Source: Microbispora bryophytorum (GTDB lineage Bacteria; Actinomycetota; Actinomycetes; Streptosporangiales; Streptosporangiaceae). From it: DNA of 64,000 nt. The translations under genes were made by a program, and so were the position numbers. The notes below the pieces were generated by a model. It did not search any database and was not told where the DNA came from. It was given only the letters and a program-made list of their open reading frames with translations. Below, one piece after another: positions 1-64,000 of this stretch; positions within the stretch are counted from its first letter, which is position 1; every line of letters begins with the position of its first letter. The stretch covers positions 62,001 to 126,000 of the forward strand of contig NZ_VIRL01000019.1 of assembly GCF_006874465.1 (NCBI RefSeq), written 5' to 3'.

Positions 1-784
1 CCTCGTCCATGTCCACGGTCTCGAGGTAGTAGAGAAGGGCCTTCTCCAGGCTGTTGAGCGGCTCGTGCGGGTGCAGCTCGCTGGTGACCGCCCGGAGGTT
101 CTGCATCGTCTCCAGGATGGCCTGCTGGGCCGTCTCCACCTTGGCGGTCGCCGTCGCCGGCTTGTTCGCCCGGTGCAGGTCGTACAGCTCCAGTTGCCGG
201 TGGGCGACGCTGAGGCCGTGCCCGAGCCGGTCGTGCAGTTCGCGGGCGATCCGGCGGCGCTCCTCGACCTGGGCCTCGTGGACCTTGTCGAGCAGGAAGC
301 TGGAGTAGCTGGCCGAGGCCTCCCTGATCCGTGTCGTGATGCTGCGCTCCAGCCCCAGCACGACCAGCGTGAGCAGCTGCATGGACTCGGCGTCGCCGGG
401 CATGCGCTCCAGCAGGCAGGTCACGACCGCCTGGAACCACACCGACGCCGCACGGAGCGATTCGTCCGGATGGACCCCGCTCGCCGCCCTGGTCACCCCC
501 ACCTCCCACGCGATGATCTTGTGGGAGTCGCCGACCCTGATGCTGCCGGCCCGGAGCGTCTCCGCGACGTCGTCGAGGATCTGCTCCGCGTTCGCCAGCG
601 CCTGCCGCAGGGCGATCGGATCGCGGCTGATCGGGCTGTTCAGTGCCGCCAGGTTCTGCGCGTACGCTTCCAGAATCTCGGAGCGATGGGCTTCGAGGAA
701 ACCCTCGAAGTCCGGGACCGCCGGTCCCAGTTCTCGATCTCCCGCCAATGGACCCTCCGAGGGGAAGCGGACGAGTGTCTCCAT
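1..784 (-). CDS. NarL-type sensor histidine kinase, 3' part missing
   Basis: I translated this gene directly because it runs off the left edge. The start is ATG at 784 on the minus strand. The visible ~261 residues hold an N-terminal helical region with no clear membrane segment, then a HisKA_3 dimerisation/phosphoacceptor helix with RRRIARELHDRLGHG, whose His is the phosphorylation site. The HATPase domain lies outside the window. The gene starts only 6 bp after the UbiA prenyltransferase stop, so the two are probably one operon and the kinase may respond to a process linked to that enzyme. Its response regulator is not visible. Family assignment is firm; the signal is unknown. Confidence 0.85.
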   Translation of the reverse strand, partial: METLVRFPSEGPLAGDRELGPAVPDFEGFLEAHRSEILEAYAQNLAALNSPISRDPIALRQALANAEQILDDVAETLRAGSIRVGDSHKIIAWEVGVTRAASGVHPDESLRAASVWFQAVVTCLLERMPGDAESMQLLTLVVLGLERSITTRIREASASYSSFLLDKVHEAQVEERRRIARELHDRLGHGLSVAHRQLELYDLHRANKPATATAKVETAQQAILETMQNLRAVTSELHPHEPLNSLEKALLYYLETVDMDE

Positions 785-790
785 CCTGGA

Positions 791-1738
791 CTAAGCCGCA
801 CGCCCAGACAATAAGAATTGTGACACCAGCGGGAGAAGAACGGCCAAATGTACAGCGTATTGCGTCGTCATGAACGCCCGGTAGGGCAGGCGGCGGCGCA
901 CCCGGGACCCCCGGGAAAGCGGAGTGAGGGTGACGACGACGAGCAGCGATGCGCCGGTGAGCATCGCGGCCGGCGCCATGCCGAGGGGCGCCCGCAATAG
1001 GACCGCGACCGCGCAGAAAGCGAGCGCGACGGAGGCGGCGACCGCCGACAGCAGCAGCCTGACCGGCCATTCTCCGCGGCTCACCGCGAACGTCACGCGC
1101 CCGGCGGAGCGGTCGCCCGCGATGTCGGGCAGGTCCTTCGCCGGAGTGCCGACCAGGCCCATCCACAGCGAGGCCGCGAGGGCGAACGCGGGCAGCGCGA
1201 TCACCGCCTGCCCGGCGGGGCCGGTCCCGCACGAGGTGTAGCCCGCGCAGTAGGAGAGCAGTCCGGACACGCCGCCGACCACCACGGTGGCGCTGGACCA
1301 CTTCTTCAGCTGGAAGGGCGGCGCCGAGTAGAGGTAGCCCAGCACGAGCACCGCCGTGACCAGCCAGATCATCGGGCCGCCGAGCAGCAGCGCGCCGAGC
1401 AGGGCCGCCGCGGCGGAGGCCCAGGCGATGATCCGGGCCTGGGCGGGGTCGAGCTCGCCGCGGGCGATCGGCCGGCGCGAGCCGTTCACGCGGTCCTCCC
1501 GCACGTCCATCACGCCGTTGAACAGGTAGACGAAGAAGATCGCGCACTGCCACACCACGGCCCCCGCCACCAGGCGGAACGGGTCGGCGGGGGCGAGTCC
1601 GGCGTCCAGGGCCGCGCCGGAGGCGAACCGCAGGAAGAAGATGGCCAGAACGGACGGGCGCGCCTCGGTCACGCACATTCCGAGGATTCGGAAAGGCGAA
1701 ATTGAAATGGCCGGGAAAGCTGCTCTGGTGATCGACAT
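791..1738 (-). CDS. UbiA-family prenyltransferase
   Basis: A membrane enzyme of the UbiA superfamily that would transfer a prenyl chain from a polyprenyl diphosphate to an acceptor. The 315-residue protein is almost entirely hydrophobic, with about eight membrane segments. Both Asp-rich diphosphate/Mg-binding motifs are intact: NxxxDxxxDxxN at residues 74-85 (NGVMDVREDRVN) and KDLPDIAGD at about 201-209. The divergent neighbour is a leuA homologue, and a sensor kinase follows in the same operon. The acceptor cannot be read from sequence. The lack of menaquinone or heme genes nearby argues for a specialised role. An internal start at Met21 is an alternative. Confidence 0.85.
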   Translation of the reverse strand: MSITRAAFPAISISPFRILGMCVTEARPSVLAIFFLRFASGAALDAGLAPADPFRLVAGAVVWQCAIFFVYLFNGVMDVREDRVNGSRRPIARGELDPAQARIIAWASAAAALLGALLLGGPMIWLVTAVLVLGYLYSAPPFQLKKWSSATVVVGGVSGLLSYCAGYTSCGTGPAGQAVIALPAFALAASLWMGLVGTPAKDLPDIAGDRSAGRVTFAVSRGEWPVRLLLSAVAASVALAFCAVAVLLRAPLGMAPAAMLTGASLLVVVTLTPLSRGSRVRRRLPYRAFMTTQYAVHLAVLLPLVSQFLLSGRAA

Positions 1739-1790
1739 GACTCGGAGTATGTGTCCGATTCAGGGGGGCGTTAAGAGGGCCGCCCGGGAG

Positions 1791-1809
1791 GTTGTACCAG
1801 GTCTACAAC
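1791..1809. promoter_or_regulatory. Inverted repeat in the divergent ubiA-like/leuA region
   Basis: GTTGTA, seven spacer bases, then TACAAC form a perfect 6-7-6 inverted repeat. It lies between the divergent prenyltransferase (start 1738) and leuA homologue (start 2037). The geometry suits a dimeric regulator. No regulator is assigned. The remainder of the ~300-bp intergenic region shows no gene. Confidence 0.4.
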
Positions 1810-2036
1810 TTTCGATACCCCTACCGATCGTACGGGTGATACGGGGCGCACTCTAGTTGCTTCTCCCTTGCCCCTTGACCAGGGCGCTTGTAGCTTCGGC
1901 AACGTACCGGTCAGCGAATCACCAGCAATTTGGACGGCCTTCCGGACGGAAGTCGGCGCGATTCGCGGGCAGCTTTTCGGAGAAACGGTCGGTCGCGAAT
2001 TCGGTGGCAAGGTCGCCGATGAGAAAGGAATTCCTC

Positions 2037-3770
2037 ATGAGCAGCTCTCCTTCCCGTTACTCGGCCTTCACCCCCGTCCGCCTGGCGGACCGGCGCTGGC
2101 CGGACCGGATGGTCGAGGCCGCCCCGCGATGGCTGTCCACCGACCTGCGCGACGGCAACCAGTCGCTGGTCAACCCGATGAGCCCGGAGCGCAAGCTCGC
2201 GATGTTCGACCTTCTCGTACGGATGGGCTACAAGGAGATCGAGGTCGGTTTCCCGGTGGCGAGCCAGGACGACCACGACTTCGTGCGCATGCTGATCGAG
2301 CAGGACCGGATCCCCGACGACGTGCGGATCTCGGTTCTGGTGCAGGCGCGGGACGAGCTGATCCGGCGGACCGTGGAGAGCCTGGCCGGTACTCCCCGGG
2401 CCAACATCCACCTCTACAACGCGACCGCCCCGCTCTTCCGCCGGGTGGTCTTCGGCATGACCCGCGACGAGTGCAGGAACCTCGCCGTCGAGGGCACCCG
2501 GCTGATGATGAAGTACGCCGAGGCGACCCTGGGCGACTGCGACCTGGGATTCCAGTATTCGCCCGAGCTCTTCAACGAGACCGAGCCCGAGTTCGCGCTC
2601 GAGGTCTGCGAGGCGGTCATGGACGTGTGGCAGCCGGAGGAGGGCCGGGAGATCATCCTCAACTTCCCGACCACGGTGGAGCGGTCGCTCCCGCACGTCT
2701 TCGCCGACCAGATCGAATGGCTCGACCGCAATCTGTCCCACCGCGAGCACGTCTGCCTGTCGATCCACCCCCACAACGACCGGGGCACCGGCGTGGCCGC
2801 CTCCGAGATGGCGCTGCTGGCCGGCGCCCAGCGGATCGAGGGCTGCCTGTTCGGCAACGGCGAGCGGGCCGGCAACGTCTGCCTGGTCACCCTCGGCCTG
2901 AACATGTACACCCACGGTGTCGACCCCGGCATCGACTTCTCCGACATCACCGAGATCCGGCGCACTGTCGAGTACTGCAACGAGATGCAGGTCAGCCCCC
3001 GCCACCCGTACGGCGGCGACCTCGTCTACACGGCCTTCTCCGGCTCCCACCAGGACGCCATCAAGAAGGGCTTCGACGCGCTGACCGTGGAGGCCGGCGA
3101 GGCCGGCGTCAGCGTGGACGACCTGCCGTGGAGCATGCCGTACCTGCCGATCGACCCCAAGGACGTCGGCCGCACCTACGAGGCGGTGGTGCGCATCAAC
3201 AGCCAGTCGGGCAAGGGCGGCGTGGCCTACATCCTGAGCGCCTGGCACGGGCTCAACCTGCCCAAGAACCTGCAGGTGGAGTTCGCCCGCGTCGTGCAGG
3301 CCCACGCGGACGGCTCGGGCGGGGAGATCACTCCGACCGTCGTCCGCGACCTGTTCGACGAGGAGTACCTGTCGCGGACCGAGATCACCGTCCCGCTCGG
3401 GCTCGGCGGCCGGCCGCTGCAGACCACCTTGTACGTCGACGGCGCGCGCTTCGACGTCACCGGGCCGCGGGCCGACGCCATCCGCACCCTGGGCGCCCGG
3501 CTGGCGGTCTGGAACGTGGACGTGCAGATGGTCCACCGCACCGGCGTGGAGGCCGCGGCGGGGAGCGCGGAGGACCGGGAGGTCGCGGTCTACGCCGAGT
3601 GCGTGATCGACGGGCGGCAGGTCTGGGGGGTGGGCCTCGACCGCGACGTGGTCGCCGCGTCCTTCGCGGCCGTCCGCTCGGCCCTGGCCCGCGCCGGCGA
3701 AACGGACGCGGAAGGCGCGGGAGAGCGGGCCGGCGAGAGCGTTTCGGCGCGAATGACGCTGGTCGGCTGA
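2037..3770 (+). CDS. leuA: 2-isopropylmalate synthase
   Basis: Condenses acetyl-CoA with 2-oxoisovalerate in the first committed step of leucine synthesis, or makes a chain-extended precursor if it belongs to a specialised pathway. The 577-residue length fits full-length actinobacterial LeuA. It has an N-terminal TIM barrel with the catalytic signature STDLRDGNQS at residues 34-43, metal ligands in IHPHNDRGTG and a GNGERAGN loop. A C-terminal regulatory domain follows. I chose ATG 2037 because AAAGGA precedes it; the frame stays open upstream to 1857 but without LeuA-like sequence. No leuB/leuC/leuD is nearby, so this may be a second, pathway-specific copy. Confidence 0.9.
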   Translation: MSSSPSRYSAFTPVRLADRRWPDRMVEAAPRWLSTDLRDGNQSLVNPMSPERKLAMFDLLVRMGYKEIEVGFPVASQDDHDFVRMLIEQDRIPDDVRISVLVQARDELIRRTVESLAGTPRANIHLYNATAPLFRRVVFGMTRDECRNLAVEGTRLMMKYAEATLGDCDLGFQYSPELFNETEPEFALEVCEAVMDVWQPEEGREIILNFPTTVERSLPHVFADQIEWLDRNLSHREHVCLSIHPHNDRGTGVAASEMALLAGAQRIEGCLFGNGERAGNVCLVTLGLNMYTHGVDPGIDFSDITEIRRTVEYCNEMQVSPRHPYGGDLVYTAFSGSHQDAIKKGFDALTVEAGEAGVSVDDLPWSMPYLPIDPKDVGRTYEAVVRINSQSGKGGVAYILSAWHGLNLPKNLQVEFARVVQAHADGSGGEITPTVVRDLFDEEYLSRTEITVPLGLGGRPLQTTLYVDGARFDVTGPRADAIRTLGARLAVWNVDVQMVHRTGVEAAAGSAEDREVAVYAECVIDGRQVWGVGLDRDVVAASFAAVRSALARAGETDAEGAGERAGESVSARMTLVG

Positions 3771-3863
3771 ACACTTCTCAACAGATGATCTTTACGTAAG
3801 TCACGGCAATTGTGAAACCGGCCGGCCCGGCCGAGAAATCGAACGAAATTCGGGAGGCTCATT

Positions 3864-6659
3864 ATGGCCCTGGTGGAGCGGGAAGAGGTGTTGGCCTCCC
3901 TTGAGGACATGCTGGCCGACGCCGTCACCGGCAGAGGAAAGATCGCGATCGTCGGCGGACCCGTCGCGACAGGAAAGACCGCACTGCTCAACACTCTGGT
4001 CGAGGACGCTCTGGAGCACGGCGCCCTGCCGCTGACCGCGACCTGCTCCCAGTCCGAGACGGGACTGGCGCTGGCCGTGCTGTCGCAGATCCTGCACAAC
4101 GCGCCGCTCACCCCCGAGGAGGAGGAGCGCACCCGCAACCTGCTGCACGAGGGCGCCCGCTGCGCCATGTCGGCCGACCCGCTGGCCGACTACGTCGACC
4201 AGGTGGACGCCCACATCGTGCACGCCCTGTGCATGGTGCTGCTCGAACTCGCCGAGCGGCACCCCCTCATGATCGTGGTGGACGACATCCAGCACGCCGA
4301 CCGCGCCTCCCAGCTCTGCCTGGCCTACCTCGCCCGCAGGCTGCGCTTCGCCCACATCCTGGCGATCTTCAGCCAGTCGGAGGAGACGTGGAACGCCCCG
4401 TCGCTGTTCCAGACCGAGCTGCTGCGACAGCCGCACTGCCGCCGCCTCCCGCTGTCGGCCCTGTCCCGCGAGGGCGTCGAGATCATGGCCGCCGACATCG
4501 TGGGTGACGACGTCGCCCGGCGGTTCGCCGCGGACTGGCACGCGGTCAGCGGCGGCAACCCGCTGCTCGTGGGCGCGCTCGTCGAGGACCACCTCGCCGC
4601 GACCGACGCCGGAGGCGCCCCGGCCGAGAGCGAGGCGGCGGATCCGGACGAGATCGTCACGGGCGACGCCTACCGCCAGGCGGTGCAGTCGTGCCTGCGC
4701 CGCGGGCACCCGCTCGCGGCCCGCGTCGCCCGGGGCCTGGCGGTCGCCGGCGACCCCGGCCACCTCGACCGGCTGCTCGACCTCGACGCCGGCGTCGTCG
4801 TCCAGACGCTCAACGCGCTGCACAACGCCGGGCTGGTCGGCGCCGACCTGCACCTGCGCCACCCCCAGGCGCGCGCCGCCGTGCTCGCCGACCTCGACCG
4901 GCACGAGCGGACGGACCTGCACCGCAGGGCCGCCGAGCTGGCGTACGGCCAGGGCGCCCCGGCCGCCGTGATCGCCGAGCACCTGCTGGCCGCCTCGCAC
5001 AACGGCGGCTCCTGGGCCGTGCCGATCCTGGAGGAGGCGGCCCGGCAGGCGCTCAGCGAGGGACGGGTCGAGCCCGCCGTCGACTACCTGCGGCTGGCCG
5101 ACGGCGCGTGCACCGACGACCAGCGCCGGGCCACCATCAAGACGACGCTGGTGCGGGCGGAGTGGCGGCTCAACCCGAGCGCCCCCGCGGCCCACCTCGA
5201 CGAGCTCACCGACGCCATGCACCGCGGCCACCTGCGCGGCTCCGACGCGGTCGTGCTGGCCAAGGCGCTGCTGTGGCACGGCCGCTTCGACGACGCCCGC
5301 GACGTGCTCGACCACCTGGGCAGGATCGGCACGATCATGGACGCGGAGACCGTGGCCGAGATCCGCGCCGTCCGGCCGTGGCTGCGCTGCTCCTACACGC
5401 CGTTCCTGGCGCACATCCCGAGGGTCACCGACGTGAGCACGCAGGCGCCGCCGTCCGCACCGGTCATCGGCCGGCTGGAGGCCGCCACCGCGCTCGCGGC
5501 GGTGCTCACCAAGGGCCCGCACCCGCAGACGCTGGCCGACGTGGAGCGCATCCTGCGCGGCTCCCGCCTCGACGACATGTCGATGGACGCCGTCGAGTGC
5601 GCCCTGCTCGCGCTGATCTACGGTGAGCGGCCCGACCTGGCGGCCCCCTGGTGCGACCTGTTCTTCGAGGAGGCCGCCAGCCGGCGCGCCCCCAGCAGGC
5701 AGGCCCGCCTCGCGGCGCTGCGCGCCGAGATCAGCCTGCGGCAGGGCGACCTGGAGGGCGCCGAGGGCCTCGCCCAGATGGCCGTACGGCTCATCCCGCC
5801 GACGAGCTGGGGGGTCGCGATCGGCGGCCCGCTGTCGGTGCTGCTGACGGCGGTGACCGCGATGGGCCGGCTGGACGAGGCCGTGCAGCTGGTGAACCAG
5901 CCGGTGCCCGAGGCCATGCTCCAGACCCGGTACGGCCTGCACTACCTGAACGCGCGGGGCCGCTACCAACTGGCGACGGGCGACCTCGGCATGGCGTTGC
6001 GCGACTTCCAGACGTGTGGCGAGCTGATGGGCTCCTGGAGCCTCGACTCGCCGGGGCTGGTCTCCTGGCGGACGGGCGCGGCCGAGGCGCTGATCGGCAT
6101 GGGCCGCGCGGAGCAGGCCCGGCCGCTGCTGGACGAGCACGTGGCGCGCTGCGCCCCCGGCCCGGTCCGCGCCCGCGGGACCGGCCTGCGGCTGACGGCC
6201 GCCGCGAGCGAGCCCCGGCAGCGTCCCCCGCTGCTGCGCCGCGCCGCCGACATGCTCCAGGCGAGCGGCGACCAGTACGAGCTGGCCCGGGCCCTGGTCG
6301 ACCTGGCCGACGCCTACCAGGCGGTGGGAGAGCTGCGCCGCGCCCGTACGGTCGCCAGGCAGGCGCAGCGGATCGCGGAGGAGTGCGAGGCCGTTCCGCT
6401 GGTCAACGCGCTCACCCAGGGCGGTCCCGGGCAGCCGGCCGAGCCGCCCCGCACGGACAACGGCCCCGGGACGCTGAGCGAGGCCGAGCGCCGGGTGGCC
6501 TCGCTCGCCGCGGTCGGATACACCAACCGCGAGATCGCCGACAAGCTGTACATCACGGTCAGCACGGTCGAGCAGCACCTGACCCGCATCTACCGGAAAC
6601 TCAACGTCACCCGCCGTTCCGACCTGCCCGCCAGCCTCGAGTTCAGCACCTCCGCCTGA
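3864..6659 (+). CDS. Large LuxR-family ATPase transcriptional regulator (LAL)
   Basis: A 931-residue regulator of the MalT/LAL class. It has an N-terminal AAA ATPase with Walker A GGPVATGKT (31-39) and Walker B LMIVVDDIQHAD, a long central tetratricopeptide-like helical region, and a C-terminal LuxR HTH (from about residue 865: LSEAERRVASLAAVGYTNRE). Such proteins usually activate a neighbouring pathway after binding a ligand and ATP. GGGAGG precedes the ATG. It sits between the leuA homologue and an amino acid permease, and a strong terminator hairpin follows. LAL regulators are typical of actinomycete secondary metabolism, which hints that this left end is the edge of a biosynthetic locus. 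Confidence 0.9.
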   Translation: MALVEREEVLASLEDMLADAVTGRGKIAIVGGPVATGKTALLNTLVEDALEHGALPLTATCSQSETGLALAVLSQILHNAPLTPEEEERTRNLLHEGARCAMSADPLADYVDQVDAHIVHALCMVLLELAERHPLMIVVDDIQHADRASQLCLAYLARRLRFAHILAIFSQSEETWNAPSLFQTELLRQPHCRRLPLSALSREGVEIMAADIVGDDVARRFAADWHAVSGGNPLLVGALVEDHLAATDAGGAPAESEAADPDEIVTGDAYRQAVQSCLRRGHPLAARVARGLAVAGDPGHLDRLLDLDAGVVVQTLNALHNAGLVGADLHLRHPQARAAVLADLDRHERTDLHRRAAELAYGQGAPAAVIAEHLLAASHNGGSWAVPILEEAARQALSEGRVEPAVDYLRLADGACTDDQRRATIKTTLVRAEWRLNPSAPAAHLDELTDAMHRGHLRGSDAVVLAKALLWHGRFDDARDVLDHLGRIGTIMDAETVAEIRAVRPWLRCSYTPFLAHIPRVTDVSTQAPPSAPVIGRLEAATALAAVLTKGPHPQTLADVERILRGSRLDDMSMDAVECALLALIYGERPDLAAPWCDLFFEEAASRRAPSRQARLAALRAEISLRQGDLEGAEGLAQMAVRLIPPTSWGVAIGGPLSVLLTAVTAMGRLDEAVQLVNQPVPEAMLQTRYGLHYLNARGRYQLATGDLGMALRDFQTCGELMGSWSLDSPGLVSWRTGAAEALIGMGRAEQARPLLDEHVARCAPGPVRARGTGLRLTAAASEPRQRPPLLRRAADMLQASGDQYELARALVDLADAYQAVGELRRARTVARQAQRIAEECEAVPLVNALTQGGPGQPAEPPRTDNGPGTLSEAERRVASLAAVGYTNREIADKLYITVSTVEQHLTRIYRKLNVTRRSDLPASLEFSTSA

Positions 6660-6677
6660 GACAGCTCCCACGCCCTG

Positions 6678-6703
6678 GGCCGGCCGGACTTTCCCGGCCG
6701 GCC
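6678..6703 (+). terminator. Rho-independent-type hairpin after the LAL regulator
   Basis: A perfect 10-bp GC stem (GGCCGGCCGG / CCGGCCGGCC) with a 6-nt loop, followed by GTTTCCC. It starts 18 bp after the regulator stop codon. The T-tract is short, as is common in actinobacteria. Confidence 0.65.
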
Positions 6704-6730
6704 GTTTCCCTGACTGGAAGGTGAACGCGC

Positions 6731-8062
6731 ATGACTCAGACGAGCGTCACCCCTGCCGCCGCCCCCGCTGCTGCTCCATCGGCCGCTGCTCCATCGGCCG
6801 CCACACCGCTGGGCCGTCTCACAGCGGCCCAGGGCGCAGCGATGTACGTCGGCGCGGTGCTCGGCACGGGCGTCATCGCCCTGCCCGCGCTCGCGGCCCA
6901 GGCGGCGGGGCCGGCGTCGCTGCTGGCCTGGCTCGGCCTGGTCGTGCTGTCGGCCCCGCTGGCCGCGGCGTTCGCCGCGCTCGGCGCGCGCCACCCCGAC
7001 TCCGGCGGCGTGTCGACCTACGCCCGCCTCGCCTTCGGGGACCGGGCCGCGGTCGTCGTCGGCTGGTGCTTCTACTTCGCGATCCCGCCCAGCGCCGCCG
7101 CCGCGGCGCTGTTCGGCGGCGAGTACGTCGCCGCGGCGGTCGGCGGCGGGACCGGCACCGCGACGCTGACGGCGGCGGGGCTGATGGTGATCGTGACCCT
7201 GTCGAACGCCTCCGGCCTGCGGGTGACCGGCCGGGTCCAGCTCGGGCTGGCCGGGCTGCTCGTCGCGCTGCTCGTCGTCGCCGTCGCGCTGTCGCTCCCG
7301 CACGCCGACATGGCCAACCTGCGGCCGTTCGCCCCGCACGGCTGGACGGCCGTCGCCCCGGCGGCCGCCCTGCTGGTGTGGAGCTTCGCCGGCTGGGAGG
7401 CGATCACGCACCTCGCCGCCGACTTCCGCAGGCCCGCCAGGGACCTGCCCAGGGCCGCCGCGGCCGCCGTCGTGGTCGTCGGCGTGCTGTACCTGTCGGT
7501 CGCCTTCGCCACCGTCGCCGTCCTCGGCCCGGCCGCCGGAGGCGCGCGGGCGCCACTCGGCGACCTGCTGGCGCTGGGTCTCGGCGGCAACGCCCGGCTG
7601 CTCGCCGCCGTCGCCGCGCTGCTGCTGACGCTCGGCGCGATGAACGCGTACTGGGCCGGGGCGGCCAAGCTCGGCGCGGCCCTCGGCCGCGACGGCGCCC
7701 TGCCCGGCTGGCTGTCGCGCGGCAGCGTCGCCGGGGAGGTGCCCCGGCGCAGCCTCGGCGTCGTCGCCGTGCTGTCCTTCCTGTCGCTCGCCGTCGTGTA
7801 CGCGGCGGGGACGGGCATCCGTCCGCTGGTGCTGATGACCAACGGGTCGTTCGTGGTGGTCTACGCGATCGGCGTGGCGGCCGCCATCCGGCTGCTGCCG
7901 CGCGGCCGGGCCAGGGCCGCCGCCCTGCTCGCGCTCGTGGCGGTCGCTCTGCTGGTCGCGGCGTCGGGGGTCTACCTCGTCTGGCCGCTGCTGGTCGGCG
8001 GCGCCGCCCTGGCGTACACGCGATTCGCCCGCCGGGGGGTGGCCGTCCCGGCGGAACGTTGA
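6731..8062 (+). CDS. APC-superfamily amino acid permease
   Basis: An integral membrane transporter of 443 residues with about 12 hydrophobic segments. The first transmembrane segment carries the APC signature MYVGAVLGTGVIALPALAA, whose broken-helix GxG stretch binds the substrate's amino and carboxyl groups. The cytoplasmic N-terminus has a short Ala/Pro-rich tandem repeat (APAAAPSAAAPSAA). GGAAGG lies about 11 bp before the ATG. The substrate is not predictable. The gene follows the LAL regulator across a terminator, so co-regulation is possible but co-transcription unlikely. Confidence 0.85.
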   Translation: MTQTSVTPAAAPAAAPSAAAPSAATPLGRLTAAQGAAMYVGAVLGTGVIALPALAAQAAGPASLLAWLGLVVLSAPLAAAFAALGARHPDSGGVSTYARLAFGDRAAVVVGWCFYFAIPPSAAAAALFGGEYVAAAVGGGTGTATLTAAGLMVIVTLSNASGLRVTGRVQLGLAGLLVALLVVAVALSLPHADMANLRPFAPHGWTAVAPAAALLVWSFAGWEAITHLAADFRRPARDLPRAAAAAVVVVGVLYLSVAFATVAVLGPAAGGARAPLGDLLALGLGGNARLLAAVAALLLTLGAMNAYWAGAAKLGAALGRDGALPGWLSRGSVAGEVPRRSLGVVAVLSFLSLAVVYAAGTGIRPLVLMTNGSFVVVYAIGVAAAIRLLPRGRARAAALLALVAVALLVAASGVYLVWPLLVGGAALAYTRFARRGVAVPAER

Positions 8063-8100
8063 CGAAAGTGAAGGGTCACCGGCGACTTTCCGCGAGTGCC

Positions 8101-8147
8101 CGCCGGTCCGTCCGGTCCCTAGGGTCGAGGGGCCGGACGGACCGGCG
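8101..8147. terminator. Perfect 15-bp stem hairpin between permease and PAP2 genes
   Basis: CGCCGGTCCGTCCGG (8101-8115) and CCGGACGGACCGGCG (8133-8147) are exact reverse complements around a 17-nt loop that holds the palindrome CCCTAGGG. It lies 38 bp after the permease stop and 48 bp before the PAP2 start. It could be the permease terminator or an element in the PAP2 leader. It lacks a T-tract. Confidence 0.5.
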
Positions 8148-8195
8148 AGACGCGCACAGAGACGCGGCACGGAGACGTGGCACGGAGGGGAACCG

Positions 8196-8837
8196 GTGGG
8201 CAACGAGATCGAGGACGTCCCGGACATCAGCGCCGAGTGGTATCGGGAGGTCACCGCCTTCGCCCTGCACACCCCCGCGTGGGTGCGCGACGCGGCGGGG
8301 ATCGCGACGGACGCCGTCCCCGCGATCCTGTTCGCGTTCCTCGTCCTCGGGTGGTGGCGGGCGCGGCGGGAGGACGACCGCAGGATGGCGCTCGCCCTGC
8401 TCGCCCCGGTCGCGGTGGTGACGGCCTATCTCGCGAGTGAGGGTGTCAAGAGCGTCCTGCGGCTGCGCCGCCCCTGCTGGGACCTGGCCGACGTGGTCAC
8501 CGTGACGCACTGCCCGCCGTACGGCGACTGGTCGCTGCCGAGCAACCACGCGACCTTCGCCGCGGCGGCGGCCGTCGCGCTGGCCGTCCTGTGGCGCGGC
8601 ATGGCGGTGGTGGCGCCGGTGCTCGCGCTGCTGGAGGCGTTCTCCAGGGTCTTCGTCGGCGTTCACTACCCCCACGACGTGGCGGCGGGGCTGCTGTTCG
8701 GCGCGCTGATCGCGCCGCTGGTCTTACTGGCCCCGCGGAGCTCCGCGACCGCCCTGGTCGCCGCGATGCGGCGGCGCCCCGCGCTGGCGGCGGTGCTGAC
8801 TACCGCCCGCCCGCCAGTCCCGCCTCATGGGCGATGA
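8196..8837 (+). CDS. PAP2-family membrane phosphatase
   Basis: A 213-residue membrane protein of the type-2 phosphatidic acid phosphatase family, likely acting on lipid or undecaprenyl phosphates at the outer membrane face. All three catalytic motifs are visible in order: KSVLRLRRP (KxxxxxxRP), LPSNH with the His acid/base, and SRVFVGVHYPHD with the nucleophilic His. Five or so hydrophobic segments surround them. The start is GTG with GGAGGGG upstream. The last 38 bp overlap the 3' end of the convergent response regulator gene, an overlap that leaves no room for a conventional terminator. Confidence 0.85.
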   Translation: MGNEIEDVPDISAEWYREVTAFALHTPAWVRDAAGIATDAVPAILFAFLVLGWWRARREDDRRMALALLAPVAVVTAYLASEGVKSVLRLRRPCWDLADVVTVTHCPPYGDWSLPSNHATFAAAAAVALAVLWRGMAVVAPVLALLEAFSRVFVGVHYPHDVAAGLLFGALIAPLVLLAPRSSATALVAAMRRRPALAAVLTTARPPVPPHGR

Positions 8838-9462
8838 CCGCGGCCCGCACCCGGTTGGGCACGCCGAGCTTTCCCAGGATCGTGCTCACGTAGGTCTTGA
8901 CGCTGCCCTCGGCGAGGTGCAGGCGGGCGGCGATGCCCGCGTTCGACAGGCCCTCGCCGACCAGGGCGAGCACCTCGCGCTCCCGGCCGGTCAGCGCCGC
9001 GACCTGGTCCCGGGCCGCGGCCGAGCGCGACAGCCGGTCGCCGGCGAGCCCCCGGATGACCCGTGCGGCCACCGGCGGCGACAGGTACGCCCCGCCCTCG
9101 GCCGCCGCCCGCACCCCGAGGGGGAACTCGCGCGGATCCCCGGTCTTCAGCAGGAACCCCGCCGCGCCGTCGCCCAGCGCGCGGGCGACGTAGGCGTCCT
9201 CACCGAAGGACGTCATGATCAGTACGGCGGCGCCGGGGGCGGTCCTGCGCACCTCGGCCGCGGCGGCCAGCCCGTCCAGGCCGGGCATCCGGATGTCGAC
9301 GAGCGCGACGTCGGGCCGGTGTGCCAGGACGGCGTCCACCAGCTCGCGCCCGTCGGCGGCCTCGGCGACCACGTCGATGTCCGGGTCCGCCGCCAGGATC
9401 GCCCGCACCCCGGCCCGGATCACCGGTTCGTCGTCGGCCAGGACCACCCGGATCGCGCGCAT
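8800..9462 (-). CDS. NarL/FixJ-family response regulator
   Basis: Receiver domain plus LuxR-type HTH, 220 residues. The phosphoacceptor is Asp56 in VALVDIRMPGLDG, with acidic residues D10/D11 and Lys in FLLKTGD completing the site. The C-terminal HTH is LTGREREVLALVGEGLSNAG. I chose ATG 9462 because the protein begins as usual for the family (MRAIRVVLADDEP); the frame is open further upstream. It lies 41 bp downstream of a sensor kinase on the same strand, so the two form a two-component system. Confidence 0.92.
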   Translation of the reverse strand: MRAIRVVLADDEPVIRAGVRAILAADPDIDVVAEAADGRELVDAVLAHRPDVALVDIRMPGLDGLAAAAEVRRTAPGAAVLIMTSFGEDAYVARALGDGAAGFLLKTGDPREFPLGVRAAAEGGAYLSPPVAARVIRGLAGDRLSRSAAARDQVAALTGREREVLALVGEGLSNAGIAARLHLAEGSVKTYVSTILGKLGVPNRVRAAVIAHEAGLAGGR

Positions 9463-9503
9463 GCCTTGATGGTAGGCAAGCGTGGAAAGTCTCCGGGCGC
9501 CGG

Positions 9504-11318
9504 TCAGGAGGGCAGGAAGGTCTTGGCGACCAGCCGCCCCCCGGCGAAGCACAGCCGGTAGAGGGTCAGGTCGCCGAACGGCTCGGGGCTGGTGCTGTAG
9601 TAGCGGCACCGGGCGCCCGGCGGGATCGGCGGCTCGGGCCAGGACGGATCGTCGATCCTGGTCCTGGCCGGCAGCACCGCCGCGACCTCGGCCTCGGCCT
9701 GCCCGGCCCGCAGCTTCGCGAACTCGGCCGGCGGCAGGACCGAGGTGGCCGCCTCGTAGACCGTGAACCCGAGCACGAACGCCGCCACTCCGGCCGCCGC
9801 GGCCAGGCAGACCAGCGCCGCGGCCAGTCGCGTACGGCGCACCCGCCGCCGGGCCAGCGCGAGCGCCGGCTCAAGCTCCAGTTCCAACTCCAGATCCGGC
9901 TTCCGCTCCGGCTTCCGCTCCGGCTTCCGCTCCGGCTTCCGCTCCGGCTCCACGGGCCGCGACGCCGTCCGCGGGGGAACACTCGGGGGAACACGCAGGG
10001 GGACGGGCGAGGGGATACCCGGTGGGCCATTCGGAGGGCCATTCGGGGGGCCATTCGGAGGGACGGTGTGCGGGAGCCGTACGGTCAGGGCGAATCCGCC
10101 GTCGGCGGGGCCGCTCTCCAGGGACCCGCCCTGCCGGCGGACCCGCTCCGCAAGTGCCCGCAGTCCGTGTCCGCCCGTCACGCCGCGCCCTTGCAGGCGG
10201 GACGCGGCGTTGGCGACGCCAACCACGGTCTCGCCCGGTGCGTGCGCGAGCCGTACGGTGACCGGGGCGCCGGGCGCGTGCTTGGCGGCGTTGGTCAGCC
10301 CCTCGCGGACGACCCGCCGCACGGTCGCCAGCGCGGGCGCGGGGATCCGCGCATCCTCCTGGGTGCCGTGCAGCGTCACCGGCATTCCGGCGGCCGCGGC
10401 GCGCCGGACCAGTTCGCCCACGCTCTCCTCGGACGGATCCGCCGTGTCCTCGTGCGCCGTGTTTTCACGCACCGTGTTTTCGTGTTCCGCGTCTTCGCGC
10501 GCTGTGTTTTCGCGCGCTGTGTTTTCGCGCGCTGTGTTTTCGCGTTCGGGGCCGAGGCCGGGGCCGTCGCCGTCCCTGAGCACGGCGACGATGTCGCGCA
10601 GGCGCTCGGCCGCGGCGGTGACCGCCTCGCGGGCCTCGCCCGCCGCCCGGCGCCGGCTCTCGGGAAGGCCGGCGTCGACCTCCAGGGCCCCGATCCGCAG
10701 CGCGACCAGGCTGAGGTCGTGACCGAGCAGGTCGTGCATCTCCCTCGCGATGGCCGCCCGCTCCCGCAGCCGCGCCTGCTCGGCGAGCATGCGGTGCTCA
10801 CGCTCCAGACGTCCGGCGCGTTCCCAGCCCGCCCTGGTCAGGGCCAGGCTCTGGTGCCGGGCGTGGCCCGCCAGCCACGGGACGAGTCCGAACAGCGCGA
10901 TGCCCGTGACGGCGAAGAACCACGCGCCGAGGTCCCACTGCGCCGCGAGAAGCCACCGTACGAGCGGGACGACGACGGCGGCGACCACCGAGGCTCCCGA
11001 CAGACCGAGCAGGGCGGGCCGGGCCCGAGGCATGCGCACCCCGGCCAGGTAGCTCATCACCGCCAGGGCCGGGAAGAAGACGGTGGGGTCGCCCCGTACG
11101 GCCACCGAACCCGCCCACAGCGCGGCCGTCACGAGCATCGCCCTCAGCGGCCGGGGCCGGGCGAACGCGACGGCCACACCGATCGCCGCCAGCCCGGCGA
11201 TCACCTCGGGCCAGGTGTACCTGTCGGCCAGGATGCGCGTGAGTCCCGCCCACAGCGCCGGCAGACCGAGGACGGCCCAAAGCAGGACGTCCTTGAGGTA
11301 TGCCGCTTTCCTCCCCAC
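9504..11318 (-). CDS. Sensor histidine kinase with repeat insertions and a C-terminal exo-domain
   Basis: A 604-residue NarL-type kinase. Order: about five N-terminal membrane segments (10-150), HisKA_3 helix with His195 (AIAREMHDLLGHDLS), an inserted acidic (R)ENTA repeat at about 259-293, HATPase with N-box REGLTNAAKH (339-347), then repeats GPPN and ERKP (420-474), and a second basic-plus-transmembrane segment (about 488-520). An ~80-residue C-terminal domain should then lie outside the cell. The GTG start directly abuts the stop of the upstream sigma factor gene, suggesting translational coupling. The insertion between phosphoacceptor and ATPase domains is unusual, as is a tail that returns across the membrane. 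Confidence 0.85.
   Translation of the reverse strand: MGRKAAYLKDVLLWAVLGLPALWAGLTRILADRYTWPEVIAGLAAIGVAVAFARPRPLRAMLVTAALWAGSVAVRGDPTVFFPALAVMSYLAGVRMPRARPALLGLSGASVVAAVVVPLVRWLLAAQWDLGAWFFAVTGIALFGLVPWLAGHARHQSLALTRAGWERAGRLEREHRMLAEQARLRERAAIAREMHDLLGHDLSLVALRIGALEVDAGLPESRRRAAGEAREAVTAAAERLRDIVAVLRDGDGPGLGPERENTARENTARENTAREDAEHENTVRENTAHEDTADPSEESVGELVRRAAAAGMPVTLHGTQEDARIPAPALATVRRVVREGLTNAAKHAPGAPVTVRLAHAPGETVVGVANAASRLQGRGVTGGHGLRALAERVRRQGGSLESGPADGGFALTVRLPHTVPPNGPPNGPPNGPPGIPSPVPLRVPPSVPPRTASRPVEPERKPERKPERKPERKPDLELELELEPALALARRRVRRTRLAAALVCLAAAAGVAAFVLGFTVYEAATSVLPPAEFAKLRAGQAEAEVAAVLPARTRIDDPSWPEPPIPPGARCRYYSTSPEPFGDLTLYRLCFAGGRLVAKTFLPS
10441..10545. repeat. In-frame 15-nt tandem repeat inside the sensor kinase
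   Basis: Tandem copies of a 15-nt unit related to GCGCGCTGTGTTTTC, perfect for three copies and degenerate for about four more. It encodes the (R)ENTA repeat on the minus strand. T-rich codons stand out against the surrounding GC-rich coding sequence. Confidence 0.8.
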
Positions 11319-13622
11319 TCAGGCAACGGTATCCGCAGGGCGCGGAATCCTGACGAATCCGTGCAGGGTCCGTACGCTGCCGTGGCCGGACAGGGACATC
11401 AGCATCGGCGCGGACCAGCCGTCCTCGCCGAGGTGGGCCAGGCGCGAGTGGCGCAGCCGGTGCAGGGTGCAGCCGCTGCCCTCCGGGTCGACGTCCGCGG
11501 TGGCCCGTTTGAACAGGTACTCCGCCCGCTCGTACGACAGGCGCCCCCGGCCCGTGTCCGGGCACAGGTCGGCCGCCACCGGCATACGGCCCGGCCCCGG
11601 CCTGCGGTCGGCGAGGAACAGCGGACCCCGGCGGCGGCCCTCGACGAGGAGGGGCAGGAGCGCGGCCGTGTCGGACTGCCACCGCAGCCAGTGCCCTCTG
11701 GCCTTCACCTCGCCGCGCATGCCGGGCAGGTCGAGGTCCTCCACGTTGAGCGAGAGCGCCCACTCTGCCGGGGCCGCGCTCTCGTACAGCAGCAGCCACA
11801 GCGTGCGCTCGCGCAGCGGGATGTCCGGCCGCTTCCACAGGCTCTCCAGCCGCGACCGGTCGATGGAGCGGGTGCGGGCGCGGGGCTCGGGCCGCCGGTC
11901 GAGCGAGGCGGCGAGATCGGCGGCGGCCCAGCCGCGCTCGGCCGCCCACGTGGCGAACGACCGCAGCGCCGCACGGTGCCTGTTCCAGGTCGCGCCCGCC
12001 GCCGTGCCCCAGGCCGCGGCGAAGACCTCGGCGACCCGGTGGGACGTCACGTCCCGCAGCGGGGCATTCTCGCCGAGGTGCCGGCACAGCCGCGTCAGAG
12101 TCTGTCTGTAGGACCGCATGGTGTCGGCGCTCAGATCGGGCCGGGCGAGGAAGAGCCCCGCCGCCCCGCCGAGCGTGACGTGCGCATCCGCCAGGCCGGC
12201 CTCCCCGGCCTCCGCGGCCTTCCCCCCGGCCTCTGCGGCTTCCCCGGTCTCCTTGGCCTTCCCCCGGGTCTCTCCGGCTTCCCCGGTCTCTCCGGCTCCC
12301 CTGGCCTTCCCGGTCTCCGCGGCCTTCCCGGTCTCCCCGGCTTTTCCGGCCTCCTCCGCGCAGGTCGCGGCGCGCCGCAGCAGCACTGCTCGTTCCGAGC
12401 TGTTGCGAGTGAGGGACGCGGCGCGTTCGAACTCCGTCCGGGCCTCGTCGTGCCGGTGCAGCCGGGCCAGCAGATCCCCGCGTACGGCGGGCAGCAGGTG
12501 GTAGCCCTTGAGCGCCGGTTCGCCGGTCAGCGTGTCCACGAGCGTGAGACCGGCGCGCGGCCCGTAGGCCATGGCGAGCGCCACCGCGCGGTTGAGCTGG
12601 GCGACCGGCGTGGGCAGCACCCTGACGAGGGCCTCGTAGAGCGCCGCGATCTGCGGCCAGTCGGTCTCCTCCGGTGTGGCGGCCCCCGCGTGGCAGGCCG
12701 CGATGGCCGCCTGCAGCACGTACGGGCCGAGGGGACCGCCGGCCTGCCGCGCCCGCAGCAGCGCCGCGAAGCCGCGCCGGATGAGCAGCGGGTCCCAGCG
12801 GCCCCGGTTCTGCTCGTGCAGCACGACGGGCTCCCCCGACGGGCCGGTACGCGCGGCCGAGCGCGACTGCTGCAGCTCCATCAGCGCGACCAGGCCGTGC
12901 ACCTCGGCCTCGTCCGGGGTCAGCTCGGCCAGGACGCGGCCCAGGCGCAGCGCCTCCAGGCAGAGGGACGGGCGCATCAGCTCGTCGCCCGCCGTCGCCG
13001 CGTATCCCTCGTTGAACACGAGATAGATCACTTCGAGCACCGACGACAGCCGGGCCGCCCGATCCGGCCCCGACGGGACCTCGAAGGGGACATGCGCGTC
13101 GGCGAGCGCCCGCTTGGCCCGTACGATCCGCTGGGCGACGGCGCTCTCGGAGACGAGGAAGGCCCTCGCGATCTCGTCGGTGCGCAGGCCGCCGATCAGC
13201 CGCAGCGTGAGCGCGACCCGGGCCTCGGTGGACAGCACCGGGTGACAGGAGACGAACATCAGCCGCAGGACGTCGTCGCCGACCTCGCCGTCGAGCGCGT
13301 TCACCACGTCGTCCACGTCACGCTCGCCGTCGTCGGGGCGGCTGGCGAGATCGTGGGCGAGCTGCTCCTGCCCGCGGTCGCGCCGCTCCTCCCGGCGTAG
13401 GTGATCGACGGCGCGGCGCTTGGCGACGGCCATGAGCCAGGCGCCCGGGTTGTCCGGGACGCCCGCCTCGGGCCACTGCTCCAGCGCGGCGAGGACGGCG
13501 TCCTGCGCCAGCTCCTCCGCCAGGCCGACGTCTCCGACCATTCGCACGAGGCCGGCGACGATCCTCGCGGACTCCATCTTCCAGACCGCGTCCGCGACGC
13601 GGTGGGCGTCCAGCGACGTCAC
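11319..13622 (-). CDS. ECF42-type sigma factor fused to a degenerate tyrosine-recombinase domain
   Basis: Residues ~1-425 are a complete ECF sigma factor of the DUF6596/ECF42 type: sigma-2 (AEELAQDAVLAALEQWP, NPGAWLMAVAKRRAVDHLRR), sigma-4 (LRLIGGLRTDEIARAFLVSE) and the family's C-terminal TPR-like region. A ~50-residue linker of Glu/Gly/Ala/Lys repeats follows. Residues ~478-767 then resemble a tyrosine recombinase: an N-terminal SAM-like core-binding part and a catalytic-like part with LHRLRHSRL and LSGHGS. The first catalytic Arg position reads AAPAEW and the Tyr position is Phe (TLHGFVR), so strand transfer is unlikely. ECF42 proteins normally end near 410 residues. I chose GTG 13622; TTG 13658 is an in-frame alternative. 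The DGPF partner lies upstream. Confidence 0.8.
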   Translation of the reverse strand: MTSLDAHRVADAVWKMESARIVAGLVRMVGDVGLAEELAQDAVLAALEQWPEAGVPDNPGAWLMAVAKRRAVDHLRREERRDRGQEQLAHDLASRPDDGERDVDDVVNALDGEVGDDVLRLMFVSCHPVLSTEARVALTLRLIGGLRTDEIARAFLVSESAVAQRIVRAKRALADAHVPFEVPSGPDRAARLSSVLEVIYLVFNEGYAATAGDELMRPSLCLEALRLGRVLAELTPDEAEVHGLVALMELQQSRSAARTGPSGEPVVLHEQNRGRWDPLLIRRGFAALLRARQAGGPLGPYVLQAAIAACHAGAATPEETDWPQIAALYEALVRVLPTPVAQLNRAVALAMAYGPRAGLTLVDTLTGEPALKGYHLLPAVRGDLLARLHRHDEARTEFERAASLTRNSSERAVLLRRAATCAEEAGKAGETGKAAETGKARGAGETGEAGETRGKAKETGEAAEAGGKAAEAGEAGLADAHVTLGGAAGLFLARPDLSADTMRSYRQTLTRLCRHLGENAPLRDVTSHRVAEVFAAAWGTAAGATWNRHRAALRSFATWAAERGWAAADLAASLDRRPEPRARTRSIDRSRLESLWKRPDIPLRERTLWLLLYESAAPAEWALSLNVEDLDLPGMRGEVKARGHWLRWQSDTAALLPLLVEGRRRGPLFLADRRPGPGRMPVAADLCPDTGRGRLSYERAEYLFKRATADVDPEGSGCTLHRLRHSRLAHLGEDGWSAPMLMSLSGHGSVRTLHGFVRIPRPADTVA
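12185..12345. repeat. Low-complexity linker repeat in the sigma-recombinase fusion
   Basis: Pyrimidine-rich tandem motifs of 9-15 nt (variants of TCTCCGGCTTCCCCGG) encode the Glu/Gly/Ala/Lys linker on the minus strand. This is the junction between the two fused domains. Confidence 0.75.
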
Positions 13623-13735
13623 CCGACCGATGACAGCACCGGCCCGCCCGCGGCGCAACCCGGTGCGTACCTCACCGGGGGCGCCTGCGGGCCGGACATC
13701 TGCCTGATCACGGCCTTGCCCGGCGTGCTCCGGTG

Positions 13736-14086
13736 TCAGCGGGGGCCGGGCCCGGGGGCGTCTTCGGGGCCGAACACCCGCTGGACCGAGCCCTCGCCGT
13801 CGCCGACGATCTTCCAGAAGCCGCGGGCCAGTTCCACGGCCTCCTCGCGGGACCGCGCCTCGATCAGGGCGAAGCTGACGATCGCCTCCTTCGCCTCGGT
13901 GAAGGGGCCGTCGGTCACGGTGATCTCACCGCCGGAGGAGATCATCCGCAGGCCGCCCGGCTCCAGCCCGCCGGTGGCCAGCAGCACGCCCGTCCTGGTC
14001 ATCTCCTCGATGAAGGCGCCCATCTCGGCCATCATCGCCGCATCCGGTGTGCGGGAGCCGCCCTTGGTGGTCATCAGAAACCGCAT
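13736..14086 (-). CDS. YCII/DGPF-domain protein, partner of the ECF42 sigma factor
   Basis: A 116-residue single-domain protein with the conserved VTDGPFTEAKE signature (DGPF) and the typical start MRFLMTTKGG. YCII-related DGPF proteins are encoded next to ECF42 sigma factors across actinobacteria and are thought to be targets or modulators of them. ATG 14086 has a good AAGGAG site. The frame stays open upstream to 14593 through a minisatellite, but that part is repeat translation, not protein. The sigma gene follows on the same strand. Confidence 0.88.
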   Translation of the reverse strand: MRFLMTTKGGSRTPDAAMMAEMGAFIEEMTRTGVLLATGGLEPGGLRMISSGGEITVTDGPFTEAKEAIVSFALIEARSREEAVELARGFWKIVGDGEGSVQRVFGPEDAPGPGPR

Positions 14087-14610
14087 CGTCGTTCTCCTTC
14101 TTTCCGATCCTCTGGTCTGGCCGGGCCGTTCGCCGGTCCCGCCGTCACCTCCACGTCGTACGGGACGAGCCGGAATCGACCGGCTCCGATCCTGACACGT
14201 CATGACCTGGGCCTTCGGCTCGATGTGACAGGGAATGCGCATCTGACAGGGAATGCGCACTCGCGACTGTCGCCGCTGGTGGGCGGAGGAGGCGGCGGGC
14301 GGGCGGCACGGGCGGGCACGGACGGGCACGGACGGTCGAATCGCGCGGCCGCCGTTCGACGCGTGAGCGAGGCCGGACACCACATCGGCCCAGACCACCG
14401 AAGACCGGACCACCGAAGACCGGGACACCGGAGCCCGGGACGCGAAGCCCCGGACCACCGGAGCCCGGGACACCGGAGCCCGGGACGCGAAGCCCCGGAC
14501 CACCGGAGCCCGGGACACCGGAGCCCGGGACGCGAAGCCCCGGACCACCGGAGCCCGGGACACCAAAGACCGGGACACGGAAGCCCGGGACACCGAAGAA
14601 GGGAACGGCC
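14087..14610. other. Intergenic region with a 45-bp minisatellite
   Basis: This 524-bp gap separates the minus-strand DGPF gene from the plus-strand DUF998 gene. From about 14395 to 14605 it consists of tandem units derived from CACCGGAGCCCGGGA. Three near-exact 45-bp higher-order units are flanked by degenerate copies. The unit length is a multiple of three, so every frame looks open across it. Two copies of GGGAATGCGCA(T/C)(T/C) near 14231-14262 form a second short repeat. The promoters of both flanking genes should lie here. Confidence 0.8.
14395..14605. repeat. 45-bp tandem minisatellite
   Basis: Higher-order unit of 45 bp composed of 16-, 15- and 14-nt variants of a CCGGAGCCCGGGA motif, about three exact copies between about 14424 and 14560 with decayed copies at both ends. 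Each unit holds CCCGGG palindromes, so it could also fold as a series of small hairpins if transcribed. It ends about 6 bp before the DUF998 start codon. Confidence 0.85.
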
Positions 14611-15387
14611 ATGACCGCCACGCAGGACACCACCCAGCTCACCTCCCAGCGCACCACCCGGCTCACCTCCCAGCTCACCCCTCGGCTCACCGTGCGGCCG
14701 GCCGCACGGCGTCCCGCGCCGGGTTCGGCGGGCGCCACGAGCACGGCGGTCTCCACCGGATCGACGCGTGCGCTGCTCACCTGCGCCGTGCTCACCACGC
14801 CCGTCTTCGGGATCGTCTCGCTTACGCAGGCGTTCACCCGCGAGGGGTTCGACCTGCTCCGTCACCCGCTCAGCATGCTCAGCACCGGCGACCTCGGGTG
14901 GCTGCAGATCGGCAACTTCTGGATCACCGCCGTCCTGACGGTCGCCGGGGCGATCGGACTGCGCAGGGTCATGCGCGGCACGCCCGGAGGGACGTGGGCG
15001 CCCAGGCTGCTGCTCGTCGAGGGCGAGGGACTCGCGGCGGCCGGGGTCTTCAGCATGGACCCGGGGGACGGTTTCCCCGCCGGCACCCCGCTGGGGGCCC
15101 CGGCCGGGATGAGCTGGCACGCGATGCTGCACATGGCGGCCGGCTCGGTGGCCTTCACCGCGCTCATCGCGGCCTGCTTCGTCCTCGGCCGGCACTTCGC
15201 CCGCGCGGGGCGGGCCCGGCACGCGGTCGCCTCCCGGCTCGGCGGCCTGGCTCTCCTGCTGGGCAACGGATGGGCCATGTCCGGCGGGCGGGCCGGCTCC
15301 CTCACCCTGTGCGTCGGCGTGCTCGTCGCGATGGCCTGGGTCTCGGTGGTCGCCGCCGCCAAGCGCGCGGACCTCGGGCGACGCTGA
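14611..15387 (+). CDS. DUF998 family membrane protein
   Basis: A 258-residue integral membrane protein. The family signature region HPLSMLSTGDLGWLQIGNF follows the first membrane segment. About six hydrophobic segments are visible in total. The N-terminal 45 residues are a Thr/Leu/Ser/Arg-rich tandem repeat (LTSQ-type) not expected for the family, and probably an extension of the neighbouring repeat-prone DNA. GAAGGGAACGGCC precedes the ATG. The biochemical role of DUF998 is not established. Confidence 0.8.
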   Translation: MTATQDTTQLTSQRTTRLTSQLTPRLTVRPAARRPAPGSAGATSTAVSTGSTRALLTCAVLTTPVFGIVSLTQAFTREGFDLLRHPLSMLSTGDLGWLQIGNFWITAVLTVAGAIGLRRVMRGTPGGTWAPRLLLVEGEGLAAAGVFSMDPGDGFPAGTPLGAPAGMSWHAMLHMAAGSVAFTALIAACFVLGRHFARAGRARHAVASRLGGLALLLGNGWAMSGGRAGSLTLCVGVLVAMAWVSVVAAAKRADLGRR

Positions 15388-15442
15388 CCCGGGCGACGCT
15401 GACCTGGCCGACGTTGACCCAGGCGACGCTGACCCGCCCGAC
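15377..15442. repeat. 15-bp tandem repeat at the 3' end of the DUF998 gene
   Basis: About four copies of GGGCGACGCTGACCC-like units start in the last codons of the DUF998 gene and run past its stop at 15387. Confidence 0.7.
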
Positions 15443-15452
15443 GGGGAGGCCG

Positions 15453-15490
15453 CGCAGAGCTCCTGGTGATTAATCACTGGGAGCTCTGCG
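15453..15490. promoter_or_regulatory. 38-bp near-perfect palindrome
   Basis: CGCAGAGCTCC and GGAGCTCTGCG flank a perfect 12-bp palindrome, GTGATTAATCAC, with only the TG pairs at 15464-15465 and 15478-15479 breaking symmetry. It lies 66 bp after the DUF998 stop and 51 bp before the leader ORF of the hydrolase. It could be a bidirectional terminator or an operator. The AT-rich core GATTAATC inside GC-rich arms suggests protein binding. Confidence 0.6.
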
Positions 15491-15540
15491 CCGTCCGGTG
15501 ATACGTTCGGCGTCGCCGTGCATCGCTGCGACCCGAGGAG

Positions 15541-15594
15541 GTGAGACCGATCAACGCTGTGGCAGGTCGGGGCTCCCTCCGTTTCATGGTCTAG
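15541..15594 (+). promoter_or_regulatory. Leader ORF and hairpin upstream of hydrolase 1 (copy A)
   Basis: GAGGAGGTGAGACC followed by a short frame to a TAG at 15592-15594 (GTG at 15541, or ATC at 15550 at ideal spacing from AGGAGG). It encodes (MRP)INAVAGRGSLRFMV. A hairpin follows at once: GGGA..GCC (15594-15602) with GGC.TCCC (15610-15617), then GAAAGG and the hydrolase start. The same order recurs at 32566-32690 upstream of a paralogue, which argues for selected function. Confidence 0.6.
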
Positions 15595-15634
15595 GGAGCG
15601 CCCGCAGAAGGCATCCCGAAAGGCGTGTAACGCT

Positions 15635-16366
15635 TTGCGCTTCATCTCTCGGACGTCGTCGGACGGCGTCACCGAACAGCTGTTCATCCTCGGCGAGATT
15701 CCCGGTGTGTTGTGGACGCCGGAAGACGCCGCCGGGGCTCGTCCCCTGATTTTGATGGGCCACGGCGGCGGGCAGCACAAGAAGGCCCCCGGCATCGTGG
15801 CCCGCGCGCGCCGTTTCGTCACCGAGGGCGGTTTCGCGGTGGTCGCGGTCGATGCGCCCAACCACGGCGATCGGCCGAAGACCGAGGAGTTCGCCGAGGT
15901 CGTGGCCCGGTTGCGGGCCGGCATGGCCGCGGGGGAGGACGTCGCCCCGCATCTCGCCACCATGCACACGTTCCTGGCCGGCCACGCGGTCCCGGAGTGG
16001 CAGGCGGTCCTGACCGCTGTACAGGAACTCGACGTCGTCGGCGCCGGCCCTGTGGGCTACTTCGGCATGTCGATGGGCTGCGGGCTCGGTGTGCCCTTCG
16101 TCGCCGCCGAGCCCCGGGTCCGTGCGGCGGTGCTGGGCCTGCTCGGCGTGGACGGGCTGGCCGAGGCCGCCGCCCGGGTCACCGTCCCGGTGCGGTTCCT
16201 GCTCCAGTGGGACGACGACAAGGTGCCGCGGGCCCAGGGCCTGGCGCTGTTCGACGCTTTGGGGTCGGCCGACAAGACGCTGCACGCAAACCCCGGCGAT
16301 CACGGGGAGATCCCCGAGTTCGAGACCGGCAGCTCGCTGCGGTTCTTCGCCCGGCACCTCGGTTAG
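15635..16366 (+). CDS. Alpha/beta hydrolase, dienelactone-hydrolase-like
   Basis: A 243-residue single-domain alpha/beta hydrolase. The oxyanion region is LILMGHGGGQHKK, the nucleophile elbow GYFGMSMGCG (Ser in GxSxG), the acid is probably in QWDDDKVPR and the His in NPGDHGEIPEF. The start is TTG 15635, aligned with the start of the paralogue at 32688. No signal peptide is seen, so it is cytoplasmic. It is preceded by a conserved leader with a small ORF and hairpin, implying attenuation-type or translational control. Substrate unknown. Confidence 0.82.
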   Translation: MRFISRTSSDGVTEQLFILGEIPGVLWTPEDAAGARPLILMGHGGGQHKKAPGIVARARRFVTEGGFAVVAVDAPNHGDRPKTEEFAEVVARLRAGMAAGEDVAPHLATMHTFLAGHAVPEWQAVLTAVQELDVVGAGPVGYFGMSMGCGLGVPFVAAEPRVRAAVLGLLGVDGLAEAAARVTVPVRFLLQWDDDKVPRAQGLALFDALGSADKTLHANPGDHGEIPEFETGSSLRFFARHLG

Positions 16367-16416
16367 AGCCTGTACGGCGGCCGGATCGCATCGAGCACCA
16401 AGCCGACTCACGGAAC

Positions 16417-16445
16417 CCGAGGCACATCACCGGGGGGTGCCTAGG
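16417..16445. terminator. Hairpin between convergent hydrolase and sensor kinase genes
   Basis: CCGAGGCAC and GTGCCTAGG pair over eight of nine positions around an 11-nt loop. It overlaps the stop codon of the minus-strand kinase and lies 51 bp after the hydrolase stop, placed to end transcription from either side. Confidence 0.45.
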
Positions 16446-17790
16446 GCTCCGTGTGTTCGATGCACGTCGGCAGTATCAGCCGCAGTAACGCGCCGCTCTG
16501 ACACGGCACGGCTTCGGCCGTCCCGCCATGAGCCTCGGCGACCTGCCGGACGATGGCCAGGCCTAGTCCGGAGCCAGGGTGCGCGCGGGCCGCGGGTGAT
16601 CGGTAGAAGCGGTCGAAGACGAATTCGAGGTCGCTGTCGGGGATCCCCGGGCCGGCGTCTGCGACCTCGAGGGTGCCCGCCTTGACGCTGACCCTGACCC
16701 GGCCGCCGGACGGGCTCCATTTCACGGCGTTGTCGACGAGGTTCGCGACGGCGCGTTCCAGGGCGTCGGGGTCTCCGTGGACAAGAGTGGGCGCGCAGGC
16801 CAGCTCGAATTCGATCTGCGGCACCCGGCGCGCCGCGCGGGCCGCGACGCGCTCGGCGACGAGGTCGAGGCGGACGTCTTCGGTGTGGAACGGGGCCTGG
16901 CCGTAGCGGGCCAGGTCGACCAGGTCGTTGACCAGTGTCGTGAGTTCGGCGGCCTGGCCGACCGCTTCGGCGGCGAGCAGTGGGGCCTGCGCGTCGGCCG
17001 GGTTCTCCGACAGCAGTTCGAGGTTCACCGTCAGGCTCGTCAGCGGTGTGCGCAGTTCGTGCGAGGCGTCGGCCACCAGACGGCGCTGGGCGCCGACCGA
17101 TTCGTCCAGGGCGGCGGTCATCGCCGCGAACGCCGAGCCGAGCCGGCCGATCTCGTCCCGGCCGTCGGCGGGGATCGGGATGGACAGGTCGCCGGTCGTG
17201 CGGATCAGTTCGACGGTCTCGGTGAGCTGGTGCACCGGGCGGAGGACGCGGCGTGCCGCCAGGCGTGAGGCCAGCGCCGCCAGAAGTCCGGCGGCCACCG
17301 TCGAGCCGGCGAGCAGCCAGGCGAGTTCGCGTAGCGTGGGTGCGGGATCGGATTCCGGGATGGCTGTGCGTACGAGCGTCCCCGATGATTCGGGCAGTTG
17401 GGCGGTGTAGACCCGGTAGGCGACTCCGTCGTAGACCGCGTCACGGAAGTAGGCGCCTGCGGTGCCGTCGGCGACGGCGACGTCGCGGGCGGTGAGGTCG
17501 ACGAACTCCGTCGACGGCCCGACCTGGACCGGGCCCGGCACGATCTGCAGCTGGGTGCTTCCGATCCCCAGCGGAGCAGTCGGGAAGCCCGGTTCCCCGT
17601 TGGCGTCCCTGAACTTGGCCTTGATGGCCGCGGCCACGTCCGGCGCCCGGCCGGCGGCCGCGACCAGGGCGCTGTCCATCTGGCCGCGAAGGTTGGCGTT
17701 CACGGCCGGATACAGGACCACCGACACGAGCACCAGGGCGCCCGCGACCACGGAACCGCCGGCGATGGCCAGCCGGGTGCGCAGGTTCAT
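16441..17790 (-). CDS. Sensor histidine kinase, MprB/TcrY-like
   Basis: A 449-residue orthodox kinase: transmembrane segment (~8-30), extracytoplasmic sensor (~35-160), second membrane segment, HAMP domain, HisKA with [15 protein letters not shown], and HATPase with N box [11 protein letters not shown] and G boxes DAGPGIP and [12 protein letters not shown] 17790 overlaps the response regulator stop by 4 bp (ATGA), so the pair is translationally coupled. The family senses envelope conditions in other actinobacteria. A secreted helical-repeat protein encoded just upstream is a plausible target or ligand. Confidence 0.93.
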
Positions 17791-18458
17791 GGCTCCTCGC
17801 GCAGGACATACCCCAGGCCGCGCACCGTCTGGATCAATCTGCCGCCGCCGTCCGCTTCGAGTTTGCTTCGCAGGTAGCTGATGTACACCCACAGCGCGTT
17901 CGACTCGGGGCCGAAGTCGTAGCCCCAGACGGACTCGAAGATCTGGGTCCGGCTCAGCACCCGGCCGGGGTTGCGCAGGAACAGCTCCAGCAGGGACAAC
18001 TCCGTCTTGGTCAGATCCAGGCGCCGGCCGGCGCGCTCGGCCCTGCAGCCGCTCACGTCCAGGTCGACGTCGGCGAAGCGCAGCACCTCGGCCCTGGCGC
18101 CGCTGCGCCGGAGCAGGGCTCTGAGCCGGGCCCGCAGCTCCTCCAAGGCGAAGGGCTTGGCCAGGTAGTCGTCGGCCCCCGCGTCGAGCCCGGCGACCCG
18201 GTCGATGACCAGGTCCCGGGCCGTGAGCATCAGGATCGGCGTGTCGTGCCCGCCCTCACGTAGCGTCCGGCACACCTCCAGCCCGTTCGGTTCGGGCATG
18301 AGGACGTCGAGAACCACCGCGTCCGGGCGGAACACGCCGTGCTCGGCGAGGGCGGACGCCCCATCGGCGGCGGATGACACGTCGTAGCCGTCCCGGCGCA
18401 ACGCATGCTCCAAGGACCGCCGCACAGCCGGGTCGTCGTCCACCACGAGTATCCGCAT
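17787..18458 (-). CDS. OmpR-family response regulator, MprA-like
   Basis: 223 residues: receiver domain (acidic DDD at 7-9, phosphoacceptor Asp in [13 protein letters not shown], conserved Lys in YLAKPF) and winged-helix DNA-binding domain ([25 protein letters not shown]). Coupled by ATGA overlap to the kinase downstream. It lies 51 bp after the secreted-protein gene on the same strand, so all three may form one transcript. OmpR regulators bind direct repeats; a candidate site lies at 19239-19260. Confidence 0.94.
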
Positions 18459-18509
18459 GGTCGCCCATCCTCACCCTCGATGCTGAAGTTGTGTGAGACG
18501 CGGTGGCTG

Positions 18510-19148
18510 TCAGCTCTGGCTCAGCGACCGCTTCAGCTCCCTCAGCGCGGCATCGAGTTGGTCGGAGCCGACCCCGAGCGAGGCGGCGATGTCACCGAAG
18601 GCCTTGGAGGTCGGACGGACTCTGCCCAACGCCACCAACGCGGCCAGAGCGGCCTTGGCCTTGGCTTGATCGACACCGAGCGCCGCGGCCACAGACGCCG
18701 CTGCGGCGTCGGTGGTGAACGGCGAGTCCTGTGGGCCGTCCAGGGCCTTTTCGTCCATGCAGCCCCGCTTGCCCTGGTCGTCACGACGCGGCGCGGGCGC
18801 GGCGACCATCGGCCCCAGAGCTTCCTGAACCTGCGAGACCGGCAGCCCCAGGTTGGCCGCGACCGCCGAGACGAAGGCCTCCGGCGTTACGTCGGCCGAG
18901 TCGGCCAGAGACGTCTTGGCCGCGACCAGCGCGGCGTCGAGCCGCTCGGTCGTCACTCCGAGTTTCGCCGCGATCGCGGCGAAATCGGCATCCGCGCCCG
19001 CCCTGGACTTCCCGTCTACCTTGACCGTCGCGGAGTCGGATTTCGCAGCGCCGGGTGTCGGGGCCGGACCGGCCGCCGCTGCCGTACCGGTCGCGGCCAG
19101 TGTGGCGAGCGTGACCGTGGCCACGACCAGCCGCGTGCGTTTCATCAT
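18510..19148 (-). CDS. Secreted helical-repeat protein
   Basis: A 212-residue protein with a clear Sec signal peptide (MMKRTRLVVATVTLATLAATGTAAAA). The mature part holds four copies of a ~25-residue helical motif resembling FAAIAAKLGVTTERLDAAL (also FVSAVAANLGLPVSQVQEAL and FGDIAASLGVGSDQLDAAL), separated by charged linkers. A single Cys (GCMDEKALDG) is present. GAAAGGC lies before the two Met codons. I do not recognise a named family. Position upstream of a two-component pair suggests it is a stress-responsive envelope protein or a ligand of the kinase. Confidence 0.75.
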   Translation of the reverse strand: MMKRTRLVVATVTLATLAATGTAAAAGPAPTPGAAKSDSATVKVDGKSRAGADADFAAIAAKLGVTTERLDAALVAAKTSLADSADVTPEAFVSAVAANLGLPVSQVQEALGPMVAAPAPRRDDQGKRGCMDEKALDGPQDSPFTTDAAAASVAAALGVDQAKAKAALAALVALGRVRPTSKAFGDIAASLGVGSDQLDAALRELKRSLSQS

Positions 19149-19460
19149 CGTGATGCCTTTCGTCCGCTGAGCGCGCCGGACGAGTGCCGGCGTCGTGGGG
19201 ACAACGCAAACATCGCGGCCTCTGGCGTGGTTTCAGCCACCTTTAAAGGTTCCTTAGAACGGCCACGTTCTCCCGAGCGAGCGAGCGGTCATGCCGCTGA
19301 CGATAACGCCGTACGGCGAGCAGTCACCGGTATGAAGGCGGCCATGCGACGCGCGTACGCCGACGACAGCCGATCGTTGCCCCTGCTCGGCGGGTGGCCG
19401 GACGAGCCCCTCTTGCAGGACGAGCCCCTCCCGCAGGAGGGTCCGGTCTTCTGCCCGGGG
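19149..19460. other. 312-bp intergenic region, promoter of the secreted protein
   Basis: Between the secreted-repeat gene and the orphan kinase. It holds a perfect 12-bp palindrome ACCTTTAAAGGT (19239-19250) followed by TTCCTTAGAA, together giving two CTT(T)A(A)AG-like half sites in tandem. GAGCGAGCGAGCGG is a short tetranucleotide run. GGACGAGCCCCTC is repeated near 19415-19430. No gene is seen. Confidence 0.6.
19239..19260. promoter_or_regulatory. Candidate OmpR-type operator
   Basis: ACCTTTAAAGGT palindrome plus adjacent TTCCTTAGAA, about 90-110 bp upstream of the secreted-protein start. OmpR-family regulators bind paired half-sites about 10-11 bp apart, which this fits. That the adjacent MprA-like regulator binds here is inference. 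Confidence 0.35.
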
Positions 19461-20603
19461 TCACGCGCGGGGCAGCTCCGCGCTCACGGTGGTCGGGCCG
19501 CCGGGCGGGCTGTCCACCCGGAACCGGCCGTCCAGCGCGGCGACCCTGCGGGCCAGCCCGGACAGGCCGCCTCCGCCGGGGTCGGCGCCGCCCCGCCCGT
19601 CGTCGCGCACCCGCACGACGATCGTGTCCCCGTCCTCCAGGATCTCCACCCGGACCTGCCCCGCCGCTGCGTGCTTGGCGGCGTTCGTCACGGCCTCCCG
19701 TACGACGAAGTAGACCGCCGTCTCCGCCTCGGTGGGCGGGCGCGCGCTCAGGCCGTACGCGACCGTGACGGGTATCCCGGCCCGCTCGGCGACGGCGGAC
19801 AGGGACTCGCGCAGCCCCAGCGTGTCGAGCTCGGCCGGGTAGACCCGCCAGGCGACCTCGCGCAGCTCGCGCAGGGCCTCCTGGGCCTCCTCGTGGGCCT
19901 GCTGGAGCAGGTCGTCGCGCAGTTGCGGGGTGCGCCCCCGCCGGGCCCGCCCGATCAGCACGGCGAGCGCCACCAGCCGCTGCTGCACGCCGTCGTGCAG
20001 GTCGCGCTCGATCCTGCGCCGCTCCTGGTCCACCGCGCTCACGACGCCGGCGCGGGTCCTGGCCAGCTCGTCGATGCGGCGCTCCAGCAGCTCGGTGGGG
20101 CTGGGCCCGAGGAAGCGGCGGGCGATCCGCAGCTCCAGGGCGGCGACACCCTGGATGCCCATGATGTCGAGGAAGAGCAGCACCACCGCGGACACGCCGA
20201 TGTAGGCGAGCACGCCGGGAGTGGGCGGGATGCCGTCGAGGTTCTCCCCGTGGGCCCAGCCCCACACCAGCCGCACCCCCTCGCTCACCCCCAGCCACAG
20301 CAGGAAGAGCACGAGGCCGCCGAGCAGGCCGATCGGCCACCGGGCCGCGAGATACCCGGTCAGCCGCCCGGTCCCGGTGTCGAGGTCGAACCCGCCGAGC
20401 AGACCGAGCCTGCGGATCTCGACCTGGGCCAGCCGTACGGCCGCGGCTCGCAGCGCCCGTTCCCCGGCCCGTCGCGCGGCGGCGTGCGGCAGGCAGAGCA
20501 GGGCGACCGGCGCGGCCACCAGCAGGCAGGCCAGCTCGACGACCGCCGTCAGCGTGCCGATGACCAGCGCCGCCAGGGTCCTGAGGGCGCGTGCGACGTT
20601 CAT
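19461..20603 (-). CDS. Orphan NarL-type sensor histidine kinase
   Basis: A 380-residue kinase with an N-terminal membrane region (four hydrophobic segments), HisKA_3 with DQERRRIERDLHDGVQQRLV (His phosphoacceptor) and HATPase with REAVTNAAKHA and DDGRGGADPGGGGLSGL. ATG 20603 has a strong GAAGGAG site; an upstream in-frame GTG at 20678 does not. No response regulator gene is adjacent, unlike the other kinases in this window. It follows a DedA gene on the same strand. Confidence 0.9.
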   Translation of the reverse strand: MNVARALRTLAALVIGTLTAVVELACLLVAAPVALLCLPHAAARRAGERALRAAAVRLAQVEIRRLGLLGGFDLDTGTGRLTGYLAARWPIGLLGGLVLFLLWLGVSEGVRLVWGWAHGENLDGIPPTPGVLAYIGVSAVVLLFLDIMGIQGVAALELRIARRFLGPSPTELLERRIDELARTRAGVVSAVDQERRRIERDLHDGVQQRLVALAVLIGRARRGRTPQLRDDLLQQAHEEAQEALRELREVAWRVYPAELDTLGLRESLSAVAERAGIPVTVAYGLSARPPTEAETAVYFVVREAVTNAAKHAAAGQVRVEILEDGDTIVVRVRDDGRGGADPGGGGLSGLARRVAALDGRFRVDSPPGGPTTVSAELPRA

Positions 20604-20667
20604 CGGCTCCTTCGCGGCGGTTCGCGCCGCGCGGGACGGCAGGCGCACTCGCCCGGGAAGCGGCTGG

Positions 20668-21306
20668 TCAACGCGCATGGCGTCCCTGGCCGCGCCGTTC
20701 CCGCACCCGTACGGCCGCGAACCGGACGACGACGAGCACGACGGCCGCCACGACCACCTTGGACACGATCCCCATGTATTCCTCGACGAGGTGCCAGTTC
20801 TCGCCGAGCAGGTAACCCGCCAGCACGAACACGGTGTTCCAGATCAGGCTGCCGAGCGTGGTGAACAGCAGGAAGGTGCCGAGCGGCATGCGTTCCACAC
20901 CGGCGGGGACCGATATCAGGCTGCGAAAGATCGGGATCATGCGCCCGAAGAACACCGTCTTCACACCATGCCGGGCGAACCACGCCTCCGCCTTCTCGAT
21001 GTCGGAGATCTTGACCAGCGGCAGCCGTGCCGCGATGGCCACCGTACGCTCCCGGCCGAGCAGTGCGCCCACACAGTACAGCGCGAGCGCCCCCACGACG
21101 GAGCCCGCGGTCGTCCACAGGAGGGCGGCGACCAGGCTCATGTCCCCGCGCGCGGCGGTGAACCCGGCGAGCGGCAGGATGACCTCGCTGGGCAGCGGGG
21201 GGAACAGGTTCTCCAGAGCGATCGCGACGCCGGCGCCCGGCGCGCCCAGCCGTTCGGTGAGCTCCATCGCCCACCCGGCGATCCCTCCGATTTCCGTGAT
21301 GTCCAT
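20668..21306 (-). CDS. DedA-family membrane protein
   Basis: A 212-residue integral membrane protein of the DedA/VTT superfamily, whose members move undecaprenyl phosphate or other lipids across the membrane. Family marks are ENLFPPLPSEVILPLAGF near the N-terminus and FFGRMIPIFRSLISVPAG in the re-entrant loop region. It ends 65 bp before the orphan kinase start on the same strand. Confidence 0.9.
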   Translation of the reverse strand: MDITEIGGIAGWAMELTERLGAPGAGVAIALENLFPPLPSEVILPLAGFTAARGDMSLVAALLWTTAGSVVGALALYCVGALLGRERTVAIAARLPLVKISDIEKAEAWFARHGVKTVFFGRMIPIFRSLISVPAGVERMPLGTFLLFTTLGSLIWNTVFVLAGYLLGENWHLVEEYMGIVSKVVVAAVVLVVVRFAAVRVRERRGQGRHAR

Positions 21307-21410
21307 GCGGACGACGCTAGAAGCCGGGCGACGCGGTCACCATGAGGGGCGCCGCCGGCCTCCTTCCGGTGCGCCGCATCCCGGGGGTGCGGAAAACCAC
21401 AAGGAGTGGG

Positions 21411-21490
21411 AGAGGCGCAGCACGTGGGAAGCGCGGGAGGCGGGAGAAGCAGAGGAGGGGGGAGAAGCACAGGAGCCGAGAGAAGCCGTG
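21411..21490. repeat. Purine-rich GGGAGAAGCA-type imperfect repeat
   Basis: A G/A-rich stretch of degenerate GGGAGAAGCA and AGGAGGCGGG units, in the 269-bp gap between DedA and the small helical protein. The opposite strand is a polypyrimidine tract. It adjoins the DnaA-box palindrome. Confidence 0.6.
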
Positions 21491-21492
21491 CG

Positions 21493-21515
21493 GTTGTCCA
21501 CAGCCTGTGGACAAC
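21493..21515. promoter_or_regulatory. Pair of inverted DnaA boxes (23-bp palindrome)
   Basis: GTTGTCCACAG, a central C, then CTGTGGACAAC: a perfect 23-bp palindrome holding two head-to-head copies of TTGTCCACA, the actinobacterial DnaA box. Two perfect boxes in this geometry are unlikely by chance. No dnaA, dnaN or parAB is nearby, so this is not the chromosomal origin itself; it could be a DnaA-titration or DnaA-regulated site. Confidence 0.6.
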
Positions 21516-21575
21516 GGCGGGTCGCTCCTGGGCGTCGCTTCGGGCAAGGGGGCGAGTGCGTCCGCCGCCCCCGGC

Positions 21576-21866
21576 TCAAAGGTCGTCCTTCGGCGTCTGG
21601 GTGAGCACCTGGTCGGCGGTCGCCGTCACCACCGCCGCGGCCGCCGAGATGTCCCTGACCTGCTCCGCGGGAAGATCCCGCAGCACCCTTTCCAGCGCTT
21701 CCAGATCCGCCTGGTAGGCGGCCGCCATCGCCGCCTGGGCCTTGGCTGTGCGCCCTGCCTGCTCCACCGCCTTGCCGAGGGCCCGGCCGGCGCGTTCGAC
21801 CGCCCTGGCCGCCTCGATCGCCGCTTTCTCTAGGTTTCTCGCCCACTCGGGCGGCTGGTCGCTCAT
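21576..21866 (-). CDS. Small helical protein of unknown function
   Basis: A 96-residue soluble, probably coiled-coil protein (WARNLEKAAIEAARAVERAG, then KAVEQAGRTAKAQAAMAAAY). ATG 21866 has an AGAGGAC site. No signal peptide or metal motif. I do not recognise a family; the heptad-like Ala pattern and charge alternation suggest an alpha-helical bundle or an assembly partner. Confidence 0.6.
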   Translation of the reverse strand: MSDQPPEWARNLEKAAIEAARAVERAGRALGKAVEQAGRTAKAQAAMAAAYQADLEALERVLRDLPAEQVRDISAAAAVVTATADQVLTQTPKDDL

Positions 21867-22168
21867 TGCTGTCCTCTGGTGAGGGTGGTTCCGCAGGCAT
21901 GAGTCGCCCACGAAGAGTGCCGAATCAGGCCCTTATTGCCCTCCCAGCGCGCTCTACACGTCGCGGTGCCCACGCTCTCCTCAATCTCCTCATCGATCTC
22001 CTCGCCAAGGTCCTCGCCAATGTCCTCGCCAATGTCACAGAGCAGTGCGAGGGCCCCCGCGCGGCGCGCGCGGAGGCCCCGGATCATGTGCCGGCCATTG
22101 CCCGGGACCAGGACCGATCCCGGAAGAGGTCAACCGGTGAGGTCAACCGGTGAGGTCAGCCGGTGAGG
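21867..22168. other. Intergenic region with 12-bp repeats and a hairpin
   Basis: Between the amidase stop and the small helical protein. A 12-bp tandem repeat (CTCCTCGCCAAT-type, about five copies) covers 21975-22036, and a strong hairpin covers 22051-22079. Short repeats of GAGGTCA(A/G)CCGGT lie at 22127-22168. A 74-codon minus-strand frame reads through the 12-bp repeats but also through the hairpin; I do not call it. Confidence 0.6.
22051..22079 (-). terminator. Terminator-like hairpin downstream of the amidase gene
   Basis: GGGCCCCCGCGCG pairs with CGCGCGGAGGCCC over 13 positions with one mismatch and a 3-nt loop. It lies 90 bp after the amidase stop on the minus strand. No T-tract. Confidence 0.55.
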
Positions 22169-23647
22169 TCAACCACAGTGCTCGAAGGGGCTGTCGTAGG
22201 TGGACGAGCCCGCCTTGCCTCCCCACTTCACACACTTGTCCGCCGCGGACGCTCTGACCGGTCCGGCGTAGTAGCCGTAGCCGCCGGAGTCGGTCACCCG
22301 GCTGCTGCCCTGGACCTCCAGGTAGGCGGTGGTCGCGGTGGCCGTGCCCAGCGAGGTCCTCTTCATGGTGACGACGCAGTTGTTGCCGTTGCCGGAGTTG
22401 TAGAGCAGGTAAACGGTGCCCGCCGTGCCGAGGGCGGCCGAGTCGATCACCGAGTAGCCGCTGCCGCACACCTGCTCCGGCGTGTACGGGTTCCCGGTCC
22501 CGCCGCCGCCCGTGACGTACTGCATGTACGTGTTCCAGTCCCAGTGCGGCCCGGGATCGGTGTGGTCGGACCCGGGGACCTGGGAGTGCCCCACGATGTG
22601 GGACCGGTCCTTGGGGATTCCGTACCGCGCGGCGACGGAGCGGACGAGGGCGGCCGAGGAGCGGTACATCGCGTCGGTGAACCAGGACGCGTCGTCCACG
22701 TATCCCTCGTGCTCGATGCCGATGGAGTGGTGGTTGTAGTCGGAGTTGCCGGCGTGCCAGGCCCGGTCCTTCTCCCGCACCATCTGGGTTATCGCGCCGT
22801 CGGAGGACCGTACGACGTAGTGCGCCGAGACCTGGGCGGCGGGGTTCTGGAACCAGGAGATCGTCCCGGCGTACGAGCCCTGGGTGACGTGGATGACGAT
22901 GCGGTCGATCGTGTCGCTCGCCGGCCGGTCGGACACCGCGTAGTTGGCGGTGCTTGCCGCCACCCACGTCGCGCCGGGGTAGTCGACGGCCGCCGCGGCG
23001 AGCGTGCGGTTCTCCGGCTGGTCGAGGTCGCGGACGTTCGCCATGGCTCCCCGGTCCGGATTCACCGGGCGGGCGGCCACCGTGATCGTCTCGCCCGCCG
23101 GCGTTCGCGCGGTGAACCCGGCCGACAGCAGGTCGTAGACGGCGTCGGCGTACAGGCGGGCGACCTCGGGCGTGCCCGCCCCGCCGTAGCGCGCGACGGC
23201 GGTGTACCAGCGGCCGGCGTCGGCGCGGGCGGCGGCGTCCAGGCCCAGGGCGTCGGCCCCGGCCCGCAGGACGGCCGCCGCGCCCGCCACGTTGGCCGCG
23301 TCGTCGGCCTTGAGCGAGGCGACCGGCGCTCCGGTGAGCCGCGCCGCCTCCTCCAGGGTGTGCAGCGTGGGATTGGTGACCAGGTGCGCCACGCCATACC
23401 CGCCGCTCGCGCTCGGCCTGCCGTCGTGGCCGTCGAGGTGGGTCTCGGCGTAGGCGAGCGCGACGAGCAGGTCGCGGGGGACGCCGTGGGCCGCCGCCGC
23501 CCGGGTGAAGGCGCCGGCGAGCGGGCCCTCGGCGGCCGAGGCCGGCCTGGCCGGGACGAGCCCGGCCAGGCACAGCAGGAGCGTCACGACGCCGGCGGCG
23601 GTCAGGGCCGTACGCCGGGGCGCGCGGACGATCAGGGATCCGGTCAT
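22169..23647 (-). CDS. Secreted N-acetylmuramoyl-L-alanine amidase with SapA-like C-terminal domain
   Basis: A 492-residue cell-wall hydrolase. Order: Sec signal peptide (to about residue 39), an N-terminal helical region, an Amidase_2 domain (IDRIVIHVTQG with zinc His; IGIEHEG; VGHSQVPGSDHTDPGPHWDW with the remaining ligands), then a ~100-residue domain (from about 393: CGSGYSVIDSAALGTAGTVY) resembling spore-associated protein A. That domain is nearly identical to the one in the next gene. I chose ATG 23647; GTG 23674 would overlap the upstream gene's end. It likely trims peptidoglycan during growth or sporulation. Confidence 0.88.
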   Translation of the reverse strand: MTGSLIVRAPRRTALTAAGVVTLLLCLAGLVPARPASAAEGPLAGAFTRAAAAHGVPRDLLVALAYAETHLDGHDGRPSASGGYGVAHLVTNPTLHTLEEAARLTGAPVASLKADDAANVAGAAAVLRAGADALGLDAAARADAGRWYTAVARYGGAGTPEVARLYADAVYDLLSAGFTARTPAGETITVAARPVNPDRGAMANVRDLDQPENRTLAAAAVDYPGATWVAASTANYAVSDRPASDTIDRIVIHVTQGSYAGTISWFQNPAAQVSAHYVVRSSDGAITQMVREKDRAWHAGNSDYNHHSIGIEHEGYVDDASWFTDAMYRSSAALVRSVAARYGIPKDRSHIVGHSQVPGSDHTDPGPHWDWNTYMQYVTGGGGTGNPYTPEQVCGSGYSVIDSAALGTAGTVYLLYNSGNGNNCVVTMKRTSLGTATATTAYLEVQGSSRVTDSGGYGYYAGPVRASAADKCVKWGGKAGSSTYDSPFEHCG

Positions 23648-23666
23648 GGGGGTCAGCCGGTGCGGG

Positions 23667-24566
23667 TCAGCCACAGTGCTCGAAGGGGCTGTCGTAGGTG
23701 GACGAGCCCGCCTTGCCGCCCCACTTGACGCAGGTGCCCGAGGCCGAGGCGCGCACCGGTCCGGCGTAGTAGCCGTAGCTGCCGGAGTCGGTCACCCGGC
23801 TTCTGCCCTGGACCTCCAGGTAGGCGGTGGTCGCGGTGGCCGTTCCCAGTGACGTCTTCTTCATGGTGACGACGCAGTTGTTGCCGTTGCCGGAGTTGTA
23901 GAGCAGGTAGACGGTGCCCGCCGTGCCGAGGGCGGCCGAGTCGATCACCGAGTAGCCGCTGCCGCACACCTCCTGCGGAGTGTAGGGGTTGGCCGATGTG
24001 CCGCCGCAGTTGTGCGAGGTCACGGTCTGCGCGGGGTAGCCGAAGGTGACCCCGTTGAACACCGCCTTCTGGATGTTGGCGGGGTAGGACGTGTCGCTCG
24101 TGCGCACCTCGTAGTGCAGGTGCGGGGCGATGTTGTTGCCCGGCTTGCTGGTGTTGCCGACCTCGCCGATCTTCTGCCCCTGGGTGACGTGGGCCCCCGC
24201 GCTGACCGAGCGCAGGCTCAGGTGGGCGTAGTAGGTGAACCAGCCGCCGCCATGGTCGATCTTGATGAGGTTGCCGAAGCCGTTCGTCGAGCCCTGGTGG
24301 GCCGAGATGGCCACGGTGCCGGCCGCCGCGGCCACGACCGTGTCGCCGTAGTCGGCGTCGGCCGTGCTGCCGCGGTTGAAGTCGATCTCGTACGACTGGT
24401 GGGCGCTGCTGGCGCCGGAGTTGCCGGTCCACACCTGGCCGCAGGGGAACGGCATCTGGAAGTCCGGGCGCGCACCAGCCGCGGAGGCCGCCGGGGCGGT
24501 CGTGGCGCCGAACGCGAGGCCGAGGACCACCGCGAGGCCCACCGTGACAAGCGATTTAAGTCTCAT
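23667..24566 (-). CDS. Secreted M23 metallopeptidase with SapA-like C-terminal domain
   Basis: A 299-residue protein: Sec signal peptide (MRLKSLVTVGLAVVLGLAFG), M23/LytM endopeptidase domain (SYEIDF with the Asp ligand, YYAHLS, and HLHYEV supplying zinc ligands), then the same ~100-residue Cys-containing SapA-like domain as the amidase. It should cut peptide cross-links in peptidoglycan. Translation of the amidase downstream is probably coupled. I chose Met 24566 because the signal peptide begins there; the frame opens at 24596. Confidence 0.88.
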   Translation of the reverse strand: MRLKSLVTVGLAVVLGLAFGATTAPAASAAGARPDFQMPFPCGQVWTGNSGASSAHQSYEIDFNRGSTADADYGDTVVAAAAGTVAISAHQGSTNGFGNLIKIDHGGGWFTYYAHLSLRSVSAGAHVTQGQKIGEVGNTSKPGNNIAPHLHYEVRTSDTSYPANIQKAVFNGVTFGYPAQTVTSHNCGGTSANPYTPQEVCGSGYSVIDSAALGTAGTVYLLYNSGNGNNCVVTMKKTSLGTATATTAYLEVQGRSRVTDSGSYGYYAGPVRASASGTCVKWGGKAGSSTYDSPFEHCG

Positions 24567-24667
24567 GACCAAAAAGAGTCGGAATTTGCCGCACAAAAAA
24601 CATCAAGAATTCGGTACAAAGGGTGGGCGAGTCATGGCGAACCGGTCCTTCGAGGAGCAACGCGGTC

Positions 24668-27604
24668 ATGACAGTCGATCAGCCTATGTTCAGCGTCCTT
24701 GGTCCCCTGGAGGTCCGCCTGCCGGGCACGGCGCCACGGCTCGGCGGCCGCAAACCCCGCATGCTCCTGGCCACCCTCCTCCTCCACGCCGGCCACACGG
24801 TCGGCGGCGACGAACTCGCCGAGGTGCTGTGGCCGGACCACCGGCCGCGCTCGACCGCGGCCAACCTCCGCACGTACGCGAGCGCGCTGCGCGCCGAGCT
24901 CGGGCAGGCCCCGGCCCGCATCCGGGCCCTCGGGGCGGGGTACGCGATCGAGGTGCCGCCGCACGAGCTCGACCTGCTGCTGTTCGAGGAGCGGGTGGCC
25001 GCCGCGCGGGAGTGCCGGGCGCGGGGCCGGCCGGGCGAGGCGGCCGACCTGCTGGCTCGGGCGCTGGAGCTGTGGCAGGGCGTCCCGCTGTCCGACCTCC
25101 CCGGCAGCCCGCTGTGGGACCGCCGGCTCGAACGGCTCGCCCAGGCGCGGCTGCGCGCCGCCGAAGACCTGGTCGAGCTGCTCATAGCGGCCGGGGAGTA
25201 CGGCGAGGCGGTCGGGGAGCTGCGGGCGCTGCTCGCCGACCATCCCTTCCGCGAGGATCTGTGGCGCAGGCTCATGCTGGCGCTGCACTGGTCGGGGCGG
25301 CAGGGCGAGGCGCTGCAGGCCTTCGCGACGGTCCGCGAACACCTCGTGACCGAACTCGGCATCGAGCCCGGCCCCGAGCTGCGCCGGGCGCACGAGGCCG
25401 TGCTCGCCGGGGAGCCGCCCCCGCGACCGTCCGCCCCGCCCGGTCTCCCCACCGAGCCCGCACGCGCCACCGCGTCCGGTCCTCCCGGCGGCGCGTCCGC
25501 GCCGCATGGCGCGCCGGTCTTCGGCCCGGCCCTGGTCGTGCCGCGTCAGCTGCCGCCCGACCTGGTGGACTTCACCGGGCGGGCCGTCGAGGTGGCGGCG
25601 CTGAGCCGGGCGCTCGCCCCCGGCGGGGTCGCCGTCGTCACCGGGCCGCCGGGCGTCGGCAAGACCGCGCTCGCGGTGCGGTGCGCGCACGCCGTCCGCG
25701 AGGCCTACCCCCACGGCCAGCTCTTCCTGTCGCTGGGCGGCACCGCCTGGTCGCCGGCCGAGCCGGGGGAGCTGCTGGCCGAGGCGTTGCGCGCGCTGGG
25801 TGCGGCCGAGCCGCTGCCGCCCACGGTGCACGAGCGCGCCGCGCTCTACCGCACCCTGCTGGCCGAACGTCCGATGCTGGTCGTGCTCGACGACGCGGCG
25901 GGCGCCGCGCAGGTGGGGCCGATGCTGCCGGGCGGCGGCAGCGCCGTCGTCGTGACCGGCAGGCGCCGCATCACCGAACTGCCCGGCGCCGCGCGGATCG
26001 ACCTGGACGTCCTGCCACAGGCGGAGGCGCTGAGGCTGCTGACGGCGATCGTGGGCGGGGAGCGGCTGGAGCGGGAGCCGGAGGAGGCCGCCGCCATCGT
26101 GCGGGCCTGCGGCCGGCTGCCGCTCGCGATCCGGGTGGCCGGGGCCCGGCTCGCCGCCCGTCCCGGCTGGTCGCCTGCCGTGCTGCGGCGGCGGCTCGAC
26201 GACGAGACGGCCCGGCTCGCCGAGTTGCGGGCCGGCGACCTGGAGGTGCGGGCGTCCTTCGACCGCAGCTACCGCCTGCTGCCGGACGACGCCGCGCGCA
26301 CGTTCCGCGCGCTCGGCCTGCTCGGCACCCGGCCGCTGCCCGGCTGGGTGGTCGACGCCGTGCTCGACCGGCATCGCAGCGACGACGTGACCGACGTGCT
26401 GGTCGACGCCAACCTGCTGCGCCCGGTGGGGACCGACCTCCTCGGCCAGCCCCGCTACCGGCTGCCCGACCTGCTGCGCGTCGACGCCAGGGACAAGGCG
26501 GGCGGGGTGGACATGCCGGCGCTGGCGCGCGTGGTCGCGGGCTGGACGGCCGCCGCCGAACACGCCACGGCCCGCCTGCCCACCACGGTCTTCCGGCTGA
26601 CCTCGCCCGCCGCCCGGCGCTGGCGGCTGCCCGAAGACGCCCTGCGCCGGGTCGCCGCCGACCCGGTCACCTGGTTCGGCGCCGAGCACGAGACCCTGGT
26701 CGAGGCCGTACGGCTGGCCGCGGAGGCGGGGCTGGCCGGCGCCGCCTGGGGCCTGGCGGCGGCGCTCGTGCCCTACTTCGACCTGCGCTGTCACCTCGGC
26801 CCCTGGGAGGAGACCCACCGGGTCGCACTGGAGGCCGCCCGCACCGCCGGAGACCGGGCGGGCGAGGCCGCGATGCTGCGGGGGCTCGGCCAGGTGGCCC
26901 TCTACCGGGACAGGTACGTCCAGGCGGCCGGCATGTTCCGCCGGTCCCGGGCGATCTTCCGCTCGCTCGGGGACGTCAGGGGCGAGGCGGTCTCGGTCTG
27001 CGGGCTGGGCGCGGCCGGCCAGTTCCGGGGCGACCAGGCCGCCGCCTCCCGGCACTTCCGCAGGGCCTTGGGGATGTTCGTGTCGCTGGACGACCGGTCG
27101 GGCGAGGCGTACGCCCGGCAGGCGCTCGGGCGCACCTGCCTGAGCGCGGGCGACCTGAACGGCGCCGCCGACTGGCTCGGCGGCGCGCTGCGCCTGGCGC
27201 GGGAGCTCGGCGACGCCCACAGGGAGGGCTGCGTGTCGCTTCAGATCGGCCGCCTGCACGACCTCGCCGGGGAGACCGGGCGGGCGATGCGGGCCCAGGG
27301 CCGGGCGCTGACGATATTCGAGGGCTTCGGCGACCGCCACTGCGCGGCGTACGCGATGCAGGGCCTGGGCGGGCTCCAGGCGGCAAGGGGCGACTGGCGG
27401 CACGGCTCGGCCCGGCTGGAGAGCTCACTGGCGATCTTCCGGCAGCTCGGCGACCGGAGCGGCGAGGCGGCCACCCGGCGGCTGCTCGGCGAGCTGCACC
27501 GCTCGTCCGGGCGTCGCGCGCTCGCCCGGGGCTACCTCCACGCGGTCACGTCCCGGCAGGTGGTGGAGGACACGGTGCCTCACACGGTGATTTCTCATGA
27601 TTAG
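24668..27604 (+). CDS. AfsR/SARP-family transcriptional regulator with NB-ARC and TPR domains
   Basis: A 978-residue regulator. N-terminal OmpR-like winged helix (MFSVLGPLEVRLPG to about residue 95), bacterial activation domain BTAD (to ~250), NB-ARC ATPase with P-loop VTGPPGVGKTALA (about 322-334) and MLVVLDDA Walker B, then C-terminal TPR repeats of the type AIFRSLGDVRGEA (from about 740). Such proteins activate secondary metabolism or development after phosphorylation or ATP binding. It is divergent from the cell-wall hydrolase pair and ends 29 bp before the formate dehydrogenase start, so it may control either. Confidence 0.9.
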   Translation: MTVDQPMFSVLGPLEVRLPGTAPRLGGRKPRMLLATLLLHAGHTVGGDELAEVLWPDHRPRSTAANLRTYASALRAELGQAPARIRALGAGYAIEVPPHELDLLLFEERVAAARECRARGRPGEAADLLARALELWQGVPLSDLPGSPLWDRRLERLAQARLRAAEDLVELLIAAGEYGEAVGELRALLADHPFREDLWRRLMLALHWSGRQGEALQAFATVREHLVTELGIEPGPELRRAHEAVLAGEPPPRPSAPPGLPTEPARATASGPPGGASAPHGAPVFGPALVVPRQLPPDLVDFTGRAVEVAALSRALAPGGVAVVTGPPGVGKTALAVRCAHAVREAYPHGQLFLSLGGTAWSPAEPGELLAEALRALGAAEPLPPTVHERAALYRTLLAERPMLVVLDDAAGAAQVGPMLPGGGSAVVVTGRRRITELPGAARIDLDVLPQAEALRLLTAIVGGERLEREPEEAAAIVRACGRLPLAIRVAGARLAARPGWSPAVLRRRLDDETARLAELRAGDLEVRASFDRSYRLLPDDAARTFRALGLLGTRPLPGWVVDAVLDRHRSDDVTDVLVDANLLRPVGTDLLGQPRYRLPDLLRVDARDKAGGVDMPALARVVAGWTAAAEHATARLPTTVFRLTSPAARRWRLPEDALRRVAADPVTWFGAEHETLVEAVRLAAEAGLAGAAWGLAAALVPYFDLRCHLGPWEETHRVALEAARTAGDRAGEAAMLRGLGQVALYRDRYVQAAGMFRRSRAIFRSLGDVRGEAVSVCGLGAAGQFRGDQAAASRHFRRALGMFVSLDDRSGEAYARQALGRTCLSAGDLNGAADWLGGALRLARELGDAHREGCVSLQIGRLHDLAGETGRAMRAQGRALTIFEGFGDRHCAAYAMQGLGGLQAARGDWRHGSARLESSLAIFRQLGDRSGEAATRRLLGELHRSSGRRALARGYLHAVTSRQVVEDTVPHTVISHD

Positions 27605-27633
27605 ACCGTCGTGACCGGGGCATCAGAGGCGTC

Positions 27634-30600
27634 GTGGGTGGTGGATGGCTCTCCCGCTGGCCGGTGATCCGGCAGCTCAAGGGAGAGGACGGCAGAGGGC
27701 GGGCGGCGCGCTCGGCGCGTACGGACGCCCTGCGGCCCCGGGTCGAGGACGCCGACACCGTCGCGCGTTCCGTCTGTCCCTACTGCGCCGTGGGCTGCGG
27801 CCAGCTCGTCTACGTCAAGGACGGCAAGGTCACCCAGATCGAGGGCGACCCCGGCTCGCCGATCTCCCGCGGGCGGCTGTGCCCGAAGGGAGCGGCCAGC
27901 AAGCAGCTCGTCACCCACCCCGGCCGCCAGACCAAGGTCCTCTACCGCAGGCCGTACGGCACCGAGTGGGAGCCGCTCGACCTCGAGACCGCGATGGACA
28001 TGATCGCCGACCGGGTCGTGCGGACCCGGCGCGAGACCTGGCAGCAGACGCACGAGGGGCACGAGGTCAGGAGGACTCTGGGCATCGCCGGCCTGGGCGG
28101 GGCGACGCTCGACAACGAAGAGAACTACCTGATGAAGAAGCTCTACACCGCCCTCGGCGCGATCCAGGTCGAGAACCAGGCGCGCATATGACACTCCTCC
28201 ACCGTCCCCGGTCTGGGGACCAGCTTCGGGCGTGGCGGCGCGACCCAGTATCAGCAGGATCTGGCCAACGCTGACTGCATCGTCATCCAGGGCTCCAACA
28301 TGGCCGAGTGCCATCCGGTGGGGTACCAGTGGGTGATGGAGGCCCGTGCGCGCGGCGCGAAGGTCTTCCACGTCGACCCGCGCTTCAGCCGCACCAGCGC
28401 GACCGTCGACAGGTATCTCGCGATCCGCGCCGGCACCGACATCGTGCTGCTCGGCGCACTGATCAACTATGTGCTGTCGAACGGGCTCGACTTCCGTGAG
28501 TACGTCCTCGCGTACACGAACGCCGCGACGCTGGTGAACGGCGACTTCCGCGACACCGAGGACCTCGACGGCCTGTTCTCCGGCTTCGACGAGGAGACCG
28601 GCAGGTACGACCCGTCGACCTGGGCGTACGAGGGCGACGTGCCCGAGGAGGAGGAGCCGGTCGAGGGCGGCGGGCACCACGCGGAGGCGGCGGGGTCCGA
28701 CTCCTACGGCGCGCGCGGCGCGGGCGCGAGCGCGTCGCCGCCGAGCGACCCGACGCTGACCGACCCGCGCTGCGTCTACCAGATCCTCAAGAGGCACTAC
28801 TCCCGCTACACGCCGGAGATGGTCGAGGAGCTGTGCGGAATCCCGCCGGAGCGGTTCCACGAGCTGGCCGAGGCCGTCACCGCCAACTCGGGCCGGGAGC
28901 GGACCACGGCGTGGGTCTACTCCGTCGGCTGGACGCAGCACTCGGTCGGCGTGCAGTACATCAGGGCCGCCGCGATCCTGCAGCTGCTGCTGGGCAACAT
29001 GGGCAGGCCGGGCGGCGGCATCATGGCGCTGCGCGGGCACGCGAGCATCCAGGGCTCCACCGACATCCCGACGCTTTTCAACCTGCTGCCGGGATACATC
29101 GCGATGCCGCACGCCCACCGGCACGACGGCCTCGACCACTATCTGGAACAGGAGGGCGCCGACACCGGCTGGTGGGGCAACCGGCGGGCGTACGTCGTCA
29201 GCCTGCTCAAGGCGTGGTGGGGCGACGCGGCGACGGAGGACAACGACTACCGCTTCGACTACCTGCCGCGGCTCACCGGCGACCACGGCCACTACGCGAC
29301 CGTGATGGGCCAGATCGACGGCACGGTCAAGGGTTACTTCGTCGTGGGCGAGAACCCGGCCGTCGGCTCGGCCAACGGCAAGGCGCAGCGCCTCGGCCTG
29401 GCCAACCTCGACTGGCTGGTGGTCCGCGACCTCATGCTGGTGGAGACCGCGACGTTCTGGAAGGACGCGCCGGAGATCGAGACGGGCGAGCTGCGGACCG
29501 GGGAGATCGGCACCGAGGTCTTCTTCCTGCCGGCCGCGAGCCACGTGGAGAAGGAGGGCACGTTCACCAACACCCAGCGGCTGCTGCAGTGGCGGGAGAA
29601 GGCCCTCGACCCGCCGGACGACTGCCGCAGCGACCTGTGGTTCTACTACCACCTCGGCAAGCGGATCAGGCAGCGGCTCGGCGACGACGAGATCGACCGG
29701 CCGGTGACGGAGCTGACCTGGGACTACCCGGAGATCGGCGCGCAGCGTGACCCCGACGCCGCGGCCGTCCTGCGCGAGATCAACGGCACCGCCGCCGACG
29801 GCCGCCCGCTGGCGTCGCTGCGCGAGCTGAAGCCCGACGGCTCGACGAGCTGCGGCTGCTGGATCTACTGCGGGGTGTACGCCGACGGGGTCAACATGGC
29901 GGCCCGGCGCACGCCGCACACCGAGCAGGGACCCGTCGCGCTCGAATGGGGCTGGGCCTGGCCGGCCAACCGGCGCATCCTCTACAACCGCGCCTCGGCC
30001 GACCCGCAGGGCCGCCCGTGGAGCGAGCGGAAGAAGTACGTCTACTGGGACGGGACCAAATGGACCGGACCCGACGTGCCGGACTTCGAGGAGGACAAGG
30101 CGCCGGACTACCGGCCACAGGAAGGGGCCAGGGCGCAGGACGCGCTGGCCGGCACCGACCCGTTCATCATGCAGTCGGACGGCAGGGGCTGGCTGTTCGT
30201 CCCGTCGGGCCTGGCCGACGGGCCGCTGCCCACGCACTACGAGCCGCACGAGTCGCCGGTGCGCAACGCGCTGTACGGACAGCAGGCCAACCCGGCCCGC
30301 CGGACCATCGACCGCCCGGAGAACCCGTACAACCCGGCGCTGTCGCCCCGGTTCCCGTACGTCTACACGACGAGCAGGCTCACCGAGCACCACACGACGG
30401 GCGCCATGAGCAGGCCCCTGCCCTACCTCGCGGAGCTGCAGCCGGAGGCGTTCTGCGAGGTGTCCCGGGAGATGGCGGAGGAGATCGGGCTGGAGAACGG
30501 CGACTGGGCGACGATCGTCACCGCGCGGGCCGCGATCGAGCTGCGCGTGCTCGTGACCGGCCGCGTACGGCCCCTGCGCCTGAACGGGAAGGTCGTCCAC

Positions 30601-30801
30601 CAGATCGTCATGCCGTACCACTGGGGATACAGCAGCGGTGGGGTCGTCACCGGGGACGTCGTCAACGACCTGCCGTCGATCGTGCTCGACCCGAACGTCT
30701 ACATCCAGGAGAGCAAGGCCGGCACCTGTGACGTCCTGCCGGGGCGGCGCCCGCGCGGCCGGGCCCTGCTCGACCTGATCGAGAGGTATCGCGATGGCTG
30801 A
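27634..30801 (+). CDS. fdhA: Selenocysteine-containing formate dehydrogenase, catalytic subunit
   Basis: Oxidises formate to CO2 at a molybdopterin (Mo/W-bisPGD) centre. The reading frame crosses one TGA at 28189-28191 and stays in phase for 1055 residues, with Sec186 in the context NQARI-Sec-HSSTV, the conserved position of the catalytic Sec/Cys. An N-terminal 4Fe-4S site has C48, C51, C55 and C83 (CPYCAVGCG, RLCPKG). Molybdopterin-binding segments and the dinucleotide-binding C-terminal domain (LTEHHTTGAMSR) follow. A SECIS-like hairpin lies just after the TGA. GTG 27634 matches family N-termini (WLSRWPVIRQL). Overlaps the beta subunit by 8 bp. selA, selB, selD and tRNA-Sec are in the same window. 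Confidence 0.95.
28189..28225 (+). promoter_or_regulatory. Selenocysteine codon and SECIS-like element
   Basis: TGA at 28189-28191 followed 12 nt later by GTCCCC (28204-28209), loop GGTCT, GGGGAC (28215-28220). The GGUCU apical loop and spacing match the Escherichia coli fdhF SECIS, whose loop is contacted by SelB. The element is translated as part of the protein. Confidence 0.9.
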
Positions 30802-31546
30802 GCAGCGGATGGGCTTCTTCACCGACACGACCGTCTGCATCGGCTGCAAGGCCTGCGAGGTGGCCTGCAAGGAGTGGAACGACGTGCCCGACGACGGGTT
30901 CGTGTTCCGGGCCACCTCCTACGACAACACCGGCGCGCTCGGCGCGAGCACCTGGCGGCACGTGGCGTTCGTCGAGCAGGACGGCCGGTGGCTGATGTCG
31001 TCGGACGTGTGCAAGCACTGCACCAACGCCGCCTGCCTCGACGTCTGCCCCACCGGGGCGCTGTTCCGCACCGAGTTCGACACCGTCGTCGTGCAGGCCG
31101 ACGTCTGCAACGGCTGCGGCTACTGCGTCCCCGCCTGCCCGTACGGGGTGATCGACCGCAGGGAGGACGACGGCCGGGCGTGGAAGTGCACGCTCTGCTA
31201 CGACCGGCTGCGCGGCGGCATGGAGCCCGCCTGCGCCAAGGCGTGCCCGACGAAGTCCATCCAGTTCGGGCCGCTCGACGAGCTGCGGGAGCGGGCCGCG
31301 AAACGGGTCGAACGGCTGCACGCCGAGGGCACGACGCAGGCCCGGCTGTACGGCGCGAACCCGGACGACGGGGTGGGCGGCACGGGCGCGTTCTTCCTGC
31401 TGCTGGACGAGCCGGAGACGTACGGCCTGCCGCCGGATCCCGTGGTGACCACCCGCGACCTGCCCGCGATGTGGCGCTGGGCGGGCGGCGCGGCGCTCGC
31501 CCTGGCCGCCGGTGTGGCCGCGTGCTTCGCCGGGAGGAAGCCGTGA
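30794..31546 (+). CDS. fdhB: Formate dehydrogenase Fe-S (beta) subunit
   Basis: A 250-residue electron-transfer subunit with four 4Fe-4S cluster motifs: CIGCKACEVAC (C15-C25), CKHCTNAACLDVCP, CNGCGYCVPACP, and CTLCYDRLRGGMEPACAKACP. A single C-terminal membrane helix (MWRWAGGAALALAAGVAACF) anchors it. It would pass electrons from the Mo/Fe-S subunit to the membrane partner. The ATG overlaps the fdhA stop by 8 bp. Confidence 0.95.
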   Translation: MAEQRMGFFTDTTVCIGCKACEVACKEWNDVPDDGFVFRATSYDNTGALGASTWRHVAFVEQDGRWLMSSDVCKHCTNAACLDVCPTGALFRTEFDTVVVQADVCNGCGYCVPACPYGVIDRREDDGRAWKCTLCYDRLRGGMEPACAKACPTKSIQFGPLDELRERAAKRVERLHAEGTTQARLYGANPDDGVGGTGAFFLLLDEPETYGLPPDPVVTTRDLPAMWRWAGGAALALAAGVAACFAGRKP

Positions 31547-31568
31547 TCGTTTCTGTGGGGAGGACCTG

Positions 31569-32504
31569 ATGCCGAGGCGCCGGGACGAGATGGTGCCGGA
31601 CGCCGAGTTCCGGTCCTACTACGGCCAGCCGGTCATCAAACAGCCCATCTGGCACGAACCCCACATGCCGGCGTACCTCTATCTGGGCGGGCTGTCCGGC
31701 GCGGCGGGCGCGATGGCGGCGGCCGCCCGCCTCACCGGGCGGGATCGGCTGGAACTGGCCGCCCGGATGACCGCCTTCGCCGGGGCGAGCGCCGGTGCGG
31801 TCTTCCTCGTGGCCGAGCTGGGCCGTCCCGAGCGCTTCCTGAACATGCTGCGCGTGTTCAAGCTCACCTCGCCGATGAGCGTCGGCTCATGGACGCTGGC
31901 CGCTCACAGCGGGCTGACCGGCGTCGCGGCGGGTTCGGCGGTGACCGGCCTGCTGACCCCGGCGGGCGACGCCGCGTCGGTGGCGAGCGGCCTGAGCGGC
32001 CTGGCGATGGCGACGTACACGGCCGTCCTTCTCGCCGACACCGCCGTGCCGTCGTGGCACGAGGGGATGCGGGAGCTGCCGTTCCTGTTCTCGGGGAGCG
32101 CGCTCGCCTCCGCGGGTGCGGCCCTGATGCTGACCACGCCCCGGGCCCAGGCCGGGCCCGCCCGCGCCGCGGCGGCGGCGGGCGCCGTGGCCGAGGTCGT
32201 CGCCGGCGGGCTGATGGAGCGCCGCCTCGGTCTCGTCGGCGAGCCGTACCGCACGGGCAGGGCGGGCAGACTCATGCGGGCCTCCCGCGTGCTCACCCTC
32301 GGCGGCGGCCTGCTCGCCACGGTCGCCGGGCGCAGCCGGGCCCTCACCGCGCTGTCCGGGCTCGCGATCACCGCCGGCGCCCTGTGCACCCGGTTCGGCG
32401 TGCTGGAGGCGGGCCGGGCCTCGGCCATGGACCCCAGGTACACCGTCGTGCCACAACGCGACCGCCTCGACGCCGGCCACCCCGCCTCCGCCCCCGGCCG
32501 CTGA
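31569..32504 (+). CDS. NrfD/PsrC-type membrane subunit of formate dehydrogenase
   Basis: A 311-residue membrane protein with about eight hydrophobic helices, without the bis-His pattern of cytochrome-b FDH gamma subunits. Sequence (QPIWHEPHMPAYLYLGGLSG, FLVAELGRPERFLNMLRVF) fits the NrfD family, which links periplasmic or cytoplasmic redox modules to the quinone pool. ATG 31569 has GGGGAGG upstream and lies 22 bp after fdhB, completing a three-gene operon. Confidence 0.85.
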   Translation: MPRRRDEMVPDAEFRSYYGQPVIKQPIWHEPHMPAYLYLGGLSGAAGAMAAAARLTGRDRLELAARMTAFAGASAGAVFLVAELGRPERFLNMLRVFKLTSPMSVGSWTLAAHSGLTGVAAGSAVTGLLTPAGDAASVASGLSGLAMATYTAVLLADTAVPSWHEGMRELPFLFSGSALASAGAALMLTTPRAQAGPARAAAAAGAVAEVVAGGLMERRLGLVGEPYRTGRAGRLMRASRVLTLGGGLLATVAGRSRALTALSGLAITAGALCTRFGVLEAGRASAMDPRYTVVPQRDRLDAGHPASAPGR

Positions 32505-32565
32505 AAAGGGTTCGAGAAACGATCGACGAGCTTGGTAACGTGCCGGTGACCGTGACCCGCCCGAG

Positions 32566-32687
32566 GAGGTGAGACCCATGAACGCAGGATCGATGTGGGT
32601 GCTCCCCCTTCCCATCACGGCCGGGCGATTGACATAGGTGTCGTCGGGAGCGCCTCGACAACAAGGCTCTCCCGAAAGGCAACACCT
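32566..32687 (+). promoter_or_regulatory. Leader with uORF and hairpin upstream of hydrolase 2 (copy B)
   Basis: GAGGAGGTGAGACCC precedes ATG 32578 and a 19-codon ORF ending TAG at 32635-32637 (MNAGSMWVLPLPITAGRLT). A hairpin follows, GGGAGCGCC (32646-32654) with GGCTCTCCC (32665-32673), then GAAAGG and the hydrolase GTG. Copy A at 15530-15634 has the same order, the same GAGGAGGTGAGACC block and the same hairpin ends. Confidence 0.65.
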
Positions 32688-33452
32688 GTGCACTCTCTGC
32701 AGTTCACCGCCGAGTCGTCGTCGGACGGCATGGTCGAACGCGACTTCACCGTGGGCGGCGTCCCCGGGGTTCTCTGGTCGCCGGCTCCCGGCGCCGATCG
32801 CGCGCCCCTGGTCCTGATGGGCCACGGCGGCGGTAACCACAAGAAGCATCCGGCGATGGCGGGCCGCGCACGCCTTCTCGTGACCGGCTGCGGCTTCCAT
32901 GTCGCCGTCATCGACGCGCCCGCTCACGGTGACCGGCCGCGCACCGCGCACGACGAGCAGGAGATCGCCGAGCTCTATCGGGCGAGGGCGGCGGGCGAGC
33001 CGGAAGGACCGATCGTCGTCCGCTACAACGCCCACCTGGCGGAGCTCGCCGTGCCCGAGTGGCAGGCGACCCTGGACGCGCTCCAGGAACTTCCGGAGAT
33101 CGGCGCCGACGGGCGGGTCGGCTACTTCGGCATCAACATGGGCACCGCGATCGGAATACCACTTGTGGCGATCGAACCCAGGATCACGGCCGCGGTCTTC
33201 GGCCAGCACTGGCCCGATGTCCTGGCCGAGAAGGCGAGGCGGATCACCGTCCCGATCGAGTTCGACATGCAATGGGACGACGAGCACATCCCGCGCGAGG
33301 CCGCTCTCGCGCTGTTCGACGCCTTCGCCTCAAAGGAGAAGACGTTGCACGCCAACGCGGGCAGGCATAAGGAACTGCCCAGGTTCGAGGCCGACAGCGC
33401 GGTCCGGTTCTTCGCCCGGCACCTCGGCCGAGCGGTCACCCCGCCGGCCTGA
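32688..33452 (+). CDS. Alpha/beta hydrolase paralogue with Asn at the nucleophile position
   Basis: A 254-residue paralogue of the 15635-16366 hydrolase, aligned over its length (LVLMGHGGGNHKKHP, VIDAPAHGDRPR, QWDDEHIPREA). The nucleophile elbow reads GYFGINMGTA where copy A has GYFGMSMGCG, so the catalytic Ser is Asn. The downstream acid and HKELPRFE His region look retained. It may be a non-hydrolytic binding protein or use altered chemistry. GTG 32688 is chosen at the usual distance from GAAAGG; the open frame reaches back to 32595 through the leader. Confidence 0.8.
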   Translation: MHSLQFTAESSSDGMVERDFTVGGVPGVLWSPAPGADRAPLVLMGHGGGNHKKHPAMAGRARLLVTGCGFHVAVIDAPAHGDRPRTAHDEQEIAELYRARAAGEPEGPIVVRYNAHLAELAVPEWQATLDALQELPEIGADGRVGYFGINMGTAIGIPLVAIEPRITAAVFGQHWPDVLAEKARRITVPIEFDMQWDDEHIPREAALALFDAFASKEKTLHANAGRHKELPRFEADSAVRFFARHLGRAVTPPA

Positions 33453-33505
33453 AGTACGCGGTCGCGGCGTCCGGCTCGCCGGCCGGGCGCCGCGGCAGCG
33501 GATGC

Positions 33506-33937
33506 TCAGCGCGTCTTGGGGAAAGCGGCGCGGGGCCCGGGGCCGCTGAGGATGAAGGCGACCGCGACCAGGGGCAGGACGCTCATGGCCTGCATCACGG
33601 CGTACCACGCCGGGCAGATACCGGGGATCAGGTCGACGCCGATGATCGCGATCGGCATGGTGACGCTGATGGTGCGCATACGGTCGAAGCTGCGCCGCGA
33701 TCCCTGCGACGCACGCACGATCATCCGGTGGAGCATCGGGGCGATGGCGAGCAGTATGACGGCCCGGACCCACATGAACGGGGTCTCCGTGTGATCGGCG
33801 ATCGACAGCACGGCGACCGTCGCGAGGGTGATGCCGCAGATCATGCCGGAGAGCGTGACGCACTTCTTCGCCAGGTCGAAGGCCTCTCGGGTGCGGCTGT
33901 CGTCGAGGTGTGCCGTGGCGCCGGTGATGGTGGTCAT
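33506..33937 (-). CDS. Small four-helix membrane protein
   Basis: 143 residues with a short acidic N-terminus and four hydrophobic helices (CVTLSGMICGITLATVAVLS and others). ATG 33937 has an AGGAG site; the frame beyond it is not used. No family is recognised. It is divergent from a NarL-type two-component system, so it may be a target or a membrane partner of that kinase. Confidence 0.7.
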   Translation of the reverse strand: MTTITGATAHLDDSRTREAFDLAKKCVTLSGMICGITLATVAVLSIADHTETPFMWVRAVILLAIAPMLHRMIVRASQGSRRSFDRMRTISVTMPIAIIGVDLIPGICPAWYAVMQAMSVLPLVAVAFILSGPGPRAAFPKTR

Positions 33938-34158
33938 GTCGTTTCTCCTTCTCGTCGTGGTCTCGACGCTAGGGAGCGGACGGGCGGCGCGGTATGCGTC
34001 TGGACGTACGCGGGGGTGGGGCCAGACCCACTCCGGGGGCGATCGGCTGGGCGCCGGGCTCTGTGCGGTACACAGTGGAAACATCACGCCGTACCGGCCC
34101 GGACCGGCGCATCGCCGAACACCTCGGAACCGGTGTCGTGGAGTACGAAGGAAGGCTC

Positions 34159-35430
34159 ATGCGACAGCTGGTGTCGTGGCTGGCGAGTGCCGCCGTTGGG
34201 TTCGTGCGAGCGTGCGTCGTGCTCGTCGTCAGCATGCTGGTCCCGGCCGTGTGGGCCGCCGCCGCGGGGCTGTGGATGTGGTGGTGGGGCGGCGACCCGT
34301 GGCCCGGGCTGGCGCCGCTCCTGTGGGCGTGCGTCGGCACGCTCGCCCTGGCCCGCCCGATCTGCCGGATGGTCCGCGCCGTCGTCGCCCGATGGACGGG
34401 CACCGTCATTCCTCCTGGATATCGGCAGGCCGCGCCGGTGGTGCGCATGTCGACGGGGTACTGGTGGAACGGATTCTCCTACGAGCGGACCAGCCGCGAC
34501 GCCCGCCGGGACCAGAGGATGCGGCTCTGGTGGAGCGATCCCGCCACCTGGCGTGACCTGCGGTTCGCGGTGATCGCTCCGTTCGCCATGGGGGTGATCG
34601 CGGCCGTCCCGCCGGCCGGAGTCGTGGCGGCGGTCGTCGGGTTCGGCCACCCGGCGCCCTCCATGCGTCTCATCGGGGCGCTCGGCGTGGCCGTGGCCGT
34701 CGGCGCCGCTCCGTACGCCTGGCGGCCGGTCCGGCCGGTGGCCGTCCGGTTCCTGCGGCCGTCGCCGGCGATGGCGCTGGCGGACCGGGTGGATGAGCTG
34801 ACGGCCCAGCGCGCCGACACGACGGTCGCGCAGGCCGCCGAGATCCGGCGCATCGAACGGGACCTGCACGACGGAGCGCAGGCGCGCATGGTCGCGCTCG
34901 GGATGTCCTTGGCGACCGTGGAAAAGCTGATGGAGACCGACCCCGACCGGGCCAAGGCGCTGCTACGGGACGCGCGAGCAGGGGCCACCGCGTCCCTGGC
35001 CGAGCTCCGCGACCTGGTCAGGGGCATCAGCCCGCCGGTGCTGACCGAGCGGGGGCTCGTCGACGCCGTTCGCGCTCTCGCCCTGGACAGCCCCCTCGAA
35101 GCCGCCGTCAGCGCCGACCTCCGGCTGCGCCTGGACCCGCCGATCGAGTCCGCCCTCTATTTCGGCGTGGCCGAACTGCTCACCAACGCGGCCAAGCACG
35201 CCCGGGCGACCCGCGCCGGGATCTCCATCGCCCGCACCAGTACCGGCACCGGCGCAGGCATCGTCGTCGACGTCGCGGACGACGGCACGGGCGGTGCCGG
35301 CGTGCGCGCCGGTGGCGGACTCGACGGGCTGCGCCGCCGCCTCGCGGTCTTCGACGGCACCCTGGAGATCACCAGTCCGACAGGAGGTCCGACCCGCGTG
35401 AGAATGGTTGTGCCATGCGAATCGTTGTAG
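34159..35430 (+). CDS. NarL-type sensor histidine kinase
   Basis: 423 residues: two N-terminal membrane segments, a central loop, two more segments (~135-195), HisKA_3 with RRIERDLHDGAQARMVALG (His phosphoacceptor), and HATPase with AELLTNAAKHARATR and DDGTGGAGVRAGGGLDGLRRR. GAAGGAAGG precedes ATG 34159; the frame is open from 33994. The response regulator start overlaps its end by 16 bp, so the pair is coupled. Confidence 0.92.
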   Translation: MRQLVSWLASAAVGFVRACVVLVVSMLVPAVWAAAAGLWMWWWGGDPWPGLAPLLWACVGTLALARPICRMVRAVVARWTGTVIPPGYRQAAPVVRMSTGYWWNGFSYERTSRDARRDQRMRLWWSDPATWRDLRFAVIAPFAMGVIAAVPPAGVVAAVVGFGHPAPSMRLIGALGVAVAVGAAPYAWRPVRPVAVRFLRPSPAMALADRVDELTAQRADTTVAQAAEIRRIERDLHDGAQARMVALGMSLATVEKLMETDPDRAKALLRDARAGATASLAELRDLVRGISPPVLTERGLVDAVRALALDSPLEAAVSADLRLRLDPPIESALYFGVAELLTNAAKHARATRAGISIARTSTGTGAGIVVDVADDGTGGAGVRAGGGLDGLRRRLAVFDGTLEITSPTGGPTRVRMVVPCESL

Positions 35431-36062
35431 CCGAAGACCTCTACCTCCTGCGCGACGGGATGGTCCGCCTCCTGGAGGCGTACGGGCACCAGGTGGTGGC
35501 GACGGCGACCACCGGGCCGGAGACGCTCGACGTGCTGCTGACCCAGCGGCCGGACGTCGCGGTCGTCGACGTCCGCATGCCGCCGACCCAGTCGGACGAG
35601 GGCCTGCGGGCGGCTCTCGACGCCCGCCGCCGCCTGCCCGGACTGCCGATCCTGATCCTGTCGCAGCACGTCGAACAGCTGTACGCCCGCGAACTCCTGG
35701 CCGACGGCACCGGCGGCATCGGCTACTTCCTCAAGGAGAGCGTGTTCGACGCCGATCAGTTCGTCGACGCCCTGGAGCGGGTGGCCGGCGGCGGGACCGC
35801 CATGGACCCGGCCGTCATCGCCAAGCTGCTGTCCAGCGGGTCGTCGAACCGGCGGCTCGAACGGCTCACGGAACGCGAACACGACGTGCTCGGCCTGATG
35901 GCCGAAGGGTTGTCCAATCAGGCCGTCGGCCAGCGGCTCTTCCTCAGTGAGAGCGCCATCAGCAAGCACACGACCTCCATCTTCGGCAAGCTCGGCATCA
36001 CCGACGACGGCAACAACAACCGCCGCGTCCTCGCCGTCCTCACCTACCTGAACAACGCCTGA
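35415..36062 (+). CDS. NarL-family response regulator
   Basis: 215 residues: receiver domain (acidic E7/D8 in VVAEDLYLL, phosphoacceptor Asp in VAVVDVRMPPTQ, Lys in YFLKES) and LuxR HTH (LTEREHDVLGLMAEGLSNQA). Overlaps the kinase by 16 bp. Likely controls this two-component pair and perhaps the divergent small membrane protein. Confidence 0.93.
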   Translation: MRIVVAEDLYLLRDGMVRLLEAYGHQVVATATTGPETLDVLLTQRPDVAVVDVRMPPTQSDEGLRAALDARRRLPGLPILILSQHVEQLYARELLADGTGGIGYFLKESVFDADQFVDALERVAGGGTAMDPAVIAKLLSSGSSNRRLERLTEREHDVLGLMAEGLSNQAVGQRLFLSESAISKHTTSIFGKLGITDDGNNNRRVLAVLTYLNNA

Positions 36063-36071
36063 CGTGCTCCG

Positions 36072-36611
36072 TTACGCCGGCCGGGGGCGGGCGTTGCGGA
36101 GGCGGATGCCGCTCCAGCCCAGGGAACTGGCGGTCACCGCGTCCCAGAACGGCCAGAGGTTGTCCAGCAGCCTGAGCTGGATGCCGGCATCCTCGTGCAG
36201 CCGCAGCAGGTCGCCGACGGGTTCGGGCGGCCCGAGAGGTTCGACGGGCTCGGTCGCGACCACCGCGCTCGGCACCGGCTCTCCGAACGGGACGAACTTC
36301 TCCGCCGGGAAGCGGTAGGCGTACAGGCGGACGGTCAGGAACGCCTCCAGCCAGCCGTACTCGATGGCGTGGACGCGCCGCCCGCAGCCCGGCCCGATGA
36401 TCCGGTCGTGGTCGTCGTCCGTGGTCGCCGGGGTCGTCCAGGCCATGGCCCGAGGACACTGGCGGGGAAACCAGTAGTCGGGGCTGCGCTCGGCCGTCAC
36501 CGCCCAGACGTACGCCTCCGGCTGCCGCGCGGTGGCCGCCACGTGCGGAACGAATCGGGTGATCTCCGGGTCTTCGGAGAAGTGCAGCACCTCGCCGGGC
36601 TCAGGTCGCAT
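36072..36611 (-). CDS. DUF6886 family protein
   Basis: 179-residue soluble protein beginning LHFSEDPEITRFVPHVA and containing VWAVTAERSPDYWFPRQCPR, typical of a conserved family of unknown biochemistry in actinobacteria and bacilli. Convergent with the response regulator, with only 9 bp between stops. No link to the selD gene beyond strand. Confidence 0.8.
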   Translation of the reverse strand: MRPEPGEVLHFSEDPEITRFVPHVAATARQPEAYVWAVTAERSPDYWFPRQCPRAMAWTTPATTDDDHDRIIGPGCGRRVHAIEYGWLEAFLTVRLYAYRFPAEKFVPFGEPVPSAVVATEPVEPLGPPEPVGDLLRLHEDAGIQLRLLDNLWPFWDAVTASSLGWSGIRLRNARPRPA

Positions 36612-36691
36612 GTCCCGGGTCTACCACCTCGCCGCGACCACGGCCCACGCCGCGGTCTCAGACGAGCCGGATCGCGGCCGGCACCGCGGTC

Positions 36692-37705
36692 TCAGGCGAG
36701 CCGGATCGCGGCGGCCTCGGCCGGAACGAGCTCGCCGACGATCGGCGCGCCGGGGACCTCGCCGGCGACCAGCAGGCCGCCCGAGGTCTGGGCGTCGGCC
36801 AGCAGGAGCAGGTCCTCCTCCGCGTATCGGCCTGGGTCGAGGTGGGGGTGCACCCAATCCAGGTTGCGGCGGGTGCCCCCGCTCACGTAGCCGTCGCGCA
36901 CCGCCTGCCGCGCGCCCTCCAGGTAGGGCACGGCCGCCACGTCGACCACGGCCGTGACGCCGCTCGCCCTGGCCAGCTTGTAAAGGTGGCCGAGCAGGCC
37001 GAACCCGGTCACGTCGGTCGCGCACCCGGCCCCGGCGGCCAGCGCCGCGCGTGAGGCGTCCCGGTTGAGCGTCGTCATGACCTCGATCGCCTGTGAGAAC
37101 ACCTCGCCGGTCGCCTTGTGCCTCGTGTTGAGCACGCCCACGCCGAGCGGTTTGGTGAGGGAGATCGGCATTCCCGCCCGGCCCGCGTCGATGCGCAGCA
37201 ACCGGTCGGGGTCGGCCAGGCCGGTGACCGCCATGCCGTACTTCGGCTCGGGATCGTCCACGCTGTGCCCACCCGCGACGTGGCAGCCCGCCGCCCGCGC
37301 CACGTCCAGGCCGCCGCGCAGCACCTCTCTGGCGAGGTCCATGGACAGCGTCTCCCTGGGCCAGCCCAGCAGGTTCACCGCCACGACCGGTTCGCCGCCC
37401 ACCGCGTACACGTCGGACAGCGCGTTGGTGGCCGCGATCCGCCCCCAGTCGTACGGGTCGTCCACGACGGGGGTGAAGAAGTCCGCGGTCGCGACGACCG
37501 CCCGGCCGCCCTCGATCCTGACCACGGCCGCGTCGTCGCCGGCGTCCAGCCCGATGATCAGCTCGTGCGCGTACGCCGACGGGTCGGGGGCCACGAGCCC
37601 GGCCACGATGCTCTCCAGCTCGCCCGGGGGAATCTTGCAGGCGCAGCCGCCTCCGTGCGCCTGCTGGGTCAGCCGGATCCCGGCCCGCTCCGCCGTATCG
37701 GTCAT
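36692..37705 (-). CDS. selD: Selenide, water dikinase
   Basis: Makes selenophosphate from selenide and ATP, the Se donor for selenocysteine synthesis. 337 residues. The catalytic loop is GGGCACKIPP with C21, C23 and K24, the expected Cys/Lys pair. Mg/ATP-binding Asp residues are present in GDDAAVV and TADFFTPVVDDPYDWG. The remaining AIRS-like fold, with GHSVDDPEPKYGMAVTG, is intact. Together with the Sec-type formate dehydrogenase, tRNA-Sec, selA and selB in this window it completes the pathway. Confidence 0.95.
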   Translation of the reverse strand: MTDTAERAGIRLTQQAHGGGCACKIPPGELESIVAGLVAPDPSAYAHELIIGLDAGDDAAVVRIEGGRAVVATADFFTPVVDDPYDWGRIAATNALSDVYAVGGEPVVAVNLLGWPRETLSMDLAREVLRGGLDVARAAGCHVAGGHSVDDPEPKYGMAVTGLADPDRLLRIDAGRAGMPISLTKPLGVGVLNTRHKATGEVFSQAIEVMTTLNRDASRAALAAGAGCATDVTGFGLLGHLYKLARASGVTAVVDVAAVPYLEGARQAVRDGYVSGGTRRNLDWVHPHLDPGRYAEEDLLLLADAQTSGGLLVAGEVPGAPIVGELVPAEAAAIRLA

Positions 37706-37793
37706 GCCGCACCCGTTCTCGCGTCGCTCGTCGCCGCGCCGCCACGACGGGGCGCCGCCCGGTCCCTACCCCGTTCCGGTTAGGTTTCTCCCT

Positions 37794-37886
37794 GGAGGTG
37801 TGTGGGCGCCTGGTGGCCCCCGCGGTCTTCAAAACCGACGAGGCCGAGGTCCTCGGCCTGGCGGGTTCGATTCCCGTCCACCTCCG
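37794..37886 (+). tRNA. selC: tRNA-Sec (anticodon UCA)
   Basis: Acceptor strands GGAGGTG (37794-37800) and CACCTCC (37879-37885) with discriminator G37886. Anticodon loop CTTCAAA places TCA at 37829-37831. A long variable arm (AGGCCGAG / CTCGGCCT, 37841-37859) and T arm GCGGG-TTCGATT-CCCGT follow. The ~93-nt length and large extra arm are diagnostic. CCA is not encoded. It reads divergently from selD; the ATPase gene ends 22 bp downstream on the other strand. Confidence 0.93.
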
Positions 37887-37907
37887 CTCACCCTTCGCCT
37901 TCCCCCG

Positions 37908-39176
37908 TCAGGCCTCCGGCCCCACCTCCCACAACGCGGACATCGGAAGCGCCCGCATCCGATCCCCGAAGGGGAGCGCCTCCGGACCCGCATAGAGGAC
38001 GTATCCCGCGATCAGCCGGTCGCCGAGCTTGTGAGCGAGTTTCCGAAGCCCTCGAAAGTCCTCGCCGCGAACGGTCTCCGCCGCTTTGACCTCGATGCCG
38101 ATGATCTCCCCGGATGCCCTCTCCAGCACCCCGTCGACTTCCACTCCATCGCGATCTCGGTAGTGGTAGAGCCTGACAGGTTCCTCGGTCCAGGTGAGTT
38201 GGCGGGCCAGCTCGCCGAGAGCGAAGTTCTCCAGGAGAGGCCCGACCGGGGCGGTGAAGTCCATGGCGCGGGCGGGAGTGAGCCCTGCGAGATGAGCCCC
38301 GAGACCGGAGTCCACTACCAGCAGCTTCGGCGTCGCGATCGCACGAGTGGTGGCGTTGGAGGACCACGCCGGTATTCGTCGGATCACGTATACGAGTTCG
38401 AGCAGATCGACATATCGCTTGGTGGTGGTGTGCGGCAGCCCCAGATCACGGCCGATGTTGTTGATCACGGCCAGGCCGCCCATTCGGCCGCACAGGACGT
38501 TGAGCAGGCGACGCATGTCGGCGGGACGTTCGATGTCGGAGACCTGTCTGACATCACGATTGATCAGATCCGAGATGTACGACTCGAAGAAGCGGGCCCT
38601 CCTCCGGTGAGTCGGCCGGTGGACTGCTTCCGGATAGCCTCCTCTCAGTGCACGGTCCACGTAGTCGGCCCGTCGAAGGCTCGTCCTCGGGACCTTGAGG
38701 TCAGCCCCTTCCTGGAAGGCGGCGTCGACGAAACCATCCGGGCTTCGCTCGATCTCGCCCTGTGAGAGCGGCCACAGCTCAATCGTCTCCGACCGGCCGG
38801 GTAGTGCGTCCGGAAGGTCTCGCAGGCCCAGAAGCCGGGCGGATCCCGTTAGTAGGAAGCGTCCAGGCCGCGGATCCGCGTCGACCACGCGTTTGATCGA
38901 CAGAAGCAGTTCGGGAACGCGTTGGATCTCGTCGATGAGCAGAAGCCCGTCGTGGCGCACGACGCCGTCCGGATCGTTCCGCGCGGCCGAACGTACGGCG
39001 GCTTCGTCGAGATAGATCTCGCGAGCCCTGGGCGAGCGTCGCACGATCGCTTTCGCCAGAGTGCTCTTGCCGACCTGGCGGGCACCGTTGATCACGACTA
39101 CGCGGGTGTCCGTCAGTGCCTCTAGTGCCATGACTTCCACACGCCTGGGATAGAGCGTGAGCTCATCGACGTCCAC
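37908..39176 (-). CDS. AAA ATPase with C-terminal DUF4143 domain
   Basis: About 422 residues. Walker A GARQVGKSTLA near residue 30, Walker B LLLIDEIQRVPEL, a sensor-like LLTGSARLLGL, and a C-terminal DUF4143 nuclease-like domain (LLENFALGELARQ, YYRDRDGVEVDGVLE, IGIEVKAAETV), whose D-x-E-x-K pattern resembles PD-(D/E)XK enzymes. GTG 39176 is the best start because the frame upstream runs into a 23-bp repeat array. These proteins are common, often mobile, and poorly understood. It interrupts the selenocysteine gene set between tRNA-Sec and selA. Confidence 0.85.
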   Translation of the reverse strand: MDVDELTLYPRRVEVMALEALTDTRVVVINGARQVGKSTLAKAIVRRSPRAREIYLDEAAVRSAARNDPDGVVRHDGLLLIDEIQRVPELLLSIKRVVDADPRPGRFLLTGSARLLGLRDLPDALPGRSETIELWPLSQGEIERSPDGFVDAAFQEGADLKVPRTSLRRADYVDRALRGGYPEAVHRPTHRRRARFFESYISDLINRDVRQVSDIERPADMRRLLNVLCGRMGGLAVINNIGRDLGLPHTTTKRYVDLLELVYVIRRIPAWSSNATTRAIATPKLLVVDSGLGAHLAGLTPARAMDFTAPVGPLLENFALGELARQLTWTEEPVRLYHYRDRDGVEVDGVLERASGEIIGIEVKAAETVRGEDFRGLRKLAHKLGDRLIAGYVLYAGPEALPFGDRMRALPMSALWEVGPEA

Positions 39177-39534
39177 CAGCTCAGAATAGGCTGAGTGGCT
39201 AGATCGGTGGTAGATCTGCCGGTACCTCGGTGGTAGATCTGCCGCAGTAGTTGTGGTAGATCTGCCGAGGGGTTTGTGGTGGATCTGCCGGAAGATGCGC
39301 GGTGGATCTGCCGAGCGTCCGTTCGCTGTCCCGGCCCGGACCGCCGGTTCCCGGCGAGGACCGGCGGCGGCGTGGTCCTGCGCCTCCATGGGGCTCTCCT
39401 CCCGAGGCGGTCACCGGGGACTCGCGGACGAGGACTCCGCCGTTACCGCCGAATTCAGGAGAGGGGTGTCACCCGCCGGAGCGGCGGGGGGAGCAGGCCG
39501 GGGTGGGCGGGGCGCCGCCGCTGTAATTTGAAGT
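39177..39534. other. 358-bp region with 23-bp iteron array, promoter side of ATPase and selA
   Basis: Divergent region between the minus-strand ATPase and plus-strand selA. The 23-bp iteron array fills 39206-39313. The rest (39314-39534) shows no conserved ORF; the selA promoter should lie near its right end, where CGCTGTAATTTG is the only AT-rich patch. Confidence 0.6.
39206..39313. repeat. Five 23-bp direct repeats (iterons)
   Basis: Five units start at 39206, 39229, 39252, 39275 and 39298, exactly 23 bp apart. Each has a 16-bp core close to GGTGGTAGATCTGCCG and 7 variable bases. Cores diverge slightly (TAGATCT to TGGATCT in the last two). Constant period with variable spacers points to protein-binding iterons, about two helical turns apart, next to the ATPase start. 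Confidence 0.85.
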
Positions 39535-40824
39535 GTGGATCCACGGAGGCGGGTGCCGCGCACCGACGCCGTGCTGGCCGATCCGCGGCTGGTCGCCGCC
39601 GCCGAGCGGCTCGGCCGTCCGGCGGTCAAGGACGCGGTCGCGCGGGCGCAGCAGCGGGTGCGGCAGGGCGAGATCGAGCCGGAGGACGTCGCGGACGCCG
39701 CGCTGGCGGCGTTGCCGCGCCACGCCACGAGCCTCCGTCCGGTGATCAACATGACCGGCGTGCTGCTCCATACGAACCTGGGCCGCGCGCCGCTGTCTCC
39801 GGCCGCCGTCGAGGCGGTGACGGTGGCGGCGGGGGCGACCGATGTGGAGTTCGACCTGGCCACGGGGGCGCGGGCGCGCCGGGGACACGGTGCGGTCGAG
39901 GCGCTGGCCCTGGCCGTGCCCGACGCCGAGGGCGTCCACCTGGTCAACAACAACGCCGCCGCTCTCGTGCTGGCCGCCACCGCGCTCGCCGCCGGGCGGG
40001 AGATCGTGATCAGCAGGGGTGAGCTGGTCGAGATCGGCGACGGATTCCGCATCCCCGACCTGCTCGTGTCCACCGGCGCGCGCCTGCGCGAGGTGGGCAC
40101 GACCAACCGCACCGCCCTGGCCGACTACCGCGACGTGATCGGGCCGCAGACGGGGTTCGTGCTCAAGGTCCACCCGTCGAACTTCCGGGTCGAGGGCTTC
40201 ACCGGCTCCGTCGAGGTGGCCGAGCTGACCGGGCTGGGCGTGCCCGTGGTCGTCGACATCGGCTCGGGGCTGCTCGACCGCGATCCCCTCCTGCCCCAGG
40301 AGCCCGACGCCGGGAGCGTGCTGCGGGCCGGCGCCGATCTGGTCACCGCGAGCGGCGACAAGCTGCTCGGCGGCCCGCAGGCGGGCCTGCTGCTCGGCCG
40401 CCGCGACCTGGTCGAACGGCTCAGGCGGCACCCGCTCGCGCGGGCGCTGCGCGTGGACAAGCTGACGCTCGCCGCGATCGAGGCGACGCTGCGCGGCCCG
40501 GAGCCCCCCGTACGGCAGGCTCTCCACGCCGATCCGATCCTTCTCGGTGAGCGGGCCGAGGCGCTGGCCAAGGCGCTGTGCCAGGCGGGCGTGGACGCGG
40601 CGGCCGTGTCCACGGAGGCGACCGTCGGCGGGGGCGGAGCTCCCGGAGTGCGCCTGCCGAGCGTGGCCGTGAGCCTGCCGGAACGGCTGGCCGCACCGCT
40701 GCGGCGGGGTGAGCCGCCGGTCGTCGGCCGGGTCGAGGGGGGCCGCCTGCTGCTGGACCTGCGCGCCGTGCCGCAGGACCGGGACGGTGAGGTCCTCGCG
40801 GCCGTCCTGACGGCGACCTCCTGA
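39535..40824 (+). CDS. selA: L-seryl-tRNA(Sec) selenium transferase
   Basis: PLP enzyme converting Ser-tRNA(Sec) to Sec-tRNA(Sec) with selenophosphate. 429 residues. PLP Lys is K276 in VTASGDKLLGGPQAG. Other family marks are INMTGVLLHTNLGRAPLS, VNNNAAALVLA, RGELVEIGDGFRIPD and DIGSGLLDRDPLLP. The GTG start lies in an otherwise weak ribosome-binding context. selB starts one base inside its stop. Confidence 0.95.
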   Translation: MDPRRRVPRTDAVLADPRLVAAAERLGRPAVKDAVARAQQRVRQGEIEPEDVADAALAALPRHATSLRPVINMTGVLLHTNLGRAPLSPAAVEAVTVAAGATDVEFDLATGARARRGHGAVEALALAVPDAEGVHLVNNNAAALVLAATALAAGREIVISRGELVEIGDGFRIPDLLVSTGARLREVGTTNRTALADYRDVIGPQTGFVLKVHPSNFRVEGFTGSVEVAELTGLGVPVVVDIGSGLLDRDPLLPQEPDAGSVLRAGADLVTASGDKLLGGPQAGLLLGRRDLVERLRRHPLARALRVDKLTLAAIEATLRGPEPPVRQALHADPILLGERAEALAKALCQAGVDAAAVSTEATVGGGGAPGVRLPSVAVSLPERLAAPLRRGEPPVVGRVEGGRLLLDLRAVPQDRDGEVLAAVLTATS

Positions 40825-42650
40825 TGGCCCCGCGCATGTACGTCGTGGCCACGGCCGGACACGTCGACCACGGCAAGTCGACCCTGGTGCGGGCGCTGAC
40901 CGGGATGGAGCCCGACCGGCTGGAGGAGGAGCGGCGGCGCGGCCTCACGATCGAGCTGGGCTACGCCTGGACGACGCTGCCCTCCGGGGAGCGGGTGGCG
41001 TTCGTCGACGTGCCCGGGCACGAGCGGTTCCTCGGCACGATGCTCGCCGGGGTCGGCCCGGTGCCCGCCGTGATGTTCGTCGTCGCCGCCGACGAGGGGT
41101 GGATGCCCCAGTCGGAGGAGCATCTGGTCGCGCTGCGCACCCTCGGCGTACGGCACGGCCTGCTCGCCGTCACCCGCGCGGACCTCGCCGACCCCGCCCC
41201 TGCCCTGGAGGACGCGCGCGACCGGCTGGCGGAGGCCGGGCTGGGCGACGTGGAGGCCCTGGCGGTGAGCGGGCGCACCGGTGAGGGCCTCGACGGGCTG
41301 CGCGCCGCGCTCGACCGGCTGGTGGCGGCGCTGCCCGCGCCCGATCCGCGGGCACCGGTGCGGCTGTGGATCGACCGGGCGTTCAGCGTGCGCGGCAGCG
41401 GCACCGTCGTAACCGGCACTCTGCCCGCCGGTCGCGTCGAGGTGGGAGACGAGCTGGAGCTGGACGGCGAGCCGGTGCGGGTGCGCGCCCTGGAGTCGCT
41501 CAAGGAGCACGTCGAGTCGGTCACCGGGGTCGCGCGGGTGGCGCTCAACCTGCGCGGGCGGATCGTGCCGCGCCGCGGGCACGCCCTCGTCACGCCCGGC
41601 GCCTGGACGGCGACGAGCCTGGCCGACGTGCGCGTGACGATGGCGGTGGGCGCCCGCGGGCCGCTGCCCGCGCGGCTCACCGCGCACATCGGGTCGGCGT
41701 CGGTGCTGTGCGAGGTGCGCCCGCTCGGCCCGGACGCGGCCCGGCTGCGCCTGGCCCGGCCGCTTCCCCTGCACCTGGGAGACGCGCTGCTGCTGCTGGA
41801 CCCCGGCCGAGACCCCGGCCGAGACCCCGGCCGAGACCCCGGCCGAGACCCCGGCCGGGGCCGGGGCGAGCCGCGGGTGCTCGCGCGGGCGACTGTGCTC
41901 GACGTGCGGCCTCCCGAGCTGCGCCGCCGGGGGGCGGCCAGGGAGCGGGCGAAGGCGCTGGCGGAGGCGTCCACGGACGCGGCCTCCCTCCTGCGCACGC
42001 ACCTGCTGCTGCGCGAGGCCGACCTGGCCGCGATGGGCTGCCCGCCCGGGGGACGGCCGGTGGCCGGAGACTGGCACGCCGATCCCGATCACTGGTCGGC
42101 GCTGTCCGCCCGGCTCCCCGAGGTCGTACGGCGGTACGCGGCCGATCACCCCCTGGAGCCCGGCATGCCGGTGGAGGCCGTCCGCCACGAGCTGGGCCTG
42201 CCCGACCGCAGGCTCGTGGCGGCGCTCGTACGGCCGCCGCTGACGGTGGCCGACGGGCGGATCACCACGATGGGCCGCGCCCCGGCCGGGACCGCGGGGC
42301 TGCCCGCTTCGGTCGCCGGGGCGGTGCGGGCCCTGGTGGACGATCTCGCCGAGGCCCCGTTCCAGGCGCCGGAGGCCGGGCGGCTGGCCGCGCTGGGGCT
42401 CGGGCCGCGCGAGCTCGCCGCCGCCGTACGCGCCGGGGCGCTGCTGCGCGTGACCGAGGGTGTGGTCCTCGCGCCGGGCGCCGACGCGCGGGCGGCGGCG
42501 CTGCTGGCCCGGCTGCCGCAGCCGTTCACGGTCAGCCAGGCGAGGAGCGCGCTCGGCACGAGCCGCCGGGTCGCGGTGCCGCTGCTGGAGCACCTCGACC
42601 GCAAGGGCCTCACCGAGCGGGTGGACGAGGTCCACCGCCGGTCACTGTGA
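40824..42650 (+). CDS. selB: Selenocysteine-specific elongation factor
   Basis: Delivers Sec-tRNA(Sec) to the ribosome at SECIS-marked UGA codons. 608 residues: GTPase domain with G1 GHVDHGKST, G3 DVPGHERF and G4-type TRAD, two beta-barrel domains, then C-terminal winged-helix repeats that read the SECIS. The usual NKxD G4 motif reads TRAD, as in many actinobacterial SelB proteins. A tandem DPGR repeat (five copies, about residues 328-347) inserts before the winged-helix part. Confidence 0.95.
   Translation: MAPRMYVVATAGHVDHGKSTLVRALTGMEPDRLEEERRRGLTIELGYAWTTLPSGERVAFVDVPGHERFLGTMLAGVGPVPAVMFVVAADEGWMPQSEEHLVALRTLGVRHGLLAVTRADLADPAPALEDARDRLAEAGLGDVEALAVSGRTGEGLDGLRAALDRLVAALPAPDPRAPVRLWIDRAFSVRGSGTVVTGTLPAGRVEVGDELELDGEPVRVRALESLKEHVESVTGVARVALNLRGRIVPRRGHALVTPGAWTATSLADVRVTMAVGARGPLPARLTAHIGSASVLCEVRPLGPDAARLRLARPLPLHLGDALLLLDPGRDPGRDPGRDPGRDPGRGRGEPRVLARATVLDVRPPELRRRGAARERAKALAEASTDAASLLRTHLLLREADLAAMGCPPGGRPVAGDWHADPDHWSALSARLPEVVRRYAADHPLEPGMPVEAVRHELGLPDRRLVAALVRPPLTVADGRITTMGRAPAGTAGLPASVAGAVRALVDDLAEAPFQAPEAGRLAALGLGPRELAAAVRAGALLRVTEGVVLAPGADARAAALLARLPQPFTVSQARSALGTSRRVAVPLLEHLDRKGLTERVDEVHRRSL
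41803..41862. repeat. 12-nt in-frame tandem repeat in selB
   Basis: Five copies of a GACCCCGGCCGA-type 12-nt unit encode (DPGR)5. Located between the beta-barrel domain and the winged-helix region. Confidence 0.85.
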
Positions 42651-42710
42651 GGCGATGTCGCGCTTTCCGGCGGCGGGGTTGCCGGGGCCGACGCCGAAGC
42701 TGATGATCCG

Positions 42711-42744
42711 CTGCGGGCGCACGCGGCGGCCGTCACGCCCGCAG
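42711..42744. terminator. Convergent terminator between selB and photolyase genes
   Basis: CTGCGGGCG (42711-42719) and CGCCCGCAG (42736-42744) form a perfect 9-bp stem around 16 nt. It lies 61 bp after selB and overlaps the last codons of the minus-strand photolyase gene. Confidence 0.5.
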
Positions 42745-44046
42745 CTCACCCCCGAGGGGAGAGGAGGGGTAGCCGGGGACCCCGCCGGGGACCTTCCACG
42801 GCTCGTGGACGAGGCCGCCGGGCAGCGACGCGAGCTCGGGGACGTAACGCCGCACGTACTCGCCCTCGGGGTCGAACTTCTTGGCCTGCCTCAGGGGGTT
42901 GAGCATGCGGTAGGGCCGGGTGTCGTTACCCGTCCCGGCGACCCACTGCCAGTTGCCGCAGTTGTTCGGCATGTCGCCGTCGAGCAGCCACTCGGCGAAG
43001 TGCTCCAGTCCGGCCCGCCAGTCGATCCCGAGCCGCTTGGTCAGATAGGAGCCGGTGACCAGGCGCAACCGGTTGTGCATCCAGCCCTCGGCGAGAAGCT
43101 GGCGCATGCCCGCGTCCACGACGGGAACCCCGGTGAGGCCCTCCCGCCAGGCGGCCTCGGCCTCCTCGTCGCGCCGCCACTCCACGTTTCTGGGCCGGTA
43201 GTCGCGCCGGCCCATCTCGGGGAAGGCGTTCACGACCTGGTAGTGGAAGTCGCGCCAGCACAGCTGCCTGACGTACTCCTCGCCGCCCGGCCGTTCGCAG
43301 GCGCGCTGCACCACCTCCAGGGGCGACAGGCAGCCGAAGTGGAGGTAGGCGCTGAGCATCGAGGTGCGCCCCGCCATCCGGTCGCGGGTCTCGGCGTAGG
43401 AGGCCAGGCCGTCGCCCACCCACCGCTCCAGCCGCCGCCGCGCCTCGCTCTCCCCGCCCCGCACGATCCCGTACGGCTCGGGGGACGCCTCGGGCAGGAC
43501 GCCCGGATCGATGCCGGGCGGCAGGCACAGGCGGCGGGGCGCGCCGAGGACCGGCCGTCTCGCGGTGGCCGACCAGGCCCGCCAGTAGGGCGAGAAGACC
43601 CGATAGTGGCTCCCGCCGCCGGGCCGCAGCGCGCCGGGGGGCACCACGGTCACGCCGGGGAAGAGGCGGAACTCCAGCCGGTGGGCCCGGCACTCCGCCG
43701 CCAGGCGCCGCTCCCGCCGCCGCGCCAGCGGGCTGACGTCCTCACTTGCCCAGATCGCCGACGCGCCCGCCTCCGCGGCGACCCGTACGGCATGGGCCAC
43801 CGGGTCGCCGTGCCGTACGACGAGGTCCCCGCCGAGTGCGCGCAGGGACGACCGCAGGTCGTGAAGGGACGCGCGGAGGAAGTCACGGCGGTGCCTGGCC
43901 CCGATCGCGGGGTCGAACACGAACAGCGGAACGACGTGCCGGGCCACGGCGCACGCCTCGGACAGCGCTGGGTGATCACGAATTCGCAGGTCCCGGTTGA
44001 ACAGCACGACGACGGTCTCCACGCGTACCTCTTCGCCGTCGATCAC
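42733..44046 (-). CDS. phrB: Deoxyribodipyrimidine photo-lyase
   Basis: Repairs UV-induced cyclobutane pyrimidine dimers using light. 437 residues: N-terminal antenna-binding Rossmann domain (TVVVLFNRDLRIRDHPAL) and C-terminal FAD domain with GRTSMLSAYLHFGCLSP, WRDFHYQVVNAFPEMG, MHNRLRLVTGSYLTK and WLLDGDMPNNCGNWQWVAGTG. FAD and dimer-binding Trp, Asn and Arg residues are conserved. An internal GTG at about 44025 is an alternative start. Convergent with selB. Confidence 0.92.
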   Translation of the reverse strand: MIDGEEVRVETVVVLFNRDLRIRDHPALSEACAVARHVVPLFVFDPAIGARHRRDFLRASLHDLRSSLRALGGDLVVRHGDPVAHAVRVAAEAGASAIWASEDVSPLARRRERRLAAECRAHRLEFRLFPGVTVVPPGALRPGGGSHYRVFSPYWRAWSATARRPVLGAPRRLCLPPGIDPGVLPEASPEPYGIVRGGESEARRRLERWVGDGLASYAETRDRMAGRTSMLSAYLHFGCLSPLEVVQRACERPGGEEYVRQLCWRDFHYQVVNAFPEMGRRDYRPRNVEWRRDEEAEAAWREGLTGVPVVDAGMRQLLAEGWMHNRLRLVTGSYLTKRLGIDWRAGLEHFAEWLLDGDMPNNCGNWQWVAGTGNDTRPYRMLNPLRQAKKFDPEGEYVRRYVPELASLPGGLVHEPWKVPGGVPGYPSSPLGGELRA

Positions 44047-44594
44047 GCCGGTGGTTGCGGCTCCCGAGTAAATCAGGAGATCGTCTCGTCATACGGCGGA
44101 GGCTGCTTCACGCCGAGACGGGTCGTGCGCATGCTGTAATGCCGAAAAGGCATGAAACGCTGATTATTCCCCGGAAATATGAAGGCTATTCGCATCGGAT
44201 GTGGCGAACGGATGGCGGGCGAAAGGCGGGCAGGGAAGCGCGCCCGTCGCCGGTTGTGTCCGGTGCGTGAAAAGAGAATGAAATGCCAGGTCATCCGGCC
44301 TGTGGGGCGGTTAGATCGAGCATGATCCGCAAGTTCTCCAGACAAGTCCGGAGACGGTAACGGTGCTGCGACTGGGCCCCTTTCGGATGACCATATCGGT
44401 GTTATTTGCGGCTTATCCTCAACTCATGATTTCTCTGGTTCTTTTCCTTCCCAACACATCGCAGTCAGTCTAAGATCTCGTTCTATGTATCGGTATGCAT
44501 CAAGATTTCCTGTTAGGCAAGTGCACTGCCTAAGTCGCAGGGATGCTCTGGCCGAACATGACGCCGTCGTCATCCCCACTCCGATCCGGTGCGC
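44047..44594. other. 548-bp AT-richer intergenic region
   Basis: The longest gap in the window, and visibly less GC-rich than its surroundings. No ORF here has actinomycete-like codon use. It holds the divergent promoter region of the photolyase and of the sigma-like membrane protein, and an operator-like inverted repeat at 44513-44533. Confidence 0.6.
44513..44533. promoter_or_regulatory. 7-7-7 inverted repeat upstream of the MinD-like unit
   Basis: TTAGGCA, spacer AGTGCAC, TGCCTAA: a perfect inverted repeat whose spacer holds the palindrome GTGCAC. It lies about 60 bp upstream of the first gene of the unit, a typical operator position. Confidence 0.45.
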
Positions 44595-47105
44595 ATGAAC
44601 CCGCCCATCGGGGATGTGACGCTCGACCCCGGCCGGGGGATGGCATGGGTGGACGAGCACGGCGCCCACCTCGTCGACTACGCCTCCGGTCACCTCGACT
44701 CCGGCCCCATGCTCGCGGCGGTGATCGCCGCGCTGGAGTCGTGTGCCGCCCGCGAACGGCCCGGGAACGTTTCAGACCGGGCCTGGCTGCTGTCCGCGCT
44801 GCGCCGTGAGGTCGCCACCGGCCCGGGGCGGGGGTTCCTGCCCGGACCCGGTACCGGCGGGCCCGACCACCTCGCGGTGCGGCGCGCGTGGCGCCTGGCG
44901 GACCCCTTGGGCGCGGAGACGCTGCTCCTGCTCTACCGCCACGAACTCCCACTCCGGGATCTCGTGTACGTGCTCGCCCTGCCGTTGAAGGAGGCCGGCC
45001 GGCTCATCGCGCGTACCCAGGATGTGGTGGAGATCCTTGTGAGCGGGCTGGACGGTCTCGCCCGGGGCCGGCCGATCTGCCCGGAGATCGGCCCGCTGGC
45101 CGCCGCCGTCTTCCCGGACGAGCGCGGCGAGGCGGCCGACTTCGGCGCCGCCCGTACGGCGCTGCTGCGGCACATCGTGACCTGCGTGGTGTGCAAGCGG
45201 CCCATCAACATCCGATACACCGTTCCGCAGATCCTTTCCCGACCTCCGGTCGCCGACCTCACGGCCGAGACCAGGCAGCGACTCCTGGACGCCCTGAGCA
45301 GGGAACGGTCCGCCCCGGCGGAGCGGGCGGGGCACCGGCCTCCCCTGTCGTTCGGCATGCCGCTGTCCGCTCCCGTGGACACGGCTCCTCCCGTGGACGT
45401 GGCGCCCGCTCCTGCTGTCCCCGCGCCGGCGTTCCCCCCGTCTCCGGCCGCCCCGCCGCCGGTGCCGCCCGGCCGATCACCGGCCGTGTCCCATGAGGAG
45501 TCCCGCCCGCCGTTCCGGGAGGACGGGAAGGACAGGCAGGACACGAGACCCGGCCACCTGGTCCCGCCCGCGCAGCCGGAGGCGCCGCGTCCCGCCGGCA
45601 CTGTGGGGGGCACTATGGCCGGCACCGTGGGAGGCACTGCGGCCGGTGCTGCGGCGGGTAAGGCGGACACTGCGGCGGACACTGCGGCGGGCACCGTTGC
45701 GGGTGCTTCGGCGGGCACTGTGGCGGGCACGGTGGCGGGTACTGCGGCCGACACTGCGGCCGGCACCATTGCGGGTGCTGCGGCCGGTGCTCAAGCGGCC
45801 GCTCAGGCCGGTGCTGTGGCGGGTGCCGGGCCCGAACTGCCGGAGCGCCCGGTGCGGGCCATCTCCCAGGAGGACACCCAGCCGAGCCTGCCGTGGACGC
45901 CGGGGGCGTTGAAGTCACGCGGCGCGCAACGGCCCAATCCGTTCCCCAGGGCGTCGGGCACGACGGGCTCACCGGGGTCGCGGGGCGCGACCGCGTCACC
46001 GGGGTCGCGGGGTGCGGACTCGACTGGTCCAGGCGGTCCAGGCGGTCCGGGCGGCTCGGCCCGCTACTCGGGAGCGGCAGGGGCGGAGCGAGGGGCGCAC
46101 CCGGCTGCCGGAGAGGGCGCCGCGCTGCCGCCGGGGCAGGACACGCCTCTCTACAACGCGCTGCTCTCGCAGATCAGGGCCAGGGAGGCCCTGGCGCACG
46201 CCGCCGAAGCGGTCCCCGCCCCCGCACTCGCTTACGTCGCCGATGCCGACGCTGTCGCCGACACGGCGGGGGAGATGGACCTCACCCACAGGCCGCCCGC
46301 CGGTGCGCAGATCAGGATCGTCGAGGTCCTGGCCCGGGTCGGCTCGCTGCTGCGGGCGACCGCCCTCCGGATCGTCATCGTCGTCATCGCGGGGGCGGCG
46401 GGGACCGTGACGGGAATCAACCTTCTCGCTCCTGCCCCCCAGTCCCACAAGGGGTCGCTGGAGGCGAGCGTCGCCCAGGCCTCCGCCGATCCGGCGGGAA
46501 CGGGGACGGGCGCGAACTCCTCGGCGGCCGGCCAGACGGACGGCGCTGCGGCGGGCGAGGGCACCACGAGCACGGCCTCGGGCGCGCCGCAGGCCACGGT
46601 GACCGCGACCGCCGCAGGGGCCGCCACCGCCGGGGGCGCAGCGCAGCCTGGCGGACAGGACACCGCGCAGTCCGGCGGGCAACAGGGCACCGCGGACGGG
46701 GGCACTGCGGCTGGCGACACGGCGGACGGGGGCACTGCGGCCGGGGGCGCCGCGAAGCCTGGCGGGCAGGGCGCCGCTCCGGACACCCCCACATCTCCCG
46801 GCGCCTTCCTGATGGGGGCCTGGGGTGTGCAGGCGCCGTCCGTCGTCACACTCGACGCGTTCGGGAGGGGGACCCTCACTCTCTCGACGACCTCCGGAAA
46901 ACCCGTGAAATGGCGGATATCGGCTCCCGGCCTGATGGTCGAGCCGTCCAGTGGAACGCTCAAGCCCGGGCACACCGACGTGCTCACCGTGCGCGCGTTG
47001 CGCGTCCGCTACTGGTGCGGGGTCCCCTCGCCCGTAACGGCGTCGCTCGAACTGCACGCCCCGAAGGGCAAAGGCACCGCCACCGTGCGATGGAGCACCT
47101 GCTGA
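44595..47105 (+). CDS. Sigma-4-like, membrane-anchored protein with C-terminal BACON-like domain
   Basis: An 836-residue multi-domain protein. The first ~230 residues resemble the helical core of a sigma factor region 4 (LLLLYRHELPLRDLVYVLAL) followed by a HIVTCVVCKRP pair of Cys near residue 200, reminiscent of an anti-sigma zinc motif. A long Pro/Ala region with (AGTVAGT)n repeats follows, a single membrane helix (ALRIVIVVIAGAAGTVTGIN, about 595-615), a Gly/Ala/Thr repeat, and an Ig/BACON-like domain (APSVVTLDAFGRGTLTL). The N-terminus would be cytoplasmic and the Ig domain outside. ATG 44595 is used; GTG 44589 is possible. Confidence 0.7.
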   Translation: MNPPIGDVTLDPGRGMAWVDEHGAHLVDYASGHLDSGPMLAAVIAALESCAARERPGNVSDRAWLLSALRREVATGPGRGFLPGPGTGGPDHLAVRRAWRLADPLGAETLLLLYRHELPLRDLVYVLALPLKEAGRLIARTQDVVEILVSGLDGLARGRPICPEIGPLAAAVFPDERGEAADFGAARTALLRHIVTCVVCKRPINIRYTVPQILSRPPVADLTAETRQRLLDALSRERSAPAERAGHRPPLSFGMPLSAPVDTAPPVDVAPAPAVPAPAFPPSPAAPPPVPPGRSPAVSHEESRPPFREDGKDRQDTRPGHLVPPAQPEAPRPAGTVGGTMAGTVGGTAAGAAAGKADTAADTAAGTVAGASAGTVAGTVAGTAADTAAGTIAGAAAGAQAAAQAGAVAGAGPELPERPVRAISQEDTQPSLPWTPGALKSRGAQRPNPFPRASGTTGSPGSRGATASPGSRGADSTGPGGPGGPGGSARYSGAAGAERGAHPAAGEGAALPPGQDTPLYNALLSQIRAREALAHAAEAVPAPALAYVADADAVADTAGEMDLTHRPPAGAQIRIVEVLARVGSLLRATALRIVIVVIAGAAGTVTGINLLAPAPQSHKGSLEASVAQASADPAGTGTGANSSAAGQTDGAAAGEGTTSTASGAPQATVTATAAGAATAGGAAQPGGQDTAQSGGQQGTADGGTAAGDTADGGTAAGGAAKPGGQGAAPDTPTSPGAFLMGAWGVQAPSVVTLDAFGRGTLTLSTTSGKPVKWRISAPGLMVEPSSGTLKPGHTDVLTVRALRVRYWCGVPSPVTASLELHAPKGKGTATVRWSTC
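45600..45840. repeat. Ala/Gly/Thr/Val tandem repeat in the sigma-4-like protein
   Basis: GC-rich 12-15-nt units (GCGGGCACTGTG, GCGGGTACTGCG and others) encode AGTVAGT-type repeats. A second run near 46661-46770 encodes GGTAAGDTADGGT repeats on the far side of the membrane helix. Confidence 0.75.
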
Positions 47106-47144
47106 CCGCCTCCGTTTCCTCCCGTCCTCGGTGAAAGGACCCCC

Positions 47145-48125
47145 ATGACCGAGATTCACACTTCGGTGCCGACTCCCGCCGAGCAGTTCCCGGAGAGCGT
47201 GCCTCTCACGGCAGAACATCTGTTGACGAACCGCCGCATAGAGCCCACCGGCGGATGGCGGCGGCTCGTCTACCAGCTCTCCGGCGGCCGGATCATCCCC
47301 TCGGAGTCGGCGGCGGAGCTGGAACGGCGCACGCTGATCGCCCAGGCCCAGACGCCCGTCGCCAGCGGTCACCACAGGATCGCCGTCATGAGCCTGAAAG
47401 GCGGGGTGGGGAAGACCACGACGACGGCGGCGCTGGGCAACACCCTGGCCTCGCTGCGCGGTGACCGGGTGATCGCCATCGACGCCAACCCCGACAGGGG
47501 AACGCTCGGCATCAAGGTCAAGTCGGAGACCGCGGCGACGATCCGGACTCTGCTGGCCGAGGCGCCGCACATCGTCCGGTACGCCGACGCCCGCGCGTTC
47601 ACCTCGCAGTCGTCCGCTCGGCTGGAGGTGCTCGCGTCCGACACCGACCCGGCCGTCAGCGAGGCCTTCGACGCCGAGGACTACCGTACGGTCGCCAATC
47701 TGATCGAGCGTTACTACTCGATCTGCATCACCGACTGCGGCACCGGGCTCCTGCATGGCGCCATGGGCGCCACGCTGGAGCTCGCCGACCAGATCGTGCT
47801 GGTCACCATGGTCGCCGTGGACGGCGCGAGCTCGGCCGCCGCTACCCTCGACTGGCTCACCGCCCACGGCCACGGCCACCTCGTCAAGAACGCCATCGTC
47901 GTGCTGAACGCGGTCGAGCCGAAGTCGCACGTGGACGTCGACCTGCTCGAACGCCACTTCGCCGGACGCTGCCGCATGGTGGTGAGGGTGCCGTTCGACC
48001 CGCATCTCAAGGAAGGCGCGGAGGTCGACCTGGCCCGGCTGCGGCCCACCACCCGCGGCGCGTACCTGCGCCTCGCCGCGGCTGCCGGGCAGGCGTTCAC
48101 GCAGCGGACGGACCGGAGCAAGTAG
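47145..48125 (+). CDS. EspI/MinD-like P-loop ATPase
   Basis: A 326-residue SIMIBI ATPase with deviant Walker A KGGVGKTTTT (85-94) and ANPDRGTLG in the switch region. The N-terminal segment YQLSGGRIIPSESAAELERR matches ATPases found beside actinobacterial ESX/type VII and related membrane loci (EspI type). Such proteins regulate or energise assembly at the membrane. CGGTGAAAGGACCCCC precedes the ATG. The following gene overlaps by one base. Confidence 0.85.
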   Translation: MTEIHTSVPTPAEQFPESVPLTAEHLLTNRRIEPTGGWRRLVYQLSGGRIIPSESAAELERRTLIAQAQTPVASGHHRIAVMSLKGGVGKTTTTAALGNTLASLRGDRVIAIDANPDRGTLGIKVKSETAATIRTLLAEAPHIVRYADARAFTSQSSARLEVLASDTDPAVSEAFDAEDYRTVANLIERYYSICITDCGTGLLHGAMGATLELADQIVLVTMVAVDGASSAAATLDWLTAHGHGHLVKNAIVVLNAVEPKSHVDVDLLERHFAGRCRMVVRVPFDPHLKEGAEVDLARLRPTTRGAYLRLAAAAGQAFTQRTDRSK

Positions 48126-48877
48126 TGGGACCGGTCATCCCCGATCCGGCGCTCGACTGGGACCTGGGACCGCCCCGACGGTGGGATCCCCGGCACCTGG
48201 TCGTCGCCGTCGCGGGAGTCGTCACCGTCATCGCCGTCGCGGTGATCGTGCTGCAGACCCGGCACGCGGAGGCGCCGTCCATGCCGGCGCGCGTCGTCGC
48301 GCCGTCTGTCGCGCTGGCGGCGCCGACCGGTCACGAGGGCGACGGAGGCTATCCGGTCGGCTTCCCCCAGACCGAGATCGGGGCGGCGTCCGCCGCGGCC
48401 GCCGCCCTGGAGGCCGCCTGGACACTCGACGTCGGCCAGGCGGAACAGGCGGCCGCGCTGTACGCCCCGCCGGACCAGCGTGAGGCGGCACGCGAGGGTG
48501 CTCGCGACGCCGTACGCGGCTGGCGGGAGACCCTCGGCCTTCCCCCCGAAGGCCGGCTTCCCGCCGGGGCGGCCCTGCGGACGCAGACGATCGGCGTCCA
48601 GTGGAAGGTCCGCTCCGAGAACCAGGTGCAGGTCGCCGTCCTGGTGCAGGTGACGGCGACCACGGGCGCCGGTGCCACCGGCCCCGTCTACTCCAGCCCC
48701 TATGCCATGAGCCTGCTGATGGCGTGGAAGCCCGATATGCGCGGTGCGGACAAGGGCGACTGGGTGAACATCCCCGACCCGACGCCCCCGTCCGTGCCCG
48801 CAGCCGCTCTCCCAGGGACGCCCGAGTTCGCCGCGGCGGGCTGGAAGTCCCTCATCGGTCCCCGGCCCACTCCCTAG
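48125..48877 (+). CDS. Membrane-anchored extracellular protein next to the MinD-like ATPase
   Basis: A 250-residue protein with a short cytoplasmic N-terminus, one membrane helix (HLVVAVAGVVTVIAVAVIVL, about 22-41) and an extracellular domain. GYPVGFPQTEIGAASAA resembles TcpC/conjugation-type assembly proteins that pair with such ATPases. GTG 48125 overlaps the ATPase stop, so they are coupled. Function is inferred from context only. Confidence 0.7.
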   Translation: MGPVIPDPALDWDLGPPRRWDPRHLVVAVAGVVTVIAVAVIVLQTRHAEAPSMPARVVAPSVALAAPTGHEGDGGYPVGFPQTEIGAASAAAAALEAAWTLDVGQAEQAAALYAPPDQREAAREGARDAVRGWRETLGLPPEGRLPAGAALRTQTIGVQWKVRSENQVQVAVLVQVTATTGAGATGPVYSSPYAMSLLMAWKPDMRGADKGDWVNIPDPTPPSVPAAALPGTPEFAAAGWKSLIGPRPTP

Positions 48878-48893
48878 ATCGAGGAAGAGCCTC

Positions 48894-51179
48894 ATGACCC
48901 CCCGAATGTCCTCCCGGCGCGCCACCCTGGTCTCCGGCCTGCTCCTGGCCGCGGTATCCGCGACCGGTGGTGCCGTCGTCGCACAGCCCTGGGCCGCCGT
49001 GGCCGAGCCCGGCCGGGACGCCCCCCCACCGATAGACGGCGCCGCCCCCCTGGCCGCGCCCACCTCCGACGAGCCCGGCCACCTCTCGTCGTCCTCGTCT
49101 GATTCGGCGCCGGCTTCCTCGTCGGGCGGCTCCGGCGGCGTGCGTGACCGCGCGCGCGACGACGTGAGTGACGGCGCGCGCGCCGACGCCGCGATGGCCT
49201 CGGACGACGCCGCCCCTGACAGACAGACCTCGGTCGAGGCCGGCTCGGGTTCCTCCGGCGGCTCGTCCGACGTGGCCCACGACTCCTCCGACGCCCCGCA
49301 CCGCTCCTCGCGTGGTTCCGATGGAACGTCGGATGCGGAGCGGAGCTCGTCCAACGGTCCGGGCGATTCGTCCGGCGCGGCGCACGACAACTCCTCCGAG
49401 CACACCGGGGACAGATCCGACGACACCACGATCGCGCCGCGCCGTGCCGCCAACGAGCCCGACGGTGCCAGGAACGCATCGCGCGGCGCCGGGGGCGCGG
49501 CGGATGACGCCGCCCCTGACAGACGGACGACGGTAAAGGCCCACGCGGGTGCCTCCGGCGGCTCGTCCGATGCGGCCCGTGACTCCTCCCGTAGCTCTGA
49601 CGGCTCGTCGGAGAGGTCGCACGAGTCCGCCGGATCCTCCTCCGGCTCGTCCCGCCGCACCCCGGGCACCGGTTCGGGCGGCACCTCCACCCGCGACAGG
49701 ACGGCCCACGCGTCGCGTGATCAGGACCGCCAGGGCCGAAGCTCCGCTACGGGCGGCCGGGTGACTCGTGAGACCCGTGAACAGGGCCACCGGTCAGGGC
49801 GGACCAGTGCCGACCGGCCGGCCGGCACCTCACGGCACACCGGCAACAGCCGCGCCGAGAGCTCCGCCCCGCCGCGTCCGGCCACTCCGCCTCCGGCCAC
49901 TCCCGGTGGTACGGCGACGCCGCCGGTGTCCTCGCCGCCGGCTCCCCAGGGGCCCGTCCCCACCGCGAGCAGTGGTCCCATGATGAGGGCCATGTCCGCA
50001 CCGGGGGCGCTGAGCAGGCCGGAGCCGAACGGCGGGCCGAGCGCGGCGGCGGCTCCGACGCCGACGGCGGGCGGTGCCACCGCGACTCCCGGCCCGACCG
50101 GCCAGAGCAGCCAGACCAGCCAGGCCGGCCAGGCCGGCCAGAGCAACCAGGCCGGTCAGGCCGGACAGGTCGGTCAGGCAGGACAGGCCGGCCAGGGAGC
50201 GTCGGCGCCGACCGCGAGCAGCGCGCCCACCGCGACGGCGACGCAGAAGGCGGCGGCGCGGGACGCCGCTCCTGCGACTCCCGCACCCACCGCGAGCGGC
50301 GCGAGCGCGCCCAAGGCGGCCAGCGCGAGCCCGATACCGCAGGCCAGCCCCCAGGTGACCGTCTCGGTGGGTGTCTCGCCCACCCCGGGATCCACGGCGA
50401 GCACGCAGCCAAGCTCCACAGCCACAGACAAGCCGACCGATAAGCCGACGGACAAGCCCACAGACAAGCCGACCAACAAACCGACGGACAAGCCGACGGA
50501 CAAGCCGACCTCGAAGCCGCAGCCCACGGACAAGCCGACGCCGAGCGACAAGCCGACGCAGCAGCCTCCGGAGCCCAAGCCCAGCGCGACCGTCACCTCG
50601 ACCGCGCTTCCCGCCGCCGATCCGCCCGCCGTCCCGCAGGCGGGCGGTACGCCGCCGACACGGACGGACCCTCCGCCCGTGACGCCCACGTCTCCGACGG
50701 TTCCCACGGCTCCCACCGGTGCCGCGTCCGAGCCGACGTCCTCGGGCAGCCCGGTGTGGGGGATTCCCGCGCCGTCGCTCACCGGCCCGTCCGGGACGGC
50801 GCCGCTTTCCGCGGGCGGGCAGCCGCCTACCGCGCCGATCGTGATCCCGGGGTATCTGCCGCTGCCGCCGCTGGTCGCCGAGGCGCACGACCGATGTGGG
50901 GACGACGGCACGGCCGGCTGCTGGAGCCTGGCGCCCTGGCGGAGCCGTACGTCCGGGCACTCCCACGAGTTCGGCGGCGGGCAGACGAGCGACACGGCGA
51001 CGCCACGGTGGGCCTTCGCCCCGCCGAGCGCGAAGTCGGGTGTGCCCAGCCCGTCGGGCGTGCCCGGCGCGTTCAGCGCGCCGTTCGCCGGGTTCGCACT
51101 CGCGGCGGAGGAACCCGGCGCGGGCAGGGCCGGATGCTGGGCCTTCAGCCCCTCCGCCCACTGCGCGAGATGGGAATGA
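48894..51179 (+). CDS. Secreted low-complexity protein
   Basis: 761 residues with a probable signal peptide (MTPRMSSRRATLVSGLLLAA). The mature part is Ser/Asp/Gly-rich (50-330), then Gln/Ala/Gly (SQAGQAGQ) repeats, then a DKPT tandem repeat (about 515-550) of wall-spanning type, then a Pro/Thr region. A C-terminal ~100-residue domain with four Cys (RCGDDGTAGCWSLAPW and RAGCWAFSPSAHCARW) may be disulfide-bonded. It starts 17 bp after the membrane protein, so it ends the four-gene unit. Probably an exported, wall-associated substrate or stalk. Confidence 0.75.
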   Translation: MTPRMSSRRATLVSGLLLAAVSATGGAVVAQPWAAVAEPGRDAPPPIDGAAPLAAPTSDEPGHLSSSSSDSAPASSSGGSGGVRDRARDDVSDGARADAAMASDDAAPDRQTSVEAGSGSSGGSSDVAHDSSDAPHRSSRGSDGTSDAERSSSNGPGDSSGAAHDNSSEHTGDRSDDTTIAPRRAANEPDGARNASRGAGGAADDAAPDRRTTVKAHAGASGGSSDAARDSSRSSDGSSERSHESAGSSSGSSRRTPGTGSGGTSTRDRTAHASRDQDRQGRSSATGGRVTRETREQGHRSGRTSADRPAGTSRHTGNSRAESSAPPRPATPPPATPGGTATPPVSSPPAPQGPVPTASSGPMMRAMSAPGALSRPEPNGGPSAAAAPTPTAGGATATPGPTGQSSQTSQAGQAGQSNQAGQAGQVGQAGQAGQGASAPTASSAPTATATQKAAARDAAPATPAPTASGASAPKAASASPIPQASPQVTVSVGVSPTPGSTASTQPSSTATDKPTDKPTDKPTDKPTNKPTDKPTDKPTSKPQPTDKPTPSDKPTQQPPEPKPSATVTSTALPAADPPAVPQAGGTPPTRTDPPPVTPTSPTVPTAPTGAASEPTSSGSPVWGIPAPSLTGPSGTAPLSAGGQPPTAPIVIPGYLPLPPLVAEAHDRCGDDGTAGCWSLAPWRSRTSGHSHEFGGGQTSDTATPRWAFAPPSAKSGVPSPSGVPGAFSAPFAGFALAAEEPGAGRAGCWAFSPSAHCARWE
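50415..50570. repeat. DKPT tandem repeat in the secreted protein
   Basis: 12-nt units of GACAAGCCGACG type encode (DKPT)n, with NKPT and SKPQPT variants. The upstream run near 50100-50200 encodes QAGQAGQ repeats. Confidence 0.8.
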
Positions 51180-51234
51180 CCGTGCGCCGTTGACCACGTG
51201 TTATGCCGTCGTCGTCCCGGGCAGGCTGCACCAC

Positions 51235-51471
51235 ATGGAGCACATGGCGGAGGACCCGGCCACGGCGGTCACGGTGACGCCCTGCGAGGACGGCCCGCTG
51301 CTGGTGCGCGGGCCGTTCACGCTCATGACGCAGGACGGCCGGCGCATCGATCCCGGCCGGGCCACGGTGGCGCTGTGCCGCTGCGGCCGGTCCTCGGCCA
51401 AGCCGTTCTGCGACGGCTCTCACAAGGCGACCGGCTTCCAGGCGACGAGCGAGCCCGACCCGTCCGGCTGA
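51235..51471 (+). CDS. CDGSH iron-sulfur domain protein
   Basis: A 78-residue protein with the complete 2Fe-2S motif CRCGRSSAKPFCDGSHKATGF (Cys3-His1). Such proteins bind a labile 2Fe-2S cluster and may transfer clusters or electrons. Start ATG 51235 or 51244. Its 3' end overlaps the convergent glycosyltransferase gene by 52 bp. Confidence 0.88.
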   Translation: MEHMAEDPATAVTVTPCEDGPLLVRGPFTLMTQDGRRIDPGRATVALCRCGRSSAKPFCDGSHKATGFQATSEPDPSG

Positions 51472-52598
51472 CGAGGCCCGGCCGTCGCCCCGGAAGGCCC
51501 GGCCCGGAAGGGCCGGACGTTCACAGCGCCCGGCGGCGGACACAGTGCCCGGCGGCGGATCTGGCGCGTCGAGTGCGCCGCGACCCGCAGGCGCCGCCCC
51601 GCGTACGGCACGCCGCCGCGCGCGAACCTGGCGGCCAGGGCCGCCCAGCTGCAGGTGGCGCGTTCGAGCACCCAGACCGGCGCGAACAGGCTGGTCGCGG
51701 CGGGGAAGATCCGGCGGCCTCCGGCGCGGCGGCGCCCGATCTCCGCCAGGCCGACCGCCGCCACCGCGCCCGCCGCGACCAACTCCGGCCGGCGTCGCCA
51801 CAGAGCCGCGCCCACGCATGGGAGGACGGCGAGGAAGGCCGCCATCCGTACGGGTTGCGCCAGGTCGTCGTACGCCTGCCGGACCCGCTGGGACCAGAAC
51901 CGGCGGGCGCCGGGTGGCAGGCGCCGGACATACAGGTCGAGCGGGCGGACTTCCCGGCCGCCGTGGGCACGGACCGTGCGGATGAGCTCCAGGTTCTCGA
52001 ACAGCACGTCGCCGTCGTAGCCGCCCATCTTCTCGAACGTCGACCGGCGTACGCCGAAAGTCCCCGGATAGTCCGCCCCGAGGAGGCCGCGGTTGAGCAG
52101 GGTGCGGGCGCTGTCCCAGCGGGCGTGCCAGGGGAGCGGGTGGAAGTGGTTCTGCGGGCGGACGAGGTCGGCGTGGCCGAGCAGGGCGTGGACCCGGGCG
52201 AGCCCACCGGCGTCGTAACGCACGTCGTCGTCGGCGATGACGACGTGCTCGCTCCGGGCGCGGCGCATGCCGGTGAGCACGCCCGCCACCTTGCCGTTCG
52301 CGACCGTCAGGTCGTCGTCGGGCCGTACGTGCTCGGCGATGCCGCGCCACAGGCGCGCGTGCCTTTCGAACAGCGGCGACGGCGAGCCGTCGACCACCAC
52401 GATCCGGGCGTGCCGGGACAGGCCGCGCAGGTAGCCGGTCAGCTCCGCCAGCCCGGCGTCGTCGTCCCAGCGCAGCGGCAGCACGTAGTCGATCCGCGCC
52501 GCGCCGGGGCCGGACGCGGTGGCAGGGCCCGGCGCGGTGACAGGGCCCGGCGATGTGACGGGGCCCGGCTCGGGCGGGCGGCGGCCGTGCGTGGTCAT
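51420..52598 (-). CDS. Family 2 glycosyltransferase with C-terminal membrane region
   Basis: 392 residues. After a Pro/Gly/Thr repeat at the N-terminus (PGPVTSPGPVTAPGPATA) comes a GT-A domain: VVVDGSP, then the DxD-type VIADDDVRYD metal/nucleotide site and acceptor-side HPLPWHARWDSA. Hydrophobic segments (AAFLAVLPCVGAALW and AAGAVAAVGLAEI) follow. ATG 52598 overlaps the redox-enzyme stop by ATGA. Sugar and acceptor are unknown; it is part of a three-gene minus-strand operon. Confidence 0.85.
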   Translation of the reverse strand: MTTHGRRPPEPGPVTSPGPVTAPGPATASGPGAARIDYVLPLRWDDDAGLAELTGYLRGLSRHARIVVVDGSPSPLFERHARLWRGIAEHVRPDDDLTVANGKVAGVLTGMRRARSEHVVIADDDVRYDAGGLARVHALLGHADLVRPQNHFHPLPWHARWDSARTLLNRGLLGADYPGTFGVRRSTFEKMGGYDGDVLFENLELIRTVRAHGGREVRPLDLYVRRLPPGARRFWSQRVRQAYDDLAQPVRMAAFLAVLPCVGAALWRRRPELVAAGAVAAVGLAEIGRRRAGGRRIFPAATSLFAPVWVLERATCSWAALAARFARGGVPYAGRRLRVAAHSTRQIRRRALCPPPGAVNVRPFRAGPSGATAGPRQPDGSGSLVAWKPVAL

Positions 52599-53668
52599 CG
52601 AGTCGTCACCTCGGCGTCGGCCCGCCACAGGGAGGCACGCCCCTCCCGCCAGCGGCCCAGCAGGTGCTCCGCGAAGAGCCGGTCGAGGGTCAGCGCACAG
52701 GCGGCGCCGTACAGGATGTCGCCGGTCATGGCGGGGTGTTGCGCGGCGAACGCGCCGCACATGTCGTGCACGGCGATCTGCTCGTGCACGGCGTCGGCCT
52801 GCACGTGCTCGTCGTAGTAGCGGCGCGCGCCGGCGTCGCCGCCCAGCCGCCGCAGGCCCTGGCTGTAGCGGCGGTTGGGGAGCGACGAGGTCATCTCGAA
52901 GGCCGCGAGGTGCCCGAGGAGCGCGGCCCGGTGATGGCGGTGCAGCCCGAACAGCGACATGACGTTGCTGATCGCCAGCGTCACACCGGGGACGCTGCCC
53001 AGGTAGGCGCCGTAGGAGTCGTCGAGGCCGAGCCCCCGCATGGTCGCGCGGAACAGCTCGGCGTGCATGCGCTCCGGCCTGCCCCCGCCGTACTCGTCCG
53101 ACTGGATCTCCACCAGCGCGGCCTTCGGCCGCCCGAGCAGGCGCGGGATGCCCCACGTGTGGGGGTCGGCCTCCTTGAGCTGGTAGATCGACCGGTGGAC
53201 CACGAACTCGCGGAACTGCGCGGCGTCGCCTCTCCCGCGCAGGTAGGCCGACAGGGAGGGGCCGTCGTCGGCCGCCACCAGCGCCGCCAGGGCCCGGGGC
53301 ACCTCCCGCGGCTGCGGAGCGGGCGGGCGGGACACGCGCCGGGCCAGCCACCCCTCGAACCACGTCTCCAGACGCTCCCGCAGGGCCAGCACCGACGGGT
53401 TCCACTCCCAGCGGTCGTCGACGCCGTCGAAGCCCTGGTAGTGCAGCTCGTAACAGACGAACAGCGCGAGCTGCGCGTCCTCCTCGCTGCCGGATGAGCC
53501 GTCGCACGGGTCGCACGGGTCGCCGCACGAGTCGCCGGATGGGCCGCCGCATGGGCTGCACGGGCCACCGTACGGATCGGCGGGCGGCGGGTCGAAACCG
53601 TGCGGCGGCCGGACCAGCTCCGCGAAGAGCCGGTCGGTGAGCGGGCCTCTGGGCGCGGGCAACTGCAT
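52595..53668 (-). CDS. Iron-containing redox enzyme family protein with Cys-rich insert
   Basis: 357 residues resembling the heme-oxygenase-like diiron (HDO/iron-containing redox enzyme) family. Candidate ligands include HRSIYQLKEADPHTW, EIQSDEYGGG, ERMHAELFRA and DEHVQADAVHEQIAVHDM. The N-terminal ~60 residues contain GGPCSPCGGPSGDSCGDPC and PCDG, an unusual Cys/Gly/Asp repeat with paired Cys. ATG 53668 abuts the methyltransferase stop. Located between a methyltransferase and a glycosyltransferase, suggesting small-molecule tailoring. Confidence 0.8.
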   Translation of the reverse strand: MQLPAPRGPLTDRLFAELVRPPHGFDPPPADPYGGPCSPCGGPSGDSCGDPCDPCDGSSGSEEDAQLALFVCYELHYQGFDGVDDRWEWNPSVLALRERLETWFEGWLARRVSRPPAPQPREVPRALAALVAADDGPSLSAYLRGRGDAAQFREFVVHRSIYQLKEADPHTWGIPRLLGRPKAALVEIQSDEYGGGRPERMHAELFRATMRGLGLDDSYGAYLGSVPGVTLAISNVMSLFGLHRHHRAALLGHLAAFEMTSSLPNRRYSQGLRRLGGDAGARRYYDEHVQADAVHEQIAVHDMCGAFAAQHPAMTGDILYGAACALTLDRLFAEHLLGRWREGRASLWRADAEVTTR

Positions 53669-54405
53669 CAGCTCTCCATCGAGCGGTAGACGGACACGTG
53701 GGCACGGCTGTCGTCGGTGAAGGCGGCGCCGGACCAGTCGGCCCAGCGGTGCTCGCGCGCCATCCCCGCGAGGCGGGCCATGAGGTCCAGCTCGCACGGC
53801 CAGGCGTAGCGGTGGTTGGCCGGCAGCAACCGGAGGCCGTCCGCGGTCATCCGCAGTTTCGTCGTGTGCATGAACTGCTCGGCCGGGCACAGCCGGGCGG
53901 CCTCGGCGACGACCTCGTCCTCGCCGACGGTCAGCAGTCGCAGCGACGTCCGGTCGCGGAAGATCGCGGGGTCCGGCACCCACGCCTCGATCACGAAGCG
54001 CCCCCCGGGCCGCAGGTGGGCCGCCGCGTTGTGGAAGCACCGCACCTGGGCCTCCTGCGAGGGCAGCGCGAAGACGGTGTTGAAGGCCAGCAGGACGAGC
54101 GCGAACCTCCCCTCCACCCGAACCTCGGAGAAGTCGCCTACCGTGACCGGAATGCGGTCACCGCCGGGCTTGTCGCGCAGGACCGCCACCATGTCGGGCG
54201 ACCCGTCGACACCCGCCACGGCCAGGCCGCGGGCGGCGAGGGGGAGCGCCAGCCTGCCGGTGCCGATCCCGAACTCCAGGACGGGCCCTCCCTCGGCCAG
54301 CCGGAAGACGCGCTCGACCGCCGGGCCGGTCGGCAGGTGCTCCACCATCTCGTCGTAGACGTCGGCGATCGTCTGCCCGTACGCGGACGCATCGAACTCC
54401 CCCAT
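53668..54405 (-). CDS. SAM-dependent class I methyltransferase
   Basis: 245 residues. SAM-binding motif I is VLEFGIGTGRLALPLAARG (glycine-rich loop after an acidic residue), with the post-I acidic residue in VAGVDGSPDM. A lone-cofactor pocket rather than a DNA-binding domain follows. ATG 54405 has GGGGGGAG upstream. It heads the methyltransferase-redox enzyme-glycosyltransferase set and lies 53 bp after a small protein at the end of the gas vesicle cluster. Confidence 0.88.
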   Translation of the reverse strand: MGEFDASAYGQTIADVYDEMVEHLPTGPAVERVFRLAEGGPVLEFGIGTGRLALPLAARGLAVAGVDGSPDMVAVLRDKPGGDRIPVTVGDFSEVRVEGRFALVLLAFNTVFALPSQEAQVRCFHNAAAHLRPGGRFVIEAWVPDPAIFRDRTSLRLLTVGEDEVVAEAARLCPAEQFMHTTKLRMTADGLRLLPANHRYAWPCELDLMARLAGMAREHRWADWSGAAFTDDSRAHVSVYRSMES

Positions 54406-54457
54406 ACGCTCCCCCCCAACACGACCGGCACGCGCTGTGGGCCTGCCGGTCGGGCCG

Positions 54458-54694
54458 TCACGCACCCAGGTCGCGGGCGATCGTGTCGAGCCGGTCCGCG
54501 AGCTCGCCGAGCCGCCGGTCGTCCACCGGGCCGTCGCCCAGCAGGCTCTCCAGGTCACGCCGGCCGACGATCACGACGCCCTCGGCGCGCGACTCCGGCA
54601 CGACCTCACACCGCCCGCCCACCAGCACCAGCGTCGCGTCGGGCGACGGCGACTCCAGCAGCGCCCGGACCTCGTCACGGCCGACGACACTCAT
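54458..54694 (-). CDS. Small protein at the end of the gas vesicle cluster
   Basis: A 78-residue acidic protein (DATLVLVGGRCEVVPESRAEG) with a short beta-strand-rich centre and a helical end. GAAGGGG precedes ATG 54694. No recognised family. It follows gvpK with a 67-bp gap on the same strand. Confidence 0.65.
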   Translation of the reverse strand: MSVVGRDEVRALLESPSPDATLVLVGGRCEVVPESRAEGVVIVGRRDLESLLGDGPVDDRRLGELADRLDTIARDLGA

Positions 54695-54761
54695 GACATC
54701 CCCTTCCGCCCCGATCGGTCCCCTCCGCCTACCCGGGCGACCTGGCCGTACACGCTCGCGC

Positions 54762-55226
54762 TCACGGTGCGTCGGTGGGCAGCAGCGTGCCGAGGGGCCC
54801 CAGGTCGAGGTTGAGGTCGGCCGGTGAGACGTCGAATCGCTCGCACAACTCGGTCATGGCCTCTTCCAGGCGCATCAGCGTCAGGCCGAGCGTCTCGACC
54901 TGCTCGTCGGACAGGTCGCCCTGGTCCATCCGCCGGATGGCCTGCCGTTCCACGAGCTGGCGCACCAGCTCGACGAGCGTCAGCACGAGACGGCTCAGGT
55001 CGCGCCGCACCGCCTCCGGGTCGGTGTTCATCCGCCAGGGGCTGCCCCTGCCGGCTTCCGCGCCCTGCTCCCACCGGTCCTGCTCCCGCAGGTCCTGCTC
55101 CCACCGGTCTTCCTCCCGCCGGTCCTGCTCCCGCAGATCCGGGCCGCCCGCCTCGGTCTCCACGCCCATCCGCCAGGGCCCTGCCGCGGTGTCCCGCGGA
55201 GCGCTCCTGGCCTCACCACCGCTCAT
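54762..55226 (-). CDS. gvpK: Gas vesicle protein GvpK
   Basis: 154 residues. The conserved GvpK core (VRRDLSRLVLTLVELVRQLV, RMDQGDLSDEQVETLGLTLM) occupies the C-terminal two thirds. The N-terminus has an (REQDRWEQ)n-type repeat not expected in GvpK. ATG 55226 lies inside the gvpS 3' end, with GAGGGAGGG upstream. Confidence 0.9.
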   Translation of the reverse strand: MSGGEARSAPRDTAAGPWRMGVETEAGGPDLREQDRREEDRWEQDLREQDRWEQGAEAGRGSPWRMNTDPEAVRRDLSRLVLTLVELVRQLVERQAIRRMDQGDLSDEQVETLGLTLMRLEEAMTELCERFDVSPADLNLDLGPLGTLLPTDAP

Positions 55227-55533
55227 CGCCACCCTCCCTCCTGCCGTGGGCGCGATCGTCCGGTGCCCGCCCGCCCTCCGCGTACGGCTCGCCGAGCGGG
55301 TCGAACGGCTCGGTGCCGTGTACGGAGCCGAGCAGCGCCCGCAGGGAGATACGGACGAGGTCGATGTCGGCGATCGACAGCACGATGTCGCCGGTGATCA
55401 CAACGCCGCCGGCGAGCAGCCGGTCGAGCAGGTCGACGAGCGCCACACGTTCGGGCGGCAGGCGGCCCTCGGCGGCGAGGGTCCCGCCCCGCGGCCGCTC
55501 CGGCAGGTATGCCGGGGTCCCGCCGGGCGTCAT
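55213..55533 (-). CDS. gvpS: GvpA/J-family gas vesicle protein GvpS
   Basis: 106 residues. The GvpA-type amphipathic core is LDRLLAGGVVITGDIVLSIADIDLVRISL (a beta hairpin between two helices). The start overlaps the gvpL stop by 4 bp. Actinobacterial clusters carry this as a minor shell or nucleation component. Its Gly/Asp/Arg-rich tail is short. Confidence 0.88.
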   Translation of the reverse strand: MTPGGTPAYLPERPRGGTLAAEGRLPPERVALVDLLDRLLAGGVVITGDIVLSIADIDLVRISLRALLGSVHGTEPFDPLGEPYAEGGRAPDDRAHGRREGGDERW

Positions 55534-56513
55534 CGCAGGCCCCCGGCGCGGCTCGACCCGAGGTCGATCGAGGTGAAGGAGTAGGGCGCCCACGGGCCCG
55601 TGAGCTCGACGTCCAGGAACCGGTCGCGGTAGCCGCCGAGCACCGCGGCGAACTCCTCCTCGCGGGCCGGATCCACCAGGTAGGCGCCGTTGAGCACCAT
55701 CGACTCGCTCCGCCCGGACAGCTGGGGGTCCTGCGGGCGGTGGCGGCGGCTCGCCACGGCGACCTGTCCCAGCTCGGCGTGCAGGAGCTCGGCCCGCTCG
55801 GCCGCCGCGCGCCACAGGTCCTCCCTGTCGCGCAGGCTCTCCTTCTTCCGGCGCAGGTACGCCAGGCCGGGGCTCTCGCCACCGGAGGCGCCGGCGCTGG
55901 CGGTGGTCGTGGCGGCGGTGGCGGCGGGCGCGGGAGAGGGGGGCGGCGTGTCCCGGCGCAGGTAGGCCTTGACGCCCCACTCCCGCCGTCCCGCGACATG
56001 CGACAGGATCTCCGCGAAGTCGTCGTGCCGCCGGTCGAGGAGATCGCGGACCTGCTCCTCGCCGGTGTAGACGGTCACGAGGCGCACGGGTGCGGCCGGC
56101 CCGGCCGCCGCCAGCGCCTCGACGACCCGGTGGTGGGCGCGCGCGACCCCCTCCACCCATTCGAGGTCCTCCAGCGAGCGGCGCAGCGGTTCCTCGCCGA
56201 ACCGGTCGAGGGGCACGTCGCTGACGTGGGCCACCAGCCCGCCGCAGGACACGGTCCGCACCGGGCCGTCGCTGACGCCGCGCAGGTCCCGAGGGGGCTC
56301 CCCTCCGGGCGTCACCGCGTACAGGTAGACCCCCTGGCCGGGGCCGCCCGGGGTGGCGGTCTCAGGGGTCGCGCGCGGGTCGTCAGGGGCATGGGGCCCC
56401 TGCGCCTTCTGCGGCGGGGCGGCGGGAGCGGCGAGGCGGCTCCCGCCCGCGGCCGGGTGGCTCCCGCTCACGGCGGGGTGGTTCTCACTCACGGCGGGGT
56501 GCTTGTCATTCAC
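55530..56513 (-). CDS. gvpL: Gas vesicle protein GvpL (GvpF/L family)
   Basis: 327 residues. GvpL/F domain from about residue 60 (GVYLYAVTPGG, WVEGVARAHHRVVEALAAAG, RLVTVYTGEEQV, and the C-terminal GPWAPYSFTSIDL). The first ~55 residues have a HPAVSENHPAVSGSHPA repeat. GTG 56513 is used with GGAG; it overlaps gvpJ by 8 bp. Likely needed for shell assembly. Confidence 0.9.
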   Translation of the reverse strand: MNDKHPAVSENHPAVSGSHPAAGGSRLAAPAAPPQKAQGPHAPDDPRATPETATPGGPGQGVYLYAVTPGGEPPRDLRGVSDGPVRTVSCGGLVAHVSDVPLDRFGEEPLRRSLEDLEWVEGVARAHHRVVEALAAAGPAAPVRLVTVYTGEEQVRDLLDRRHDDFAEILSHVAGRREWGVKAYLRRDTPPPSPAPAATAATTTASAGASGGESPGLAYLRRKKESLRDREDLWRAAAERAELLHAELGQVAVASRRHRPQDPQLSGRSESMVLNGAYLVDPAREEEFAAVLGGYRDRFLDVELTGPWAPYSFTSIDLGSSRAGGLR

Positions 56514-57033
56514 GGCCGGGCTCCGTTCCGCCGAGGCGGCCGAGCCGCCGGGCGCGGTCCTCGGCCTGGCGGTCACCCCGTCGCTCGTGCGCGCGGAAGC
56601 CCGGTCCCTCCTGCGCGTGCTCTCCCGGGCGTTCTCCGGCGTGCTCTCCCGGGCGTTCGTGCGCGTGCTCGCCCGGTTCGAGCTCCGCCCGCTCCTCCCA
56701 GGCGAGCAGGCGCTCCTCGACCGCGTTCAGGCGGTCGCGGAGCCGGCGGTTCTCCTCGGCCAGTTCGCGGTCCTTGCCGCTGAGCCACGGGTCGCGCTCC
56801 CACCAGTCGATGCCGATCTCCCGCGCGGTGTCGACCGATGCGATGACCAGCCGCAGCTTGATGGTCAGCAGCTCGATCTCCAGCAGGTTCACCCGGATGT
56901 CGCCGGCGATCACGATGCCCCGGTCGAGCACGCGTTCCAGGATGTCGCCCAGGTTGGTCGACTCCCGGCCCATGACGGCCGGCGGCGCGTACGACGACTC
57001 ACGCAGGATGGGACGCGAGCGGGGATCGGTCAT
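56506..57033 (-). CDS. gvpJ: GvpA-family minor gas vesicle protein GvpJ
   Basis: 175 residues. The GvpA-type core is LGDILERVLDRGIVIAGDIRVNLLEIELLTIKLRLVIAS. A helical segment (DRELAEENRRLRDRLNAVEE) and a (EHAxERPG)n repeat follow. ATG 57033 overlaps the gvpO stop (ATGA). Confidence 0.9.
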   Translation of the reverse strand: MTDPRSRPILRESSYAPPAVMGRESTNLGDILERVLDRGIVIAGDIRVNLLEIELLTIKLRLVIASVDTAREIGIDWWERDPWLSGKDRELAEENRRLRDRLNAVEERLLAWEERAELEPGEHAHERPGEHAGERPGEHAQEGPGFRAHERRGDRQAEDRARRLGRLGGTEPGRE

Positions 57034-57488
57034 AGCCCACCGCCTTGAAGGCCCGTGCCCCGCCGGTAGGTCCGGGTGCGCCGGTAGGACAAGAGATTTC
57101 CCTCGTCGTCCACCTGGCATTCGTAGATCGACAGCATGTCGCCGGTGGACGGGATCCTGCGGTCCTCGACGACCTCGACATCCACCAGCCAGCCGTCCTC
57201 CACGGGTTCCACCGACGTGACCCCCTCCGTGTCCTTGGAGGTCAGATCCGCGATGTAGCGCAGGCCGAGCCGTCCGGCGGACACCGCGTTCAGCGCGGCC
57301 CGGCGCCGGCGCGGCTCGGCAGCGCGCTCGTCATCCCCGCGCGCATCCCCGCGCGCATCCCCGCGCTCGTCCTCGTCTTCGGCCTCGGGCTCGTCGTACG
57401 GCCCGGCCTCCTCGGGCATGCCCGAGGAGGCCCACCGCCCGTGCGGCGCGGCGTCCTTGTCGTAACGGGCTCTCCGCCGGGGAGGCAT
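57030..57488 (-). CDS. gvpO: Gas vesicle protein GvpO
   Basis: 152 residues. After an acidic, (RGDA)n-repeat N-terminus the GvpO core reads DGWLVDVEVVEDRRIPSTGDML and SIYECQVDDEGNLLSYRRTRTY. GvpO is a regulatory or accessory factor for gvpA expression in some species. It lies 7 bp after gvpG. Confidence 0.88.
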   Translation of the reverse strand: MPPRRRARYDKDAAPHGRWASSGMPEEAGPYDEPEAEDEDERGDARGDARGDDERAAEPRRRRAALNAVSAGRLGLRYIADLTSKDTEGVTSVEPVEDGWLVDVEVVEDRRIPSTGDMLSIYECQVDDEGNLLSYRRTRTYRRGTGLQGGGL

Positions 57489-57495
57489 GCGACGA

Positions 57496-57729
57496 TCACC
57501 CCCTCCGCGGGCCGCTCATGAGCCTGAGGACCTCTTCCACGGCCTGGGCCTCCTCCTCTTCGGAGATCTGGCCCGAGCGTCGGGCCTCCTCGATGGCCTC
57601 CAGCCGCCGCCGGACCGCCGCCGGATTCCGCAGCTCGTGCTCGACTTGCTGCTGGATCAGCTCGCCCAGCCGGATGACGCCATGGACCGGGGCGAGCGGC
57701 CAGGTGAACAGCATGCTGATCAGTCCCAC
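57496..57729 (-). CDS. gvpG: Gas vesicle protein GvpG
   Basis: 77 residues starting at GTG 57729 (AGGAGG site). Core sequence LISMLFTWPLAPVHGVIRLGE then an Arg/Glu helical tail (RRRLEAIEEARRSGQISEEE) typical of GvpG. Nineteen bp after gvpF. Confidence 0.88.
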   Translation of the reverse strand: MGLISMLFTWPLAPVHGVIRLGELIQQQVEHELRNPAAVRRRLEAIEEARRSGQISEEEEAQAVEEVLRLMSGPRRG

Positions 57730-57748
57730 GGCGGCCTCCTCCCATGAG

Positions 57749-58540
57749 TCAGGTGGTGACGAAGTCGTATGGCGCCATCGGCCCGAGCATCTGGACCTCG
57801 ACCCGGTTTCCCCACTCGGAGCGCAGCTCCCCGACGGCGCGTTCGAAGTCGGCCTGGCGGTCGTTCTCCACGAGGAAGGCGACATGTGCGGCGTCCCGCT
57901 CGTGGCTGGGGTCCCGGACCACCGCGCCGGCGGTGAAGGGCTCGAAGCGCCCGACGACGGCCCGGGTGTCCGCCTCGCGCTTCGCGGCGATGATCTGCGT
58001 GATCAGCTCGCCGAGGCGGATCCGTTCGTTGCGGGTCACGTCTTCCGGCAACTGCCTGATCCGGTCGCGCAGCTGCCTGGCCTCGGCGTTCTCCGTCAGC
58101 ACCTCGACCAGCACCGGCTGCTCGGCGTACCGCGCCTTGAGGACGAACTGGGTCCGGCCTTCGATCTGCTTCAGCGCGGCTGCGAACGAGTCGTGGTGCG
58201 GGGCCAGCAGTTCCTCCACGACCGCTTCCGGGGTTGTCATCACGGCGCCGAACCGCATTGGGAGCACGGGGACCTCGGCCGCGGCCTCGTCGAGCAACTG
58301 CTCGTGGGCCACCAGGTCCGATGCGCGGCCGAGGGGGCGGTCCACGTCGATATCGCTCACCAGCGCGGCGATCTCACCGTGCCTGATGATTTTGACCCGG
58401 CCGGGAGGATCGCCCACCCCGATGGCGTCCTCGCTGATCTCCACGTCCTCCGGGAGGATGCCGTAGACGTAGCACGCGGTGTTGCGCGGGGGAGCCTCGG
58501 CCCGGTCGCCCGCCCTGGACTGCCTGGTGGAGCCCGTCAT
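57749..58540 (-). CDS. gvpF: Gas vesicle protein GvpF
   Basis: 263 residues of the GvpF/L family with CYVYGILPEDVE, VPVLPMRFGAVMTTPEAV, and the C-terminal LGPMAPYDFVTT. ATG 58540 lies just after the gvpA stop with GGGAGGAGG upstream. GvpF contacts GvpA during shell growth. Confidence 0.92.
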   Translation of the reverse strand: MTGSTRQSRAGDRAEAPPRNTACYVYGILPEDVEISEDAIGVGDPPGRVKIIRHGEIAALVSDIDVDRPLGRASDLVAHEQLLDEAAAEVPVLPMRFGAVMTTPEAVVEELLAPHHDSFAAALKQIEGRTQFVLKARYAEQPVLVEVLTENAEARQLRDRIRQLPEDVTRNERIRLGELITQIIAAKREADTRAVVGRFEPFTAGAVVRDPSHERDAAHVAFLVENDRQADFERAVGELRSEWGNRVEVQMLGPMAPYDFVTT

Positions 58541-58541
58541 C

Positions 58542-58958
58542 TCAGTCCTCCTCCCGTCGACGCCGGCGGGCACGCGGGGCTGGTTCCTCCGCGGCGTAGC
58601 CCTCCCTCAGGTCCTGCAGCTTCTCTCCGGCAGCCTCCAGCACGCCCTGGACCACGCCCTTGGTCTTGCCGCGGGCGATGCTCTGGGGCGCGCTCGACAG
58701 GAGGCCGGGCAGCCCCGGCTGCTGGGACGCCAGGTCCAGCCGGTTCACCGCCTCGGCGAACCGGAGATAGGTGTCGACGCTCGCGATGACGACACGCACG
58801 TCGATGGTCAGAATCTCGATGCCGACCAGTGAGACCCGTACGTAGGCGTCGATCACGAGGCCCTTGTCCAGGATCGTGTCAATGACGTCGGCCAGGCCCG
58901 ATCCCGACGACCGGCCCGGCAATCCGCCGCCACCCGCCGGTGGAACGGCTACCGTCAT
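58542..58958 (-). CDS. gvpA: Gas vesicle structural protein GvpA
   Basis: 138 residues. The major shell protein core [21 protein letters not shown] and [21 protein letters not shown] is near-canonical. The C-terminal ~50 residues ([20 protein letters not shown] then Arg/Glu tail) exceed the usual length (about 70). GvpA polymerises into the hydrophobic gas-filled shell. Confidence 0.95.
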
Positions 58959-59055
58959 GCGCTTCCCCTCCTCGGTTTCCCGTCGTGTTTCCGATCACTC
59001 GCTCCGCCCAGCCGCCATCCCGGCGTACAGGCCGTGTCTGCTGTTCCGGTGTCTC

Positions 59056-60564
59056 TTACTCGGGGGGACGGCGGCGCCGGACCAGGGGACGGCGGCGCGC
59101 CGGCCGCTCCTCGGCCTCGCCCGTCTCCTCGGTCTCCTCGCCCCTGCGGGCCCGCTCGTCCCTCCGGGGCTGTTCGCCTTCGCCCCGCTCGGCCTCCGCA
59201 CCGCGCCGCCCGGCCGGTGCCCGCGCGCCGCGCTCCTCCGGCTCGTCCCCGCGCCCGCGGGTGGCCGGCGGCCCGGTACGTCCGGTGCGTCCGCCCGCCT
59301 GGGCGCCCGCGTATGCGGGCCTGCGCGCCCGCTCGGGCTCCTCTTCCTCCTCTTCTTCTTCTTCTTCCTCTTCCTCGTACGGCTCCTCCTCGGCTTCCTC
59401 GTGCTCCTCGGGAGCCGCTTCCTCGGCCGCTTCCTCGTGCTCCTCGGGAGCCGCTTCCTCGGCCGCTTCCTCGTGCTCCTCGGGAGCCGCTTCCTCGCGC
59501 TCCTCGGGGGCCTCCTCGCCCCGCTCGCGGCCCTCGCGTTCGCGCTCCTCGCGCTGCGCCGTCTCGTGGTCCTTGACGACCTCGCTGTCGCGGATCTCGC
59601 CCCGCCAGCCCTCGATCTCGTCGGGACGCAGCAGGGCGTTGGTCATGACGTGCCGTCTGAAGTGCTTGAACTCGAGCCGGACCCGGCGGCCCTGGGCCCG
59701 CCACAGGTTGCCGACACGCTCGAACAACCCCTGCGGGTGATACTCGACGACGAGCAGGACCCGGGTCAGTTCGGGAGTGATCTCGTGGAAGGTCACCGAG
59801 CCGTCCGGGAAGCCCTTCGGCCCCTGCGACCGCCAGACGATCCTGCTGTCGGGAACCTGCTCGACGATCGTCGACTCCCACGTGCGGTGCGACCAGAAGA
59901 CCTGGGCCTTCCACCCGAGCTTCTCGTCGGACTTCTGCTCGACGGTCTCGACCTTCTTCATGAAGCTCGGAAAGTCCTCGAACTGCGTCCACTGGTTATA
60001 GACCAGGCGAAGCGGCGCGCCGATGTCGAGCGACTCGACGATGTTGGTGACCTTGAGCTTCTTGCCCTTGCCGCCCTTGCCTCCGCCGCCCCCGCCGAAC
60101 AGGCCCTTGATCTTCTCCTTGCCGTACGCCAGCATGGCCGCGCGTACGGGGTGGCCGCCGCCGCCCTCGGTCAGAGCGCTGGTGACAGCGCCGAGTAGGC
60201 CGCCTCCGCCCGTCGCGCCGAGCCGGTCGGCCGCCGACTTGAGCAGGTCCCGGGCGTTCCGGCCGTGGGTGAGGCCGCCGAGCAGCCCGCCGAGCGCCTC
60301 ACGCCCGCCGCCCTGTTTCCCGGTGAGCGCGCTGAACAGCCCGGAGCCGCCGTGCTCCACGTAGTCGGTGAGACGGCCGGCGAGGCCGTCGATCTTCCCG
60401 GTGACCCGGGACAGGGCGCGCTCGGCCACGGCCGTGGCGAGGTTCTGGAACTCCTGTCCGAGCCGTTGCGTGGGCAGCGCCCCTTCGTCCGGCGCCCGTG
60501 CACCCTGCCCCCGTGCACCCTGCGCTTGTTCCGTCTGGGCACGTTCCCGCGTCTGTTCGGTCAT
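59056..60564 (-). CDS. SRPBCC-domain gas vesicle cluster protein with a long acidic tail
   Basis: 502 residues. N-terminal helices with Gly-rich runs (1-165), a SRPBCC/polyketide cyclase-like fold (about 168-310: VTNIVESLDIGAPLRLVYNQ, FEDFPSFMKKVETVEQ), then a tail dominated by EEHEEAAEEAAP repeats and a run of Glu (about 340-425), and an Arg-rich end. Comparable genes lie in Streptomyces gas vesicle clusters (GvpZ position). ATG 60564 has GAGGTGAG. The SRPBCC pocket suggests lipid or hydrophobic binding. Confidence 0.8.
   Translation of the reverse strand: MTEQTRERAQTEQAQGARGQGARAPDEGALPTQRLGQEFQNLATAVAERALSRVTGKIDGLAGRLTDYVEHGGSGLFSALTGKQGGGREALGGLLGGLTHGRNARDLLKSAADRLGATGGGGLLGAVTSALTEGGGGHPVRAAMLAYGKEKIKGLFGGGGGGKGGKGKKLKVTNIVESLDIGAPLRLVYNQWTQFEDFPSFMKKVETVEQKSDEKLGWKAQVFWSHRTWESTIVEQVPDSRIVWRSQGPKGFPDGSVTFHEITPELTRVLLVVEYHPQGLFERVGNLWRAQGRRVRLEFKHFRRHVMTNALLRPDEIEGWRGEIRDSEVVKDHETAQREEREREGRERGEEAPEEREEAAPEEHEEAAEEAAPEEHEEAAEEAAPEEHEEAEEEPYEEEEEEEEEEEEEPERARRPAYAGAQAGGRTGRTGPPATRGRGDEPEERGARAPAGRRGAEAERGEGEQPRRDERARRGEETEETGEAEERPARRRPLVRRRRPPE
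59340..59520. repeat. Glu-rich 36-nt and poly-Glu repeat in the SRPBCC protein gene
   Basis: Repeats of CTCCTCGGGAGCCGCTTCCT and poly-CTT/CTC runs on the plus strand encode the EEAAPEEH repeats and poly-Glu tract. About three nearly exact 36-nt copies. Confidence 0.8.
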
Positions 60565-60569
60565 CGGTC

Positions 60570-61124
60570 TCACCTCTTCCGAATCACGGGACGGCTGGGA
60601 CGGATCCGGGGACGGCGTCGCTCCTCGGGTTCGGGCTCCTCGGCCTCCTCCTCGGACGGCTCCTCCTCGTACTCCTCTTCCTCCTCGTAGGCCTCTTCGG
60701 GCTCAGGCTCGCGCTGCTGCGGGCGGCGGCGGGGCACCCGGCGGCGGCCCTCCTCCGGCCGCTCCTCCTCCTCCGCTTCCTCCTCGGCGGCCCGGCCCCG
60801 GCCCTTGGGCTGCCGGAGCGCCTCGGCGCGTTCGTGCAGCTTGTCGCTCAGGTTGTCGATCTGGTGGCTGGTGGCGCGCATGGCGGCCGCCTTGCCGACG
60901 TCCAGCAGGTCGCCGCGCACGCGCTCGGTGATCTTTCCGAGGTCGGGGGCGGCGCCGCCCAGGATCTTGGGGACCTGTTCGAGCAAGGCGCCGGCCGCTC
61001 CCTCTCCCTTGAGGCGGGCGGCGAGGATGGCCAGCGCGAGCACCAGCGCCAGGCGCAGCTTGTGGTGTCGGCCGAGGTAGTAACCCGCGATGACAGCCAG
61101 GGCCACCTTCAGTCCGTCTTTCAT
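60570..61124 (-). CDS. Membrane-anchored acidic protein at the head of the gas vesicle cluster
   Basis: 184 residues. One or two N-terminal hydrophobic helices (MKDGLKVALAVIAGYYLGRH, LALVLALAILAARL), an amphipathic helical part (KITERVRGDLLDVGKAAAMR) and a Glu/Arg-rich tail. ATG 61124 has AGGAGG. Streptomyces clusters hold a similarly placed gene (GvpY position), but I assign no symbol. It is the first gene after the candidate sigma-B-type promoter. Confidence 0.75.
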   Translation of the reverse strand: MKDGLKVALAVIAGYYLGRHHKLRLALVLALAILAARLKGEGAAGALLEQVPKILGGAAPDLGKITERVRGDLLDVGKAAAMRATSHQIDNLSDKLHERAEALRQPKGRGRAAEEEAEEEERPEEGRRRVPRRRPQQREPEPEEAYEEEEEYEEEPSEEEAEEPEPEERRRPRIRPSRPVIRKR

Positions 61125-61214
61125 GATCGCGCCTCCTACTGGCTGCCCCAAAGCGCCGTTCCGGTCATCCGCCCGTCTCGCCGTCCGGCGCTGCGATCCG
61201 ACTGAACGGTATGA

Positions 61215-61239
61215 ATGCCCTAGACGGGCACAGAAAAAC
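61215..61239 (-). promoter_or_regulatory. Candidate SigB/SigF-type promoter for the gas vesicle cluster
   Basis: On the minus strand GTTT (61239-61236), 15 bases, GGGCAT (61220-61215). This fits the GTTT-N15-17-GGGTAT consensus of actinobacterial SigF/SigB promoters. It lies about 91 bp upstream of the cluster's first start. Confidence 0.5.
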
Positions 61240-61398
61240 TCACAGCGGTACATAGCGGACAGTTTTGGCCAGACTTGATCCCGTTCTTAGGGTGTCCGTT
61301 CCTCCCCCCGCCGGGCTCGCGGGTCTTGGTGTGTTGAGGGGCTTTCGATGACCCAAACTCGTCCGACCTCGGATGATTACTCAGCGCAAACGGGGTAG

Positions 61399-61419
61399 TA
61401 CCGCCATGTATCGGCGGTA
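61399..61419. promoter_or_regulatory. 7-7-7 inverted repeat upstream of the Asp23 operon
   Basis: TACCGCC, spacer ATGTATC, GGCGGTA: a perfect inverted repeat 38 bp before the first gene of the operon. Geometry matches the one at 44513-44533 but sequence differs. Confidence 0.4.
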
Positions 61420-61456
61420 ACCGGTACCTACCGCGCGCTGGAAGCGGGGGAGTCAC

Positions 61457-61933
61457 ATGACCGAGACCAGAACGTCGACCGCGACCGTCGAGCCGGCACG
61501 CGGGCGGCCTCTTGGGACGCAGGGCGGCTCCGGCCTGATGACGGAGCGGGGCCGCACCACGATCGCCGACGAGGTGGTCGCGAAGATCGCCGGCATGGCG
61601 GCCCGCGAGATCGACGGAGTCCACGACTTTGGCACCGGTACGGCCCGCGCGTTCGGCGCCATCAAAGGCGCGCTCGGCGGGGAGGACGGTGTCACCCGGG
61701 GCATGTCGGTGGAGGTCGGCGAGCGGCAGGCCGCCGTGGACATCCACCTCATCGTCGAGTACGGCGTCGCGATCCCCGATCTCGCGCAGGCCGTGCGGAG
61801 CCATGTGATCCGCGCGGTGGAACGCATGTGCGGGCTGGAGGTCACCGAGGTCAACATCGCGGTCGACGACGTTCACCTGCCGAGGCAACAGGAGCCGCAG
61901 GCGCCCGAGGACGGGGAGCCGCGGGTCCAATGA
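61457..61933 (+). CDS. Asp23/Gls24 family envelope stress protein
   Basis: 158 residues. The Asp23 core includes TTIADEVVAKIAGMAAREIDG, GMSVEVGERQAAVDIHLIVEYG and EVNIAVDDVHLPRQ. These proteins localise at the membrane through AmaP-like anchors and respond to alkaline or envelope stress. Its stop overlaps the next start (ATGA). Confidence 0.9.
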   Translation: MTETRTSTATVEPARGRPLGTQGGSGLMTERGRTTIADEVVAKIAGMAAREIDGVHDFGTGTARAFGAIKGALGGEDGVTRGMSVEVGERQAAVDIHLIVEYGVAIPDLAQAVRSHVIRAVERMCGLEVTEVNIAVDDVHLPRQQEPQAPEDGEPRVQ

Positions 61934-62355
61934 GCGCCTTCCCGGAGAACGCGGGGACGGAACGCGGCGGCCCGCAGGTCGCGGCGCCCGAGCGGGCCGG
62001 GCCCGGCTCCCCGGGCGGCCCGCCGCCGGAGCGGGATGCCGGAGCGGGCCGGGAAGGCGAGGAACTCGGGGTCTCCGCCCGCAGGATCGCGGACCGCGTG
62101 CTGTCGTGTGCCGACGTCGCCGACCTGTCCCGGGGACCGTTCGGCGTGGTCGCGACGTACCTGCCCGGGGGTCTCGTCCCGGGCGTCGCCATACGGGACG
62201 ACGCCGTCGAGATCGACATCGTCGCCCGGTACGGCAGGCCGCTGCCGGAGATCGCCGACCTGGTCCGCGACGCGATCGGCGGCCTGGCCGGCGGTCGCAA
62301 GGTGGATGTGACGATCGCCGACGTGGTCACAGACGACGGCGGAAGGAAGGAATGA
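61930..62355 (+). CDS. Second Asp23-like protein
   Basis: 141 residues. N-terminal Pro/Gly-rich region (1-45), then a degenerate Asp23 core (SARRIADRVLSCADVADLSR, IDIVARYGRPLPEIADLVRD, KVDVTIADVVTD). Coupled at both ends by ATGA overlaps. Confidence 0.85.
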   Translation: MSAFPENAGTERGGPQVAAPERAGPGSPGGPPPERDAGAGREGEELGVSARRIADRVLSCADVADLSRGPFGVVATYLPGGLVPGVAIRDDAVEIDIVARYGRPLPEIADLVRDAIGGLAGGRKVDVTIADVVTDDGGRKE

Positions 62356-62543
62356 TCATGCAAGGCTATCCGGTCTGGGGGATCGCGGGGCTGCTGTTCG
62401 GCACGGTGCTGGGGGTGGTCGGGGCCTTCGGCGGCCTCAGCGCGTTCATCATCGTCCTGGTCCTCGGCATCGTCGGGTTCCTCGTCGGCCTGGTGCTCGA
62501 AGGCGGCGTACACCTGCCGCAGATGCACCCGAGAAGACAATGA
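62352..62543 (+). CDS. DUF2273-like small membrane protein
   Basis: 63 residues with two hydrophobic helices (VWGIAGLLFGTVLGVVGAFG, FIIVLVLGIVGFLVGLVL). DUF2273 proteins are standard partners of Asp23 and AmaP. The ATG overlaps the previous stop and its stop overlaps the next start. Confidence 0.8.
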   Translation: MIMQGYPVWGIAGLLFGTVLGVVGAFGGLSAFIIVLVLGIVGFLVGLVLEGGVHLPQMHPRRQ

Positions 62544-62902
62544 GCGTGCCCACCGCGCACGGGACGACGACGATCTCGGACCGCGCCTTCACGAGGATCG
62601 CCGAGCAACTGGCGAGCGAGGACGAGCACGTGACCGGCCTGCCGCATGTGTCGGCGTCGGTGTCCGGGGCGGTCTCGGCGGTCCACTGCGATCTGGCCGT
62701 GCGTTATCCGGCGCCGGTGCCGCGGCTCGCCGCGAAGATCCGCGAGCATGTCCGGCGGCGGCTGCGCGAGCTGACCGGCATCGCCGTGGAGAACGTGGAC
62801 ATCGAGGTCGTGAAGCTGGTGCCCGAGCGGAAGTCCGAGCGGAAGTCCGGTCGCAAGCACGAGCGGAGGGGTGGCGATGAGCGAAGGCCGAGGCCTGCCT
62901 GA
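62540..62902 (+). CDS. Third Asp23/Gls24-like protein
   Basis: 120 residues. Core TTISDRAFTRIAEQLASEDE, SAVHCDLAVRYPAPVPRLAA, and ENVDIEVVKLVPERK, then a Lys/Arg-rich tail (SERKSGRKHERRGGDERR). Confidence 0.85.
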   Translation: MSVPTAHGTTTISDRAFTRIAEQLASEDEHVTGLPHVSASVSGAVSAVHCDLAVRYPAPVPRLAAKIREHVRRRLRELTGIAVENVDIEVVKLVPERKSERKSGRKHERRGGDERRPRPA

Positions 62903-63485
62903 GAGGGCGCCGCGCTTCGTCCCGATGCGGGGGTTCGCAGAGGGGGGAGCCCGCCGGGCCTTCCGGCCCAGCCGGGGGCTGCCGGCCGCGGTCGCCGCGC
63001 TCGCGCTGCTGGGGATCGGGGGTCTCACCGCCGTCCACGTGGTCTCCGCGCTGCTGGGGCTCCCCGTCAAGCTCGTGCCGTACGACCAGTGGGCCCGGTG
63101 GGCGAGCACCACGGCCTGGGACGACGGCCGGGTCCTCGCGGTGGCCTCCGCGCTGACCCTGCTCGGCCTGGTGCTGATCCTGATCGCGGCCGTCCCCGGC
63201 AGGGGCCGGATGGTCGCGCTGCGCACCGGGGACCCCGACCTGGTGGTCGGCCTGCCGCGCCGCGCGCTGGCGCGGGCACTGAGAGCCAGGGCGAACGAGG
63301 TGGACGGCGTGCGCGATGCCGGGGCGCGGATGTACGGCTGGCACGCGGACGTGTCGGTCCGGACGGACCTGCGCGACACGGCGGCGCTCGGGCAGCGCGT
63401 GCGGGCGGCCGTGGAGGACGAGCTGGCCCGGCTCGCCCCCGCCCACCATGTCGCGCTGCACCTGCGCGTCCACGGCCCGTCCTAG
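62877..63485 (+). CDS. DUF6286-type membrane protein
   Basis: 202 residues with two hydrophobic helices (LPAAVAALALLGIGGLTAVH, VLAVASALTLLGLVLILIAA) and a C-terminal cytoplasmic domain with GDPDLVVGLPRRALARALRA. This arrangement recurs between Asp23 and AmaP genes in actinobacteria. ATG 62877 overlaps the previous gene. Confidence 0.75.
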   Translation: MSEGRGLPERAPRFVPMRGFAEGGARRAFRPSRGLPAAVAALALLGIGGLTAVHVVSALLGLPVKLVPYDQWARWASTTAWDDGRVLAVASALTLLGLVLILIAAVPGRGRMVALRTGDPDLVVGLPRRALARALRARANEVDGVRDAGARMYGWHADVSVRTDLRDTAALGQRVRAAVEDELARLAPAHHVALHLRVHGPS

Positions 63486-63545
63486 ATAGAGGTCAGGACC
63501 CGTGAACGCGTGCACGGCCCGTCCCAGGTGAAGGAGGCAGGACCG

Positions 63546-64000
63546 GTGAAGACGAGATCGGGCAAGGGCAACCGGGCGGGCCTGGCGCTGTTCGGCCTGG
63601 TTCTGCTGACCGCGGGGGGCCTCGCGCTCGCGCGGGCGCTCGGCGCCTTCGGCGATGCCGCCGTGCGGGAGCCGGTGGTGGACGCCGGGGCGAGGAACCT
63701 CGCGACGACGGCGCCGTGGTTCTGGCCGGTCGTGGCCGCCATCGCGTTCGTGATCGGGCTCATCGGGCTGGCCTGGCTGCTGGCGCTGCTGCGGGTCGAC
63801 CGGCCGCGGCGACTGCGACTGGAGTCGGGCACGACCGGGGTCACCGAGGTCGACGCGCATCCCGCGAGCGAGGCCCTGGCCGAGCAGGTCAGCGCTTACC
63901 CGGACGTGCGCAGGGCACACGCCGTGCTGCGCGGCCCGTCCGACGACCCGCACCTCGACCTCGGCGTCTCCGCCGTGGAACCGGCCGATCTGGGGGCACT
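63546..64000 (+). CDS. AmaP-like membrane anchor, C-terminus beyond the window
   Basis: I translated this partial gene directly. It starts GTG 63546 after GGAGGCAGGA. Two hydrophobic helices (LALFGLVLLTAGGLALARAL, FWPVVAAIAFVIGLIGLAWL) with a cytoplasmic domain starting RLRLESGTTGVTEVDAHPA. AmaP holds Asp23 proteins at the membrane, which fits its place at the end of this operon. The 3' end is cut by the window edge. Confidence 0.75.
   Translation, partial: MKTRSGKGNRAGLALFGLVLLTAGGLALARALGAFGDAAVREPVVDAGARNLATTAPWFWPVVAAIAFVIGLIGLAWLLALLRVDRPRRLRLESGTTGVTEVDAHPASEALAEQVSAYPDVRRAHAVLRGPSDDPHLDLGVSAVEPADLGA

What the first reader, a model, noticed from the sequence alone, without database searches (positions are those of the whole stretch)
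11319..13622. ECF42 sigma factor fused to a degenerate tyrosine-recombinase domain
A full ECF42-type sigma factor, with its usual DGPF partner gene next door, continues through a Glu/Gly/Ala/Lys repeat linker into a ~290-residue domain with both halves of a tyrosine recombinase. The LHRLRHS and LSGHGS boxes survive, but the first catalytic Arg is absent and the Tyr nucleophile position is Phe. This predicts a sigma factor with a second, non-cutting, sequence-specific DNA-binding module, which could tether RNA polymerase to chosen sites. I do not know a described example.
Basis: partly seen in the sequence, partly recalled or inferred. Interest (0 to 1): 0.75.

Follow-up and report, generated by a model that had tools for sequence, protein, structure and literature searches.

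The report
Sigma factor fused to dead resolvase
In many soil actinobacteria a gene-switching protein (a sigma factor) appears to have absorbed the DNA-reading part of a transposon-type recombination enzyme, and the promoter beside it carries that enzyme's likely target sequence, suggesting a new way for bacteria to aim RNA polymerase at a chosen site.

Summary
The 767-aa frame at 11319-13622(-) is an ECF42 sigma factor plus a tyrosine-recombinase domain (Arg I is Pro, nucleophile is Phe). It is no frameshift artefact: 70 of 80 related loci carry the fusion in one frame, in one clade spanning several actinobacterial families. The nearest unfused relatives are intact recombinases, some beside Tn3-family transposases (TnpI-like resolvases). 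Most fused copies have lost the catalytic tail.

The new result is a candidate target. A 14-bp half-site, ATTCCCTGTCACAT, lies within 200 bp upstream of the partner DGPF gene in all 70 fused loci with a recognisable DGPF gene. It is absent from 14 sigma loci without the domain and lies upstream of all 8 standalone recombinases. The window genome has only two sites with at most one mismatch, both at this promoter (14223-14254).

In the larger clade the palindrome occupies the -35 place, 8-9 nt before the -10 on both sides. Four of the five sigma positions that changed there lie in the -35-reading helix-turn-helix.

Best reading: a domesticated resolvase domain anchors the sigma factor to its own divergent promoter. 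Binding and activation are inferred, not shown.

The parts
11319..13622 (-). ECF42 sigma factor fused to a tyrosine-recombinase (TnpI-like) domain that lacks Arg I and the Tyr, 767 aa
13380..13562 (-). Sigma region 2 (aa 21-81; -10 recognition)
   Evidence: Pfam PF04542
13104..13256 (-). Sigma region 4 (aa 123-173; -35 recognition); keeps VAQRIVRAKR, with V167 and R168 as in all 14 loci without the domain and all 19 group A loci
12303..13052 (-). ECF42 C-terminal extension, DUF6596/TPR-like (about aa 191-440)
12186..12302 (-). Glu/Gly/Ala/Lys repeat linker (about aa 441-479), disordered in the model, variable in length but in frame among Microbispora
11898..12185 (-). Core-binding (SAM-like) half of the recombinase domain (about aa 480-575), with the invariant TWNRH stretch
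11355..11897 (-). Catalytic half of the recombinase domain (about aa 576-756): P618 at Arg I, the strongly conserved TGRxRLSYERAEYLFK stretch, HRLRH box, SGHGS, F756 at the Tyr
13736..14086 (-). DGPF/YCII partner gene, first gene of the presumed operon
14153..14160 (-). ECF42-like -10 element (TACGACGT on the minus strand)
14176..14181 (-). ECF42-like -35 element (GGTCGA; canonical TGTCGA), 15 nt before the -10 hexamer
   Evidence: the canonical form is
14223..14236 (-). Half-site 1, ATTCCCTGTCACAT, exact; the only exact copy in the 7.85-Mb genome
14241..14254 (-). Half-site 2, ATTCCCTGTCAGAT (1 mismatch), direct repeat 18 bp away
14611..15387 (+). Divergent DUF998 gene; a match lies divergently upstream in 57 of 80 related loci (57 of the 72 fused, 0 of 8 standalone)

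Best explanation
This is an ECF42 sigma factor that captured a TnpI-like tyrosine resolvase of the kind found in Tn3-family transposons. In nearly all copies the recombinase domain can no longer cut. It keeps the fold and both conserved helices likely to read DNA, and it binds resolvase half-sites (ATTCCCTGTCACAT) at essentially one place in the genome: the promoter region between the DUF998 gene and the DGPF-sigma operon. Binding there anchors the sigma factor, with its RNA polymerase, at that promoter and gives local self-activation. In the window's group A the nearest half-site ends 28-30, 39-41 or 52 nt before a near-canonical ECF42 -35, steps of about one helical turn, like a class I activator site. 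In the larger group B a palindrome of two arms takes the place of the -35 element for both divergent promoters, and the sigma-4 reading helix has changed. Shown by computation: fusion, fold, loss of catalytic residues, site association and spacing, sigma-4 change. Inferred: that the domain binds this site, that binding activates rather than represses, that both divergent genes are targets, and the transposon origin.
For: (1) Site follows the fusion. In 296 class genomes the exact 13-mer TTCCCTGTCACAT is in 11 of 12 fused genomes, 1.6-2.5 kb from the domain (G266 has a second pair beside its standalone recombinase), and in 3 of 284 others (Fisher p 1.4e-16). The missing fused genome, G207, has the palindrome with one T-to-C change in both arms. 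All 12 were checked to be fused with a DGPF gene. The 3 others are single half-sites with no sigma, domain, DGPF or DUF998 match within about 3 kb. (2) In relatives, 16 of 16 sigma loci with the domain have the site and 0 of 14 without it do, at up to 2 mismatches. (3) All 8 close standalone relatives have it upstream, as an inverted pair with 5-nt spacer (up to 3 mismatches an arm); those loci show no match to sigma, DGPF or DUF998. (4) In the stretch SYERAEYLFK 9 of 10 columns are invariant in 65 aligned proteins and the other is nearly so; five more distant recombinases plus L031, with other letters there, lack the site in about 1.5 kb of flank. (5) Group B: first CGAC lies 8-9 nt after the arm in 46 of 48 loci and on the divergent side in 45 of 46; 2.1% of 25-mers from the same regions do so. 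(6) Group A gaps cluster at 28-30 (9 loci), 39-41 (8) and 52 (1) nt. (7) Of 169 sigma positions fixed in loci without the domain and in group A, 5 changed in group B, 4 of them in sigma-4 (p 0.0017). (8) 75 fused rows form one side of a branch, SH-aLRT 99. (9) TnpI binding to the irs of Tn5401 modulates tnpI and tnpA expression (PMC7157771, passages).
Against: No binding or expression data exist here. Within a locus the two arms do not covary more than shuffled pairs (401 of 2000 shuffles reach the observed value). Domain dN/dS in Microbispora is 0.415 against 0.172 for sigma (21 pairs), so the domain is under weaker constraint there. Of 30 stronger standalone matches that I selected, 13 lie within 5 kb of a Tn3-transposase match; of the 8 closest standalone loci only L100 has one in the DNA held, with one query. 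Two of 72 fused loci, L079 and L101, lack the site; both also lack a recognisable DGPF gene. Four fused palindromes have long spacers of 10-53 nt and some loci keep one arm only. In group A, L047 does not fit the promoter pattern. The domain-domain arrangement is not resolved by the model (pTM 0.52). The protein could bind and repress.
Confidence: 0.7

Rival explanations
1. The fused protein binds the site but mainly as an autorepressor or occupancy sensor, as TnpI and TnpR can do at their res sites; the sigma part works elsewhere or after release.
For: Resolvases of Tn3-family transposons modulate or repress promoters inside their own res/irs sites (PMC7157771, passages). In group B the palindrome covers the -35 place.
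Against: The -10 elements keep a fixed 8-9 nt distance from the arms on both sides, group A gaps step by about one helical turn, and the -35-reading helix changed in group B. These fit use of the site in promoter recognition better than blocking. A pure repressor would not need the fusion to a sigma factor.
Confidence: 0.17
2. The domain is a protein-interaction or folding extension, and the conserved site is bound by an unrelated regulator.
For: ECF42 proteins are described as regulated through protein interactions of their C-terminal extension (PMC8999054, passages). No binding was tested here.
Against: Of the genes tested (sigma, DGPF, DUF998, recombinase), the close standalone loci share only the recombinase with the fused loci, yet all 8 have the site. 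In 14 sigma loci without the domain the site is absent at up to 2 mismatches.
Confidence: 0.08
3. The fused protein is still a recombinase that moves or inverts the locus.
For: One fused copy, L045 (Sphaerisporangium MAG), keeps R, H, R, H and Y, and 11 of 13 true standalone rows are intact.
Against: 1 of 74 fused rows keeps the full set; 11 of 74 still have the tail with the SGH histidine; 2 of 74 keep the Tyr. Fused palindromes found with spacers of 4-9 nt have 6-8 nt, standalone ones 5.
Confidence: 0.03
4. Sequencing or annotation artefact: two genes joined by a frameshift or readthrough in the repeat linker.
For: The window linker is a GC-rich repeat region.
Against: 70 of 80 loci from many species and assemblies have one frame. 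Outside Microbispora the aligned linkers are 7-15 aa, except L118 with 101 aa; the window-type Microbispora linkers of 23-89 aa all stay in frame.
Confidence: 0.01

Closest known systems
ECF42 sigma factors (e.g. Sven_0747, Sven_4377, Sven_7131 of Streptomyces venezuelae)
   Same: Sigma-2, sigma-4, DUF6596/TPR extension, DGPF/YCII partner gene, and in the window a near-canonical TGTCGA...CGAC-type promoter
   Different: Extra 230-290 aa recombinase-derived domain; half-sites in the promoter; in group B the -35 motif and sigma-4 reading helix are altered. The papers seen in passages describe the TPR extension and name no recombinase domain (PMC8999054, PMC8103513, PMC6180224)
TnpI tyrosine resolvases of Tn3-family transposons (Tn4430, Tn5401) and their irs sites
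   Same: Tyrosine recombinase; site upstream of the gene made of an inverted pair plus further half-sites; binding modulates transcription (PMC7157771, passages). Some standalone relatives here lie beside Tn3 transposases
   Different: Fused to a sigma factor; no transposase found at the fused loci with one query; catalytic residues lost; spacer mostly 6-8 instead of 5. Direct sequence kinship to TnpI was not tested
Recombinase folds used for DNA binding rather than cutting: phage SPbeta repressor YopR (recalled, no call), plant ALOG domains (PMC3537659, start of abstract in the listing); perhaps phi3T SroF (PDB 9rd5, hit at E 1.0e-3, catalytic state not checked)
   Same: Recombinase fold, or its N-terminal part, used for DNA recognition
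   Different: None is known to me as part of a sigma factor (recalled)
ECF41 and ECF56 sigma factors with a SnoaL-like C-terminal domain (PMC8103513 passage; PMC7730460 listing)
   Same: ECF sigma factor carrying its own C-terminal extension
   Different: SnoaL is not known to me as a sequence-specific DNA reader (recalled)

Membership tests
ECF42 sigma factor group | Sigma regions 2 and 4 of ECF type | tested here: met
   PF04542 E 2.3e-11, PF08281 E 5.8e-10
ECF42 sigma factor group | C-terminal DUF6596/TPR extension of about 200 aa | tested here: met
   DUF6596 E 1.2e-35; weak TPR hits at 379-427, below the curated cut-offs
ECF42 sigma factor group | DGPF/YCII gene next door | tested here: met
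   PF03795 E 1.3e-12
ECF42 sigma factor group | TGTCGA / CGA(C/T) promoter upstream of the DGPF gene | tested here: inconclusive
   the window has GGTCGA-N15-TACGAC, not the exact form. The exact form was found in 10 of 13 upstream regions of loci without the domain and in 8 of 71 of fused loci plus window, all 8 in group A (19 loci) and none in group B
Active tyrosine recombinase | R-H-R-H-Y catalytic set | tested here: not met
   window P-H-R-H-F; 1 of 74 fused rows has the full set; 11 of 13 true standalone rows have it. The beta-hairpin Lys was not scored
Tyrosine recombinase fold | Core-binding plus catalytic fold | tested here: met
   all 33 PDB hits with E <= 1e-3 are tyrosine recombinases. 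A truncated form (L062) is also modelled at pLDDT 93.6; its fold was not searched
TnpI-type Tn3 resolvase | Adjacent Tn3-family transposase | tested here: not met
   No tblastn hit in the DNA held for any fused locus with one transposase as query. In relatives: L100 has a divergent one; 13 of 30 selected standalone matches lie within 5 kb, 17 of 30 within 10 kb
TnpI-type Tn3 resolvase | irs-like site: inverted core plus further half-sites upstream | tested here: inconclusive
   Window: two direct half-sites, no inverted core. Close standalone relatives: inverted pair with 5-nt spacer in 8 of 8, a further half-site in 5 of 8
Site-specific DNA-binding activity of the fused domain | Binding to the half-site in vitro | not testable with these tools
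   needs EMSA or footprinting

The most novel reading that the evidence does not exclude
In the larger clade the sigma factor has given up -35 reading to a domesticated transposon resolvase. A palindromic resolvase core site serves as the shared -35 of two divergent promoters, and a pair of protomers on the palindrome places one sigma-2 on each -10. The window's Microbispora proteins are an intermediate stage, in which half-sites assist a still near-canonical promoter from upstream on one face of the helix.
Probability: 0.5. Interest if true: 0.93.

Novelty: categorically new. Interest (0 to 1): 0.86.

Why it matters
Sigma factors are understood to read promoters with regions 2 and 4, while activators bind DNA as separate proteins. 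Here one polypeptide seems to carry both, and the added DNA reader comes from a recombinase together with its site. If confirmed, it would be a sigma factor with a built-in activator, and in one clade a -35 element replaced by a recombination site. It offers a graded series (intact standalone enzyme, fused with full catalytic set, fused and dead, fused and truncated) for asking how a recombinase becomes a transcription factor. It also suggests a nearly single-target sigma factor for engineering actinomycetes.

Tried and rejected
Frameshift or readthrough artefact: rejected. Active recombinase: rejected for nearly all fused copies. Linker length setting the site-to-promoter distance: looked at by eye and not supported, since window-type Microbispora linkers run 23-89 aa while the half-site gap stays at 40-41 nt. 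Covariation between the two arms of a locus: tested, negative (401 of 2000 shuffles reach the observed value). The random expectation of the -10 spacing was first computed for positions 7-8 and recomputed for the right positions 8-9. A profile search of the domain against PDB sequences found only XerD (E 2.9e-4), so the fold comparison was relied on. That the standalone family is always part of a Tn3 transposon is only partly supported (13 of 30 selected matches within 5 kb; tblastn with one transposase found L100 and a weak 25% match in L029 only). The 30 matches are the stronger ones in the 20 genomes searched, chosen by hand. The 80 loci are the best of 138 relatives that one search confirmed; the other 58 were not seen. 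Rows dropped: L101 from the tree (frame-broken); 14 fused loci (L059, L064, L067-L069, L083, L086, L090, L093, L096, L097, L104, L111, L117) and the frame-broken L076 and L101 left out of alignment A1. Group A/B labels were assigned by hand from the tree, L101 without it. L133 is at a contig edge, so its fusion state is unknown; it was counted with the loci without the domain, and L139 there has one stray 3-mismatch hit. Literature: 10 searches, read as listings, showed no sigma-recombinase fusion, and the exact site strings occurred only in five papers on eukaryotes by their titles. Two key works asked for were not held, the 2021 ECF reclassification and Liu 2018; Wu 2019 was not asked for. 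A mention there cannot be excluded.
Full report
OBSERVATION. The frame at 11319-13622(-) is open for 767 aa. Pfam places sigma region 2, sigma region 4 and DUF6596 in the first 291 residues, a SAM-like recombinase N-domain at 496-564 and the phage-integrase catalytic domain at 691-753. The partner gene upstream is a YCII/DGPF protein. AlphaFold2 on an alignment of 65 related proteins gives mean pLDDT 86.9, a disordered linker at 444-478 and a confident C-terminal domain; the arrangement of the domains is not resolved (pTM 0.52). All 33 PDB hits with E <= 1e-3 are tyrosine recombinases. Against intact relatives, Arg I is P618 and the Tyr is F756, while the HxxRH and SGH boxes survive.

ONE OF A FAMILY. 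A search of genome contigs confirmed 138 relatives and kept the best 80 loci. In 70 of the 80 the domain is in the same frame as an ECF42 sigma factor, 2 more are fused but frame-broken (L076, L101), and 8 encode a standalone recombinase. In a tree of 88 rows the 75 fused rows form one side of a branch (SH-aLRT 99), with the 13 standalone rows on the other, which fits a single fusion. I call the clade with the window group A (19 of the 72 fused loci) and the other group B (53 of 72). In a draw of 296 genomes of the class, 12 have the fusion; all 12 were checked to hold sigma, domain, DGPF gene and site together.

LOSS OF THE BLADE. Of 74 fused rows one (L045, a Sphaerisporangium MAG) keeps R, H, R, H and Y; 11 still have the tail with the SGH histidine; 2 keep the Tyr. 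Most end just after the start of the HxxR box. Eleven of 13 true standalone rows keep the full set. What stays is equally clear: W546-N547-R548-H549 are invariant in fused and standalone proteins alike, and so are nearly all positions of TGRxRLSYERAEYLFK, where only L695 and Y702 fall short. From general knowledge these places correspond to helices that contact DNA in XerD and Cre (recalled, not tested). A truncated Streptomyces domain is still modelled as a compact fold (pLDDT 93.6).

THE TARGET SITE. Reading the DNA upstream of the DGPF genes showed a repeated word, ATTCCCTGTCACAT. With up to two mismatches (G allowed for the first A) it lies within 194 bp upstream of the DGPF gene in all 70 fused loci that have a recognisable DGPF gene, with three stray hits elsewhere; the other two fused loci, L079 and L101, have neither gene nor site. 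In a separate, overlapping set of 30 sigma loci from relatives, 16 of 16 with the domain have it and 0 of 14 without the domain do (L133, at a contig edge, is among the 14). Whole-genome control: the exact 13-mer is in 14 of 296 genomes, namely 11 of the 12 fused ones and 3 of 284 others (p 1.4e-16). In the 11 it lies 1.6-2.5 kb from the domain; G266 has a second pair about 1 kb from its standalone recombinase. The missing one, G207, has the palindrome with the same T-to-C change in both arms. The three others are lone half-sites with no sigma, domain, DGPF or DUF998 match within about 3 kb. The window's own 7.85-Mb genome has only two sites with at most one mismatch, both in the DGPF promoter at 14223-14236 and 14241-14254; seven more have two mismatches, against two for the reversed control.

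THE SITE GOES WITH THE RECOMBINASE. All 8 close standalone recombinases have the site 60-1660 bp upstream, and in all 8 an inverted pair with a 5-nt spacer can be found at up to three mismatches an arm; five have a further half-site. Those loci show no match to the sigma, DGPF or DUF998 genes, so among the genes tested the recombinase is the shared one. More distant recombinases (L023, L025, L027, L028, L029) and L031, whose stretch differs from SYERAEYLFK, have no site in the roughly 1.5 kb of flank held. One of them, L025, has its own perfect inverted repeat of different sequence near the gene.

WHAT THE PARENT WAS. In L100 the recombinase is divergent from a Tn3-family transposase with the site between them. 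In 20 genomes, 13 of 30 selected standalone matches lie within 5 kb of a Tn3-transposase match and 17 of 30 within 10 kb. Tn4430 has a tyrosine resolvase TnpI with an irs site of an inverted pair and two direct repeats upstream of the gene, and in Tn5401 TnpI binding modulates tnpI and tnpA expression from promoters in the site (PMC7157771, passages). A TnpI-like resolvase is therefore the likely parent; it is not proven, and direct kinship to TnpI was not tested.

HOW IT PROBABLY WORKS. Loci without the domain show the canonical TGTCGA-N15-TTCGAC-type promoter in 10 of 13 upstream regions scanned. In group A 17 of 19 loci keep an xGTCGA word 21 nt before a -10-like word; with a looser -10, 18 of 19 do, and in these the nearest half-site ends 28-30 (9 loci), 39-41 (8) or 52 (1) nt before the -35, steps of about one helical turn. 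The window has GGTCGA-N15-TACGAC with the near half-site 41 nt away (read). In group B the exact canonical promoter is found in none of the regions scanned. The proximal arm ends 8 or 9 nt before the -10 core CGAC in 46 of 48 loci with a readable arm (of 51 with a DGPF gene), and the same holds on the divergent side in 45 of 46, while the distance from CGAC to the start codon runs from 32 to 103 nt. Of all 25-mers in those regions 2.1% would show this spacing. The divergent gene is DUF998, matched in 57 of 80 loci, all fused; among the 30 relatives' loci 14 of 16 with the domain and 1 of 14 without it match, although some of these loci end early. In the sigma part, 169 positions are fixed in loci without the domain and in group A; 5 departed in group B, and 4 of these (T148, A163, V167, R168) are in the sigma-4 helix-turn-helix (p 0.0017). 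The simplest reading is that the resolvase domain holds the sigma factor at this promoter, as a helper in group A and as the -35 reader in group B.

LIMITS. No experiment was done. Arm covariation within loci was not above shuffles. Domain dN/dS in Microbispora is 0.415 against 0.172 for the sigma part. Four fused palindromes have long spacers (10-53 nt) and some loci keep one arm. Related loci are not independent events. Activation against repression is not decided by these data. Ten literature searches showed no description of such a fusion in their listings, but two key works asked for were not held.

Noticed in passing
L155 (G026), about 2804-3691: A shrunken fusion: sigma residues 5-253 and then only recombinase residues 210-247 (SYERAEYLFK kept) in a 358-aa frame, with an inverted pair of half-sites upstream of the DGPF gene.
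   Followed up: partly
L045 5001-5864: A fused Sphaerisporangium copy that keeps the full R-H-R-H-Y set, a possible transitional form.
   Followed up: partly
window 9895-10544 and 14305-14691: Several short tandem repeats in or beside neighbouring genes (histidine kinase, region around the DUF998 start), so repeat expansion is common in this stretch.
   Followed up: no
window 8800-11318: A response-regulator-like frame (by eye) and a HisKA_3 histidine kinase follow the sigma gene downstream on the same strand.
   Followed up: no
L104, 230-311 nt upstream of the DGPF gene: GGTCGA occurs four times at exactly 27-nt steps, unexplained.
   Followed up: no
L025 1327-1361: A distant standalone recombinase has its own perfect inverted repeat of a different sequence near the gene, suggesting that sites and enzymes co-diverge.
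   Followed up: partly
G000 genome: The window genome holds 14 matches to the sigma part, so ECF42-like or other sigma paralogues coexist, and no site with at most one mismatch lies outside this locus.
   Followed up: partly
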